A stretch of 64,000 bases of DNA from positions 9,672,118 to 9,736,117 of the forward strand of contig OX422185.1 in NCBI GenBank assembly GCA_949130485.1, written 5' to 3'. Both the position numbers and the translations under genes were made by a program. Below are positions 1-64,000 of the stretch, piece by piece. This DNA comes from Agelas oroides. Its lineage: Eukaryota; Porifera; Demospongiae; Agelasida; Agelasidae. The notes below the pieces were generated by a model. That model was not told the origin of the DNA. It worked only from the letters and a program-made list of their open reading frames with translations, and did not search any database. Numbering within the stretch: the first letter of the stretch is position 1; each line of letters starts with the position of its first letter.

Positions 1-879
1 ACCACGAAGGTTAGTAGGTGCTACAGATGGAAAACGCTAGGGTGAGAAAGCCTGGTTACGAGGCTAATAACTTTCAAGTGTTTAACAATTTCCTCAAAAA
101 ATTATAAGAAAATTAAGACTTGCTCTCATCAAAGGGACATTAGTTCTGACTTCAAAACCATCCAGAGTAGCTCACACTAATATGTAAGTACAAAAGAGAC
201 CTCACACACGCACAAAATAAATGTGCACCTGAGGCTTCTTCTCTCCAGCTACAAAACCCTGGGAATGAGGCTCATTTACGGTATCCTGTCATACAGTTGC
301 AGGTTAGTGTAGGTACTTTGGATTCATTGAACTATGCCATCCAAACAGACCCGGGGGGAGACAGGCAACTATACTTCATTGTTGCCTACCCTACCCGGGG
401 TACATTGGTGAAAACAGTTTGCAATAACATACCCATACTCCGTTGTTGATCACTGCTGTTGCTTCAGACTGATTTATACATTCTCAGGCTTTATTTGGAT
501 CTCATATCTTCAGATTTCTGCATGCTGTTCCTGAAGGCCATAGAGCTCTGTACACGATGACACTCTCATGAGATAGACCACTCCGTGCGCAATAGTTGGG
601 TGTAAGTTCCATCTTCGTACGCTTAACCGTTCCCGAGATATGTGCATGTTTGTATTTTCCTTGCACGCACGTGATGATTACCGAATGTACCATTTTCTCT
701 ATTTAAAAGTAACCCAAAATTTTGTACCGACCACTTTGCAATAATGATGCACATCTCGGCTTCTACTGCACCGATTCGCGTGAAACAAAACCCGTTGTAC
801 TCAACATACAATGCTGAATCCGATAAGTATTACTACAATAGTTTATGTAAAAGTTTGGAAAACCCTCCGGAATCACTAC
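1..879. other. Non-satellite flank, no gene recognised
   Basis: I see no supportable gene here; the two short reverse-strand frames at 502-811 have no recognisable domain. A hairpin is visible at 350-399, where CCCGGGGGGAGACAGGCAAC is followed after 11 bases by an imperfect reverse complement ending in ACCCGGG. Bases 830-879 look like a decayed satellite monomer grading into the array. Confidence 0.6.
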
Positions 880-2150
880 TATAGGTCCTGCGAAGCTTGT
901 GCAAGCCTGTTTAAGTGTCAGGAAATATCTTGAAAGCAGTTTTCACCACTGTCCGGGTCCTGTGAAGCTCGTACAAGCCTGTTTTAGTGCGTGAAATGTC
1001 TGACACAGTCGTTTTAACCACAGCATAGGCCCTGTGAAACTCGTGCAAGCCTGTTTATGTGCGAGGAAAGAGATCTAGAAAGCGGTTTTCACCACTGTGG
1101 AGGTCCAGCGAGGATGGTCCTGTGAAGCTCGTACAAGCCTGTTCAAGTGCCAGGAAAGATCTTGAAAGCGATTTACACCACACTATAGGTCTTGTGAAGC
1201 TCGTGCAAGCCTGTTTAAGTGTCAGGAAATATCTTGAAAGCGGTTTTCACCACTGTGCGGGTACTGTGAAGCTCGTACAAGCCTGTTTTAATGCGGGAAA
1301 TGTCTGACACAGTCGTTTTAACCACAGCATAGGTACTGTGAAACTCGTGCAAGCCTGTTTATGTGTGAGGAAAGATCTAGAAAGCAATTTTCACCACTGT
1401 TGAGGTCATGCGAGGCTCGTGCAATCCTGTTTCTCTACGTGAAGGGTCTGACACAGCCGTTTTAACCACAGTATAGGTCCTTTCAGGCTAGTGCAAACCT
1501 GTTTATGTGCGTGAAAAGTCTAATACAGCCGTTTTAACCAAAGTATAGGTCTTTTGAGGCTCGTGCAAGCCTGTTTATGTGCGTGAAAGGTCTGACACAG
1601 CCGTTATAACTACAGTACAAGTCCTGTGAAGCTCGTGCAAGCCTGTTTATGTGCCAGGAAAGATAATAAAAGTGGTTTTCACCACACTATAGGTCCTATG
1701 AAGCTTGTGCAAGCCTGTTTAAGTGTCAGGAAATATCTTGAAAGCGGTTTTCACCACTGTGCGGGTCCTGTGAAGCTCGTACAAGCCTGTTTTAGTGCGG
1801 GAAATGTCTGACACAGTCGTTTTAACCACAGCATAGGTCCTGTGAAACTCGTACAAGCCTCTTTATGTGCGAGGAAAGATCTAGAAAGCAGTTTTCACCA
1901 CTTTTGGGGTGAGGTGAGGCTCGTGCAAGCATGTTTATGTGTGTGAAATGTGTGACACAGCCGTTTTAACCACAGTATTGGTCCTGTGAAGCTCGTGCAA
2001 GCCTGTTTATGTGCCAGGAAAATCTAGAAAGCAGTTTTCACCATTGTGCAGGTCCTGTGAAGCTCATGGAAGCCTGTTCATGTGCCAGGAAAGATCTTGA
2101 AGGCGGTTTGCACCACACTATAGGTCTTGTGAAGCTCGTGCTAGCCTGTT
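880..2150 (+). repeat. 72-bp satellite array, block 1
   Basis: About 17 tandem monomers of 72 bp in forward orientation. Each begins near GTCCTGTGAAGCTCGTGCAA and continues with a class-specific second half. All of A (GATCTAGAAAGCAG), B (TCTGACACAGCCG) and an A variant with ATCTTGAAAGCGG occur here. The block ends at 2150, where the flank repeat begins. Open frames through it are a by-product of the 72-bp period and not genes. Confidence 0.95.
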
Positions 2151-3113
2151 TAACGTGGCAGGGGAAGTCACTCGGCGGAGGGTAACGAAAACATAAAGCT
2201 TGGTTATAGTCAGGAGCAGTGTTGCTCCTAGTTTCAGGGTTAGGGTTTGGTTTAGGGCAATCTTGCATTGCCTAATTTTAAAAATGGGTTTTAGTAGGTT
2301 ATTAATATATTAATGAGCCAAAATTGCCACTCGATGGATGCATCTACATGCTCACTGTAGGTAGCGTCCTAACCACCAATGTATCTCAAATCATTCTGTG
2401 CCAGCTTTTGTTCAGAGCTACTCCCAAAGCCAGGCTAGACTCATGTTTGTCACCAAAATGAATGCACATTTCAAAAAATTCACAGCTTGTCTACGGGAGG
2501 GGCTCATTCACGAGTGCAAGCAAGCATTACTAGCCCCACCTCTCCCCCTTATGTCGCTAAACAACTCACGGCTCAGTTCCACACACAAACTCCGTTCAGC
2601 TTTCCTGTCAATGGCAACGTAGTACCAACGATATATTGCACATACTAGTTAAAGCCCAGCCCAGCACTCGAAGCACCAGGCCACGATCACCTACTAGGCT
2701 TGGCATACGATCGCAAGACCTGGGCCTGCCCAATGAGTACAGTCTTGGCCACTGTGGCCTTTCTGCTGCTTCTAGACACAAGCTTGCTTTCACAAGCAGG
2801 CACTACGCACTACTAAACTCCTTTTTTTTTGTTTTTGTTTTTTTTGTTTTTAAGTCGATCTAAGCTTATCTTCAAAAGTTCCGACCACCACATGAGGGGT
2901 TCCGCCAGGCCACATCTTAACTAACTTAATTATAAACTGATTATTGGATGTCAATGCCGACAGGAAATGGGGAAAATCCCCAATTTTACGGACAGTGAAC
3001 GGATGAAGACTCCCAAAACGGACTCTTCGCTACAATTTTAACAAGACAAAGAAGTCTATCAGCTTGGATTCCAGGTTTGTTGACCTTGAAAACACAGGGT
3101 TCCCTGCCACCTT
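2151..3113. repeat. Satellite-flank repeat, copy 1 (uninterrupted)
   Basis: This segment recurs at 23656-26182, where a 1.5-kb element interrupts it, and its first part recurs at 14170-14312. It starts with CTCGGCGGAGG and TAACGAAAACATAAA, then carries TTAGGG-like motifs near 2238-2262, an AT-rich stretch, and a T-rich tract at 2821-2851. A 74-residue frame at 2398-2622 is partly conserved in the second copy, but with an inserted run of codons and no recognisable domain, so I do not call it a gene. The copy ends at GCCACCTTAAG. Confidence 0.85.
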
Positions 3114-3804
3114 AAGATGCTGCACATAACTGAACTATGAATATTCCACATGTTACATTTGTCAAGTCAACCCAATCCAGTGCTACCACAGAACAAACAT
3201 GACACCACTAATCATATTCTTGAGGACCAATGAACGGAATGTTGCCTAGGGGTGCCACACAGAGCTAGCTAAATTCAACCTATTAATATGCATGAGGGGA
3301 CAGATTGCCTGAATTCCAGCCGGAATTACACGCCTTTAATGAGATTCATTGATCTCAATTCGGACATTAACCCAACATTCACGAGTATCCAAGGATGGAT
3401 AATGAGATTCATAGCCCTGTTCTGTTCGGGTTTGAGTCCATGAATGGCTTAGGGCATACTCATAAATATTCAACATCATTTACCCATTCCTTTCAACCCC
3501 AAGCCAAGCTGCCAATGCTTCAACAGAAGGTCAATAATGAGGTTCATGAGAGTCAACATACTCTAACCCTCCCATTGGACAGCTGACTGAACCCAGGGTT
3601 GTTCATGGGTAATGCCGAGGTCTAGTTAAAGCCAACTCATAAATATTCATGAGGTGGACAGAAACACTCCAGATTTTAGACCTCGGTTGGGTTTTAATTA
3701 GATTCATAGGCTCATCAATTGGGGTTAGGGAGATTAGGGTTAATGAGATTAGCGTTAGGGATTTTAGGGTTAAGGCAAACCAGGGTTAGGGCTAGGGCCA
3801 GACT
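3114..3804. other. Intergenic AT-rich flank with telomere-like motifs
   Basis: No gene is seen. Diffuse, degenerate recurrences of ATAAATATTCATGAGG-like and AATGAGATTCAT strings suggest an old tandem repeat. The last 80 bases (3721-3804) are rich in TTAGGG-type motifs (GGGTTAGGG, GATTAGGGTTAATG, TTTTAGGGTTAAGG) and run directly into the satellite. Confidence 0.6.
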
Positions 3805-6800
3805 TAGGTTTAAGTGTCAGGAAATATCTTGAAAGCGGTTTTCACCACTGTGTGGGTACTGTGAAGCTCGTACAAGCCTGTTTTAGTGCGGGAAATGTCT
3901 GACACAGTCGTTTTAACCACAGAATAGGTCCTGTGAAACTTGTGCAAGCCTGTTTACGTGCGAGGAAAGGTCTAGAAAGCAGTTTTCACCACTGTTGAGG
4001 TACTGCGAGGCTCGTGCAATCCTGTTTCTGTACATGAAAGGTCTGACACAGCCGTTTTAACCACAGTATAGGTCCTTTCAGGCTCGTGCAAGCCTGTTTG
4101 TGCGTGAAAGGTCTTACACAGCCGTTTTAACTACAGTACAGGTCCAGTGAAGCTCGTGCAAGCTGGTTTATGTGCCAAGCAGTTTTCACCACTGTGCAGG
4201 TCCTGTGAAGCTCGTGCAAGCCTGTTTAAGTGCCAGGAAAGATCTTGAAAGCGGTTTTCACCACACTATAGGTGCTGTGAAGCTCGTGCAAGCCTGTTTA
4301 AGTGTCAGGAAATATCTTGAAAGCGGTTTTCGTCTGACACAGCCGTTTTAAGTACAGTACAGGTCCTGTGAAGCTCGTGCAAGCCTGTTTAAGTGCCAGG
4401 AAAGATCTTGAAAGCAGTTTCCACCACACTAAAGGTGTTGTGAAGCTCGTGCAAGCCTGTTTAAGTGTCAGGAAATATCTTGAAAGAGGTTTTCACCACT
4501 GTGTGGGTACTGTGAAGCTCGTACAAGCCTGTTTTAGTAAGTGAAATGTCTGACACAGTCGTTTTAACAACAGCATAGGTCCTGTGAAACTCGTGCAAGC
4601 CTGTTTATGTGCGAGGAAAGATCTAGAATGCAGTTTTCACCACTGTGTGTGTACTGTGAAGCTCGTACAAGTCTGTTTTTGTGTGGGAAAGTGTTCCATT
4701 GCCATTTTATCTGCCGTGGAAGTGCAGTGAAGGACGTGAAGGCCTGTTGAAGTGCCTGTTGAAGTCCTCTGAGGCTCGTAGAAGCCTGTTTATGTGCGTG
4801 AAATGCCTCACACAACAGTTTATCCACAGTATAGGTCCTGTGAAGCTCGTGCAAGCCTGTTTATGTGCCAGGAATGATCTAGAAAGCGGTTTTCACCACT
4901 ATGGAGGTTCAGCGAGGCTAGTGCAAGCCTGTTTAAGTGTCAGGAAAGAGCTAGAAAGCAGTTTTAACCACTGTACCGGTCCTGTGAAGCTCGTACAAGC
5001 CTGTTTAAGTGCGGGAAGTGTGTATCATTGCCTTTTTAAAAGCCGTGGAGTAGCTGTGAAGTACGTGCAGACCTGTTTAAGTGCCTGGAAAGATATATAA
5101 AGCAGTTTTTACCGCTGTTGAGGTCCTCTAAGGCTCGTGGAAGCCTGTTTATTAGCCAGGAAAGACCTAGAATGCAGTTTGCACCACTATGGAAGTCCTG
5201 TGAGGCTCGTGCAAGACTGTTTATGTGTGTGAAAAGTCTGACACTGCCGTTTTAACGATAGTATACGTCCTGTGAAGCTCGGTCAAGCGTGTTTAAGTGT
5301 CAGGAAAGAGCTAGAAAGCAGGTTTCACCACTGTGGAAGTCCTGTGAAACACTTGCAAGCCTGTTTATGTGCCAGGAAAGGTCTAGAAAGCAGTTTTCAC
5401 CATTGTGCATATCCTGTGAAGCTCGTACAAGTCTATTTATGTGCGGGAAAGGTGTACCATTGCTGTTTTATCTACCGTGGAAGTGCAGTGAAGGACGTGC
5501 AGGCCTGTTGAAGTGCCTGTTGAGGTCCTCTGAGGCTTGTAGAAGCATGTTTATGTACGTGAAATGTCTCACACAACAGTTTTATCCACAGTATAGGTCC
5601 TGTGAAGCTCGTGCAAGCCTGTTTATGTGCCAGCAACGATCTAGAAAGCAGTTTTCACCACTGTGGAGGTCCAGGGAGGCTAGTGCAAGCCTGTTTAAGT
5701 GTCAGGAAAGAGCTAGAAAGCAGTTTTCACCACAGTTGAGGTCCTGTGAGGCTCATGCAAGCCTGTTTTAATGTTCCAAGAAACATCTAGAAAGCAGTAT
5801 TTACCACTGTGCGTATCCTGTGAAGGACGTACAAGCCTGTTTAAGTGCTGGAGAGGTGTGACATCGTCGTTTCAACCGCCGTGGAGGTGCTTTGCAGCAC
5901 GTGCAGGCCTGTTTAAGTGCCTGGAAAATCTAGAACGCAGTTTTCACCGCTGGTGAGGTCCTCTAAGGCTCGTGGAAGCCTGTTTATTAGCCAGGAAAGA
6001 CCGTTTTATCTGCCGTGGAAGTGCAGTGAAGGACGTGCAGGCCTGTTGAAGGGCCTGTTGATGTTCTGTGAGGCTCGTGCAAGCCTGTTTATGTGCGTGA
6101 AAGGTCTGACACTGCCGTTTTAACCATAGTATACGTCCTGTGAAGCTCGTGCAAGCCTGTTTAAGTGTCAGGAAAAAGCTAGAAAGCAGGTTTCACCATT
6201 GTGGAAGTCCTGTGAAGCACTTGCAAACCAGTTTAAGAGCCAGGAAAGACCTAGAAAGCTGGTTTCACCACTGTGGAAGTCCTGTGAGGCTCGTGCAAGA
6301 CTATTTTATGTGCCAGCAAAGATCTAGAAAGCAGTTTTCACCACTGTGTAGCTCCTGTGAAGCTCGTACAAGCCTGTTTAAGTGCGGGAACGGTGTGACA
6401 TCGCCGTTTTAACTGACGTGGAGGTGCTGAAATGCACGTGCAAGCCTGTTTCCTTACCAGGAAAGATCTAGAAAGCAGTTTTCACCACTGTGCAGGTCCT
6501 GTGAAGCTCGTACAAGCCTGTTTATGTGCGTGAAATGTCTGACAGAGCCATTTTAACCCCAGTATAGGTCCTGTGCATCTCGTGCAAGCCGGTTTATGTT
6601 TCCGGAAAGATCTAGAAAGCAGTTTTCACAACTGTGGAGGTCCTGTGAAGCTGGTGCAAGCCGATTTATGTGCCACGAAAGATCTAGAAACCGGTTTTCA
6701 CCACTGTGCAGGTCCTGTAAAGCTCGTACAAGCCTGTTTAAGTGCGGGAAATGTGGGACATCGCCGTTTTAACCGCCGTGGAGGTGCTGTGAAGCACGTG

Positions 6801-9800
6801 CTAGCCTGTTTATGTGCCAGGAAAGGTCTAGAAATCAGTTTTCACCACTGTGGAGGTCATGTGAAGATGGTGCACGTCTGTTTATGTGCCAGGAAAGATC
6901 TAGAAAGCAGTTTACACCACTGCACAGGTCCTGTGAAGCTCGTACAAGCCTGTTTAAGTGCGGGAAAGGTGTGACATCGCCGATTTCATCGGCGTGGTGG
7001 AGCTGTGAAGCATATCCACACCTGTTCAAGTGCCTGGAAAGATCTAGAAAGCAATTTTGACCACTGTTGAGGTCCTGCGAGGCTCGTGCAATCCTGTTTG
7101 TATATGTGAAACATCTGACACAGCAATTTTAACCACAGTATAGGTCCTTTGATGCTCGTGCAAGCCTGTTTATGTGCGTGAAAAGTCTGACAGCCGTTTT
7201 AACCACAGTATAGTTCCTTTGAGGCTAGTGCAAGCCTGTTTATGTGCGTGAAAGGTCTGACACAGCCGTTTGAACTACAGTACAGGTCCTGTGAAGCTCG
7301 TGCAAGCTTGTTTTTGTCCCAGGAAAGATCTTGAAAGCGTTTTTCACCACACTATAGCTCCTGTGAAGCTTGTGCAAGCCTGTTTAAGTGTCACAAAATA
7401 TCTAGAAAGCGGTTTTCACCACTGTGCGGGTCCTGTGAAGCTCGTACAAGCCTGTTTTAGTGCGGGAAATGTGTGTCATCGCCTTTTTAAAAGCCGTGGA
7501 GTAGCTGTGAAGTGCGTGCAGACCTGTTTATGTGCCTGGAAAGATATAGAGAGCAGTTTTCACCACAGTTGAGGTCCTGTGAAGCTGGTGCAAGCCTGTT
7601 TATGTGTCAGGAAAGATATAGTAAGCTGTTTTCACCACTATGGAGGTCCAGCGAGGCTAGTGCAAGCCTGTTTATTTGCCAGGAAAGATCTAGAAAGCAG
7701 TTTTCACCACTGTGGAGGTCCTGTGAAGCTCGTGCAAGCCTGTTTATGTGCCAGGAAAGATCTAGAAAGCAGTATTTACCACTGTGCGTACCCTGTGAAG
7801 CACGTACAAGCCTGTTTAAGTGCTGGAGAAGTGTGACATCGTCGTTTCAACCGCCGTGGAGGTGCTTTGTAGCACGTGCAGGCCTGTTTAAGTGCCTGGA
7901 AAATCTAGAACGCAGTTTTCACCGCTGTTGAGGTCCTCTAAGGCTCGTGGAAGCCTGTTTATTAGCCAGGAAAGACCGTTTTATCTGCCGTGGAAGTGCA
8001 GTGAAGGACGTGCAGGCCTGTTGAAGGGCCTGTTGATGTCCTGTGAGGCTCGTGCAAGCCTGTTTATGTGCGTGAAAGGTCTGACACTGCCGTTTTAACC
8101 ATAGTATACGTCCTGTGAAGCTCGTGCATGCCTGTTTAAGTGTCAGGAAAGAGCTAGAAAGCAGGTTTCACCACTGTGGAAGTCCTGTGAAGCACTTGCA
8201 AACCAGTTTATACAAGCCTGTTTATGTGCGTGAAATGTCTGACAGAGCCGTTTTAACCCGAGTATAGGTCCTGTGCATCTCGTGCAAGCCGGTTTATGTT
8301 CCCGGAAAGATCTAGAAAGCAGTTTTCACAACTGTGGAGGTCCTGTGAAGCTGGTGCAAGCCGATTTATGTGCCACGAAAGATCTAGAAACCGGTTTTCA
8401 CCACTGTGCAGGTCCTGTAAAGCTCGTACAAGCCTGTTTAAGTGCAGGAAATGTGGGACATCGCCATTTTAACCGCCGTGGAGGTGCTGTGAAGCACGTG
8501 CTAGCCTGTTTATGTGCCAGGAAATATCTAGAAAGCAGTTTTCACCACTGTGGAGGTCCTGTGAAGCTGGTGCACGCCTGTTTATGTGCCAGGAAAGATC
8601 TAGAAAGCAGTTTTCACCACTGTGGTGGTCCTGTGAAGCTGGTGCAAGCTTGTTGATATGCCAGGAAAGATCTAGAAAGCAGTTTACACCACTGAACAGG
8701 ACCTGTGAAGCTCATACAAGCCTGTTTAAGTGCGGGAAAGGTGTGACATCGCCATTTTCATCGGCGTGGTGGAGCTGTGAAGCATGTCCACGCCTGTTTA
8801 AGTGCCTGGAAAGATCTAGAATGCAATTTTGACCACTGTTGAGGTCCTGCGAGGCTCGTGCAATCCTGTTTCTATACGTGAAATGTCTGACACAGCAATT
8901 TTAACCACAGTATAGGTCCTTTGATGCTCGTGCAAGCCTGTTTATGTGCGTGAAAAGTCTGACAGCCGTTTTAACCACAGTATATGTCCTTTGAGGCTGT
9001 GCAAGCCTGTTTATGTGCGTAAAAGGTCTGACACAGCCGTTTGAACTACAGTACAGGTCCTGTGAAGCTCGTGCAAGCTTGTTTATGTGCCAGGAAAGAT
9101 CTTGAAAGCGGGTTTCACCACACTATAGCTCCTGTGAAGCTTGTGCAAGCCTGTTTAAGTGTCACAAAATATCTAGAAAGCAGTTTTCACCACTGTGCGG
9201 GTCCTGTGAAGCTCGTACAAGCCTGTTTTAGTGCGGGAAATGTGTGTCATCGCCTTTTTAAAAGCCGTGGAGTAGCTGTGAAGTACGTGCAGACCTGTTT
9301 ATGGGCCTGGAAAGAAACAGAGAGCAGTTTTCACCACAGTTGAGGTCCTGTGAAGCTGGTGCAAGCCTGTTTTGATGTGCCAGGAAAGATCTAGAAAGCA
9401 GTATTTACCACTGCACGTATCCTGTGAAGCACATGCAAGCCTGTTTAAGTGCTGGACAGGTGTGACATCGCCGTTTCAACAGCCGTGGAGGTGCTTTGTA
9501 GCACGTGCAGGCCTGTTTAAGTGCCTGGAAAAATCTAGAACGCAGTTTTCACCGCTGTTGAAGTCCTCTAAGGCTCGTGGAAGCCTGTTTATTAGCCAGG
9601 AAAGACCTAGAATGCAGTTTGAACCACTATGGAGGTCCTGTGAGGCTCGTGCAAGCCTGTTTATGTGCATGAAAGGTCTGACACTGCCGTTTTAACCATA
9701 GTATACGTCCTGTGAAGCTCGTGCAAGCCTGTTTAAGTGTCAGGAAAGAGCTAGAAAGCAGGTTTCACCACTGTGGAAGTCCTGTGAAGCACGTGCAAGC

Positions 9801-12800
9801 CAGTTTAAGAGCCAGGAAAGACCTAGAAAACTGGTTTCACCACTGTGGAAGTCCTGTGAGGCTCGTGCAAGCCTGTTTTATGTGTGTGAAATGTCTGACA
9901 CAGGCATTTTAACCACAGTATAGCTCCGGTGAAGCTGGTGCAAGCGTGTTTGTGTCCATGAAAGCTCTGACACCAACCGTTTTAACCACAGTATAGGTCC
10001 TTTGAGCCTCGTGCAAGCCTATTTATGTGCCAGGAAAGATCTAGAAAGCACTTTTCACCACTGTTCAAGTCCTGTGAGGCTCGTGCAAGCCTGTTTATGT
10101 CCGTGAAAGCTCTGACACAGCCGTGTTAACCACAGTATAGGTCCTTTGAGCCTCGTGCAAGCCTGTTTATGTGCGTTAAAGGTGTGACACTACCGTTTTA
10201 ACTACAGTGTAGGTCCAGTGAAGCTCGTGCAAGCCAGTTTATGTACCAGCAAAGATCTAGAAAGCAGTTTTCACCACTGTGGAGGTCCTGCGAGGCTCGT
10301 ACAAGCCTGTTTATGTGCGTGAAAGCTCTGACACAGCCGTTTTACCCAAGTTTATGTCCTGTGAAGCACGTGCAAGCCTGTTTAAGTGTCAGGAAAGCGC
10401 TAGAAAGCAGTTTTCACCACTGTGGAATACCTGTGAAGCACGTGCAAGCCAGCTCTAAGAGCCAGGAAAGATCTAGAAAGCTGGTTTCACCACAGTGCGG
10501 TTCCTGTGAAGCTCGTGGAAGCCTGTTTTATGCGCAAGGAAAGATCTAGAAAGCACTTTTCACCGCTGTGGAGGTTGTGTGAAGCTCGTGAAAGCATGTT
10601 TATGTGCCAGTAAAGATCTAGAAAGCAGTTTTCACCAGTTTGTGTGTCCTGTGAAGCTCGTACAATTCCTTTTTGTGTGCGGGAAAGGTGTGCCATTGCC
10701 ATTTTATCTGCCGTGGAAGTGCAGTGAAGGACGTACAGGCCTGTTGAAGTGCCTCTTGAAGTCCTCTGAGGCTCGTAGAAGCCTGTTTATGTGCGTAAAA
10801 TGCCTCACACAACAGTTTATCCACAGTATAGGTCCTGTGAAGCTCGTGCAAGCCTGTTTATGTGCCAGGAATGATCTAGAAAGCGGTTTTCACCACTATG
10901 GAGGTTCAGCGAGGCTAGTGCAAGCCTGTTTAAGTGTCAGGAAAGAGCTAGAAAGCAGTTTTAACGTGGAAGCCTGTTTTATGTCCTGTGAAGCACGTGC
11001 AAGCCTGTTTAAGTGTCAGGAAAGCGCTAGAAAGCAGTTTTCACCACTGTGGAATACCTGTGAAGCACGTGCAAGCCAGCTCTAAGAGCCAGGAAAGATC
11101 TAGAAAGCTGGTTTCACCACAGTGCGGTTCCTGTGAAGCTCGTGGAAGCCTGTTTTATGCGCAAGGAAAGATCTAGAAAGCACTTTTCACCGCTGTGGAG
11201 GTTGTGTGAAGCTCGTGAAAGCATGTTTATGTGCCAGTAAAGATCTAGAAAGCAGTTTTCACCAGTTTGTGTGTCCTGTGAAGCTCGTACAATTCCTTTT
11301 TGTGTGCGGGAAAGGTGTGCCATTGCCATTTTATCTGCCGTGGAAGTGCAGTGAAGGACGTACAGGCCTGTTGAAGTGCCTCTTGAAGTCCTCTGAGGCT
11401 CGTAGAAGCCTGTTTATGTGCGTAAAATGCCTCACACAACAGTTTATCCACAGTATAGGTCCTGTGAAGCTCGTGCAAGCCTGTTTATGTGCCAGGAATG
11501 ATCTAGAAAGCGGTTTTCACCACTATGGAGGTTCAGCGAGGCTAGTGCAAGCCTGTTTAAGTGTCAGGAAAGAGCTAGAAAGCAGTTTTAACCACTGTAC
11601 CGGTCCTGTGAAGCTCGTACAAGCCTGTTTAAGTGCGGGAAGTGTGTATCATTGCCTTTTTAAAAGCCGTGGAGTAGCTGTGAAGTACGTGCAGACCTGT
11701 TTAAGTGCCTGGAAAGATATATAAAGCAGTTTTTACCGCTGTTGAGGTCCTCTAAGGCTCGTGGAAGCCTGTTTATTAGCCAGGAAAGACCTAGAATGCA
11801 GTTTGCACCACTATGGAAGTCCTGTGAGGCTCGTGCAAGACTGTTTATGTGCATGAAAGGTCTGACACTGCCGTTTTAACCATAGTATACGTCCTGTGAA
11901 GCTCGTGCAAGCCTGTTTAAGTGTCAGGAAAGAGCTAGAAAGCAGGTTTCACCACTGTGGAAGTACTGTGAAGCACATGCAAGCCAGTTTAAGAGCCAGG
12001 AAAGACCTAGAAAACTGGTTTCACCACTGTGGAAGTCCTGTGAGGCTCGTGCAAGCCTGTTTTATGTGTGTGAAATGTCTGACACAGGCATTTTAACCAC
12101 AGTATAGCTCCGGTGAAGCTGGTGCAAGCCTGTTTGTGTCCATGAAAGCTCTGACACCAACCGTTTTAACCACAGTATAGGTCCTTTGAGCCTCGTGCAA
12201 GCCTATTTATGTGCCAGGAAAGATCTAGAAAGCACTTTTCACCACTGTTCAAGTCCTGTGAGGCTCGTGCAAGCCTGTTTATGTCCGTGAAAGCTCTGAC
12301 ACAGCACACAGAAATGTGTGACATCGCCGTTTTCACCGGCGCGGTGGTGCTGTGAAGCACGTGCACGCCTGTTTAAGTTCCTCGAAATATCTAGAAAGCA
12401 GTTTTCACCACCGTGGAGTTCCTGTGAAGCCGGTGCAAGCCTGTTTATGTGGCACGAAAGATCTAGAAAGCTGTTTTCACCACTGTGCATGTCCGGTGAA
12501 GCTCGTACAAGATTTAGAAGCTCGTACAAGATTTAGAAAGCGGTTTTCACCACTGTGAAGGTCCAGCGTGGATCGTGCAAGCCTGTTTATGTGTCAGGAA
12601 AGATCAAGAAAGCAGTTTTCACCACTGTGCATGTCCGGTGAAGCTCGTACAAGCCTGTTTAAGTGCGGAAAAGATGTGATATCGCCGTTTTAACCACCGT
12701 GGAAGTGCTGTGAAGCACATGCAGGCCTGTTTCAGTGCCTGGAAAGATCTAGAAAGCAGTTTACACCACTATTGATGTCCTGCGAGGCTCGTGCAAGCCT

Positions 12801-14169
12801 GTGTCTGTGCGTGAAAGGTCTGACACAGCCGTTTTAACCACAGTATAGGTCTTTTGATCCTCGTGCAAGCCAGTTTACGTTCGTGAAAAGTGTGACACAG
12901 CCGTTCTAACTACAGTGTAGGTCCTGCGAAGCTCGTGCAAGCCTGTTTATGTGCCTGAAAAGATCTAGAAAGCAGTTTTCACCACTGTGGAGGTCCTGTG
13001 AAGCTGGTGCAAGCCTGTTTATGTGCCAGGAAGGGTCTAGAAAGCAGTTTTTACCACTGAGCAGGTCCTGTGAAGCTCGTACAAGCCTGTTTAAGTGCGG
13101 GAAAGGTGTGATATCGCCGTCTTACCCGCCGTGGAGGTGCTGTGAAGCACGTGCAGGCCTGCTTAAGTGCCTGAAAAGATATAGAAAGCAGTTTTCACCG
13201 TTGTTGAGGCCCTGAGAGGCTCCTGCAAGTCTGTTTATGTGCGTTAAAGATCGGACACAGCCGTTTTCACCACAGTATATGTCCTGTGAAGCACGTGAAA
13301 GCCTGTTTAAGTGTCAGGAAAGAGCTAGAAAGCAGTTTTCACCACCGTGGAGTTCCTGTGAAGCTGGTGCAAGCCTGTTTATGTGCCACGAAAGAGCTAG
13401 AAAACAGTTTTCAACACTGTAGAAGTCCAGTGAAGCACGTTCAAGCCAATTGCAGAGCCAGGAAAGACCTAAAATACAGTTTTTACCACTATGGAGGTCC
13501 TGCGATGCTCGTGTTTATGTGCCAGAAAAGAGCTAGAAAGCAGTTTTCACGACGGTGGAGGTCCTGTGAAGCTCGTGCAAGCCTGTTTATGTGCCAGGAA
13601 AGATCTAGAAAGCAGTTTTCACCACTATGCAGGTCCTGTGAAGCTCGTACAAGCCTGTTTAAGTGTGGGAAAGGTGTGATATCGCCGTTTTAACCGACGT
13701 TGAGGTGCTGTGAAGCACGTGCAAGCGTGTTTAAGTACAAGGAAAGATATAAAAAAGCACTTTTAACCACTGTTGAGGTCCTGTGAGGTTCGTGGAAGCC
13801 TGTTTATGTGCGTGAAATGTCTGACAGAGCCGTTTTAACCACAGGATAGGTCCTGTGCAGCTCGTGCAAGCCTGTTTCATGTGCCAGGAACGATCTAGAA
13901 AGCAGTTTTCACCACTATGGAGGTCATGTGATGCTCGTGAAAGCCTGTTTATGTGCAAGGAAAGATCTAGAAACAGTTTTCACTACTGTGGAGGTCCTGT
14001 GAAGCTCGTGCAATCCTGTTTATGTGCCAGGAAAGATCTAGAAAGCAGTTTTCACCACTCTGCAGGTCCTGTGAAGATCGTACAAGCCTGTTTAAGTGCG
14101 GGAAAGGTGTGATATCGCCGTTTTAACAGACGTTGAGGTGCTGTGAAGCACGTGCAAGCCTCTTTAAGG
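3805..14169 (+). repeat. 72-bp satellite array, block 2 (largest)
   Basis: About 144 forward monomers, all three classes present. Higher-order structure is visible. Blocks near 5917-7570 and 7892-9340 correspond at offsets of about 1.70-1.98 kb, and the unit at 4681-5100 recurs 6624 bp later (exactly 92 monomers). Class C monomers (GTGACATCGCCG) are typically followed by a monomer whose shared half contains GCACGTGC in place of GCTCGTGC. No gene is supported inside. Confidence 0.95.
10351..11592 (+). repeat. Recent 615-bp tandem duplication within satellite
   Basis: Bases 10351-10965 and 10978-11592 are near-identical at an offset of 627 bp, with a 12-bp filler between them. The offset is not a multiple of 72, so the monomer phase breaks at the junction. 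This points to an illegitimate or template-switch duplication and not to register-keeping unequal exchange. Confidence 0.85.
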
Positions 14170-14312
14170 TGGCACGGTCGTCCCTCGGCGGAGGTTAACG
14201 AAAACATAAACTTGGGTTACAGTCAGGACCAGGGTTACTCCTAGTTTCAGGGTTAGGGTTTGGTTTAGGGCAATCTTGCTTTGTCTAATTTTAAAAAGGG
14301 TTTTAGTAGCTC
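12529..14312 (+). repeat. Segmental duplication, copy 1
   Basis: This 1.78-kb segment recurs at 21331-23798 with only a handful of substitutions. Apart from a 684-bp difference caused by a hAT-type insertion in the second copy, offsets are constant (8802 before the insertion, 9486 after). It spans satellite plus the start of the flank repeat. The uninterrupted target site GGTCT of that insertion is seen here at 12848-12852. Confidence 0.9.
14170..14312. repeat. Satellite-flank repeat, copy 3 (truncated by Ginger element)
   Basis: Matches the first about 140 bases of the flank repeat at 2151 and 23656 (CTCGGCGGAGG, AACGAAAACATAAA, GGGTTAGGGTTTGG). It breaks off after ATTAATATAT, where the Ginger terminal region starts; the intact copies continue with ATGA and further sequence. 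Confidence 0.85.
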
Positions 14313-14329
14313 ATTAATATATCCATAGT

Positions 14330-14440
14330 TGGTCCCCCTCAAAAGTGGTCCCCCCGGACCATCCACGGCGCTGTGGATGGTCCCCCCTGGGACCATCCAC
14401 AGCGCTGTGAATGGTCCCCCCCTGCCGTGGTTGGTCCCCC
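14330..14440. repeat. Left terminal region of Ginger element, tandem palindromes
   Basis: Two successive dyads follow the outer TGGTCCCC end. One is centred near 14374 (GGACCATCCAC...GTGGATGGTCC) and the next near 14406 (GGACCATCCAC...GTGAATGGTCC). They probably serve as transposase binding or hairpin sites; that role is inference. Confidence 0.75.
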
Positions 14441-14755
14441 TCCAGTTGTTAACCACAATTGTTAACTACAGAGCAAACTACTCAAACTATGAAGTGTGGC
14501 CGCTTATAACTAACTCTAACACTTAGTCTGCCTTAAGATTGGCACGATACGAAGTTTGTTTCTTCACTATTTCCCTGCGGGCATTTGTGGAGTCCGAGAT
14601 TTAATTCCACGAAATCTCCCAAGCCTTCCCCTCTCCGTTCTTGTATACTTTAAGCGTTCAAAGATAACTTCATAAGTAACAAAAATATAATAAATACATG
14701 TATGTACAGTATAAATTACAACAAGTTATTAAATATAGTTATTGAGTTAACTAAA

Positions 14756-17700
14756 CTATGTACATTTAGGACAAAACCACTCCTTCCTAGCCTGGGTAGC
14801 CTCTATAGGTACAGAAATACAAAATGGAATATGGTACCAAGTTTTACATTTGCTACACTCGATCATCTCTACACCACTGACTTCAGGCATCCTACAAACA
14901 CAATGAACCTCTATGGTGTCCCAACTTTTTACTCGACATGCATTTCGTCGTGTCTTCTTCACAGGAAATGGTGTCAGCTCTCCTTCTAGCAGACACTTGA
15001 GCAGATGGTGCCTCATTTTGTCCTGGTCAAACAGGAAGCGTCCAGGCTGTTCTCTATGGACGAGTGCTGTAGTGAAGGCTATTGCAAATAGCCCACAGTC
15101 ATAACCCCCACTTTGCATTTGCACGTCCATGTGTCTCAGCCTGATTCCGTTTTGACTAGTTGCAAGCAGGCTTGCGATCTGATGCTTTACGTGTGTTGAC
15201 GTGGTCGGATACATACTGTCGTACACAGAAACTTCTGGGTGTGTCACACCAACGGTACTAATTGTCAGCCAATGTCCATGGCCATTGTGTAAAATTTGCA
15301 CAAATTCATTCGACTGCACTTCAAAATGAAGAGTTCTTCCCAGTGTTACGCTCTGGAAGCCTGTATTACCTGGCATTTTCTGAAGCAGGAGTTTCTGGGA
15401 GGCATCGATGATCCTATCTGTAAGCCAAGCTGTTGGTGTTAACAAGATAGCTTTCTCTGATTGATCGAGCTGGAACAGATCATTATTCAACCACTTTTTC
15501 ACATTGTGTGGTGGGCTTTTGGGTGTGTATGAATCCAGGTTGATGCACACAGAAGGCTTGGATGGCTCTACATGGCACTTGGCTTGGCGGTGCTTAAACA
15601 TTAAGTCCTTAGCAGCAGAATTGCGACATGAATGCTTAGTTTCTTGGCCAAACCTGGATTTAAGAGGGGCAGAAAGCTCAGGTGAAAGCAGCAATACGGG
15701 CTTGGTAGGCTGTTTTTCATTTGTTGTAGGTGTACTTGAGAAAGGTGCGCCAAAATCACTGAGGTCATCAGGAATTGATGGGAGCGTGTCATTGCAGTCA
15801 ATGCTGTGGTCCCCAAAGCCTTTAAGGGGTGAGGCAAACCTAGCAAGATCTTTTAGTGGTGGCATAGGAGGAGGTAGTGGTGGGATACTGTCACTATCAT
15901 CTCTGGTAGGTGAGTTGGTGGTACTGTTGCCACTGTTGGAGTCGTTGCTGGAATGGGCGTCACCGTTGGAGTCGTTGATGGAATGGCTGCCATCATTGGA
16001 GTCGTTGCCGGAATGGCTGCTATTGTTGCAGTTGGCAGGAGGCTGGAACAGAATGTTGCATGTGCATGTAAATCGATGCACTAAGTAATACATGTAATGT
16101 AGTAGGTAACTGTAGATGAAGGCACTCCATATAGATGCACACAAATATAAAATCAAATAAAATTATATACATACCTGCACTGTCGGAGGAAGATACTGCT
16201 TTAAATGTACACCATTCACCCTACTGACAACTTTGGCAGGATTCTTGACGTCTTCTAGCCTATAGAGGCCTCTGCCAAGGGCACCTGAAATTCTGTAGGG
16301 CCCAAGCCATTTGTGGTCTAGCTTTCCTCCTGCACGCTTTTTGCGAGTGAAATCTTTCTTCAGCACCAGTGAACCTACTCGGAACACGTCTGGGTTGGAA
16401 TGCTTGCGGTCATACTGTTCCTTCTGTCTTTCCTGTGCAGCAACAATATTCGCTTGAACTACGTCTAGTCTTGCTCTTCTCTCCTCCATCATTCTCTCCA
16501 GCTCCTCATTGTTGAAGTCCTCCATCACCAACAGCTCATCTTCACATGCTCTAGCCCCATCAAGATCTATTGGGAGCACAGCCCTCCTTCCAAACATCAC
16601 CTCAAACGGACTGAACTTGGATGACTCATGCTTTGCCGAGTTGTAGGCATACACACAAGTGTCAAGGTAGTCTTCCCAGCTCTCTTTCTTGGTGTCGATA
16701 AACTTGACAAGCATATTCTGGATCGTCTGATTAAATCTTTCCACCAGACCATTTGCCTATGCACATTGAATAACAAACATAACATTTGTGTAAGCTTACA
16801 AGCTGACATAAGTAAATCACATACAAGCATTCCTGTAAATATTTGAACATGGCATGTTTAACATAAATCACCTGTGGATGGTAAGGTGTTGTCAGGCGAT
16901 GGTCGATTCCCATTGTCTTCATCAGCTCAGTGTCCAGAGAATTGTTAAACTCTCCACTTTGGTCGGAGGTGATCACCTTCGGCAAGCCAAACCTCATGAA
17001 AAGCTATGAAAGTCAGGAGTAGCAAGATATAAATTGTAAGAGTTGGGTTATGCACCACCATAGTACTATATAGCTAGAGCTGTGTCTACATGTCTCCAGT
17101 CTTTGCTCAGATTCATACCTTGAATAGTGCATTGGCGACTCCTGTGGCATGTTTTGATTCCATGGCAAAAGCCTGCACAAACTTCGTGAAATAGTCGCTC
17201 ACGGTAAGAATATATCGGCAACCATGTGCGGATGGAGTAAGCGGCCCAATAAAGTCGATGCCCAGATGATGCCAAGGCGAGACAACAGGTACTGGGTGAA
17301 GCTCTGGAGCTGCCTTGTTCATCTTCCTCCCAGTTCTCTGACAGACATCACAAGCTTCAACCTAAAGCACATATTGATAAGTCAACATGGATTCAAACAT
17401 ATGAAAAATGGCCATGACGTCTAGTAATAGCACTAGATAAAGTACTTACAAGATGGTTCACGTCCTTTGCTACTCCTGGCCATATGAACCTTTGTGTGAT
17501 GCGGGCCAGAGTCTTCTTGGTGCCCATGTGGCCTGATGTTGGATCCTTATGGCACGCTTCCAGGATCTTTGTGCGTTCTTTGTTATTCATAACAAACCGA
17601 ACCTGTGGAACATTGATGACTGGTTAACAAACACATTTAGTCTATGCATACATAACTATTACTATAAATGTCAGACACATAGATTCTTAACCAGGTAGTA

Positions 17701-17963
17701 AACTGCGCACACACACTTCGTACCTCGCTCCCATCCTTCTTCCTGTAATACAGAACTCCGTCTTTCACCACCAGTTTCTCAGACTTCCGTCGAATACTTC
17801 GCTTCTCGTTTTTAGTGCAGTCAGTTGGGTACCGCTTCTCGGTGAGGTAAAAGTACGCTTTCTCCACCAGTGCAACTTCGTCGTCGCGGTCCTGCGTCGG
17901 TGCGGGCTGATCTTCGTCCGCAGTCTCCATCGGTAGTTGATCTTCGGCGTTCTTCGAGTCCAT
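14756..17963 (-). CDS. Ginger transposase: H2C2-integrase-GPY/F-Ulp1 protease-PHD
   Basis: Six exons join without any frame break: 17963-17724, 17602-17450, 17361-17119, 17003-16872, 16756-16175 and 16042-14756. All five introns (88-132 bp) have GT-AG ends, giving 878 residues. In order, it has an acidic N-terminus, an H2C2 zinc finger (H98, H105, C135, C138), an integrase core with D167 (GIDFIGPL), D226 (VITSDQSGEF) and E262 (ANGLVERFN), exact DD35E spacing, and a GPY/F domain near 400-445 (WLGPYRI). A Ser/Asn/Asp linker with 10-residue repeats follows, then a Ulp1/C48 cysteine protease (GHGHW near 703, VYDSMY near 725, GGYDCGLFA near 765) and a C-terminal PHD finger. All catalytic residues are present, so the protein could be active. 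The protease presumably acts on SUMO or a similar modifier. I chose the first ATG of exon 1; splicing is predicted from sequence only. Confidence 0.88.
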
Positions 17964-18089
17964 AGTTTCAATTGCGCACAGGTGGAAAGCCCCATCGTTT
18001 TATCTCGCCTCGAAAACTCGGCTTCAAGCTGATTGGACATATCCATCTTTCCATGGAACACTTGTCCTAGGCACGAACTTTGATTCTAA

Positions 18090-18215
18090 TTAATGACCGC
18101 CAGGGGTGGGACCATCCGCGGCAGGGGGGGACCAGGTATGGCTGCGATATTTGGTCCGGGGGGACCAAATATTCTGCTTCGGACGGTCCGGGGGGACCGA
18201 TTTTGAGGGGGGACC
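18090..18215. repeat. Right terminal region of Ginger element
   Basis: Holds palindromes ATATTTGGTCC...GGACCAAATAT and CGGTCC...GGACCG, then the terminal GAGGGGGGACCA, which mirrors the left end. It lies about 130 bp upstream of the transposase start codon, so it probably also holds the promoter; no TATA box is obvious. Confidence 0.75.
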
Positions 18216-18234
18216 ATCCACGGCGTGACAGGAC

Positions 18235-20325
18235 CTCAACAGCGGTGAAAACTGCGTTCTAGATTTTTCCAGGCACTTAAACAGGCCTGTACGTGCTACA
18301 AAGCACCTCCACGGCGGTTGAAATGGCGATGTCACACCTGTCTAGCACTTAAACAGGCTTGCACGTGCTTCACAGGATACCCGCAGTGGTAAATACTGCT
18401 TTCTAGATCTTTCCTGGCACATCAAAACAGGCTTGCACGAGACTCACAGGACCTCAACTGTGGTGAAAACCGCTCTCTATATCTTTCCAGGCACATAAAC
18501 AGGTCTGCACGTACTTCACAGCTACTCCACGGCTTTTAAAAAGGCGATGACACACATTTCCCGCACTAAAACAGGCTTGTACCAGCTTCACATGACCCGC
18601 ACAGTGGTGAAAACCGCTTTCTAGATATTTTGTGACACTTAAACAGGCTTGCACAAGCTTCACAGGAGCTATAGTGTGGTGAAAACTGCTTTCAAGATCT
18701 TTCCTGGCACATAAACAAGCCTGCACGAGCTTCACAGGACCTGTACTGTAGTTCAAACGGCTGTGTCAGACCTTTTACGCACATAAACAGGCTTGCACGA
18801 GCCTCAAAGGACCTATACTGTGGTTAAAACGGCTGTTAGACTTTTCACGCACATAAACAGGCTTGAACGAGCATCAAAGGACCTATACTGTGGTTAAAAT
18901 TGCTGTGTCAGACGTTTCACGTATAGAAACAGGATTGCACGAGCCTCGCAGGACCTCAACAGTGGTCAAAATTGCTTTCTAGATCTTTCCAGGCACTTAA
19001 ACAGGCGTGCACATGCTTCACAGCTCCACCGCGCCGATGAAAACGGCGATGTCACACCTTTCCCGCACTTAAACAGGCTTGTACGAGCTTCACAGGACCT
19101 GTACAGTGGTGTAAACTGCTTTCTAGATCTTTCCTGGCATATCAACAAGCTTGCACCAGCTTTACAGGACCACCACAGTGGTGAAAACTGCTTTCTAGAT
19201 CTTTCCTGGCACATAAACAGGCTAGCACGCGCTTCACAGCACCTCAACTGTGGTGAAAACTGCTCTCTATATCTTTCCAGGCACATAAACAGGTCTGCAC
19301 GTACTTCACAGCTACTCCACGGCTTTTAAAAAGGCGATAACACACATTTCCCGCACTAAAACAGGCTTGTACGAGCTTCACAGGACCCGCACAGTGGTGA
19401 AAACCGCTTTCTAGATATTTTGTGACACTTAAACAGGCTTGCACAAGCTTCACAGGAGCTATAGTGTGGTGAAAACCACTTTCAAGATCTTTCCTGGCAC
19501 ATAAACAAGCCTGCACGAGCTTCACAGGACCTGTACTGTAGTTCAAACGGCTGTATCAGACCTTTTACGTACATAAACAGGTTTGCACGAGCCTCAAAGG
19601 ACCTATACTGTTGGTTAAAATGGCTGTGTCAGACATTTCACACACATAAACAGGCTTGCACGAGCCTCACCAGACTTCAACAGTGGTGAAAACTGCTTTC
19701 TAAATCTTTCCAGGCACTTAAACAGGCCTGCACGTGCATTTCAGCACCTCCTCGTCGGTTAAAACAGCGATGTCACACCGTTCCCGCACTTAAACAGGCT
19801 TGTACGAGTTTCACAGGACATCCATGGTGGTGCAAACTGTATTCTAGGTCTTTCCTGGCTAATAAACAGGCTTTCACGAGCCTTAGAGGACCTCAACAGC
19901 GGTGAAAACTGCGTTCTAGATCTTTCCTGGCACATTGAAACAGGCTTGCACGAGCCTCACAAGACCTCAACTGTGGTGAAAACTGCTTTCTAGCTCTTTC
20001 CTGACACTTAAACAGGCTTGCACTAGCCTCCCTGGACCTCCATAGTGGTGAAAACCGCTTTCTAGATCGTTGCTGGCACATAAACAGGCTTGCACGAGCT
20101 TCATAGGACCTATACTGTGGATAAAACTGTTGTGTGAGATATTTCATGCACATAAACATGCTTCTACGAGCCTCAGGGGACCTCAACAGGCACTTCAACA
20201 GGCCTGCACGTCCTTCACTGCACTTCCACGGCAGATAAAACGGCAATGGCACACCTTTCCCGCACATAAACAGACTTGTATACGAGCTTCACAGGACACG
20301 CCCAGTGGTGAAAACTGATCTTCCT
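18235..20325 (-). repeat. 72-bp satellite array, inverted block
   Basis: About 29 monomers in reverse orientation relative to the neighbouring blocks (reading GGCTTGCACGAGCTTCACAG and CTGCTTTCTAGATC). The left edge abuts the Ginger terminus and the right edge abuts a foldback-element fragment, so the inversion breakpoints coincide with mobile DNA. A 16-base unit, AAAACTGATCTTCCTT, is duplicated at the right edge (about 20312-20343). Confidence 0.93.
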
Positions 20326-20329
20326 TAAA

Positions 20330-20505
20330 ACTGATCTTCCTTTTTTTTATTTTTTATTATAATTCTGCATAATTGCAAGGACACACATATAGCACTGATA
20401 TAGAGGCTAATTTTTAAGTGTATCCAACACTTTATGTATGTGTGAAATTTTGAACATCGATGTGCCAGCGGTGTTTGCGCTCCCCCACTCGACACACAAC
20501 TCCTG
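20330..20505. mobile_element. Solo terminal fragment of the foldback element
   Basis: The last about 80 bases (ACTTTATGTATGTGTGAAAT through the GCTCCCCCACTCGACACAC terminus) match the right end of the 4.4-kb foldback element at 60860-60936 with few differences. The part before it is AT-rich with a T tract at 20340-20360 and does not match the full element. Orientation switches from inverted to forward satellite here. Confidence 0.8.
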
Positions 20506-20510
20506 TGAAG

Positions 20511-21654
20511 CTCGTGCAATCCTGTTTATGTGCCAGGAAAGATCTAGAAAGCAGTTTTAAGCACTCTGCAGGTCCTGTGAAGCTCGTAAAAGACTGTTTA
20601 AGTGCGGGAAAGGTGTGATATCGCCGTTTTAACAGACGTTGAGGTGCTGTGAAGCACGAGTTAGCCTGTTTAAGTGCCTGGAAAGATATACAAAGCGGTT
20701 TTAACCACCGTTGAGGTCCTGTGAGGTTCCTTCAGGCATGTTTATGTGCGTGAATGTCTGACAGAGCCGTTGTAACCACAGTATAGGTCCTGTGCAGCTC
20801 GTTCAAGCTTGTTCATGTGCCCGGAAAGATCTAGAAAGCAGTTTTCACCACCGTGGAGTTCCTGTGAAGCCGGTGCAAGCCTGTTTATGTGGCACGAAAG
20901 ATCTAGAAAGCTGTTTTCACCACTGTGCAGGTCCTCTGATGCTCGTACAAACCTGTTTAAGTGCGGGAAATGTGTGACATCGCCGTTTTCACCGGCGCGG
21001 TGGTGCTGTGAAGCACGTGCACGCCTGTTTAAGTTCCTCGAAATATCTAGAAAGCAGTTTTCACCACTGTTGAGGTCCTGCGAGGCTGGTGCAAGCCTGT
21101 TTCCGTGCGTGAAAAGTCTCACACAGCCGTTTTAACCACAGTATAGGTCCTTTGATGCTCGTGCAAGCCTGGTTATGTGGGTGAAAAGTGTGACACAGAC
21201 GTTTTAACAACAGTGTAGGTCCTGCGATGCTCATGCAAGCCTGTTTATGTGCGTGAAAGGTGCGACACAGCCGTTTTAACCGCAGTACAACTTCTGTGAA
21301 GCTCGTGTAAGCCTGTTCATGTGCCACGAAAGATTTAGAAAGCGGTTTTCACCACTGTGAATGTCCAGCGTGGATCGTGCAAGCCTGTTTATGTGTCAGG
21401 AAAGATCAAGAAAGCAGTTTTCACCACTGTGCATGTCCGGTGAAGCTCGTACAAGCCTGTTTAAGTGCGGAAAAGATGTGATATCGCCGTTTTAACCGCC
21501 GTGGAAGTGCTGTGAAGCACATGCAGGCCTGTTTCAGTGCCTGGAAAGATCTAGAAAGCAGTTTACACCACTATTGATGTCCTGCGAGGCTCGTGCAAGC
21601 CTGTGTCTGTGCGTGAAAGGTCTGACACAGCCGTTTTAACCACAGTATAGGTCT
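20511..21654 (+). repeat. 72-bp satellite array, block 4
   Basis: About 16 forward monomers of mixed class. From 21331 onward it is the second copy of the segmental duplication, ending at the GGTCT target duplication of the hAT-type element. Confidence 0.95.
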
Positions 21655-22333
21655 CAGTGGCGGATCTAGAAATTTGGAAAGGGGGGTTCAGTCACCGGCG
21701 CGCGAAGCGCGCCGGAAATTTCTTGGGGTTGCCACGCCCACTTTCGGTCACATGAACGCATTCATACAAAATGTAGCTGGAAGCCCGAACAGAGGGGTTC
21801 GTCACAAAAGAAATCTCGTACACTGTCCGATAGTGTTGTTTTAGTTAACTATGACTTTAACTAAATACATTTTAGTATGGCCTTTTTAAAATTTAGTTAA
21901 CCAAAACTACAACTAACTAAAAAATTTTGCCAAGCTGGGAACTATAACTAAAATATCCAAGAAGAAACCTGTCGGCAGAAATCCAAACTGAAATCCAGAA
22001 ATCCAAACTGAAATCCAGAAATCCACTGTGAAATCCAGAAATCCAGAAATCCACTCTGAAATCCGAAATCCAGTGGATTTCGAAATCTCGTACGCCGGGC
22101 GCGCCGTGGCGGACTCCTCGGGCCGAACTGAATATCTCGAAGCAACTCTAGGCCTAGTCAAACGTCTGGAGATCAGTAAGGAACTGATACGTAAGTGTGT
22201 AACTGTGCCTGGTTGTTGTTGCTGCATGCCACTGCTGCATAATCATTTGATGGACTCGTGCAGTTATATACATTACTAGCCGCCAAAGGGGGGTGCATTT
22301 GCACCACCCTTACCCCCCCTAAATCCGCCACTG
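21655..22333. mobile_element. Non-autonomous hAT-type element, 679 bp
   Basis: Ends are CAGTGGCGGAT and ATCCGCCACTG, perfect 11-bp terminal inverted repeats of the hAT kind. The element is flanked by 5-bp direct repeats GGTCT (21650-21654 and 22334-22338). The same satellite position without the insertion is present at 12848-12852, which confirms both boundaries. Inside are a GC-rich hairpin (21694-21714) and a degenerate tandem of AATCCAGAAATCC-type units (about 21975-22080). No transposase is encoded. A 5-bp duplication is shorter than the classical 8 bp of hAT, though 5-6-bp groups are known, so the superfamily call is likely but not certain. Confidence 0.85.
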
Positions 22334-23655
22334 GGTCTTTTGATCCTCGTGCAAGCCAGTTTACGTTCGTGAAAAGTGTGACACAGCCGTTCTAACTACA
22401 GTGTAGGTCCTGCGAAGCTCGTGCAAGCCTGTTTATGTGCCTGAAAAGATCTAGAAAGCAGTTTTCACCACTGTGGAGGTCCTGTGAAGCTGGTGCAAGC
22501 CTGTTTATGTGCCAGGAAGGGTCTAGAAAGCAGTTTTTACCACTGAGCAGGTCCTGTGAAGCTCGTACAAGCCTGTTTAAGTGCGGGAAAGGTGTGATAT
22601 CGCCGTCTTACCCGCCGTGGAGGTGCTGTGAAGCACGTGCAGGCCTGCTTAAGTGCCTGAAAAGATATAGAAAGCAGTTTTCACCGTTGTTGAGGCCCTG
22701 AGAGGCTCCTGCAAGTCTGTTTATGTGCGTTAAAGATCGGACACAGCCGTTTTCACCACAGTATATGTCCTGTGAAGCACGTGAAAGCCTGTTTAAGTGT
22801 CAGGAAAGAGCTAGAAAGCAGTTTTCACCACCGTGGAGTTCCTGTGAAGCTGGTGCAAGCCTGTTTATGTGCCACGAAAGAGCTAGAAAACAGTTTTCAA
22901 CACTGTAGAAGTCCAGTGAAGCACGTTCAAGCCAATTGCAGAGCCAGGAAAGACCTAAAATACAGTTTTCACCACTATGGAGGTCCTGCGATGCTCGTGT
23001 TTATGTGCCAGAAAAGAGCTAGAAAGCAGTTTTCACGACGGTGGAGGTCCTGTGAAGCTCGTGCAAGCCTGTTTATGTGCCAGGAAAGATCTAGAAAGCA
23101 GTTTTCACCACTATGCAGGTCCTGTGAAGCTCGTACAAGCCTGTTTAAGTGTGGGAAAGGTGTGATATCGCCGTTTTAACCGACGTTGAGGTGCTGTGAA
23201 GCACGTGCAAGCGTGTTTAAGTACAAGGAAAGATATAAAAAAGCACTTTTAACCACTGTTGAGGTCCTGTGAGGTTCGTGGAAGCCTGTTTATGTGCGTG
23301 AAATGTCTGACAGAGCCGTTTTAACCACAGGATAGGTCCTGTGCAGCTCGTGCAAGCCTGTTTCATGTGCCAGGAACGATCTAGAAAGCAGTTTTCACCA
23401 CTATGGAGGTCATGTGATGCTCGTGAAAGCCTGTTTATGTGCAAGGAAAGATCTAGAAACAGTTTTCACTACTGTGGAGGTCCTGTGAAGCTCGTGCAAT
23501 CCTGTTTATGTGCCAGGAAAGATCTAGAAAGCAGTTTTCACCACTCTGCAGGTCCTGTGGAGATCGTACAAGCCTGTTTAAGTGCGGGAAAGGTGTGATA
23601 TCGCCGTTTTAACAGACGTTGAGGTGCTGTGAAGCACGTGCAAGCCTCTTTAAGG
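22334..23655 (+). repeat. 72-bp satellite array, block 5
   Basis: About 18 forward monomers continuing the segmental duplication, ending at the flank repeat start (CCTCTTTAAGG then CTCGGCGGAGG). Confidence 0.95.
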
Positions 23656-23919
23656 TGGCACGGTCGTCCCTCGGCGGAGGTTAACGAAAACATAAACTTG
23701 GGTTACAGTCAGGACCAGGGTTACTCCTAGTTTCAGGGTTAGGGTTTGGTTTAGGGCAATCTTGCTTTGTCTAATTTTAAAAAGGGTTTTAGTAGCTCAT
23801 TAATATATTCATGAACCCAAAATTGCCACTCGATGGACGCATCTACACGCTCACTGTAGGTAGCGTGCCAACCACCAATGTATCTCAAATCAATCTATGC
23901 CAGCTTTTGTTCAAAGCTA

Positions 23920-25423
23920 CAGTGGAACCAGTAAAGAGAGCAAAAAGTGCTTTTTTTGACTTTACAGGCTCATATTTTTAAAAGTAAACATGACACAAGA
24001 AATACAAACATATTTTCATGATCTCCAGGAAAAACTGAGTAAGACGGGTAGGTGCAAAGGCATCATGTGACAGTCATGTGACAGTACATGGCAGGGAAAC
24101 AACCCTAGGTCAAAAAGTGACTTTTAGCATGGGATTTGTCAAGCATTGCAATTTAAAGTCCCAGACTACTGCCATTGGAATCTCACCCAGGTAAGGTCCC
24201 TTGAACCGCACAAAGTATTCTTAACTGTCAGCACTTTCAGAGAGCAGGGCCAAAGTAGCCATTTTTGAGCCCTCCAAGCGTTAAGCATGGTATGCGTGCA
24301 AACATACGAGTTAAGGTCTGAACTTTCAGTTATCGAACACAAAGTCTTTATATTTTCAGGAACTAGTGACAGGGAACACTTCTCCGCGGCCAAATCCGAG
24401 AAACGCAGCCTTGTGAGCGAGAACGCGACTTTTCGACGGCCATCTTGCTGTTTTGTGACGTAGGGCTTGTCACGCGAAATAATACTAAACGTAACGAGGT
24501 CACGTGTATCGTTATTAACAATGGCGACTAACCGTGTGCTGTTGGCGTTCTTTACCTGTCACTGCCGGGGGGGTAAAGTTTTATGACTTGGCAGAGGTAG
24601 GCGCTAGGCAGGGGAGCAAAGTCAGATTCGTCAGGGACCCTGGCAATCCCTATGACACCAACTGTGTCGAAGTGTGGCTGTGTGAGGATGGTAGGAGGCA
24701 GAAGTTGGGGCATGCGGCTAAGGAAGCAGCAGAGTGGCTTTCTCCGATGCTTCTGAAAAGAACCGGTGGGTAGTGAAGAATTCGAAGTATTCATCGATAG
24801 CCGGCGCTCGAACACGAAAGATCTAGCATTACGTAATCGTATGTCGTGACGTCACAATCGCGATTATCTTAAGTACAGTGGTAACGCAGTAGCGCTAAAA
24901 TGGCCATCAAAAAGTCGCGTTCGCGCTCACAAGGCTGCGTTTCTCGGATTTGGCCGCGGGGAAGTGTTCCCTGTCACTAGTTCCTGAAAATATAAAGACT
25001 TTGTGTTCGATAACTGAAAGTTCAGACCTTAACTCGTATGTTTGCACGCATACCATGCTTAACGCTTGGAGGGCTCAAAAATGGCTACTTTGGCCCTGCT
25101 CTCTGAAAGTGCTGACAGTTAAGAATACTTTGTGCGGTTCAAGGGACCTTACCTGGGTGAGATTCCAATGGCAGTAGTCTGGGACCTTAAATTGCAATGC
25201 TTGACAAATCCCATGCTAAAAGTCACTTTTTGACCTAGGGTTGTTTCCCCGCCATGTACTGTCACATGACTGTCACATGATGCCTTTGCACCTACCCGTC
25301 TTACTCAGTTTTTCCTGGAGATCATGAAAATGTGTTTGTATTTCTTGTGTCATGTTTACTTTTAAAAATATGAGCCTGTAAAGTCAAAAAAAGCACTTTT
25401 TGCTCTCTTTGCTGGTTCCACTG
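23920..25423. mobile_element. Tc1/mariner-type inverted-repeat element with HIRAN cargo
   Basis: A 1504-bp element with termini CAGTGGAACC and GGTTCCACTG, flanked by TA on both sides (23918-23919 and 25424-25425). The uninterrupted site, a single TA, is seen in the copy at about 2420. CAGT ends with TA duplication are typical of Tc1/mariner, and CAGTNNAACC ends of pogo/Tigger types. The arms are unusually long: 23920-24446 is the near-perfect reverse complement of 24899-25423. The 452-bp centre holds a broken HIRAN-domain segment and no transposase. Confidence 0.82.
24521..24775 (+). pseudogene. HIRAN-domain fragment, frame-broken
   Basis: The frame from about 24550 to the stop at 24773 gives a HIRAN-like segment: GGVKFYD at the start, then VRFVRDPGNPYDTNCVEVW, then KLGHAAKEAAEWLSPML. 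This matches the family pattern of an aromatic pair, an R-(E/D)-P-x-N-P-Y-D core and a glycine-histidine followed by a helix. HIRAN binds DNA 3' ends in HLTF-type remodellers. An ATG at 24521 begins a plausible N-terminus, but it joins only if one extra base near 24550-24556 is ignored. A possible splice donor follows the last codons. It is probably one captured exon; function is unlikely. Confidence 0.7.
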
Positions 25424-26182
25424 TACTCTCAAAGTCAGGCTAGACTCATGTTTGTCACTACTCTTGGAATGGACAACTTTGACTGCACCAAAATGAATGC
25501 ACATTTCGAAAAATTCACAGCTTGTCTACGGGAGGGGCTCATTCACGAGTGGAAGCAAGCATTACTAGCCCCACCTCTCCCCCTTATGTCGCTAAACAAC
25601 TCACGGCTCTGTTCCACACACAGCCACCGTTCAGCTCCCTTGTCTGTCAGACTGTAGCACAAACGATAAATTGCGTATTCTAGTTAAAGCCCAGCCCAGC
25701 ACTCGAAGCACCTGGCCACGGTCACCAACTAGACTAGGCATACGGCCGCGAGACCTGGGCCTACTCAACAAATACAGTCTTGGCCACTGTGGCCTTTCTG
25801 CTGCTTCTAGACACAAGCTTGCTTTCACAAGCAGGCATCACGCACTACTCACAGCTACTGACACTACAGCACTCTACTAAACTCCTTCTCTTTTTTATTT
25901 TTTTTAAATTTTTTTTTTTAAGTCGATCTAAGCTTATCTTCAAAGTTCCGAGCACCACATGAAGGGTGCCGCCAGGCCACATCTTAACTAACTTAATTAT
26001 AAACTGATTATTGGATGGCAATGCCGACAGGAAATGGGGAAAATCCCCAATTTTACGGACCGTGAACGGTTTGAGACTCCCAAAACGGACTGTGCGCTAA
26101 AATTTTAACAAGACAAAGAAGACTATCAACTTGGATTCCAGGTTTGTTGACCTTGAAAATACAGGGTACAGTGCCACCTTAA

Positions 26183-28252
26183 GTGCCTGGAAACATATAG
26201 AAAGCAGTTTTAACCACCGTTGAGGTCCTGTGAGGTTCGTTCAAGCCTGTTTATGTGTGTGAAATGTCTGACAGAGCCGTTTTAACCACAGTATAGGTCC
26301 TTTGAGCCTCGTGCAAGCCGGTTTATGTGCGTGAAAGGTGTGACACAGCCGTTCTAACTATAGTGTAGGTCCTGTGAAGCTCGTGCAAGCCTGTTTATGT
26401 ACAAGGAAAGATCTAGAAAGCGGGTTTCACAACGGTGGAGGTCCAGCGAGGCTAGTGCAAGCCTGTTTATGTGCCAGCAAAGAACTAGAAAGCAGTTTTC
26501 ACCAGTGTACCGGTCCTGTGAAGCTCGTACAAGCCTGTTTAAGTGCGGGAAATGTGTGTCATCACCTTTTTAAAAGCCGTGGAGGAGCTGTGATGTACGT
26601 GCAAGCTTGTTCAAGTGCCTGGAAAGATATAGAAAGTAGTTTTCACCACAGTTGAGGTCCTGTGAGGCTCGTGCTAGCCTGTTTTAATGTGCCAGGAAAG
26701 ATCTAGAAAGCAGCATTTACCACTGTGCGTAGCCTGTGAAGCACGTACAAGCCTGTTTAAATGCTGGACAGGTGTGACATTGCCGTTTCAACCGCCGTGG
26801 AGGTGCTTTGTAGCACGTGCAGGCCTGTTTAAGTGCCTGGAAAAATCTAGAACACAGTTTTCACCGCTGTTGAGGTACTCTAAGGCTCGTGGAAGCCTGT
26901 TTATTAGCCAGGAAAGACCTAGAATGCAGTTTGCACCACTATGGAGGTCTTGTGAGGCTCGTGCAAGCCTGTTTATGTGCGTGAAAGGTCTGACACTGCG
27001 GTTTTAACCATAGTATACGTCCTGTGAAGTTCGTGCAAGCCTGTTTAAGTGTCAGGGAAGAGCTAGAACGCAGGTTTCACCACTATGGAAGTCCTGTGAA
27101 GCACGTGCAAGCCAGTTCAAGAGCCATGAAAGACCTAGAAAGCTGGTTTCACCACTGTGTAGCTCCTGTGAAGCTCGTACAAGCCTGTTTAAGTGCGAGA
27201 ACGGTGTGACATCGCCGTTTTAACCGCCGTGGAGGTGCTGAAATGCACGAGCAGGCCTGTTTAAGGGCCTGGAAAGATTTAGAAAGCAGTTTTCACCACT
27301 GTTGAAGTCTTGTGAGGCTCGTGCAAGCCTGTTTATGTGTGTGAAATGTCTGACACAGCCATTTTAACCACAGTATAGGTCCTGTGAAGCTCGTGCAAGC
27401 CTGTTTATGTCCCTGGAAAGATCTAGAAAGCAGTTTTCACCACTGTTGAGATCCTGTGAGGCTCGTGCAAGCCTGTTTATGTGCGTGAAAGATCTGACAC
27501 ATCCGTTTTAACCACAGTATAGGTCATGTGAAGCACGTGCCGGCCTGTTTAAGTGCCAGGAAAGAGATAGAATGCAGTTTTAACCACCGTGGAAGCCCTG
27601 TGAGTTTCGTGCAAGCCTGGTTATGTGTGTGAAATGTCTGGCAAAGCCGTTTTACCACAATATAGATCCTGTGAAGCTAGTGCAAGCCTGTTTAGGTGAG
27701 GGAAAGTGTGACATCGCTGTTTTAACCGGCGTGGAGGTGCTGTGAAGGACATGCAGGCCTGTTTATGTGCCTGGAAATATCTAGAAAGCAGTTTTCACCA
27801 CTGTTGAGGTCTTACGAGGCTCGTGAAAGCCTGTGTGTTTGCGTGAAACGTCTGCCACTGCCGTTTTAATCACAGTGTAAGTCCTTTGAGCCTAGTGCAA
27901 GCCTGTTTATGTGCGTCAAAGGTGTGACACAGCCGTTTTAACTACAGTGTAGGTCCAGTGAAGCTAGTCCTAGCCTGTTTATGTGCCAGGAAAGATCTAG
28001 AAAGCAGTTTTCACCACTGTGGAGGTCCTGTGAAGTTCATGCAAGCCTGTTTATGTGCGTGAAAGCACTGACACAGCCGTTTTACCCACAGTTTAGGTCC
28101 TGTGAAGGACGGGCAAGCCTGTTCAAGTGTCTGGAAAGAGCTAGAAAGCAGTTTACACCACTGTGGAATTTCTGTGAAGCACGTGCAAGCCAGCTTAAGA
28201 GCCAGGAAAGGTCTAGAAAGCTGGTTTCACCACTGTGCGGTTCCTGTGAAGA
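26183..28252 (+). repeat. 72-bp satellite array, block 6
   Basis: About 29 forward monomers of all classes, interrupted at its right end within a monomer (after CCTGTGAAG) by the LINE that follows. Confidence 0.95.
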
Positions 28253-28285
28253 TTTTTGAAGTGAACGTCAGAGCGAAGTGAAGCT

Positions 28286-29205
28286 ATGTCTAGCAGTAAA
28301 GCTAAAACCTGTGACAGTAAAGCTAAAACCTGTGACCTATGTACTGGGGCATTCAAGGCAAGCGACGAGGTTCTTCACTGCGAAGGATATTGTAAGTCCT
28401 TACATCGCTACTGTGCTGGTATCTCCAGGCAGCACTACAAGACGCTGACTGACAATTCCACTCCGTTTGTATGCCTTGTTTGTACACAGTTGCTACATAA
28501 AGCTGAGTTACAGACGCTCCTAAGCGAGTTAGAAGCGCTAAAGTCGGAGTGCCAAGAACTGCGAGCAGAGTTACGAGCTACTAGAGCAGATACATCTGCC
28601 GCTCCTACTCCTGCAGGCAACGAAAGCACCCAACCTGCCGCTTTCCAAGCACTGAAGAAAGACGTAGAGCAGCTACAAGCCACTGTTGAAGCCCAGTCAA
28701 AGAGCTATGCAGCTGCATTAAAACAGGGGGCAGAAGCAAGGCACAGCTAAAGAAAAAGTCTCGTTATGACAAGACTAACAGAACTGTGAATAACCAGTCT
28801 GAGAGCGCTCAAACATCTGTCAAGCACAGTCCTCCCAAGCATAGTTCCTCCAAACCTAAGATACCAGTATCTGGAGCGAGAAAAGTTTGGGAGACCTCTA
28901 CTTCTGCAGTCATCACAACCCTGACAAAACTGACGTCTATGAGCAGTGAGCAAGTACAAGCTAGACGTAAGTTCAAGTCAATCAATGGGAGCAGCAATCG
29001 TATAAGGTGGTGGTTTGTACTAAGGGGAGATGAAGATACTCTCTCAATATTAGAGAGTGAATGGGAACAGGTACAATTGCAAACAAATTGGAAACTCGAG
29101 CCATTACTTAAGTTCTCCGACAGTGATGAGTTGGCCGATTCAGTAATACATGTAGAAGACCACTCAAATCCAAACTCAAATTCTGAGTCTTTTTTAGACC
29201 AATAA
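28286..29205 (+). pseudogene. LINE ORF1: PHD-type zinc finger and coiled coil, one frameshift
   Basis: Starts at ATG 28286 with a tandem 7-residue repeat (SKAKTCD twice). A PHD-like finger follows (CDLC at the start, then C-x3-C, H-x2-YC and CLVC). After that comes a Glu/Leu-rich helical segment of about 70 residues, likely a coiled coil. The frame stops at 28750. Continuity resumes one frame over from about 28730, where a GGGGG run would need one more base, and then runs to 29205 as a basic Ser/Lys-rich segment and an RRM-like tail. Total would be about 306 residues. ORF1 proteins of this type bind RNA and aid retrotransposition. PHD in ORF1 is known in CR1-like LINEs. Confidence 0.75.
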
Positions 29206-29219
29206 GGCCAACAGGCTAA

Positions 29220-29903
29220 ATGTTGGGTAGAAGCTCAAACAGCATATCAATAATGTACTTTAATTGCCGAAGCATTGTACCCAAGTTTGACGAGCTTGTT
29301 TGCCTCTGTTCGGCTAATAAACCATCCATTGTTTGTCTCACTGAAACATGGCTTTGCTCAGACATTCTCGATTCTGAACTGCATATCCCTAATTACACTA
29401 TTGCTAGACAAGACAGGAATAGACATGGAGGAGGAGTAGCAATTTATATTAACAATGCATTCTCGTTCAAAGTCTTACTAAGTGGCCCATCTGGCCTGGA
29501 ACTGATTATTATTTCACTGCAAAGTGGTAGACATGGTAACTTGTGTGTGGGAGTTTTTTACAGACCACCTTCATCATCTTTTTCTATTATTGATACTCTT
29601 TTGGACAGCTTATTTTCTATTAACCATTCTTATTTTTCCAATTTTGTACTGTTAGGTGATTTTAACGTAAATCTTGTAAACCCAGATGACTTTTTGTATA
29701 ACAAGATTGAAGAACTAATGGACAGCTTCGTGTTTTCCCAGGTTGTAACTTCCCCAACACACACTTCACCTAATTCAGAACCTTCTATCATTGACCTTGT
29801 TTTTATATCAAACATGCACCTTTTTGAGTTTTGTAACATCATCCCACAATTAGCTAACTCTGACCATTTCGGTCTGCATGTATGCATAAAGCACATATTC
29901 TGA
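29220..29903 (+). pseudogene. LINE ORF2 part 1: apurinic-type endonuclease
   Basis: Starts at ATG 29220, just after the ORF1 stop. It shows the exonuclease-endonuclease-phosphatase fold motifs in order: FNCRSIVPKFDEL, CLTETWL (catalytic Glu), RHGGGVAIYI, GVFYRPP, LLGDFNVNL (catalytic Asp/Asn), IIDLVFIS and SDHFGLHV (catalytic Asp-His). This domain nicks the target DNA to prime reverse transcription. The frame ends in TGA at 29901. Bases 29902-29965 are instead open in the next frame (IRRKIWRYKHADL), and the original frame then returns, so two compensating single-base changes probably separate it from the reverse transcriptase. Confidence 0.85.
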
Positions 29904-29975
29904 TACCACCCAGTACACTCCCACAATACGCCGCAAAATATGGAGATATAAGCATGCAGACTTAATGACCTCCTA

Positions 29976-32045
29976 ATGGATGTAGACTTGGAGACTATTA
30001 TTGATCCTAACGACATCCAATCGACTTGGTCAAATTGGAAGAAGATATTCCTAGACATCATGGATGAATGCATACCTAAATCTATTTTGCCGAACAGAAA
30101 AAATCTTCCGTGGCTTACCAAGGACATAATCCAACTAATACGTAAAAGGAACAACCTCTTTAGAAAAGCAAAAGTCTCAAATGACCCTAAAGATCTCCAG
30201 CAATTCAAAGCTACCCGAAATAAAGTTGTCTCTAAGCTGAGATCAAGTAAACAAAGATTTTTCTCTAGCCTCGACCCTAAGCATCCCAAAGATTTCTGGA
30301 AATCGATTAAAGCCCTGAGCACATCACCTGATGACTGTTCAATCCCTTCACTGATTGACAGTGCAACAAGCAACGAGGTAAAAGATAATGGGGACAAGGC
30401 AGAACTACTGAACCATACATTTGTCAGTCACTTCAATACCGCGCAAATACCCATCAACCACACTGATATCCCACCAGTAAATCCAGAAGATTCCTGTGAC
30501 AGCATTCTGTGTTCTGAAGACGAGGTCTATAACCTCCTACGTTCACTAGATACCACTAAGTCTAATGGAGACGATGATATCTCAGCGATTATGCTCAAAA
30601 ACACAGCACTTAGTATCACTGAAGCAGTTACCAAGATGTTTAACATATCTATCTCGCTTGGCGAACTTCGAGATGAATGGAAAGTATCACGTATTACTCC
30701 CATCCCAAAACATGGAGACCGCACAAACCCATCCAACTACCGCCCAATTTCCCTACTTTCAATCCTAAGCAAACTTTTGGAAAAGCATATGACACAATTA
30801 CTTACTGAACACGTGGTAGTACACAGTCCAATATCTCCTCATCAATGGGGGTTCTGTAAAGGAAAATCAACTGCTGGTGCTCTAGCACTGGCAGTTGATC
30901 AATGGCACAGGCATCTTGAGGAAAGTAATGATATATGTACCGTGTTCTTTGACTACAGAAAAGCCTTCGACACTGTTCCACACAGAAACTTACTGTCTAA
31001 ATTGGAATCTCTTGGTATTAACTCGTATGTACTCAGATGGTTGACCCATTATCTCTGTAAGCATTCCCAATATGTATGTACTAATGGTTCAAACTCCAAC
31101 AAACTACTTGTAACATCAGGAGTACCTCAGGGCTCTGTTCTGGGACCTATATTATTTATTATCTATATTAACGATATTACTCATTCCACCCTATTCGATG
31201 GCAGCATGAGACTTTTTGCTGACGACATTATGATATACAGGCCAGTTCGTACACTGGAAGACTTTACCATGTTACAGTCTGACATTGACAGCCTTACATC
31301 TTGGACTGAACAAAATTTTCTACAATTCAATGCAGACAAATGTAAGTATATGGTAATCTCCAGGAAACATCAAATAAACCTTTCCCTGGAGTCCCAGCCT
31401 CCACTCCAAATAAACGGTGTCACCATGGAAAGAGTTGACAACTACAGATACCTTGGAGTCTGGATAACATCCAACCTTTCTTGGAACAAACATATCACAG
31501 AAGTGTGTCGCAAAGCTAGGCAAAAGGTGGGCATCCTCTATCGCAAATGCTACAAAAATGCCAACAATGCCACAATGCTGAAACTCTATCTTTCCTGTAT
31601 TAGACCTGAACTAGAGTACGCTGCCACTGTCTGGTCTCCTCATCAAAAGGGTCAAATTGACACTCTTGAATCTGTTCAGAAACTTGCATTGCGTGTATGT
31701 TTTAGGAATTGGGACACCAATTACCATACCCTGCTCTCCACGAATAACATTCCAAGTCTGTCCAAAAGAAGGTTCTTTTTACGTCTAAGTTTTCTATTTA
31801 ATATTGTTAAAGGAGTATACAGTCTGCCACACAACGCACCTATCGAAATAAGAGAGTACCACCACTACTCCCGATCTCACAGTCTCACCTTGAAAGTTCC
31901 ATATGCTAATACCAATGCATTTTACTACTCATTCTTTTGTGATTCTCTTCGCCACTGGAATGCACTTCCACATGATATTATTGACTCCCCTGATGCCGAA
32001 CACTTCAAGAGTAAATTATCTGTTCACTTCAGAAACATGCATTAA
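29976..32045 (+). CDS. LINE ORF2 part 2: reverse transcriptase
   Basis: A 689-residue frame in the same phase as the endonuclease. Reverse transcriptase blocks are all visible: YRPISLLS near residue 254, QWGFCKGKSTAGAL, VFFDYRKAFDTVPH near 324 (first catalytic Asp), SGVPQGSVLGPILF near 381 and RLFADDIMIY near 413 (catalytic Asp pair). NYRYLGVWI and a CR1-type C-terminal domain follow. All catalytic residues are intact. Together with the endonuclease this would be an ORF2 protein of about 940 residues. The stop at 32045 is followed by 200 bp of 3' UTR. Confidence 0.92.
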   Translation: MDVDLETIIDPNDIQSTWSNWKKIFLDIMDECIPKSILPNRKNLPWLTKDIIQLIRKRNNLFRKAKVSNDPKDLQQFKATRNKVVSKLRSSKQRFFSSLDPKHPKDFWKSIKALSTSPDDCSIPSLIDSATSNEVKDNGDKAELLNHTFVSHFNTAQIPINHTDIPPVNPEDSCDSILCSEDEVYNLLRSLDTTKSNGDDDISAIMLKNTALSITEAVTKMFNISISLGELRDEWKVSRITPIPKHGDRTNPSNYRPISLLSILSKLLEKHMTQLLTEHVVVHSPISPHQWGFCKGKSTAGALALAVDQWHRHLEESNDICTVFFDYRKAFDTVPHRNLLSKLESLGINSYVLRWLTHYLCKHSQYVCTNGSNSNKLLVTSGVPQGSVLGPILFIIYINDITHSTLFDGSMRLFADDIMIYRPVRTLEDFTMLQSDIDSLTSWTEQNFLQFNADKCKYMVISRKHQINLSLESQPPLQINGVTMERVDNYRYLGVWITSNLSWNKHITEVCRKARQKVGILYRKCYKNANNATMLKLYLSCIRPELEYAATVWSPHQKGQIDTLESVQKLALRVCFRNWDTNYHTLLSTNNIPSLSKRRFFLRLSFLFNIVKGVYSLPHNAPIEIREYHHYSRSHSLTLKVPYANTNAFYYSFFCDSLRHWNALPHDIIDSPDAEHFKSKLSVHFRNMH

Positions 32046-32246
32046 TTCCTACCTTAAAATAGTATTTTTAACTACCTATATCATACCTAGTATAATATCA
32101 CTTCTTTAATGCACACCACTACATTTAAATATATGACTTGTAATATAATTGTAACATTGGGTCCACACTTGTATTAGCATCATGCTATTTGTGTATCCAT
32201 GCTCTATATATGCAAAATTATTATAAATAAAGAAAAAAATTAAAAA

Positions 32247-35200
32247 GCTCGTGGAAGCCTGTTTTATGTGCAAGGAAAGATCTAGAAAGCAGTTTTCACC
32301 ACTGTGCGTGTCCTGTGAAGCTCGTACAAGTCTGTTTATGTGCGGGAGAGGTGTGCCATTGCCGTTTTATCTGCCGTGGAAGTGCAGTGAAGGACGTGCA
32401 GGACTGTTGAAGTGCCTGTTGAGGTCCTCTGAGGCTCGTAGAAGCCTGTTTATGTGCGTGAAATGTCTCACACAACAGTTTTATCCACAGTATAGGTTCT
32501 GCGAAGCTCGTGCAAGCCTGTTTATGTGCCAGGAACGATCTAGAAAGCGGTTTTCACCACAATGGAGGTCCAGCAAGGCTAGTGCAAGCCTGTTTAAGTG
32601 TCAGCAAAGAGCTAGAAAGCAGTTTTCACCACTGTACCGGTCCTGTGAAGCTCATACAAGCCTGTTTAAGTGCGGGAAATGTGTGTCATCGCCTTTTAAA
32701 AAACCGTGGATGAGCTGTGAAGTACGTGCAGACTTGTTTAAGTGCCTGGAAAGATATAGAAAGCAGTTTTCACCACAGTTGAGGTCCTGTGAGACTCCTG
32801 CAAGCCTGTTTTAATGTGCCAGGAAAGATCTAGAAAGCAGTATTTACCACTGTGCGTATCCTGTGAACCACGTACAAGCCTGTTTAAGTGCGGGAACGGT
32901 GTGACATCGCCGTTCTAACCGCCGTGGGGGTGCTGAAATGCACGTGCAGGCCTGTTTAAGTGCCTGGAAAGATTTAGAAAGCAGTTTTCACCACTGTTGA
33001 AGTCTTATGAGGCTCGTGCAAGCCTGTTTATGTCTGTGAAATGTCTAACACAGCCATTATAACCGCAGTATAGGTCCTGTGAAGCTCGTGCAAGCCTGTT
33101 TATGTGCCAGGAAAGATCTAGAAAGCAGTTTTCACCACTGTGCAGGTCCTGTGAAGCTCGTACAAGCCTGTTTAAGTGCGGGAAAGGTGTGATATCGCCG
33201 TTTTAACCGACGTTGATGTGCTGCGAACAATGTGCAAGCCTGTTTAAGTGCCTGGAAAGATATAGAAAGCCGTTTTAACCACTGTTGAGGTCCTGTGAGG
33301 TTCGTAGAAGCCTGTTTATGTGTGTGAAATGTCTGACAGTGCCGTTTTAACCCCAGTATAGGTCCTGTGCAGCTCGTGCAAGCCTGTTTATGTTCCCGGA
33401 AAGATCTAGAAAGCAGTTTTCACCACTGTGGAGGTCCTGTGAAGCTGGTGCAAACCGGTTTATGTGCCACGAAAGATCTAGACAGCAGTTTTCACCACTG
33501 TGCAAGTCCTGTGAAGCTCGTACAAGCCAGTTTAAGTGCGGGAAATGTGGGACATCGCCGTTTTAACCGCCGTGGAGGTGCTGTGAAGCACGTGCACGGC
33601 TGTTTAAGTGCCTCGAAAGATCTAGAAAGCAATTTACACCATTGTTGAGGTCCTGCGAGGCTCGTGCAATCCTGTTTCTGTACGTGAAAGGTCTGACACA
33701 GCCGTTTTAACTACAGTACAGGTCCTGTGAAGCTCGTGCAAGCCTGTTTATGTGCCACGAAAGATCTTGAAAGCGGTTTTCACCACACTATTGGTCCTGT
33801 GAAGCTCGTGCAAGCCTGTTTAAGTGTCTGGAATGATCTAGAAAGCAGTTTTCACCACTGTGCGTGTCCTGTGAAGCTCGTACAAGTCTGTTTATGTGCG
33901 GGAGAGGTGTGCCATTGCCGTTTTATCTGCCGTGGAAGTGCAGTGAAGGACGTGCAGGACTGTTGAAGTGCCTGTTGAGGTCCCCTGAGGCTCGTAGAAG
34001 CCTGTTTATGTGCGTGAAATGTCTCACACAACAGTTTTATCCACAGTATAGGTTCTGTGAAGCTCGTGCAAGCCTGTTTATGTGCCAGGAACGCTCTAGA
34101 AAGCAGTTTTCACCACTATGGAGGTCCAGCGAGGCTAGTGCAAGCCAGTTTAAGCGTCAGGAAAGAGCTAGAAAGCAGTTTTCACCACTGTACCGGTCCT
34201 GTGAAGCTCGTACAAGCCGGAAAATGTGTGTCATCGCCCTTTAAAAAGCCGTGGAGGAGCTGTGAAGTACGTGCAGACCTGTTTAAGTGCCTGGAAAGAT
34301 ATAGAAAGCAGTTTTCACCACAGTTGAGGTCCTGTGAGGCTCCTGCAAGCCTGTTTTAATGTGCCAGGAAAGATCTAGAAAGCAGTATTTACCACTGTGC
34401 GTATCCTGTGAAGAACGTACAAGCCTGTTTAAGTGTCAGGAAAGAGCTAGAAAGCAGTTTTCACCACTGTGGAAGTCCTGTGAAGCACGTGCAGGCAAGT
34501 TTAAGAGCCAGGAAAGACCTGGAAAGCTGGTTTGACCACTGAGGAAGTCCTGTGAGGCTCGTGCAAGCCTGTTTTATGTGCCAGCAAAGATCTAGAAAGC
34601 GGCCTGTTTAAGTCAGGGGACGGTGTAACATCGCCGTTTTAACCACCGTGGAGGTGCTGAAATGCACGTGCAGGCCCGTTTAAGTACCTGGAAAGGTTTA
34701 GAAAGCAGTTTTAACCACTGTTGAAGTCTTGTGAGGCTCGTTCAAGCCTGTTTATGTGTGTGAAATGTCTAACACAGCCATTATAACCGCAGTATAGGTC
34801 CTGTGTACCTCGTGCAAGCCTGTTCATGTGCCAGGAAAGATCTAGAAAGCGGTTTTCACCACTATGGAGGTCCAGCGATGCTAGTACAAGCCTGTTTATT
34901 TGCCAGGAAAGAACTAGAAAGCAGTTTTGACCACTGTGCAGGTCCTGTGAAGCTCGTACAAGCCTGTTTAAGTACGGGAAAGGTGTGATATCGCCGTTTT
35001 ATCCGACGTTGAGGTGCTGCGAACAATGTGCAAGCCTGTTTAAGTGCCTGGAAAGATATAGAAAGCCGTTTTAACCACTGTTGAGGTCCTGTGAGGTTCG
35101 TAGAAGCCTGTTTATGTGTGTGAAATGTCTGACAGAGCCGTTTTAACCCCAGTATAGGTCCTGTGCAGCTCGTGCAAGCCTGTTTATGTTCCCGGAAAGA

Positions 35201-36397
35201 TCTAGAAAGCAGTTTTCACCACTGTGGAGGTCCTGTGAAGCTGGTGCAAACCGGTTTATGTGCCACGAAAGATCTAGAAGGCAGTTTTTACCACTGTGCA
35301 AGTCCTGTGAAGCTCGTACAAGCCAGTTTAAGTGCGGGAAATGTGGGACATCGCCGTTTTAACCGCCGTGGAGGTGCTGTGAAGCACGTGCACGGCTGTT
35401 TAAGTGCCTCGAAAGATCTAGAAAGCAATTTTCACCACTGTTGAGGTGCTGCGAGGCTCATGCAATCCTGTTTCTGTGCGTGAAAGGTCTGACACAGCCG
35501 TTTTAACAACAGTATAGGTCCTTTCAGGCTCGTGCAAGCCTGTTTATGTGCGTGAAAGGTCTGACACAGCCGTTATAACTACAGTACAAGTCCTGTGAAG
35601 CTCGTGCAAGCCTGTTTATGGGCCAGGAAAGATCTTGAAAGCGGTTTTCACCACACTATAGGTCCTATGAAGCTTGTGCAAGCCTGTTTATGTGCCAGTA
35701 AAGATCTAGAAAGCGCTTTACACCACTATGGAGGTCCAGCGAAGCTAGTGCAAGCCTGTTTATTTGGCAGGAAAGATTTGAAAGCGGTTTTCAATGCTAT
35801 GGAGGTCCAGCCAGGCAAGTGGAAGCCTGTTTATTTGCCAGGAAAGATCTAGAATGCGGTTTTTACCACTGTGGAGGTCCTGTGAAGCTCGTGCAAGCCT
35901 ATTTATGTGCCAGGAAAGATCTAGAAAGCAGTTTTCACCACTGTGCTGGTCTTGTGAAGCTCGTACAAGCCTGTTTAAGTGCCTGGAAAGATATAGAAAG
36001 CCGTTTTAACCACTGTTGAGGTCCTGTGATGTTTGTGGAAGCCTGTTTATGTGCGTGAAATGTCTGACAGAGCCGTTTTAACCCCAGTATAGAGCAGTTT
36101 ACACCTCTGTACAGGCACTGTGAAGCTCGTACAAGCCTTTTTAAGTGCGGGAAAGGTGTGACATCGCCGTTTTCACTGGCGCGGTGGAGCTGTGAAGCAC
36201 GTGCACACCTGTTTAAGTGTCTCGAAAGATCTAGAAAGCAGTTTTCACCACTGTGGAGGTCCTGTGAAGCTTGTACAAGCCTGATTAAGTGCGGGAAAGG
36301 TGTGATATCGTCGTTTTAACCGACGTTGAAGTACTGGAACAACTTGCAAGTCTGTTTAAGTGCCTGGAAAGATATAGAAAGCCGTTTTAACCACTGT
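32247..36397 (+). repeat. 72-bp satellite array, block 7
   Basis: About 58 forward monomers. A higher-order unit of about 1.80 kb is clear: 33367-33648 recurs at 35163-35444. The block stops within a monomer at ACCACTGTTGAG before unique sequence. Confidence 0.95.
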
Positions 36398-36848
36398 TGA
36401 GTCAGTTATCAATGTAATCTAATACTACTGTAAATTCGAGATATTAAGAAGAAAACATGCATAATAATTTTTTCATATTCTTGCTAAATTCTCTAGCGTA
36501 TAGTTATTTCTGAAGCCTGCAATGCATATTTTAACATGAGAACCATGTAATATATGCTTACTGCAGATCTCTGAGCTTACCTTAGAAATACTGCCAATGT
36601 GTATAATACTAAGTGTACATTAGGCACACCGTATGTTACATATTCATTGTGGAAGACACTGAGGAAATAATATACTACTAAGCAGTGAATAAAGTTTTGC
36701 CAACCCCCTTCTATACTGTCCTCATCATAAAACCTATACCACAGCGCCACAGTGATGACGTCATTTTTGAAACTACTGCACTATACTACTCGAACCCGCA
36801 CTCTGAGATACACACTCCGGTCCAGGGAAATCTATACCGAGGGACCGA
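36398..36848. other. AT-rich intergenic sequence upstream of helicase pseudogene
   Basis: No gene with a recognisable product. An open frame at 36685-36894 may be the decayed N-terminal part of the following helicase gene, since it abuts that frame at a run of C. The first 280 bases are AT-rich and show nothing I can name. Confidence 0.5.
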
Positions 36849-39800
36849 TTGCATCCCCGGAGATACTGTCAGAGCCCCCCCAGACGCGGGATGACAGCAT
36901 CAACAGCATACAAGAGTAGCCCCACTAACAGTCCAACCTCTTTCGATAACACTAGCCCCCAGCATGAAGAACCCCTACCGGGATCCCCTGAACTATTCAG
37001 CCCCACCCCCATAAGTGGCACAATCCAAAACAAGTGGCCATCACCCCCCCCTCTACCTCAACGATCCCCACGCATTAGGAAAAGACACAGGCTACATAAT
37101 TATGAAAGTCTTGCCTCAACAAATGGGAGCTACGATGTGTGTAGCAGTGTTGGCACTCCCCCACCTGACACCCCAACTTCAGTCTATTCTAGGAGCACGG
37201 CAACAGTAGCAACAGTAACAACAGTATCTATATTGTTCTCTTGCAAATGTATTTGTTGTTCAGAAGGTGGCTATATCAATGGATGTGGATCCTAACCATA
37301 CCACAAACAAGCGAAATGAACACAATGATGGTGAACTTTCAATGGAGACAGACGAGTTCCCATTCCCAACTTCACAAAATGTAGATGATACATTTCGAGA
37401 GGCTACCTTGGTTGCTACTTTAGCAGAAAGTTTCTCATTAACACATTTCAAAGGAATGTCATCACAGCAACACTAGAGGGACGTGACTCAATTGTGCTTC
37501 AACCTACTGGAAGTGGTAAGTCCCTTTACTTCCAATTCCCTCCCATCTATGAAAACAAGAAAGCAATTGTCATCAGCCCAACAATAAGTCTCATGCAAGA
37601 TCAGGTGACTAACTTGAGAGAGAAAGCAATACCAGCAATACTTCTCGGTTCTGTCCAGTTAGATAAACAGGCAGAATCCTGTGCTTTGCAAGAAAGTGGG
37701 GAGGAAAGAATCGTTTTTGTTACACCTGAATGGATTTCCAAACCATGTAACAAATCCAAATTGCAAGCAAAAATCAGCTGAGCTTAATTGCCATTGATGA
37801 AGCTCATTTACTATACCAGTGGCAGGAATTTAGGCCTGCATACAAAGAACTCAAAACGCTGAAAGGTGAGTTTCTCCAAATACCTATTATGCTGCTAACA
37901 GCAACTGCTCCACCTGAGGTTCAGTCTCAGCTACAATCCACTGTTCGGAATGCCTACATTAGTAAAGGAAACATTGACAGGCAAAATATCTACTTTCAAT
38001 GTGAAGAGGTTGAATCAGGTGACAGCAAGGACTTTGCAGACTTTGCTACACGTGTCTCCCAGTTGATCGGAAATGAGTGTGCCATTATATACACTGACTT
38101 TATCAGACATGTTGGCCCAATGATGAGCAAGTTAGAAGAGCATGGAATTGATTCAGTTGCATACTATGGCGAAATGGACCCAAAGTCACGAACTGAGAGC
38201 TATATGAGATGGAAGAGTGGTGATGTCAATGTGATGGTAGCCACAACTGCCTTTGGGATGGGCATTAATAAACCTATAATATACGTCACATTGTCAGATA
38301 TGGAGTACCCGAGAGTCTCTGCGGTTGGGCTCAGGAGTTTAGACGTGGAGGTAGGGATGGTGCTGGTGCAACAGCAACAATACTGTACTCAATGGCCAAC
38401 ACTGACCATGCAATGGCTTGGATTCGGGAACACGTAAGGACAAATCGGACACATTGCAAACAAGTACTCAGTGAGTTCTCAAGATCTTGGCAGTTTGTAA
38501 TGGCACATCTAGCTGGAAAGTGTCGCAGTGAACTGTTTTTGGATTTGTTTGGGGAAGGCTACTCAAAATCATCTGAGAATAGTCACTGTTGCGATGTATG
38601 TGATACTGAGGTCACCATGCATGACTGTAATGCAGAGCTGTGTACACTGATAAATGCAGTTGACACAGATGGGAAAAGGGTGAACTGAAAGTTGTACAGT
38701 GGATTAGAGGGTCGTCGTTGGCGTGGACAGATCAATACAATAAGAATGCCATTTCATATGGCAAATCACACCATCACAGTGAGAAATGGTGGCGTACATT
38801 TATACGTCAGTGTCATGTCCTTGGATTGGTACAAAATGAACTGCGGTCTGTGATTAAGAAAAGTGAAGACTATTCTATTCAAGGTATACTTGTTGTTCAA
38901 GACAAAGGGCGAGAAATAGCAGCCAATAGGAAAAGTGTATTATTACCAAAACCAGCAGGTAATTTCTGTTGTACAGAGTCAAGCCCTACTTTAAACACCT
39001 CAAATACAAACTTACAAGAAAAGAGCAAAAGAAAAACACGTGTTGGAAAAGGGACCCATGGACTTGCAATTGTTAGACATTTTTTAGCTGACAAAAAGAA
39101 ATGGACAACCCCCAAGGATATAAAAGACTGCCACTTTCTTGGATCCTCAGGAGGGCAGAGTGCATTCTACATCGAAGACTGTCAAGCTCTGTAGTTTACA
39201 TGCCCAACAGATACTCATTATTTGTGGGCCGATATTCAATTCTCGAAAGGAAAAGTCAATAACTATGAAACAACTATTAATGTAGGTGGGGAAGAACTGA
39301 AAGTCATCTACCGCTCCGCTCCATGCAATGGAGTAAAAGTATGTCCTGTTGAGGGATGTAACTACACTGTACCAGTGAAAGACCATCGATCGTACAGAGA
39401 CCATCCTAATGTATCTTTGCAAAGAACAAACACAGAAGAGTCGAAGTGTCCGGTGCAGCTTGGATATGTCTGTCCAGTTGACTTCCGTAATGACAGACGA
39501 AGATGGTTGCTTGGATTTGTGCATCACCACAAAGGTGACAGTGACTATCTACATGATCATCCTGTGTATTCAGCCTCACATCCTCTCAAGAAAACACTTG
39601 AAGATATCACTAATGCTGGAGCCAGAAACAGTGCTTTAAAACCCACTGAAATTGCTCAAGGTAAAGGTGTATTGGATATGTACCTGCATGCACAAATCTC
39701 GAGAGAGTGTCTCGTATAGTGAAGAAAGCAAGAGAACCTTCTAAGGACTTTGATGTACTCAAATTTTAATCAGTGGCGGATCAAACTGATGAATGTGACA

Positions 39801-40172
39801 TACAGCACTCATGCACACTCTCTCAAGCTCAGGTTAAGAGCCTAAAGAATATCAGTAGGCCTTACCTTGCCTCTGCTGGAATTGAGCGAGCACACTGGTT
39901 GGAATTATCAAAGGTCTTCAACCGAATGAAGCACAGTTTGTTGACAATGAGTGCGACTGGTCAGTTTGTGCTAAGCACATTGCTGCAGAAAGTGGTGTAA
40001 GTATTTCCCACAGGGACAGAAGTGAGACAGCAAGGCGTTCTGCGGCTCAAACGAGGCAAAGGCAACGTCTGGCTAAGATTTATCCTGATGATTTGAAAGC
40101 ACAAAAAGGACCTCCAGACCGAGCATGTCACTTTGGCCAAGGATGTAAGAGGTACTCTGATGATGTGAGATG
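36849..40172 (+). pseudogene. RecQ-type helicase relative, multiply frame-broken
   Basis: A Pro/Ser-rich N-terminus (36890-37223) is followed by a possible 40-bp GT-AG intron to 37263. RecQ motifs then appear in order across changing frames: Walker A QPTGSGKSLYF (37,497), SPTISLMQDQ, DEAH (37796-37807), LTATAPP, IIYTDF and ATTAFGMGINKP (38,240). Next come motif VI as RRGGRDGAGAT (38,340; family GRAGRDG), the RecQ zinc site CRSELFLDL...CCDVCD and an RQC winged-helix segment (WTDQYNKNAISYG). A Cys/His-rich domain of unknown function (CPVEGCNYTV) follows from 39195 and trails off near 40172. Six clear frame changes all need one added base, near 37447, 37778, 38310, 38690, 39700 and 39942. A TAG at 39192 and a TAA near 39767 interrupt it further. 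RecQ unwinds DNA 3' to 5'; this copy cannot make a full protein as assembled. Confidence 0.8.
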
Positions 40173-40690
40173 ACAGGGGCATACTCTTTAATGACTGGAC
40201 TTAATATGGTCCCATTAAATAGTGTATGGAGTACTATTACTCATGGGACCATTTTAAGTCAGTGTCTGCCAGGGACTTGGTAATTAGTAGGGACTTACTC
40301 TGATGATGTGAGATGACAGGGGCATACTCTTTAATGACTGGACTTAATATGGTCCCATTAAATAGTGTATGGAGTACTATTACTCATGGGACCATTTTAA
40401 GTCAGTGTCTGCCAGAGACTTGGTAATTAGTAGGGACTTACTCTGATGATGTGAGATGACAGGGGCATACTCTTTAATGACTGGACTTAATATGGTCCCA
40501 TTACATAGTGTATGGAGTACTGTTACTCACGGGACCATTTTAAGTCAGTGTCTTCCAGACACTTGGTAATCAACAGGGACTTACTCTGACAATGTGAGAT
40601 GACAGGGGCATACTTTCTAATGACTTGACTTAAAATGGTCCCATGAGAGGTAGGATGGTATAGTATATCATGGCAACTTAAAGTCAACTG
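40153..40690. repeat. 143-bp tandem repeat, about 3.7 copies
   Basis: Units start at 40153, 40296, 40439 and 40582 (TACTCTGATGATGTGAGATG), with an exact 143-bp period. Copies 1 and 2 are nearly identical and copy 4 is diverged and partial. Each unit contains an inverted repeat, ACTTAATATGGTCCCAT and ATGGGACCATTTTAAGT, about 24 bp apart. The first unit begins in the tail of the helicase pseudogene. Confidence 0.9.
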
Positions 40691-40844
40691 TAGTGACTTA
40701 AAACATTCCCATGGGTGTCCCATGGATTTTGGTGACTTAAATCAGTCCCATGAGACACCCATGGGAAGGCTGACTTAAATCAGTCCCATGGGTAACCCAT
40801 GGGATTTTTTTACCATTTTAAGTCCATTGCTGCACAACCATCTT
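40620..40844. repeat. Dyad-rich sequence with CCCATGGG motifs
   Basis: Several copies of GACTTAAATCAGTCCCATG and of CCCATGGGT or ACCCATGGG in both orientations, ending at ACCATTTTAAGTCC. It shares the GGTCCCAT/ATGGGACC theme with the adjacent 143-bp repeat and looks like the terminal region of an unidentified DNA transposon. It abuts inverted satellite at 40845. Confidence 0.6.
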
Positions 40845-43040
40845 CACAGTGATGAAAACTGCTTGCTACATCTTTCGAGGCACTTAATCAGGCCTGCACG
40901 TGCTTCACAGCACCTCCACGGCAGTTAAAACGGCGATGTCACACGTTTCCCGCACTTAAACAAGCTTGTACGAGCTTCACAGGAACAGCACAGTGGTGAA
41001 AACTGTTTTCTAGATCTTTCCTTTCACATAGACAGGCTTGCACGAGCTTCACAGGACTTTTCCTGTGGTTAAAACGGCTGTGTCTGACCTTTCACGAACA
41101 TAAACAGGCTTGCACGAGCCTCACAGGACCTGCACAGTGGTGAAAACTGCTTTCTAGATCTCTCCTGTCACATAAACAGGCTTACGTGAACCTAACAGGA
41201 CCTCCACAGTGGTGAAAACTGCTTTCTACATCTTTCCAGGAACTTAAACGGGCCTGCACGTGCTTCACAGCACCTCCACGGCGATTTAAATGGCGATGTC
41301 ACACATTTCCCGCACTTAAACAGGCTTGTACGAGCTTCACAGGACCTTCAGAGTGGTGAAAACTGCTTTCTAGATCTTTCCTGGCACATAATCAGGCTTG
41401 CACGAGCCTCACAGGAACTCCATAGTGGCGAAGACTGCTTTCTATGTCTTTCCTGGCTCTTAAACTGGCTTGCACCTGTTTCACACTACCTCCACCGTTG
41501 TGAAACCGCTTTATAGATCATTCCTGGCCCATAAAGATGCTTGCACGAGCCTCACAGTGCTGAAAACTGTTTTCTACATCTTTCGAGGCACTTAAACAGG
41601 CCTGCACGTGCTTCACAGCACCTCCACGGCGGTTAAAACGGCGACGTCACACGTTTCCCGTGCTTAAACAGGCTTGTACCACCTTCACAGGAACAGCACA
41701 GTAGTGAAAACTGCTTTCTAGATCTTTCCTGTCTCATAAACAGACTTGCACGAACCTCACAGGACCTCTACATGCAGTGGTGAAAACTGCTTTCTAGATC
41801 TTTCCAGGCACTTAAACTGGCCTTCATGTGCTTCACAGCACCGCCACGACGGTTAAAACGGCGATGTCACATCTCTCCCGCCCTTAAACAGGCTTGTACG
41901 AGCTTCACAGGACCTGCACAGAGGTGCAAACTGCTTTCTAGATCTTTCTTGGCATAGAAACAGGCTTACACGAGCATCACAGGACCTCCACAGTGAAGAA
42001 AACTGATTTCTAGGTCTTTGCTGGCTATTAAACTGGCTTGCACGTGCTTTACAGGATTTCCACAATGATGAAAACTGCTTTCGAGCTCTTTCCTGGCACT
42101 CAAACAGGCTTGTACGAGCTTCACAGGTCCTGTACTGTGGTTAAAACGGCGGTGTCAGACTTTTCACGCACATAAACAAGCTTGCACAATCCTCAGAGGA
42201 CCTCAACAGTGATGAAAACTGCTTTCTATACCTTTCCAGGCACTTGAACAGGCCTGCACGTGCTTCACAGCACCTCTACGGCAGTTGAAACGGCGATGTC
42301 ACACCTTTTCCGCACTTAAACTGGCTTGTACGAGCTTCACAGGTCCTGCACAGTGGTGAAAACTGCTTTCTAGATCTTTGCTGGCACATAAAGAGGCTTG
42401 TACGAGCCTCACAGGATCTCCACAGTGGTGAAAACTGCTTTCTAAGTCTTTCCTGGCTCTTAAACTGGCTTGCACGTGCTTGACAGGAGTTCCACAGTTG
42501 TGAAAACTGCTTTCAAGCTCTGTCCTGACACTTAAACTGGCTTGCATGAGCTTCACAGGACCTATACTGTGGTTAACACGGTTGTGTCAGACCTTTCACG
42601 CGCATAAACAGGCTTGCACAATCCTCAGAGGACCTCAACAGTGATGAAAACTGCTTGCTATACCTTTCCAGGCACTTAAACAGGCCTGCACGTGCTTCAC
42701 AGCAGCTCCACGGCGGTTGAAACGGCGATGTCACACCTTTTCCGCACTTAAACAGGCTTGTACGAGCTTCACAGGACCTGCACAGTGGTAAAAACTGCTT
42801 TCTAGATCTTTGCTGGCACATAAACAGGCTTGTACGAGCCTCACAGGAGTTCCACAGTTGTGAAAACTGCTTTCAAGCTCTTTCCTGGCTCTTAAACTGG
42901 CTTGCGTGAGCTTCACAGGACCTATACTGTGGTTAACACGGTTGTGTCAAACCTTTCACGCTCATAAACAGGCTTGCACGAGCCTCATAGGACCTCAACA
43001 GTGGTGAAAACTGCTTCCTAGATCTTTCGAGGCACTTAAA
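40845..43040 (-). repeat. 72-bp satellite array, inverted block
   Basis: About 30 monomers in reverse orientation, with class C and A monomers alternating more regularly than elsewhere. It is bounded by the dyad-rich element on the left and unique sequence (GGGTTAAAACACTAGC) on the right. Confidence 0.93.
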
Positions 43041-43703
43041 GGGTTAAAACACTAGCTGGCAACTTAACACTAGCTAGCAAGGACCAGGTAGTGCTTTAAC
43101 CATCAAGTATACCTCGTATCTAGGTGGGTTATATGACTAGCAACTGACTAGATCACAAAATGACTTCAGCTACGGTCTAAATGGAAGTAGAAACCGCTGC
43201 ACTTGCAAATTACATGTGCTGTAGTGTGGGAGTCCTCACATTATGACACATACACTTTCATTTACAGCAGCTCTAGCAATACATACCTTATAATACTTCT
43301 CCTGGAAACATGCATATCTCCTTTCTATGTTTTGCGTCATACTATATACCTGACTTTGGCTGTTGCCGTCCCAAGTTCGTCTTTCACGGTAAGTAGTCTC
43401 AGCAGGCGCGAAAAATGTGGTCTGGGAACGAGACTACACGGTAAGCTCTGAACACATGCTCAGTTAAGCTTCTGGGGTGGGGCGTAGTTTCTATGAATAA
43501 TGTTATTCTAGCAAAATGGCATATAGCACTAAGCATTAACATCGGAGTGGTTGGGAATCACTGAAGAATAGTTCGAGTTCTACAATAACGATAAGTAGTG
43601 AGTGCAATACCCGGTGATTTATGCTGTTTTTTCGCGTTTGAATCGTTGTAGTAGCTTCAGCCGTTATCGTGCTAGCCTGGCTGACAGTTACACTGACAGA
43701 GGA

Positions 43704-43795
<92 letters not shown>

Positions 43796-44215
43796 AGAAA
43801 GTCAGAAGATAGACGATTTGCCCGTTTTAGCGACTCGCCGGTCTGGTACTTCAGTGATGCTTTCCAGCAAAGTTAACGGTCCCGTTGCTCATGGAAGCAC
43901 TCGGTAATGCCTGATATGGCTCATAGAGGCCTTTGACTAATCTAACGTAGACATTTCGAGCGTGTCATTTGTGCACTTTTATTGTGGCCTCCATTTTTTT
44001 TTCGGGGTAATCCCTACATATGGCGTACTACCGTACGCCATGATAGGGGCACACCGTATGTAGTGAAGAAGTACATGTACTTAGTGTGGGTGTACATTTT
44101 TGTAGAGTAAGGGTTACTGATATTTTTGCACAACAGCATGGTGACAATAAACAATGATTATAAGCCGTACTGAATGTCAGGTCTAGTGGCAGCATGGTGT
44201 TTGAGGTAGCATCAG
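43041..44215. other. Low-repeat island, left part
   Basis: No gene is recognised; short open frames here have no domain. A 45-bp foldback at about 43393-43437 pairs AGTAGTCTC with GAGACTAC and contains TCTGGGAACGAGACTAC, a motif that recurs at 45789. Confidence 0.5.
43702..43794 (+). repeat. (GAAA)n microsatellite
   Basis: About 23 perfect GAAA units. The Lys/Arg/Glu open frame across it is a by-product. Confidence 0.97.
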
Positions 44216-44224
44216 GTATAAAAG

Positions 44225-44792
44225 TAGCCTCGTTCCCAGGCTCTTGTGCGTGGGCGGGGAGAAAAGAGCCTGGTACACACTGTTTGCGCATGCTCAGTTT
44301 TCCCAGGATTTCTGGGAATTTGGAGATTTCCGTAAAATGTGCTCCGTTACACTACCGCGAGGCACGCCGACTTCTCCCGTATAAAAGATGCCTGCCACTG
44401 ACCACGCTCTGTGTAGACGATGATGAGGGAGCGACGAAGGTACTCAGCTCTTCGCTTGCAGGAATTGTCCACGCGTTCGTCCATTCCAGCTAAACTCTGC
44501 GGCACGTGAATGACGCAATCTGTCCCTTTGAAGTTCACCGATCGCCTCGAACGAAGCAATGCAGCCCGTTACTGGCAAAGCGATATTGTTTTTGACTTCA
44601 AAACCCCCCGTATGTGTCCCACAGGGAGTGTAACTATGCAGTGCGGCCTTTCAGCAGGTAAACAGAAATTGACCGTAATTTTAGTGTAGCGGAGTAGTAT
44701 GCAGGTTACCATGGGAACTTGGCGCATGCGCGAACAGTGTGTACCAGGCTCTCTTTCCTCCTCCCCCGCACAAGAGCCTGGGAACGAGGCTA
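44225..44792. mobile_element. MITE with TAGCCTCGTTCCCAGGCTC ends and 9-bp target duplication
   Basis: The first about 80 bases are the near-perfect inverse of the last 80: TAGCCTCGTTCCCAGGCTC at the left, and CAAGAGCCTGGGAACGAGGC then TA at the right. Both arms also share GGTACACACTG and GCGCATGC. Direct repeats GTATAAAAG flank it (44216-44224 and 44793-44801). A 9-bp duplication fits Mutator-like or Merlin-type elements. There is no coding capacity. A third GTATAAAAG occurs inside, near 44379. Confidence 0.82.
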
Positions 44793-45801
44793 GTATAAAA
44801 GCTGTGCATGAATGATGCTCATACACGGCAGAGATCCAGCTCATGGTTTGAGTGTGAAGCTTAGCCCATGCCTGTTAGCCATAGTAGCTGCCAGGCTGGA
44901 CAATGACTACGTTCTCTGTATATATGACCACCAGGAGCTTATGAACCGCCACTAGCTACCTCTAATGAGTACTGTTATACTTACTATATATGCGCTTCTA
45001 TATATTTTGGTCCATTAGCTTTGGTAAGTTGTTACTGAGTGCTATAGCCCTGTTTACACTAGCGCTTTTAAACCGGTTTCAAAGCGATTTCAAATTGGCT
45101 TAGGGCAGCTGTGTAAATGCCCCTAATACGGTTTCCAGCTTTCTGTAAACCACGTAATGATGTGGTGTGGCCAAACCAGTTAGCCACTTTAGTGGCCCAA
45201 TAATTGAGAGTTAGCCCATGCGGAAGGCCACTAAAGTGGCCCGTAAAGTAGAGCTCAACGGTTACTGTGAGCTGAGTGAAAGAAAGATCAAATAGAGATG
45301 AAAGGCACTACTAAGCCTTTGATGGCAAACTTGGACATCACTCACAATGGAGGAAGTGCAGGTACTTGCTATCCGTTGAAAATCCGTGGCAAAAGTTCCA
45401 GCAAAGGTACGTTTTCAATGTTGTGTAGATGAGTAGCTAGAAACAATTCTGTAGAACCAGTTTTGCGTAGGATACAAGCTGTTATGTGACAATCCTAAGT
45501 TCAGCACGATCGACAGGCAAACTTCGAACGCGATTTCCGGGGAAAATCCTATGGGATACCCTGTCTACGGCTAATTATGCTTCAGTCGACTTCCTGTCGC
45601 TTATAATAACTATACACTAACTCAAAAACACGCAGCTGTGACGATAAATACCTGGAAGCTAACTCGGGCGCATATGGGCGCTATCGGAGTTAAAGGGATA
45701 ATTATTAACTTAAGTGCTAGTGTAAACTATGGTACATACGATGACAAACCCAGCTGCTAAAGCTACATGAATAGTTTGTGTTAGGAGGGTCTGGGAACGA
45801 G

Positions 45802-45908
45802 ACTAGGTTTGTGTTAGTCTATCAAGCTAAGACCATTTCTCACCTACGACCCTCTCTCACTTTTCTGGAGGTTGAGAGATGGTCTAGCTTGATAGACTAG
45901 GTTTGTGT
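45802..45908. repeat. Hairpin flanked by 13-bp direct repeats
   Basis: Arms AGTCTATCAAGCTAAGACCA and TGGTCTAGCTTGATAGACT pair with one mismatch around a loop of about 40 bp. ACTAGGTTTGTGT flanks the structure on both sides (45802 and 45896), partly overlapping the right arm, as for a very short inserted foldback unit. Confidence 0.75.
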
Positions 45909-46090
45909 GTAATGCCTGGTATTGGGCTAATGCCGTGGTCCTGCATAGTTATATGATGTGCTTCGTTTGTTATTCATGAATGTCACAGTAAAGTATGAAA
46001 TCAGCAGTGTGGGTGCTCGCTCAGGCTTGCCCTATGATGATGAAGCATCTGTCTAATTTATGCATGGTGGGTGTCTTTTTCTTTATGCAG

Positions 46091-46212
46091 GGAAGAAGAC
46101 CCAGACTATGAGCCTAACCCTGGGGTCATAATTCTGTTCTCAACTCCACATGATGTAGACCAAATCCTTTGTTTGCCAGCAGCTGCAAATGTAGTTCCAC
46201 GAGTGCAGCCTG
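46091..46212 (+). CDS. Candidate isolated exon, unknown protein
   Basis: A 122-bp open segment lies between a good acceptor (TTTCTTTATGCAG) and a good donor (GTAAGAAG), with phase 1 at both ends. It encodes about 40 residues beginning EEDPDYEPNPGVIILF and including CLPAAANVVP. I do not recognise the domain, and no partner exons are visible in the 3.7-kb island. It may be a single exon of a long-intron gene or a remnant. Confidence 0.35.
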
Positions 46213-46245
46213 GTAAGAAGCGTTATCTACCTATAGGCGGCAATG

Positions 46246-46302
46246 TTGCTTTCTCTTTCTCTCTTCCTCTCCCTCACTCTTCTCCCTCCATCTCTCTCTC
46301 CT
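46246..46302 (+). repeat. Pyrimidine-rich simple tract
   Basis: A run of CT-rich sequence (TTTCTCTTTCTCTCTTCC and following), nearly free of purines for 50 bases. Confidence 0.8.
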
Positions 46303-46980
46303 GTATAACATTATGAGGGAAGTGATCCTCTTAACCCTTTGAATGCAGAAGTAATTTATACACGGGTGGTTATTAACCCTTTGCCCCCAATGCGCATGTG
46401 CAGGAACCAATCTCGTGGATATGAGAGCAGCTATTGAAAAAATGATGATTTTGTATAATGTTGATTCATTGCATTATATCTTTTAAACTAGCTGAGTTCA
46501 GACATTGGTAGTTAGGCTTACTTTGGTTGGAAACAAACCTGCTTTACTCAGGAAGTTCAACAAGTTGACAGTCAAATCCAAATAGGATACAACGGTGGAA
46601 GTCATATGTATCGGAAAACGACTGGAAATCCGTGGCAAAACTTCCAGTCAAGGTACATTTTCACTGTTGTTAAGATGATTAGCTAGAAACAATTGGGTAG
46701 AAACAGCAGCGTGTGGGAAACTAGCTGTTCTGTGGCAATACTAAATACAACATGATAGGCAGGTAAACTTCCAACAAGATTTCCGTACAAACCTGTTTAA
46801 GTGGGGGAAATGCGTGACATCGCCGTTTTAACCGCCGTGGAGGTGCTGTGAAGCACGTGCAGGCCTGTTTAAGTGCCTGGAAGTATCTAGAAAGCAGTTT
46901 TCACCACTGTTGAGGTCCTACGAGGCTCGTGCAAGCCTGTGTATATGCAAGGAAAGATCTAAAAAGCAGTTTTCACCAGT

Positions 46981-47167
46981 ATTAGACCTTTCACGCACAG
47001 GCACATGCTTGCACGAGAATCGCAGGACTTCCACAGTAGTGAAAACTACTTTCTAGCCATATCCAGGCATTTCAGCAGGCCTGCACGTGCTTCACAGCAC
47101 CTCCAAGGCGGTTAAAACGGCGATGTCGCACCTTTCCCGCACTTAAACAGGCTTGTACGAGCTTCAC
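46981..47167 (-). repeat. Small inverted patch in the satellite
   Basis: About 2.6 monomers in reverse orientation (CTTTCACGCACAGG through GCTTCACAGGACCTGCAC) lie between forward monomers, with both junctions inside monomers. This is the smallest inversion in the window. Confidence 0.85.
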
Positions 47168-48067
47168 AGGACCTGCACACAGCCGTTTTAACCACAATAT
47201 ATGTCCTTTGAGGCTCGTGCAAGCCTGTTTATGTGCTTGAAATTTCTGACATAGCCGTTTTAACCACACTATAGGTCCTTTGAGCCTCGTGCAAGCCTGT
47301 TTATGTGCGTGAAAGGTGTGACACGACCGTTTTAACTTCAGTGTAGGTCTTGTGAAGCTCGTGCAAGCCTGTTTATGTACCATGGAAGATCTAGAAAGCA
47401 GTTTTCACCACTATGGAGGTCCTGTGAAGCACGTGCAGGCCTCTTTAAGTGTCTCGAAAGAACTAGAAAGCAGTTTTCACCTCTGTTGACGTCCTGCGAG
47501 GCTCGGGCAAGCCTGTTTCTGTGCGTGAAATGTCTGACACAGCTGTTTTAACCACAGTATAGGTCCCTTGATGCTCGTACAAGCCTGTTTATGTGCGTGA
47601 AAAGTCTGACATCCGTTTTTACCACAGTATAGGTCTTTTGAGTCTCGTGCAAGCCTGTTTATGTGCGTTAAAGGTGTGACACAGCCGTTTTAACTGCAGT
47701 ACAAGTTCTGTGAAGCTCGTGTAAGCCTGTTAATGTGCCAGGAAAGATCTAGAAAGAGGTTTTCATAACTGTGGAGGTCTAGCGAGGATCGTGCAAGCCT
47801 GTTTATGTGTCAGGAAAGATCAAGAAAGCAGTTTTCACCACTGTGCAGGTCCGGTGAAGCTCGTACAAGCCTGTTTAAGTGCGGGAAAGGTGAGATATCG
47901 CCGTTTTAACCGCCGTGGAGGTGTTGTGAAGCACGTGCAGGCCTGTTTAAGTGCCTGGAAAGATCTAGAAAGCAGTTTTCACCACTGTTGAGGTGCTGTG
48001 AAGCACGTGCAAGCCTGTTTAAGTGTCGGGAAAGGTATAGAAAGCAGTTTTCACCACTGTGGGCGCC

Positions 48068-48560
48068 AGGAAATATCTAGAAAGCAGTTTTTACCACTGT
48101 TGAAGTCCTGCGAGGCTCGTGCAAGCCTGTGTCTGTGCGTGAAAAGTCTGACACAGACGTTTTAACCACAGTATAGGTCCTTTGAGCCTCGTGCAAGCCT
48201 GTTTATGTGCATGAAAGGTTTGACAGAGCCGTTTTAACTGCAGTACAGGTCCTGTGAAGCTCGTGCAAGCCTGTTTATGCGCCAGGAAATATCAAGAAAG
48301 CAGTTTTTACCACTGTTGAAGTCCTGCGAGGCTCGTGCAAGCCTGTGTCTGTGCGTGAAAAGTCTGACACAGACGTTTTAACCACAGTATAGGTCCTTTG
48401 AGCCTCGTGCAAGCCTGTTTATGTGCATGAAAGGTTTGACAGAGCCGTTTTAACTGCAGTACAGGTCCTGTGAAGCTCGTGCAAGCCTGTTTATGCGCCA
48501 GGAAATATCAAGAAAGCAGTTTTTACCACTGTTGAAGTCCTGCGAGGCTCGTGCAAGCCT
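48068..48560 (+). repeat. 217-bp three-monomer higher-order repeat
   Basis: The three-monomer unit beginning AGGAAATATC at about 48068 recurs at about 48284 and 48500. Copies 1 and 2 are almost identical, carrying the unusual GACACAGACG and GGTTTGACAGAGCC variants. The period is one base longer than 3 x 72. Confidence 0.8.
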
Positions 48561-51500
48561 GTGTCTGTGCGTGAAAGGTCTGACACAGCGTTTTAACCAC
48601 AGTATAGGTCCTGTGAAGCTCGTGCAAGCCTGTTCATGTGCCAGGAAAGATCTAGAAAGTTGTTTTCACCACTGTGGAGGTCCAGCGAGGATCGTGCAAG
48701 TCTGTTTATGTATCACGAAAGATCAAGAAAGCAGTTTTCACTACTGTGCAGATCCGGTAAATCTCGTACAAGCTGTTTAAGTGCGGGAAATGTGTGTCAT
48801 CGCCTTTTTAAAAGCCGCGGAGGAGCTGTGAAGAACGTGCAGACCTGTTTAAGTGCCTGGAAAGATGTAGAAAGCAGTTTTCACAACAGTAGAGGACCTG
48901 TGAGGCTCGTGCAAGCCTGTTTTAATGTGCCATAAAAGATCTAGAAAGCAGTATTTATCACTGTGAATATCCTGTGAAGCACGTTCAAGCCTGTTTAAGT
49001 GCTGGACAGGTGTGACATCGCCCTTTCAACCGCCGTGGAGGTGCTGTGAAGCATGTGCAAGCCTGTTTATGTGCCAGGAAAGATCTAGAAAACAGTTTTC
49101 ACCACTGTGGAGGTCCTGTGAAGCTGGTGCAAGCTTGTTTAAGTTCGGGAAAGGTGTGACGTCGCTGTTTCCACCTGCGCGGCTGTGCTGTGAAGCACGT
49201 GCACGCCTGTTTAAGTGCCTCGAAAGATCTAGAAAGCAATTTTCACCACTGTTGGGGTCATGCGAGGCCCGTGCAATCCTGTGTCTGTGCGTGAAAGGTC
49301 TGACCCAGCCGTTTTAATCACAGTATAGGTCCTTTAAGCCTCGTGCAAGCCTGTTTATGTGCATGAAAGGTCTGACACAGCCGTTTTAACTACAGTACAG
49401 ATCCTGTGAAGCTCGTGCAAGCCTGTTTATGCACCAGGAAATATCTAGAAAGCAATTTTTACCACTGTTGAAGTACTGCGAGGTTCGTGCAAGCCTGAGT
49501 CTGTGCGTGAAAGGACTGATACAGCCGTTTTAACCACAGTATTGGTCCTGTGAAGCTCGTGCAAGCCTGTTCATGTGCCAGGAAAGATCTAGAAAACGCT
49601 TTTCGCCACTGTGGAGGTCCTGCGAGGCTCGTGCAAGCCTCTTTATTTGCCGGGAAAGAACTAGAAAGAAGTTTTTACCACTGTGGAGGTCCTGTGAAGC
49701 TCGTACAAGCCTGTTTCAGTGCTGGAAAGGTGTGACATCACCGTTTCAACCGCCGTGGAGGTGCTGTGAAGCACGTGCAAGCCTGTTTATTTGCTAGGAA
49801 ATATGTAGAAAGCAGTTTACACCACTGTGGAGGTCCTGTGAAGCTGGTGAAAGCTTGTTTAAGTTCGGAAAAGGTGTGACATCGCCGTTTTCACCTGCGC
49901 GGTTGTGCTGTGAAGCACGTGCACGCCTGTTTAAGTGCCTCGAAAGATCTAGAAAGCAATTTTCACCACTGTTGGGGTCCTGCGAGGCCCGTGCAATTCG
50001 GTATCTGTGCGTGAAAGGTCTGATACAGCCGTTTTAACCACAGTATAGGTCCTTTGAGGCGCGTGCAAGCCTGTTTATGTGCGTGAAAAGTCTGACACAG
50101 CCATTTTAAGTACAGTACAGGTCCTGTGAAGCTCGTACAAGCCTGTTTAAGTGCGGGAAAGGTGTGACATCGACGTTTTAACCGCCTTGGAGGTGCTGTG
50201 AAGCTCTTGCAGGCCCGTTTAAGTGCCTGGAAATATCTAGAAAGCAGTTTTTAACACTGTTGAGATCCTACGAGGCTCATGCAAGCCTTTGTGCGTGAAA
50301 GGTCTGACCCAGCCGTTTTAACCATAGTATAGGTTCTTTGAGCCTCGTGCAAGCCTGTTTATGTGCATGAAAGGTCTGACACAGCCGTTTTCACTACAGT
50401 ACAGGTCCTGCAAAGCTCGTGCAAGCCTTTTTATGTGCCAGGAAATATCTAGAAAGCAGTTTTTATCACTGTTGAAGTCCTGCGAGGCTCGTGCAAGCCT
50501 GTGTCTGTGCGTGAAAGGACGGACACAGCCGTTTTAACCACAGTATAGGTCATGTGAAGCTCGTGCAAGCCTGTTCAAGTGCCTGGAAAGATATTCAAAG
50601 CAGTTTTCACCACAGTTGAGATCCGGTGAGGCTCGTGCAAGCCTGTTTTAATGTGCCAGGAAAGATCTAGAAAGCGATTTACCACTGTGCGTATCCTGTG
50701 AAGCACGTACAAGCCTGTTTAAGTGCTGGACAGGTGTGACATCGCCGTTTCAACCGCCGTGGACGTGCTTTGTAGCACGTGCAGGCCTGTTTAAGTGCGG
50801 GAAAGGTGAGATATCACCGTTTTAACAGCCGTGGAGGTACCTTGAAGCACGTGCAGGCCTGTTTAAGTGCCTGGAAAGATCTTGAAAGCAGTTTTCTCCA
50901 CTGTTGAGGTCCTGTGAGGCTCGTGCAAGCCTGTTTATGTGCATGAAAGCTCTGTTACAACCGTTTTACCCACAGTTTAGGACCTGTGAAGCACGTATAA
51001 GCCTGTTTAAGTGTCAGGAAAGAGCTAGAAAGCAGTTTTCACCACTGTGGAAGTCCTGTGAAGCACGTGCAAGCCAGTTTAAGAGCCAAGAAAGATCTAT
51101 AGAACTGATTTCACCACTGTGCAGTTCCTTTGAAGCTCGTACAAGCCGGTTTATGTGCGGGAACGGTGTGCCATTGCCGTTTTCACTGCCGTGGAAGTGC
51201 AGTGAAGCACGTGCAGGCCTGTTGAAGTGCCTGGAAAGATCTAGAACCCAGTTTTCACCACTGTTGAGCTCCTCTGAGGCTGGTAGAAGCCTGTTTATGT
51301 GCGTGAAACGTCTTACACAACCGTTTTATCCACAATGTAGGTCCTGTGAAGCACGTGAAAGCCTGTTTAAGTTTGACGAAAGAGCTAGAAAACGGTTTTC
51401 TCCACTGTGGAAGTCCAGTGAAGCACGGTTCAAGCCAATTGAAGAGCCAGGAAAGAACTAAAATGCAGTTTTCACCACTATGGAGGTCCTGCGATGCTTG

Positions 51501-53322
51501 TATTTATGTGCCATGAAAGATCTAGAAAGCAGTTTTCAGGACTGTGGAGGTCCTGTTAAGCTGGTGCAAGCCTGTTTATGTACGGGAAAGGTGCGATATC
51601 GCCGTTTTAACCGACGTTGAGGTGCTGTGAAGCACGTGCAAGCCTGTTTAAGTGCCTGGAAAGGTATAGAAAGCAGTTTTAACCACTGTTGATGTCCTGT
51701 GAGGTTCGTGGAAGCCTGTTTATGTGCGTTAAATGTCTGACAAAGCCGTTTTAATCACAGTATAGGTCCTGTGGAAAGATCTAGAAAGCTGTTTTCACCA
51801 CTGTGTAGGTCCTCTGAAGCTCGTACAAACCTGTTTAAGTTGCGGCAATGTGTGACATCGCCGTTTTAACCGCCGTGGAGGTGCTGTAAAGCACGTGCAA
51901 GCCTGTTATGTGCCAGGAAAGATCTACAATGCAGTTTGCACCACTATGGAGCTCCTGTGAAGCTCGTACAAGACTGTGTAGGTGCGGAAAATGTGGGACA
52001 TCGCCGTTTTAACCGCCGTGGAGGTGCTGTGAAGCACGTGCTAGGCTGTTTATGTGCGAGGAAAGATCTAGAAAGCAGGTTTCACCACTGTGGAGGTCCT
52101 GTGAAGCTGGTGCATGCCTGTTTCTGTACGTGAAAGGTCTGACGCAGCCGTTTTAACCACAGTATAGGTCCTCTGATTCTCGTGCAAGCCTGTTTATGTG
52201 CGTGAAAAGTCTGACACAGCTGTTTTAACCACAGTATCGGTCCTGTGAAGCCCGTGCAAGCCTGTTTATGTGCCAGAAAAGATCTAGCAAACGGTTTTCA
52301 CCACTGTGGAGGTCCAGCGAGGAATGTGCAAGCTTGTTTATATGCCAGGAAAGATCTAGAAACCAGTTTTCACCACTGTGCAGGTCCTGTGAAGCTCATA
52401 CAAGCCTGTTTAAGTGCCAGGAAAGATCTTGAAAGCGATTTTCACCACACTATAGGTCCTGTTAAGCTCGTGCAAGCCTGTTTAAGTGTCAGGAAATATC
52501 TTGAAAGCGGTTTTCACCACTGTGCGGGTAGTGTGAAGCTCGTACAAACCTGTTTCAGTGCGGGAAATGTCTGACACAGTCGTTTTAACCACAGCTTAGG
52601 TCCTGTGAAACTCGTGCAAGCCTGTTTATGTGCGAGGAAAGATCTAGAAAGCACTTTTCACCACTTTTGGGGTCTGGTGAGGCTCGTGCAAGCATGTTTA
52701 TGTGCGTGAAATGTGTGACACAGCCGTTCTAACCACAGTATCGATCCTGTGAAGCACGTGCAGGCCTGTTTAAGTGCCTGGAATGATCTAGAAAGCAGTT
52801 TTCACCACTGTTGAGGTCCTCTAAGGCTCGTGGAAGCCGGTTTGTTAGTCAGGAAAGACCTAGAATGCAGTTTGCACCACTATGGAAGTCCTGTGAAGCT
52901 CGTGCAAGCCTGTTTATGTGCGTGAATGGTCTGACACTGCCGTTTTAACCATAGTACACGTCCTGTGATGCTCGTGCAAGCTTGTTTAAGTGTCAGGAAA
53001 GAGCTAGGAAGCAGGTTTCACCACTGTGGAAGTCCTGTGAAGCACGTGCAAGCCAGTTTAAGCGCCAGGAAAGACCTAGGAAGCTGGTTTCAACACTGTG
53101 GAGCTCCTGTGAAGCTCGTGCAAGCCTGTTTTATGCGCCAGGAAAGATCTAGAAAGCAGTTTTTACCACTGTGCAGGCCCTGTGAAGCTCGTACAAGCCT
53201 GTTTAAGTGCGGGAAAGGTGTGATATCGCCGTTTTAACCGACGTTGAGGTGCTGTGAGGTTAGTGGCAGCCTGTTTATGTGCATGAAATGTCTGACAGGG
53301 CCGTTTTAATCCCAGTATAGGT

Positions 53323-55400
53323 GAGGCAGCCTCCATCTTTGCCTCTCTATTAAATGCCCACCTTGAGCGGCACGAGATCCTTCCTCGAAGCTCCCCTTGC
53401 GGGACAAAACCTTCCGCTCCAATACGCAGAACTAGGAGAATTGAGAAAGTGGTGGAGAGAATGAAGCAACTACTGTCCGTTTGCAGGAAAAACCGAAAGA
53501 ATGCACCACGTGCTTTTCATGATGCATGTAGAGCATATAGCAAAGCTTTAAAAGCTAAGAGGAACTTAGAGAACTCCACAAACATCCGTAAACACGAAAG
53601 AACATTCAGAAACAATCCCTGGCTCTATGCAAAGAAGTGCTGTTCTGGGAAAAACACCCATGCAGAACCTGACTTCAGTGCTGAAACAGCTTATGCATAT
53701 TTCCTAGATTCAACTGCTAGCAGTCATCAGACTTACCAGACACTTCCAGAGTGGGTGAAACAAGTTATGCCCTTCACCAAACGTGATGAGCCAACCGAGT
53801 TTGACCTATCTGCCATTACTCCTAGTACCATCAGAAAGGTTCTGAAAAGTCGCCCTTCTAACTCTTCTCCAGGGGAAGACGAGATTACTTACCACCATCT
53901 GAAAAAGCTACCCTCTGTCCACCACTTCCTGGCGACCTTGTTTTCAAAGATCTTACTGGAAAATCATGCTGCTCCAGAATCCTGGTGCCAGGCCAAGATT
54001 ACCCTTATCCCCAAAAATCAGGATCTGTCCAATCCCGAGAACTTTCGCCCTATAGCACTGACTTCAGCAATAGGCAAACTCTTCAACAAAATCCTGGCTC
54101 TCCGACTGGAACGCTTCCTTCACGACAATGATATCATAGATACCAGTCTCCAAAAAGGTTTCTTGACCAACATTAATGGCACAATGGAACATATCTTTGC
54201 CACCTCAGCCATAATCCAAAATGCTGTTCAGAATGGCCTCCCTCTCTCAGTCACCTTTCTTGACCTCAAGAATGCCTTTGGGTCAGTACCACACCAGCTC
54301 ATATATGATATGCTAGCTCACATCCAGCTTCCACTTGAAGTGAGATCATACATATCCAGTGCCTACTCTCAATTAACTGCACGAGTAGTTACAAAGAACT
54401 GGTCAACACCTAGCTTCCCAATTAGCAAAGGAGTCTTTCAGGGGGACACACTGTCACCACTGATATTCTTGATTACCTTTAATCCCATCATCCAACTTGC
54501 ACAGTCGCTTTCAACCTGTGGCTTCCGACTCAAACTGTCAGACCCCACCGCACAAGAACTTCCAAAGGTGAACTCACACCTTTATGTCCAATGGGACGAG
54601 GATGACTCAGATGAACCCCAAGGCTGGTATCTAGCCAAAGTCATCTCGGTATCATCAGATGGCACAGCAACAGTACTTTATCGTAAAGGGAAAATGCTGG
54701 AAACACTCAACCTTTTCGAGACTAATTGGTTTTCAGCCCCAGGGAATGGCAAATGGTATCTTTCTAACCCCCCCTCTACAGTTACCACCACAAGCACCAA
54801 ACACTCCAAGACACACAAAGTAAAAGGATTCGCTGACGACCTCTCTGTTTTCTCCTCCTCAATGAATGACCATGCAACTGCCTTACAAACCATTGACAAA
54901 CACTGTTCAGATCTTGATCTGACACTGAAGCCTTCTAAATGTGTGTCCTTTGTCTATAATGGCAAGAAAGTGCTCAGCAATATAACGTTCTCACTCAAGG
55001 ATGGTTCCACTAGGAACATCTCCACAGGTCCCACTAAGTTCCTAGGACACACCCTTTGCCAAACCCTGCCAGCAACAACTAAGGAGTCAGGCAAGAGATT
55101 CATGATCTCCTTCCTGGAGAAGCTGGATAGCTTGGACACATCTCCCATTCGAGGGGAATACAAACTATGGATTCTTCGCAGATTCCTTATTCCCTCATTT
55201 CACTTCGTCTTATCAGTAGATGTGATACCTGATTCAAGCATCAAGAAAGTTCAGTCTCAATGCACCAGAAAGATCAAGAGCTGGCTCGGCCTCACAAGAG
55301 GAGTTACAAATGCTGTTATACACCACCCCAATGTTATTGACATCCCAGCCATCTCAGAGTATCGTACGAAAGCAAAATTAACGTTTCCTCTATCCTTACC
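53323..55400 (+). pseudogene. RLE-LINE reverse transcriptase with Tudor-like insertion
   Basis: Open from the junction; the first ATG-type start in this frame is about 53449, but that is internal to the original protein. Blocks counted from there are FRPIALTSAIGKLFNKI near 200, QKGFLTNINGTMEHI near 240, VTFLDLKNAFGSVPH near 275 (first Asp), SKGVFQGDTLSPLIF near 330 and KGFADDLSVFS near 461 (Asp pair). Between the last two lies about 80 residues more than usual. Residues about 376-432 (VQWDEDDSDEPQGWYLAKVI, then GTATVLYRKGK, then NWFSAPGNGKWY) resemble a Tudor/chromo-like barrel. Similar insertions occur in predicted cnidarian and sponge reverse transcriptases as I recall them. The frame breaks near 55400. 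Confidence 0.85.
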
Positions 55401-55680
55401 TCGAAGGACCCAATGATCACTGAAATCTCTGAGTTGCTATTGGATCAGGGCTTCACTAGAAGTCAACGCATACCCTCTGAAGTGAATCAGGTCTTGGCTC
55501 TGGCAAAGAACTCCATATCCACTATCACCACCAAAACTCTGTCACGTAAATGCACAAGTGTCCATCGGGAAAGTCGTGTCAAACACTGGAATGACAAACT
55601 TAGTGAATTGACAGTCCAGAGCAAATTCACCGACATCACAAAACTAGATCCCAGAACAATGTTTGGAAGCGTATCCAGAA
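55401..55680 (+). pseudogene. RLE-LINE, post-RT linker segment
   Basis: Continues the protein one frame over (SKDPMITEISELLLDQGF through RVKHWNDKLSELTVQSKF), a helical linker of the kind found after the thumb in R2-like elements. It needs one added base at each end, near 55400 and 55660, to join its neighbours. Confidence 0.7.
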
Positions 55681-56383
55681 AGGAATGCCTGCTGGACAGC
55701 TGTCATTTCTGCTGAGGGCTGGGTCAGACACGCTCCCCACTCCTCTAAACTTGCGACGATGGAGATTAAGGCCAGATGCCAAGTGCCCTCTCTGCAACAA
55801 CCCATGGCCTACTGTCCAGCACATATTAAATGGTTGCCCTGTATCCCTCGCACAAGGAAGGTATACCTGGCGACATGACAGTGCCTTGAAGATCTTGGCT
55901 AATGGTCTAAGGGAGTATCTCCAACCAGGAGAAAGGCTATACGCAGATCTACCGGGATTGAGAGTTACTGATAACCCCCCATCTACCATCCCAGCTGAAA
56001 TCCTGGACACCTCAGCCCGCCCGGACATTGTCATAGTCAGTGCTAGCGAAATCATCCTTATTGAACTAACTGTTCCGTATAACTCACCTGGCTGCCTCCA
56101 AAATGCAAGATCGAGAAAAGAGAGCAAGGAAATATACCAGCATGCTTTGAGCGATCTAGAAACAAAAGGAATGATATCTGAACTAGTGACTGTTGTAATT
56201 GGTGCATTAGGCCACTGGCTACCACACACTCGCTCCTCACTACGGCAGCAGGTCTCTTCACTCTCCAAGTCAGCTGCCACACACCTTCTTGATTCAGCAG
56301 CTAAAGCTGCAGTAACTGCTTCACACAGAATATTCTGTGCTCGCCTCAACCCACTATGGAACTCAACTCAACCATTCTCTTAA
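55660..56383 (+). pseudogene. RLE-LINE CCHC finger and restriction-like endonuclease
   Basis: Begins WKRIQKGMPAGQLSFLLRAG, then has a C-x2-C-x8-H-x4-C knuckle (CPLCNNPWPTVQHILNGC). It is followed near 56010-56075 by RPDIVIVSASEIILIELTVPY, read as the PD-(D/E)xK-like core of the endonuclease (PD, then E-x-T). The stop is TAA at 56381-56383. The domain nicks target DNA for target-primed reverse transcription. All expected key residues are visible. Confidence 0.82.
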
Positions 56384-56624
56384 TGTTCATACATAACATT
56401 ATTGCTTTTCTCCGGTCATTGTTTTTATCTCATGTTTTTGTCTAGTTCATATTGTGCACTTTTTGCCCTTGCCAAGCCCAAGTTTTATACTTGTTTATCT
56501 TGAGTTCTGGGGTCCGTCTTCAGTAGTTGTGTGTCGAGTGGGGGAGCACCAACACCGCTGGCACATCGATGTTCAAAATTTCACACATACATAAAGTGTG
56601 AAGTTAAAACATAAAGGGAGATGG

Positions 56625-56735
56625 GGATGGGGCATTTATGGCTTAGATGGATGGGGCATTTTATGGCTTAAATGGGTGGGGCATTTATGGCTTAAATGGG
56701 TGGGGCATTTATGGCTCAAATGGATGGGGCGGTTA
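56625..56735 (+). repeat. Short tandem repeat in left foldback arm
   Basis: About 4-5 units of ATGGCTTAAATGGGTGGGGC type, 24-27 bp each. The opposite arm (about 60755-60835) has fewer copies. Confidence 0.85.
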
Positions 56736-57259
56736 GTTACTGTTTTTGGGAGATATGCTCAAAAAAATACTGGTCTTCAGGGGAGTACCCTTTCCGGTCC
56801 TCGCATGACCACGGGTTTCGGTCCCTTTGAACTCCCGACCCGTGGCCTACTACAGAAAGGGCGGGACCACTCCCCGCCTAAGGTTTGCTTTGAGGAGCCC
56901 AGCTTTTGGTTGGCACATAGTGCTATGGGCATTCACAGTGCTATAAATATTCAAATTACTAAACAAATTGGGGGTGGGGCTTAGTGGGTGGAGTTATCAT
57001 ATTAACTTACAATAACTAGGGGGATGGGCGAACGGTTAACGTACGGTACGGGATTCTGGCTCGCTATCGTGTCGTCTTGGTGGAACGTCTGGGAGGCTTG
57101 TTCTTCGCTGGTAGGCGCTCCTGTACCGAAGATAATTCGGGTCTGTACTGCGGCGACCATCTCACGGTGAGTATTATTAGTTGTTTGTGTGTGATACTCG
57201 GTCGACGGGCTTTAAATAGGAGCGTGCTTCTCTTAGTAACGGCGTACCTATCCTAGTAA

Positions 57260-57581
57260 TGCGCCTATCAATATTATGCCCCACTACCCCCCGTACGGGC
57301 AGATGGCGGGCAATATAGGGGCTTTGACCGAAGGAGGCTGCCCCTATAGTCGGGCATTTGATTACCTCTGAAGACATCTTGAATACGGCAATGGTCTCCG
57401 TATACTGCACAGTTACACTGCGTGTGTCAAATCCCCAGTAATCCCCCACCTTCTGCAAGGGGATTTGATTATAGGGTATGTCCCGCATATTGGGGCAGTT
57501 GATATTTAAATTAGTCAAATCCCCACCTTGCCCCACTATAGCCCGTACAGGGGGTAGTGGGGCGTAATATTGATAGGCGCA
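57260..57581. mobile_element. Nested Harbinger-type MITE, 322 bp
   Basis: Ends TGCGCCTATCAATATTA and its inverse, with inverted repeats of about 40 bp including CCCCACTACCCCC. TAA flanks both sides (57257-57259 and 57582-57584). The opposite foldback arm has the uninterrupted site, a single TTA on the plus strand, at 60222-60224. A 3-bp TAA duplication is typical of PIF/Harbinger. The antisense 137-residue frame here is not a gene. Confidence 0.85.
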
Positions 57582-57708
57582 TAACGGCATTGTTACGCTA
57601 GTTATGGCGTGTGCTTTACTATAGTAACGGTACGCCTAGGGGTGTAGTCGGTTCCATAAGGCTGAGCTAGGGCTAGGGCTGGGTTTGGGCTGCTCTGTGT
57701 TATCTGCG

Positions 57709-58500
57709 AGGCTCACTCACAGTGTGAAGCTCATTCACATTAAAAATTACGAGTGTGAGGCTCACTCACACTTGAGTTACTACTGTGAGGCTCACTCACA
57801 GTTACGCTACGTGTGTGAAGCTCATTCACACTTGAGTTACTACTGTGAGGCTCACTCACAGTTACGCTACGTGTGTGAAGCTCATTCACACTTGAGTTAC
57901 TACTGTGAGGCTCACTCACAGTTATGCTACGGGTGTGAAGCTCATTCACACTTGAGTTACTACTGTGAAGCTCACTCACCGTTATGTTACGAGTGTGAAG
58001 CTCATTCACATTTTAAATTATGAATGTGAAGCTCATTCACACTTCAGTTACATGTACTACTGTGAGGCTCATTCACCGTTACGAGTGTGAGGCTCACTCA
58101 CACTTGAGTTACTACTGTGAGGCTCACTCACAGTTATGCTACGGGTGTGAAGCTCATTCACACTTGAGTTACTACTGTGAAGCTCACTCACAGTTATGCT
58201 ACGGGTGTGAAGCTCATTCACACTTGAGTTACTACTGTGAGGCTCACTCACAGTTACGCTACGGGTGTGAAGCTCATTCACACTTGAGTTACTACTGTGA
58301 AGCTCACTCACCATTATGTTACGAGTGTGAAGCTCATTCACATTTTTAAATTATGAGTGTGAAGCTCATTCACACTTTAGTTACATGTACTACTGTGAGG
58401 CTCATTCACCGTTACGAGTGTGAAGCTCATTCACACTTGAGTTACTACTGTTACGCTATGGGTGTGAAGCTCATTCGCATTTCAAATTACGAGTGTGAGT
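57709..58500. repeat. Dyad array, left foldback arm
   Basis: About 26 short dyads alternate between GTGTGAAGCTCATTCACAC and CTGTGAGGCTCACTCACAG, spaced about 30 bp apart with TTGAGTTACTA or TTACGCTAC spacers (period about 60 bp). The outermost base pair differs between the two types but stays complementary. Open frames on both strands are by-products of the 60-bp period. Confidence 0.92.
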
Positions 58501-59560
58501 GTGTTAGGATAAGGGCTTTATACTTTATACACATGTATCTATGTGGAGATGGATAAAGACGGGGTCTTTTTGACTACAGCTGTCCTTCCTCTCGCAATTA
58601 AATACACTGTGGTAGCTAGGTGGAGATCCCCTGCGGACGGGGTTGCGGGCCTGGGTGGGTTGACTGTACAAGCACATTGCCTGAGCGGATACTCTCACTA
58701 TCCACCACCTCAGCCTCTGGCTCAATTATCTCTTCACCAAGGGGGTATCCTATGGTTAACTTTGGAAAATGGGAATGGGGCTGGGGGTTGTAAAGATGTA
58801 TTTGACTAAGCTGTGGAAGGCTTGCTTGTGACCTAGTTACAACAGTAAGCTCAGATACTAAAACCTCTCTGTGTGTATGCTGTAGGTTTCTCTACGGGCT
58901 GGGTCAGGCTGTGTTAGGATAAGGGCTTTATACTTTATACACATGTATCTATGTGGAGATGGATAAAGACGGGGTCTTTTTGACTACAGCTGTCCTTCCT
59001 CTCGCAATTAAATACACTGTGGTAGCTAGGTGGAGATCCCCTGCGGACGGGGTTGCGGGCCTGGGTGGGTTGACTGTACAAGCACATTGCCTGAGCGGAT
59101 ACTCTCACTATCCACCACCTCACCCTCCGACTCAATTATCTCTTCACCAAGGGGGTATCCTATGGTTAACTTTGGAAATGGGAATGGGGCTGGGGCAAGG
59201 AATTATTATTGGAGAGATATTCCTTCACGCACAGTGAGAAGTCTAGCCTGGTGCTTTACATCTTTACAACCCCCAGCCCCATTCCCATTTTCCAAAGTTA
59301 ACCATAGGATACCCCCTTGGTGAAGAGATAATTGAGCCGGAGGCTGAGGTGGTGGATAGTGAGAGTATCCGCTCAGGCAATGTGCTTGTACAGTCAACCC
59401 ACCCAGGCCCGCAACCCCGTCCGCAGGGGATCTCCACCTAGCTACCACAGTGTATTTAATTGCGAGAGGAAGGACAGCTGTAGTCAAAAAGACCCCGTCT
59501 TTATCCATCTCCACATAGATACATGTGTATAAAGTATAAAGCCCTCATCCTAACACACTC
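58501..59560. repeat. Foldback core: 300-bp module in three copies
   Basis: The module 58501-58796 recurs directly at 58911-59199 (offset 410 bp) and inverted at 59256-59556, all closely similar. The two outer copies are the inner ends of the arms, and the middle copy lies in the loop. Sequence 58797-58910 is unique spacer. Confidence 0.9.
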
Positions 59561-59564
59561 ACAC

Positions 59565-60115
59565 TCATAATTTTAAATGCGAATGAGCTTCACACCCATA
59601 ACGTAACTGTAGTAACTCAAGTGTGAATGAGCTTCAGACTCGTAACGTAACTGTGAGTGAACCTCACAGTAGTAACTCAAGTGTGAATGAGCTTCACACT
59701 CGTAACGGTGAATGAGCCTCACAGTAGTACATGTAACTGAAGTGTGAATGAGCTTCACACTCATAATTTAAAAATGTGAATGAGCTTCACACTCGTAACA
59801 TAACGGTGAATGAGCCTCACAGTGGTAACTCAAGTGTGAATGAGCTTCACACTCATAACGTAACTGTGAGTGAGCCTCACAGTAGTAACTCAAGTGTGAG
59901 TGAGCCTCACACTCGTAATTTTTAATGTGAATGAGCTTCACACTCGTAACATAACGGTGAATGACCCTCACAGTGGTAACTCAAGTGTGAATGAGCTTCA
60001 CACCCATAGCGTAACTGTGAGTGAGCCTCACAGTAGTAACTCAAGTGTGAGTGAGCCTCACACTCGTAATTTTTTATGTGAATGAGCTTCACACTGTGAG
60101 TGAGCCTCGCAGATA
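59565..60115. repeat. Dyad array, right foldback arm
   Basis: Same dyads as the left arm in inverted order, but about 240 bp shorter. This shows that copy number changed independently after the arms formed. Confidence 0.92.
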
Positions 60116-60936
60116 ACACAGAGCAGCCCCAACCCCTAGCTCAGCCTTATAGAACCGACTACAGCCCTAGGCGTACCGTTACTATAGTAAAGCACACGTC
60201 ATACCTAGCGTAACAATGCCGTTACTAGGATAGGTACGCCGTTACTAAGAGAAGCACGCTCCCATTTAAAGCCCGTCGACCGAGTATCACACACAAACAA
60301 CTAATAATACTCACCGTGAGATGGTCGCCGCAGTACAGACCCGAATTATCTTCGGTACAGGAGCGCCTACCAGCGAAGAACAAGCCTCCCAGACGTTCCG
60401 CCAAGACGACACGATAGCGAGCCAGAATCCCGTACCGTACGTTAACCGTTCGCCCATCCCCCTAGTTATTGTAAGTTAATATGATAACTCCACCCACTAA
60501 GCCCCACCCCCAATTTGTTTAGTAATTTGAATATTTATAGCACTGTGAATGCCCATAGCACTATGTGCCAACCAAAAGCTGGGCTCCTCAAAGCAAACCT
60601 TAGGCGGGGAGTGGTCCCGCCCTTTCTGTAGTAGGCCACGGGTCGGGAGTTCAAAGGGACCGAAACCCGTGGTCATGCGAGGACCGGAAAGGGTACTCCC
60701 CTGAAGACCAGTATTTTTTTGAGCATATCTCCCAAAAACAGTAACTAACCGCCCCATCCATTTGAGCCATAAATGCCCCACCCACCCATTTAAGCCATAA
60801 AATGCCCCATCCATCTAAGCCATAAATGCCCCATCCCCATCTCCCTTTATGTTTTAACTTCACACTTTATGTATGTGTGAAATTTTGAACATCGATGTGC
60901 CAGCGGTGTTGGTGCTCCCCCACTCGACATACAACG

Positions 60937-63900
60937 TCTGACACAGCCGTTTTAACCACAGTATAGGTCCTTTGATGCTCGTGCAAGCCTGTTTATGTGC
61001 GTGAAAAGTCTGACACAGCCGTTTTAACCACAGTATCGGTCCTGTGAAGCTCGTGCAAGCCTGTTTATGTGCCAGAAAATATCTAGAAAACGGTTTTCAC
61101 CACTGTGGAGGTCCAGCGAGGATTGTGCAAGCTTGTTTATATGCCAGGAAAGATCTAGAAAGCAGTTTTCACCACACTATAGGTCCTGTGAAGCTCGTGC
61201 AAGCCTGTTTATGTGTCAGGAAATATCTTGAAAGCGGTTTTCACCACTGTGCGGGTACTTTGAAGCTCGTACAAACCTATTTTAGTGCGGGAAATGTCTG
61301 ACACAGTCGATTTAACCACAGCTTAGGTCCTGTGAAACTCGTGCAAGCCTGTTTATGTGCAAGGAAAGATCTAGAAAGCACTTTTCACCACTTTTGGGGT
61401 CCGGTGAGGCTCATGCAAGCATGTTTATGTGCGTGAAATGTGTGACACAGCCGTTCTAACCACAGTATCGCTCCTGTGAAGCACGTGCAGGCCTGTTTAA
61501 GTGCCTGGAATGATCTAGAAAGCAGTTTTCACCACTGTTGAGGTCCTCTAAGGTACGTGGAAGCCGGTTTGTTAGTCAGGAAAGACCTGGAATGCAGTTT
61601 GCACCACTATGGAAGTCCTGTGAGGCTCGTGCAAGCCTGTTTATGTGCGTGAAAGGTCTGACACTGCCGTTTTAACCATAGTGTCAGGAAAGAGCTAGAA
61701 AGCAGGTTTCACCACTGTGGAAGTCCTGTGCACCACTGTGGTTGTCCTGTGAGCCAGGAAAGACCTAGGAAGCTGGTTTCAACACTGTGGAGCTCCTGTG
61801 AAGCTCGTGCAAGCCTATTTTCTGCGCCAGGAAAGTTCTAGAAAGCAGTTTTTACCACTGTGCAGGTCCTGTGAAGCTCGTACAAGCCTGTTTAAGTGCG
61901 GGAAAGGTGTGATATCGCCGTTTTAACCGACGTTGAGGAGCTGTGAGTTTCGTGGAAGCCTGTTTATGTGCATGAAATGTCTGACAGAGCCGTTTTAACC
62001 CCAGTATAGGTTCTGTGAAGCTGGTGCACGCCTGTTTATGTGCCAGGAAAGATCTAGAAAGCAGTTTTAATCACTGTGGTTGTCCTGTGAAGCTGGTGCA
62101 AGCTTGTTTATATGCGAGGAAAGATCTAGAAAGCAGTTTACACCACTGTACAGGTCCTGTGAAGCTCGTACAAGCCTGTGTAAGTGCGGAAAATGTGTGT
62201 CATCGCCTTTTTAAAAGCCGTGGAGGAGCTGTGAAGGACGTGCAGACCTGTTTAAGTGCCTGGAAAGATATGGAAAGCAGTTTTCACCACAGTTGAGGTC
62301 CTGTGAGGCTCGTGCAAGCCTGCTTTTCTGTGCTAAGAATGATCTAGAAAGCGCTATTTACCACTGTGCGTATCCTGTGAAGCACGTACAAGCCTGTTTA
62401 AGTGCTGGACAGGTGTGACATCGCCGTTTCAACCGCCGTGGAGGTGCTTTGTAGCACGTGCAGGCCTGTTTAAGTGCCTGGATAAATCTAGAACGCAGTT
62501 TTCACCGCTATTGAGGTCCTCTAAGGCTCGTGGAAGCCAGATTATTAGCCAGGAAATACCTAGAATGCAGTTTGCACCACTATGGAGATCCTGTGAGGCT
62601 CGTGCAAGCCTGTTTATGTGCGTGAAAGGTCTGACACTGCCGTTTTAACCATAGTACACGTCCTGTGATGCTCGTGCAAGCTTGTTTAAGTGTCAGGAAA
62701 GAGCTAGAAAGCAGGTTTCACCACTGTGGAAGTCCTGTGAAGCACGTGAAAGCCAGTTTAAGAGCCAGAAAAGACCTAGAAAGCTGGTTTCACAACTGTC
62801 GAGGTCCTGTGAAGCTCGTGCAAGCCTGTTTTATGCGCCAGGAAAGATCTAGAAAGCAGTTTTCACCAGTGTGCAAGTCCTGTGAAGCTTGTACAAGCCT
62901 GTTTGAGTGCGGGAAAGGTGTGATATCGCCGTTTTAACTGACGTTGAGGTGCTGTGAGGTTCGTTGAAGCCTGTTTATGAGCGTGAAATGTCTGACAGAG
63001 CCGTTTTAACCCCAGTATAGGTCCTGCGCAGCTTGTGCAAGCCTGTTTATGTTCCCGGAAAGATCTAGAAAGCAGTTTTCATCACTGTGGAGGTCCTGTG
63101 AAGCTGGTGCAAGCCGGTTTATGTGCCACGAAAGATCTACAAAGCAGTTTTCACCACTGTGGAGGGCCTGTGAAGCTCATGCAAGCCTGTTTAAGTGCAG
63201 GAAATGTGGGACATCGCCGTTTTAACCGCCGTGGAGGTGCTGTGAAGCACGTGCTAGCCTGTTTATGTGCCAGGAAAGATCTAGAAAGCAGTTTTCACCC
63301 CTGTGGAGGTTCTGTGAAGCTGGTGCACGCCTGTTTATGTGCCAGGAAAGGTCTAGAAAGCAGTTTTCATCAATGTGGTGGTCCTGTGAAGCTGGTGCAA
63401 GCTTGTTTATATGCCAGGAAAGATCTAGAAAGCAGTCTACACCACTGTACAGGTCCTGTGAAGCTCGTACAAGCCTGTTTAAGTGCGGGAAAGGTGTGAC
63501 ATCGCCGTTTTCACCGGCGCGGTGGAGCTGTGAAGCACGTGCACGCCTGTTTAAATGCCTCGAAAGATCTAGAAAGCAATTTTCACCACTGTTGAGGTCC
63601 TGCGAGGCTCGTGCAATGCTGTTTCTGTACGTGAAAGGTCTGACACAGCCGTTTTAACCACATTATAGGTCCTTTCAGGCTCGTGCAAGCCTGTTTATGT
63701 GCGTGAAAGGTGCGACACAGCCGCTTTAACTACAGTACAGGTCCTGTGAAGCTCGTGTAAGCCTGTTTATGTGCCAGGAAAGATCTTGAAAGCACTATAG
63801 GTCCTGTGAAGCTCGTGCAAGCCTGTTTAAGTGTCAGGAAATATCTTGAAAGCGGTTTTCACCAGTGTGCTGGTCCTATGTAGCTCGTACAAACCTGTTT

Positions 63901-64000
63901 TAGTGCGGGAAATGTCTGACAGTCGTTTTAACCACAGCATAAGTCCTGTGAAACTCGTGCAAGCCTGTTTATGTGCGAGCAAAGATCTAGAAAGCAGTTT
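60937..64000 (+). repeat. 72-bp satellite array, block 10 (runs off window)
   Basis: About 42 forward monomers, beginning inside a class B monomer (GTCTGACACAGCCG) at the foldback junction and continuing to the window end. No gene is supported. Confidence 0.95.

Follow-up and report, generated by a model that had tools for sequence, protein, structure and literature searches.

A predicted Tudor-class barrel within the reverse transcriptase palm of RLE LINEs in the sponge Agelas oroides

We identified in a LINE copy of Agelas oroides a reverse transcriptase (RT) whose palm carries, just ahead of the catalytic FADD motif, an in-frame insert modeled as a Tudor-class barrel held on two low-confidence tethers within an R2-like polymerase. 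The insert recurs at the same position in several families of the same genome, its carriers group on one branch of the RT tree, and changes within it are silent more often than expected.

Position, recurrence and constraint of the insert

The LINE copy lies in the window, the whole 64,000-nucleotide stretch of A. oroides DNA that we analysed, and belongs to a lineage that we call family A (Table 1). Its RT (Pfam RVT_1, E 4.6e-28, best over residues 187-353 with a second matching stretch) has the R2/LINE fold and the QGD...FADD motifs of the R2 group; among solved structures, R2 proteins are nearest to it in sequence. The first-pass annotation had placed the two motifs exactly, FQGD from residue 330 and FADD through residue 464. 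The window element is a broken copy, and our inference rests on open copies elsewhere in the genome. Near its 3' end the open frame departs from its relatives, its C-terminus diverging from that of the family A copy L003, and the zinc-binding and endonuclease region occupies a separate frame that in L003 is continuous with the RT. The zinc-binding match (Pfam zf-RVT, E 1.2e-6) is above cut-off also in L003, L006 and L013; the endonuclease motif that follows it (RPDI...ELTVP) was recognised by eye only.

Table 1. Features of the LINE copy in the window (positions count from the first nucleotide of the window; residues are those of the 655-aa frame).
Feature	Position	Strand	Basis or remark
RLE LINE copy, family A	53323..56525	+	5' edge adjoins 72-bp satellite array; 3' terminus absent
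655-aa open frame: RT fingers, palm, insert, thumb	53449..55416	+	ORF reading; Pfam
FQGD motif, residues 330-333	54436..54447	+	ORF reading
Insert as delimited for analyses, residues 363-455	54535..54813	+	Alignment of insert vs no-insert copies; spacings
Predicted five-stranded Tudor-class barrel, residues 377-430	54577..54738	+	AlphaFold2, conservation, fold matches
Ser/Thr/Pro-rich linker 3' of barrel, residues 431-455	54739..54813	+	Composition; AlphaFold2
Catalytic FADD motif, residues 461-464	54829..54840	+	ORF reading; alignment
C-terminal zinc-binding domain and restriction-like endonuclease region (RPDIVI...ELTVPY)	55685..56383	+	Pfam zf-RVT; motif by eye

As a same-genome control, the 259-Mb assembly containing the window was searched with the RT protein (at least 70 matches), and spacing was measured from the first residue of F/Y-QGD to the first residue of F/Y-ADD. 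The ORFs of 50 loci gave 30 segments with both motifs, many of them near-copies and thus not 30 independent cases. Nine of the 30 carried the insert, with spacings of 131 residues in family A (n=5), 140 in B (n=3) and 141 in C (n=1), and it was missing from the other 21, which had spacings of 43 (n=20) or 42 (n=1). L010, which retains the insert next to an altered QGD motif, falls outside this count, and L049 has no insert by the same measure. The initial estimate of about 80 extra residues therefore reflected a real excess, slightly larger than proposed: a net 88 (A), 97 (B) or 98 (C) residues over the no-insert sister group. In the alignment the insert occupies the tip of a hairpin: one strand of this hairpin (GFRLK) comes after the QGD helix, the other (HKVKGFADD) holds FADD, and in the sister families a short turn joins them. 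As anticipated, it sits in frame between the QGD and FADD motifs in the open copies. The B and C inserts are 37% and 36% identical to that of family A; that such diverged lineages share one insertion point excludes chance.

Insert searches of the genome at E up to 1 retrieved 27 matches with the family A query and 29 with the family C query. The loci examined resolve into at least six lineages: A (with the decayed copy L014); L015/L018, L022 and L053; B; C; D (L012, L016, L020, L052, L054, L056); and E (L055). The first-pass annotation had named absence of the segment from other family copies as evidence against it; we found it in other copies and in several families, which rules out a copy-specific accident. 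The six stretches delimited from insert matches (L051-L056) all have RT sequence beside the insert, and the matches that fall inside the previously sampled loci sit in RT copies. None of the insert-search matches examined was a host source gene, in single-sequence searches not sensitive enough to recover a distant Tudor gene of the host. Nor were relatives found outside this genome in viral_contigs or genome_contigs, a result of little weight as neither is a eukaryote collection. The only family A place examined that is devoid of the insert (L007 and L021, which are one genomic place) lost it within a larger deletion.

Trees were built without the insert columns from rows picked by hand, 27 and then 22 of the 55 usable. 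The 27-row tree omits short pieces, loci that overlap or nearly duplicate others, and copies with deletions or truncations, along with L041 and L050, which are apparently not near-copies; the more careful 22-row tree further drops L014, L055, L029, L038 and P0002. Insert carriers occupied one side of a branch in both, splitting 14 rows from 13 with an SH-aLRT of 87 in the larger tree and 12 from 10 in the smaller (support 93/95; 94% of 200 bootstrap trees). Because carriers share one branch, and because R2Tg and the CR1-like RT of the same window are both without the insert, the sequences are most simply explained by a single gain in the ancestor of the clade and retention ever since. The carrier branch is not starred in the tree, so the insert may alternatively have had two origins.

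The insert is under constraint, as silent changes exceed expectation. Its silent and replacement changes number 14 and 13 between the window copy and decayed L014, and 11 and 9 for the pair L013-L019; given the replacement share expected, the probabilities are 0.0014 and 0.00098, respectively. Among near-identical family A copies dN/dS was 0.07-0.45 in the insert (4-5 changes each) vs 0.37-0.74 over the remaining RT; against L014 the insert gave 0.26 from the window copy and 0.36 from L003, and the L013-L019 pair gave 0.20 in the insert vs 0.14 elsewhere. Family B copies, with 0 or 1 insert change, are uninformative. The constraint is probably underestimated, because part of the change accumulated by decayed copies is neutral.

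The predicted barrel and its conserved residues

The insert segment is very probably a real folded barrel of the Tudor class. Both AlphaFold2 predictions produced a five-stranded SH3-like barrel, and the disordered loop that structure prediction might have returned instead is thus ruled out. The strands lie close to the segment of about 57 residues first described as Tudor-like, and models and fold matches together agree with that description as a predicted Tudor/Agenet-class barrel. Low-confidence linkers flank it on both sides (pLDDT <50 at residues 443-453). The top Foldseek match was the extended Tudor of TDRD1 with a dimethylarginine peptide, and SND1 was also among the matches, as were MazF, PWWP and KOW barrels. 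Over 52-56 residues, the small histone-reader Tudors of PHF20, PHF1 and RDM15 superpose on it at 1.7-2.0 Å, with identities of 13-27% (VIA-align; 30% for PHF20 in Foldseek). Three of four members matched Pfam Agenet (PF05641) below the gathering cut-off (13.2-16.7 bits where printed vs 27; best E 0.0024). The single match of a reversed control had a lower E-value than any match of the real profile, which slightly reduced our confidence both in the barrel and in its reading as a histone reader. A 27-residue MiiA surface-protein motif (NCBIfam, E 0.0058, under cut-off) was set aside as chance.

Conservation in the barrel concentrates on W382, E384, G392, W393, Y394, Y411 and W427. Alignment to SMN with hhalign puts W382, Y394 and Y411 on three of the four positions that we take to be its cage aromatics, with a P value of only 0.057. 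Among the rows covering each position, these three residues are kept in 12/12, 12/13 and 9/9, respectively; the fourth cage position is G, S, D or H and never F, W or Y. E384 is kept in 12/12 rows; an acidic residue in a cage of this type would be expected to select for lower methylation states. The barrel is net acidic in families A, B and C (9-14 D/E vs 5 K/R), and the tail that follows it has 5-10 K/R and 0-3 D/E; in the window copy this linker contains basic residues and zero acidic ones.

The element and its genomic setting

Family A matches to the window copy (97.9-98.7% to L002-L005, L007, L011 and L021) start no earlier than 53323, and the last piece of each stops at 56525. Six copies (L002, L003, L004, L005, L011 and L021) run on to ...GGTTTCCCCCCC and terminate in 7-8 consecutive C. 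By eye, the 3' flanks of these six differ from one another, and no single shared target site was evident among them. Compared among themselves, these flanks indicate that family A does not sit at one site, as an R2-clade element with a 28S rDNA target would. No family A copy examined reaches much upstream of 53323, far enough to include the N-terminus, which in the R2 clade bears zinc fingers and a Myb domain. L002, L003, L007 and the window copy start within ~23 bp of each other despite their different sites, and L004, L005 and L011 start further in. The clustered starts and C-run ends suggest either that the complete unit is short or that there is a strong point of 5' truncation.

The sister families without the insert (L029-L043) outnumber the carriers among the loci examined, and their open frames are often ~1,100 aa long. 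By eye, their N-terminus has paired C2H2-like motifs with the consensus CPFC...GNHL...C and CPxCxKxFxRLDTHLKNSAxC. Elsewhere in the window, a diverged 72-bp satellite fills much of the sequence (883-64000) as many arrays in both orientations with 144- and 216-bp higher-order periods, and an open 689-aa RT named by eye as CR1/Jockey-like (29976-32045, plus strand) lies between satellite arrays and has no insert. Two 734-bp inverted repeats (56526-57259 and 60222-60935; 96.9% identical), the first directly abutting the end of the LINE copy, look like the termini of a ~4.4-kb element that contains arrays of 30-bp repeats (57721-58445 and 59612-60095).

Putative function and comparison with known systems

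We tentatively propose, at somewhat less than even confidence, that the barrel reads a histone mark, holding a methylated tail and keeping the integration complex on chromatin. A functional chromatin or RNP reader had been suggested at the outset. The barrel is predicted to fold, is constrained and is present in several families; the reading itself is putative, with three of four cage positions occupied relative to SMN and Agenet scores below cut-off. The same fold matches can be taken to mean that the ligand of the barrel is dimethylarginine on an RNP protein of the host, for example one with Piwi- or Sm-type tails, leading the element to germ granules or to escape from silencing rather than to chromatin. 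The TDRD1 complex, SND1 and the alignment of SMN cage positions with W382, Y394 and Y411 point this way; however, the hhalign P value is only 0.057, the insert is predicted as one small barrel and lacks the second folded part of extended Tudors, and the small histone readers align over 52-56 residues at 1.7-2.0 Å. We consider this alternative unlikely.

A place beside the catalytic hairpin, a basic tail, and MazF, PWWP and KOW barrels among the fold matches would also suit an SH3-like structural or nucleic-acid module that holds the template RNA, the RNA-cDNA hybrid or the target DNA and reads no methyl mark. Yet the conserved residues include the aromatics at cage positions, and the acidity of the barrel disfavours a direct grip on nucleic acid, which the tail could provide; we regard such a module as rather doubtful, if somewhat less so than methylarginine binding. 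Least probable is a passive passenger that landed in a tolerant loop and has been carried without function. The hairpin tip is evidently permissive, and the flanking linkers are of low confidence, but silent changes exceed expectation, the strand-end aromatics are near invariant across inserts only 36-37% identical to that of family A, at least six lineages have kept the insert, and the one family A place without it lost it through a larger deletion.

As a histone-mark reader, the barrel would bind a methylated lysine (or arginine) in the W-Y-Y part-cage, the beta1-beta2 loop contributing acidic residues, and its ligand would most likely be on a histone tail. Binding would dock the RNP at nucleosomes that bear the mark during nicking by the endonuclease and the start of target-primed reverse transcription by the polymerase, much as the chromodomain of a chromovirus integrase would do, except that the barrel would act within the palm of the polymerase. 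The basic tail that follows it probably touches nucleic acid. In a stricter version, which seems improbable, the chromatin mark at the target gates reverse transcription itself: docking shifts the hairpin by FADD, and the enzyme becomes active at marked nucleosomes only.

To our knowledge, how RLE LINEs without a fixed rDNA target choose their sites is poorly understood. The putative binding of the barrel may help the element choose where to insert, and a reader-type domain by the active site is a testable handle: a small barrel that can be purified, probed with methyl-peptides and related to integration maps, with the no-insert sister families of the same genome as a natural control. The hairpin before FADD, moreover, tolerates a whole domain. 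The word 'tudor' is absent from the main text of four papers (PMC13188248, PMC12503042, PMC4640811 and PMC3636483), and a Tudor domain in a LINE RT was found neither among the literature matches listed nor in the accessible parts of PMC5678591; subscription papers and preprints are largely outside this scope.

The known RLE LINE clades, as given in PMC4640811, are CRE, R2, R4, NeSL and HERO. Utopia/NeSL-type LINEs and the R2-homologous elements of sponges belong to the same RLE LINE group (PMC4640811; PMC13188248), and sponge elements of the latter kind that lack a 28S target have been reported (PMC13188248). Our no-insert sisters match the account of Utopia in their N-terminal zinc-finger-like motifs, RT and C-terminal part, a likeness at the level of description. 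In R2 proteins (R2Tg and R2Bm; PDB 9dou, 8gh6) the corresponding stretch is ~17 residues (9nl3) vs ~108 (351-458) in the window protein, the two halves aligning separately, and R2 elements have one target whereas the 3' flanks of family A copies vary. The Tudors of PHF20 (Tudor2), PHF1, PHF19 and RDM15 have the same small barrel, with aromatics at strand ends, as is predicted here, but they are domains of host chromatin proteins, and here the barrel is a loop insert in a polymerase. A parallel on a mobile element is the chromodomain reported on chromovirus integrases, likewise a domain of chromatin-reader type on an integration enzyme; that chromodomain is C-terminal on the integrase of an LTR element, whereas the predicted Tudor-class barrel lies inside the RT palm of a LINE.
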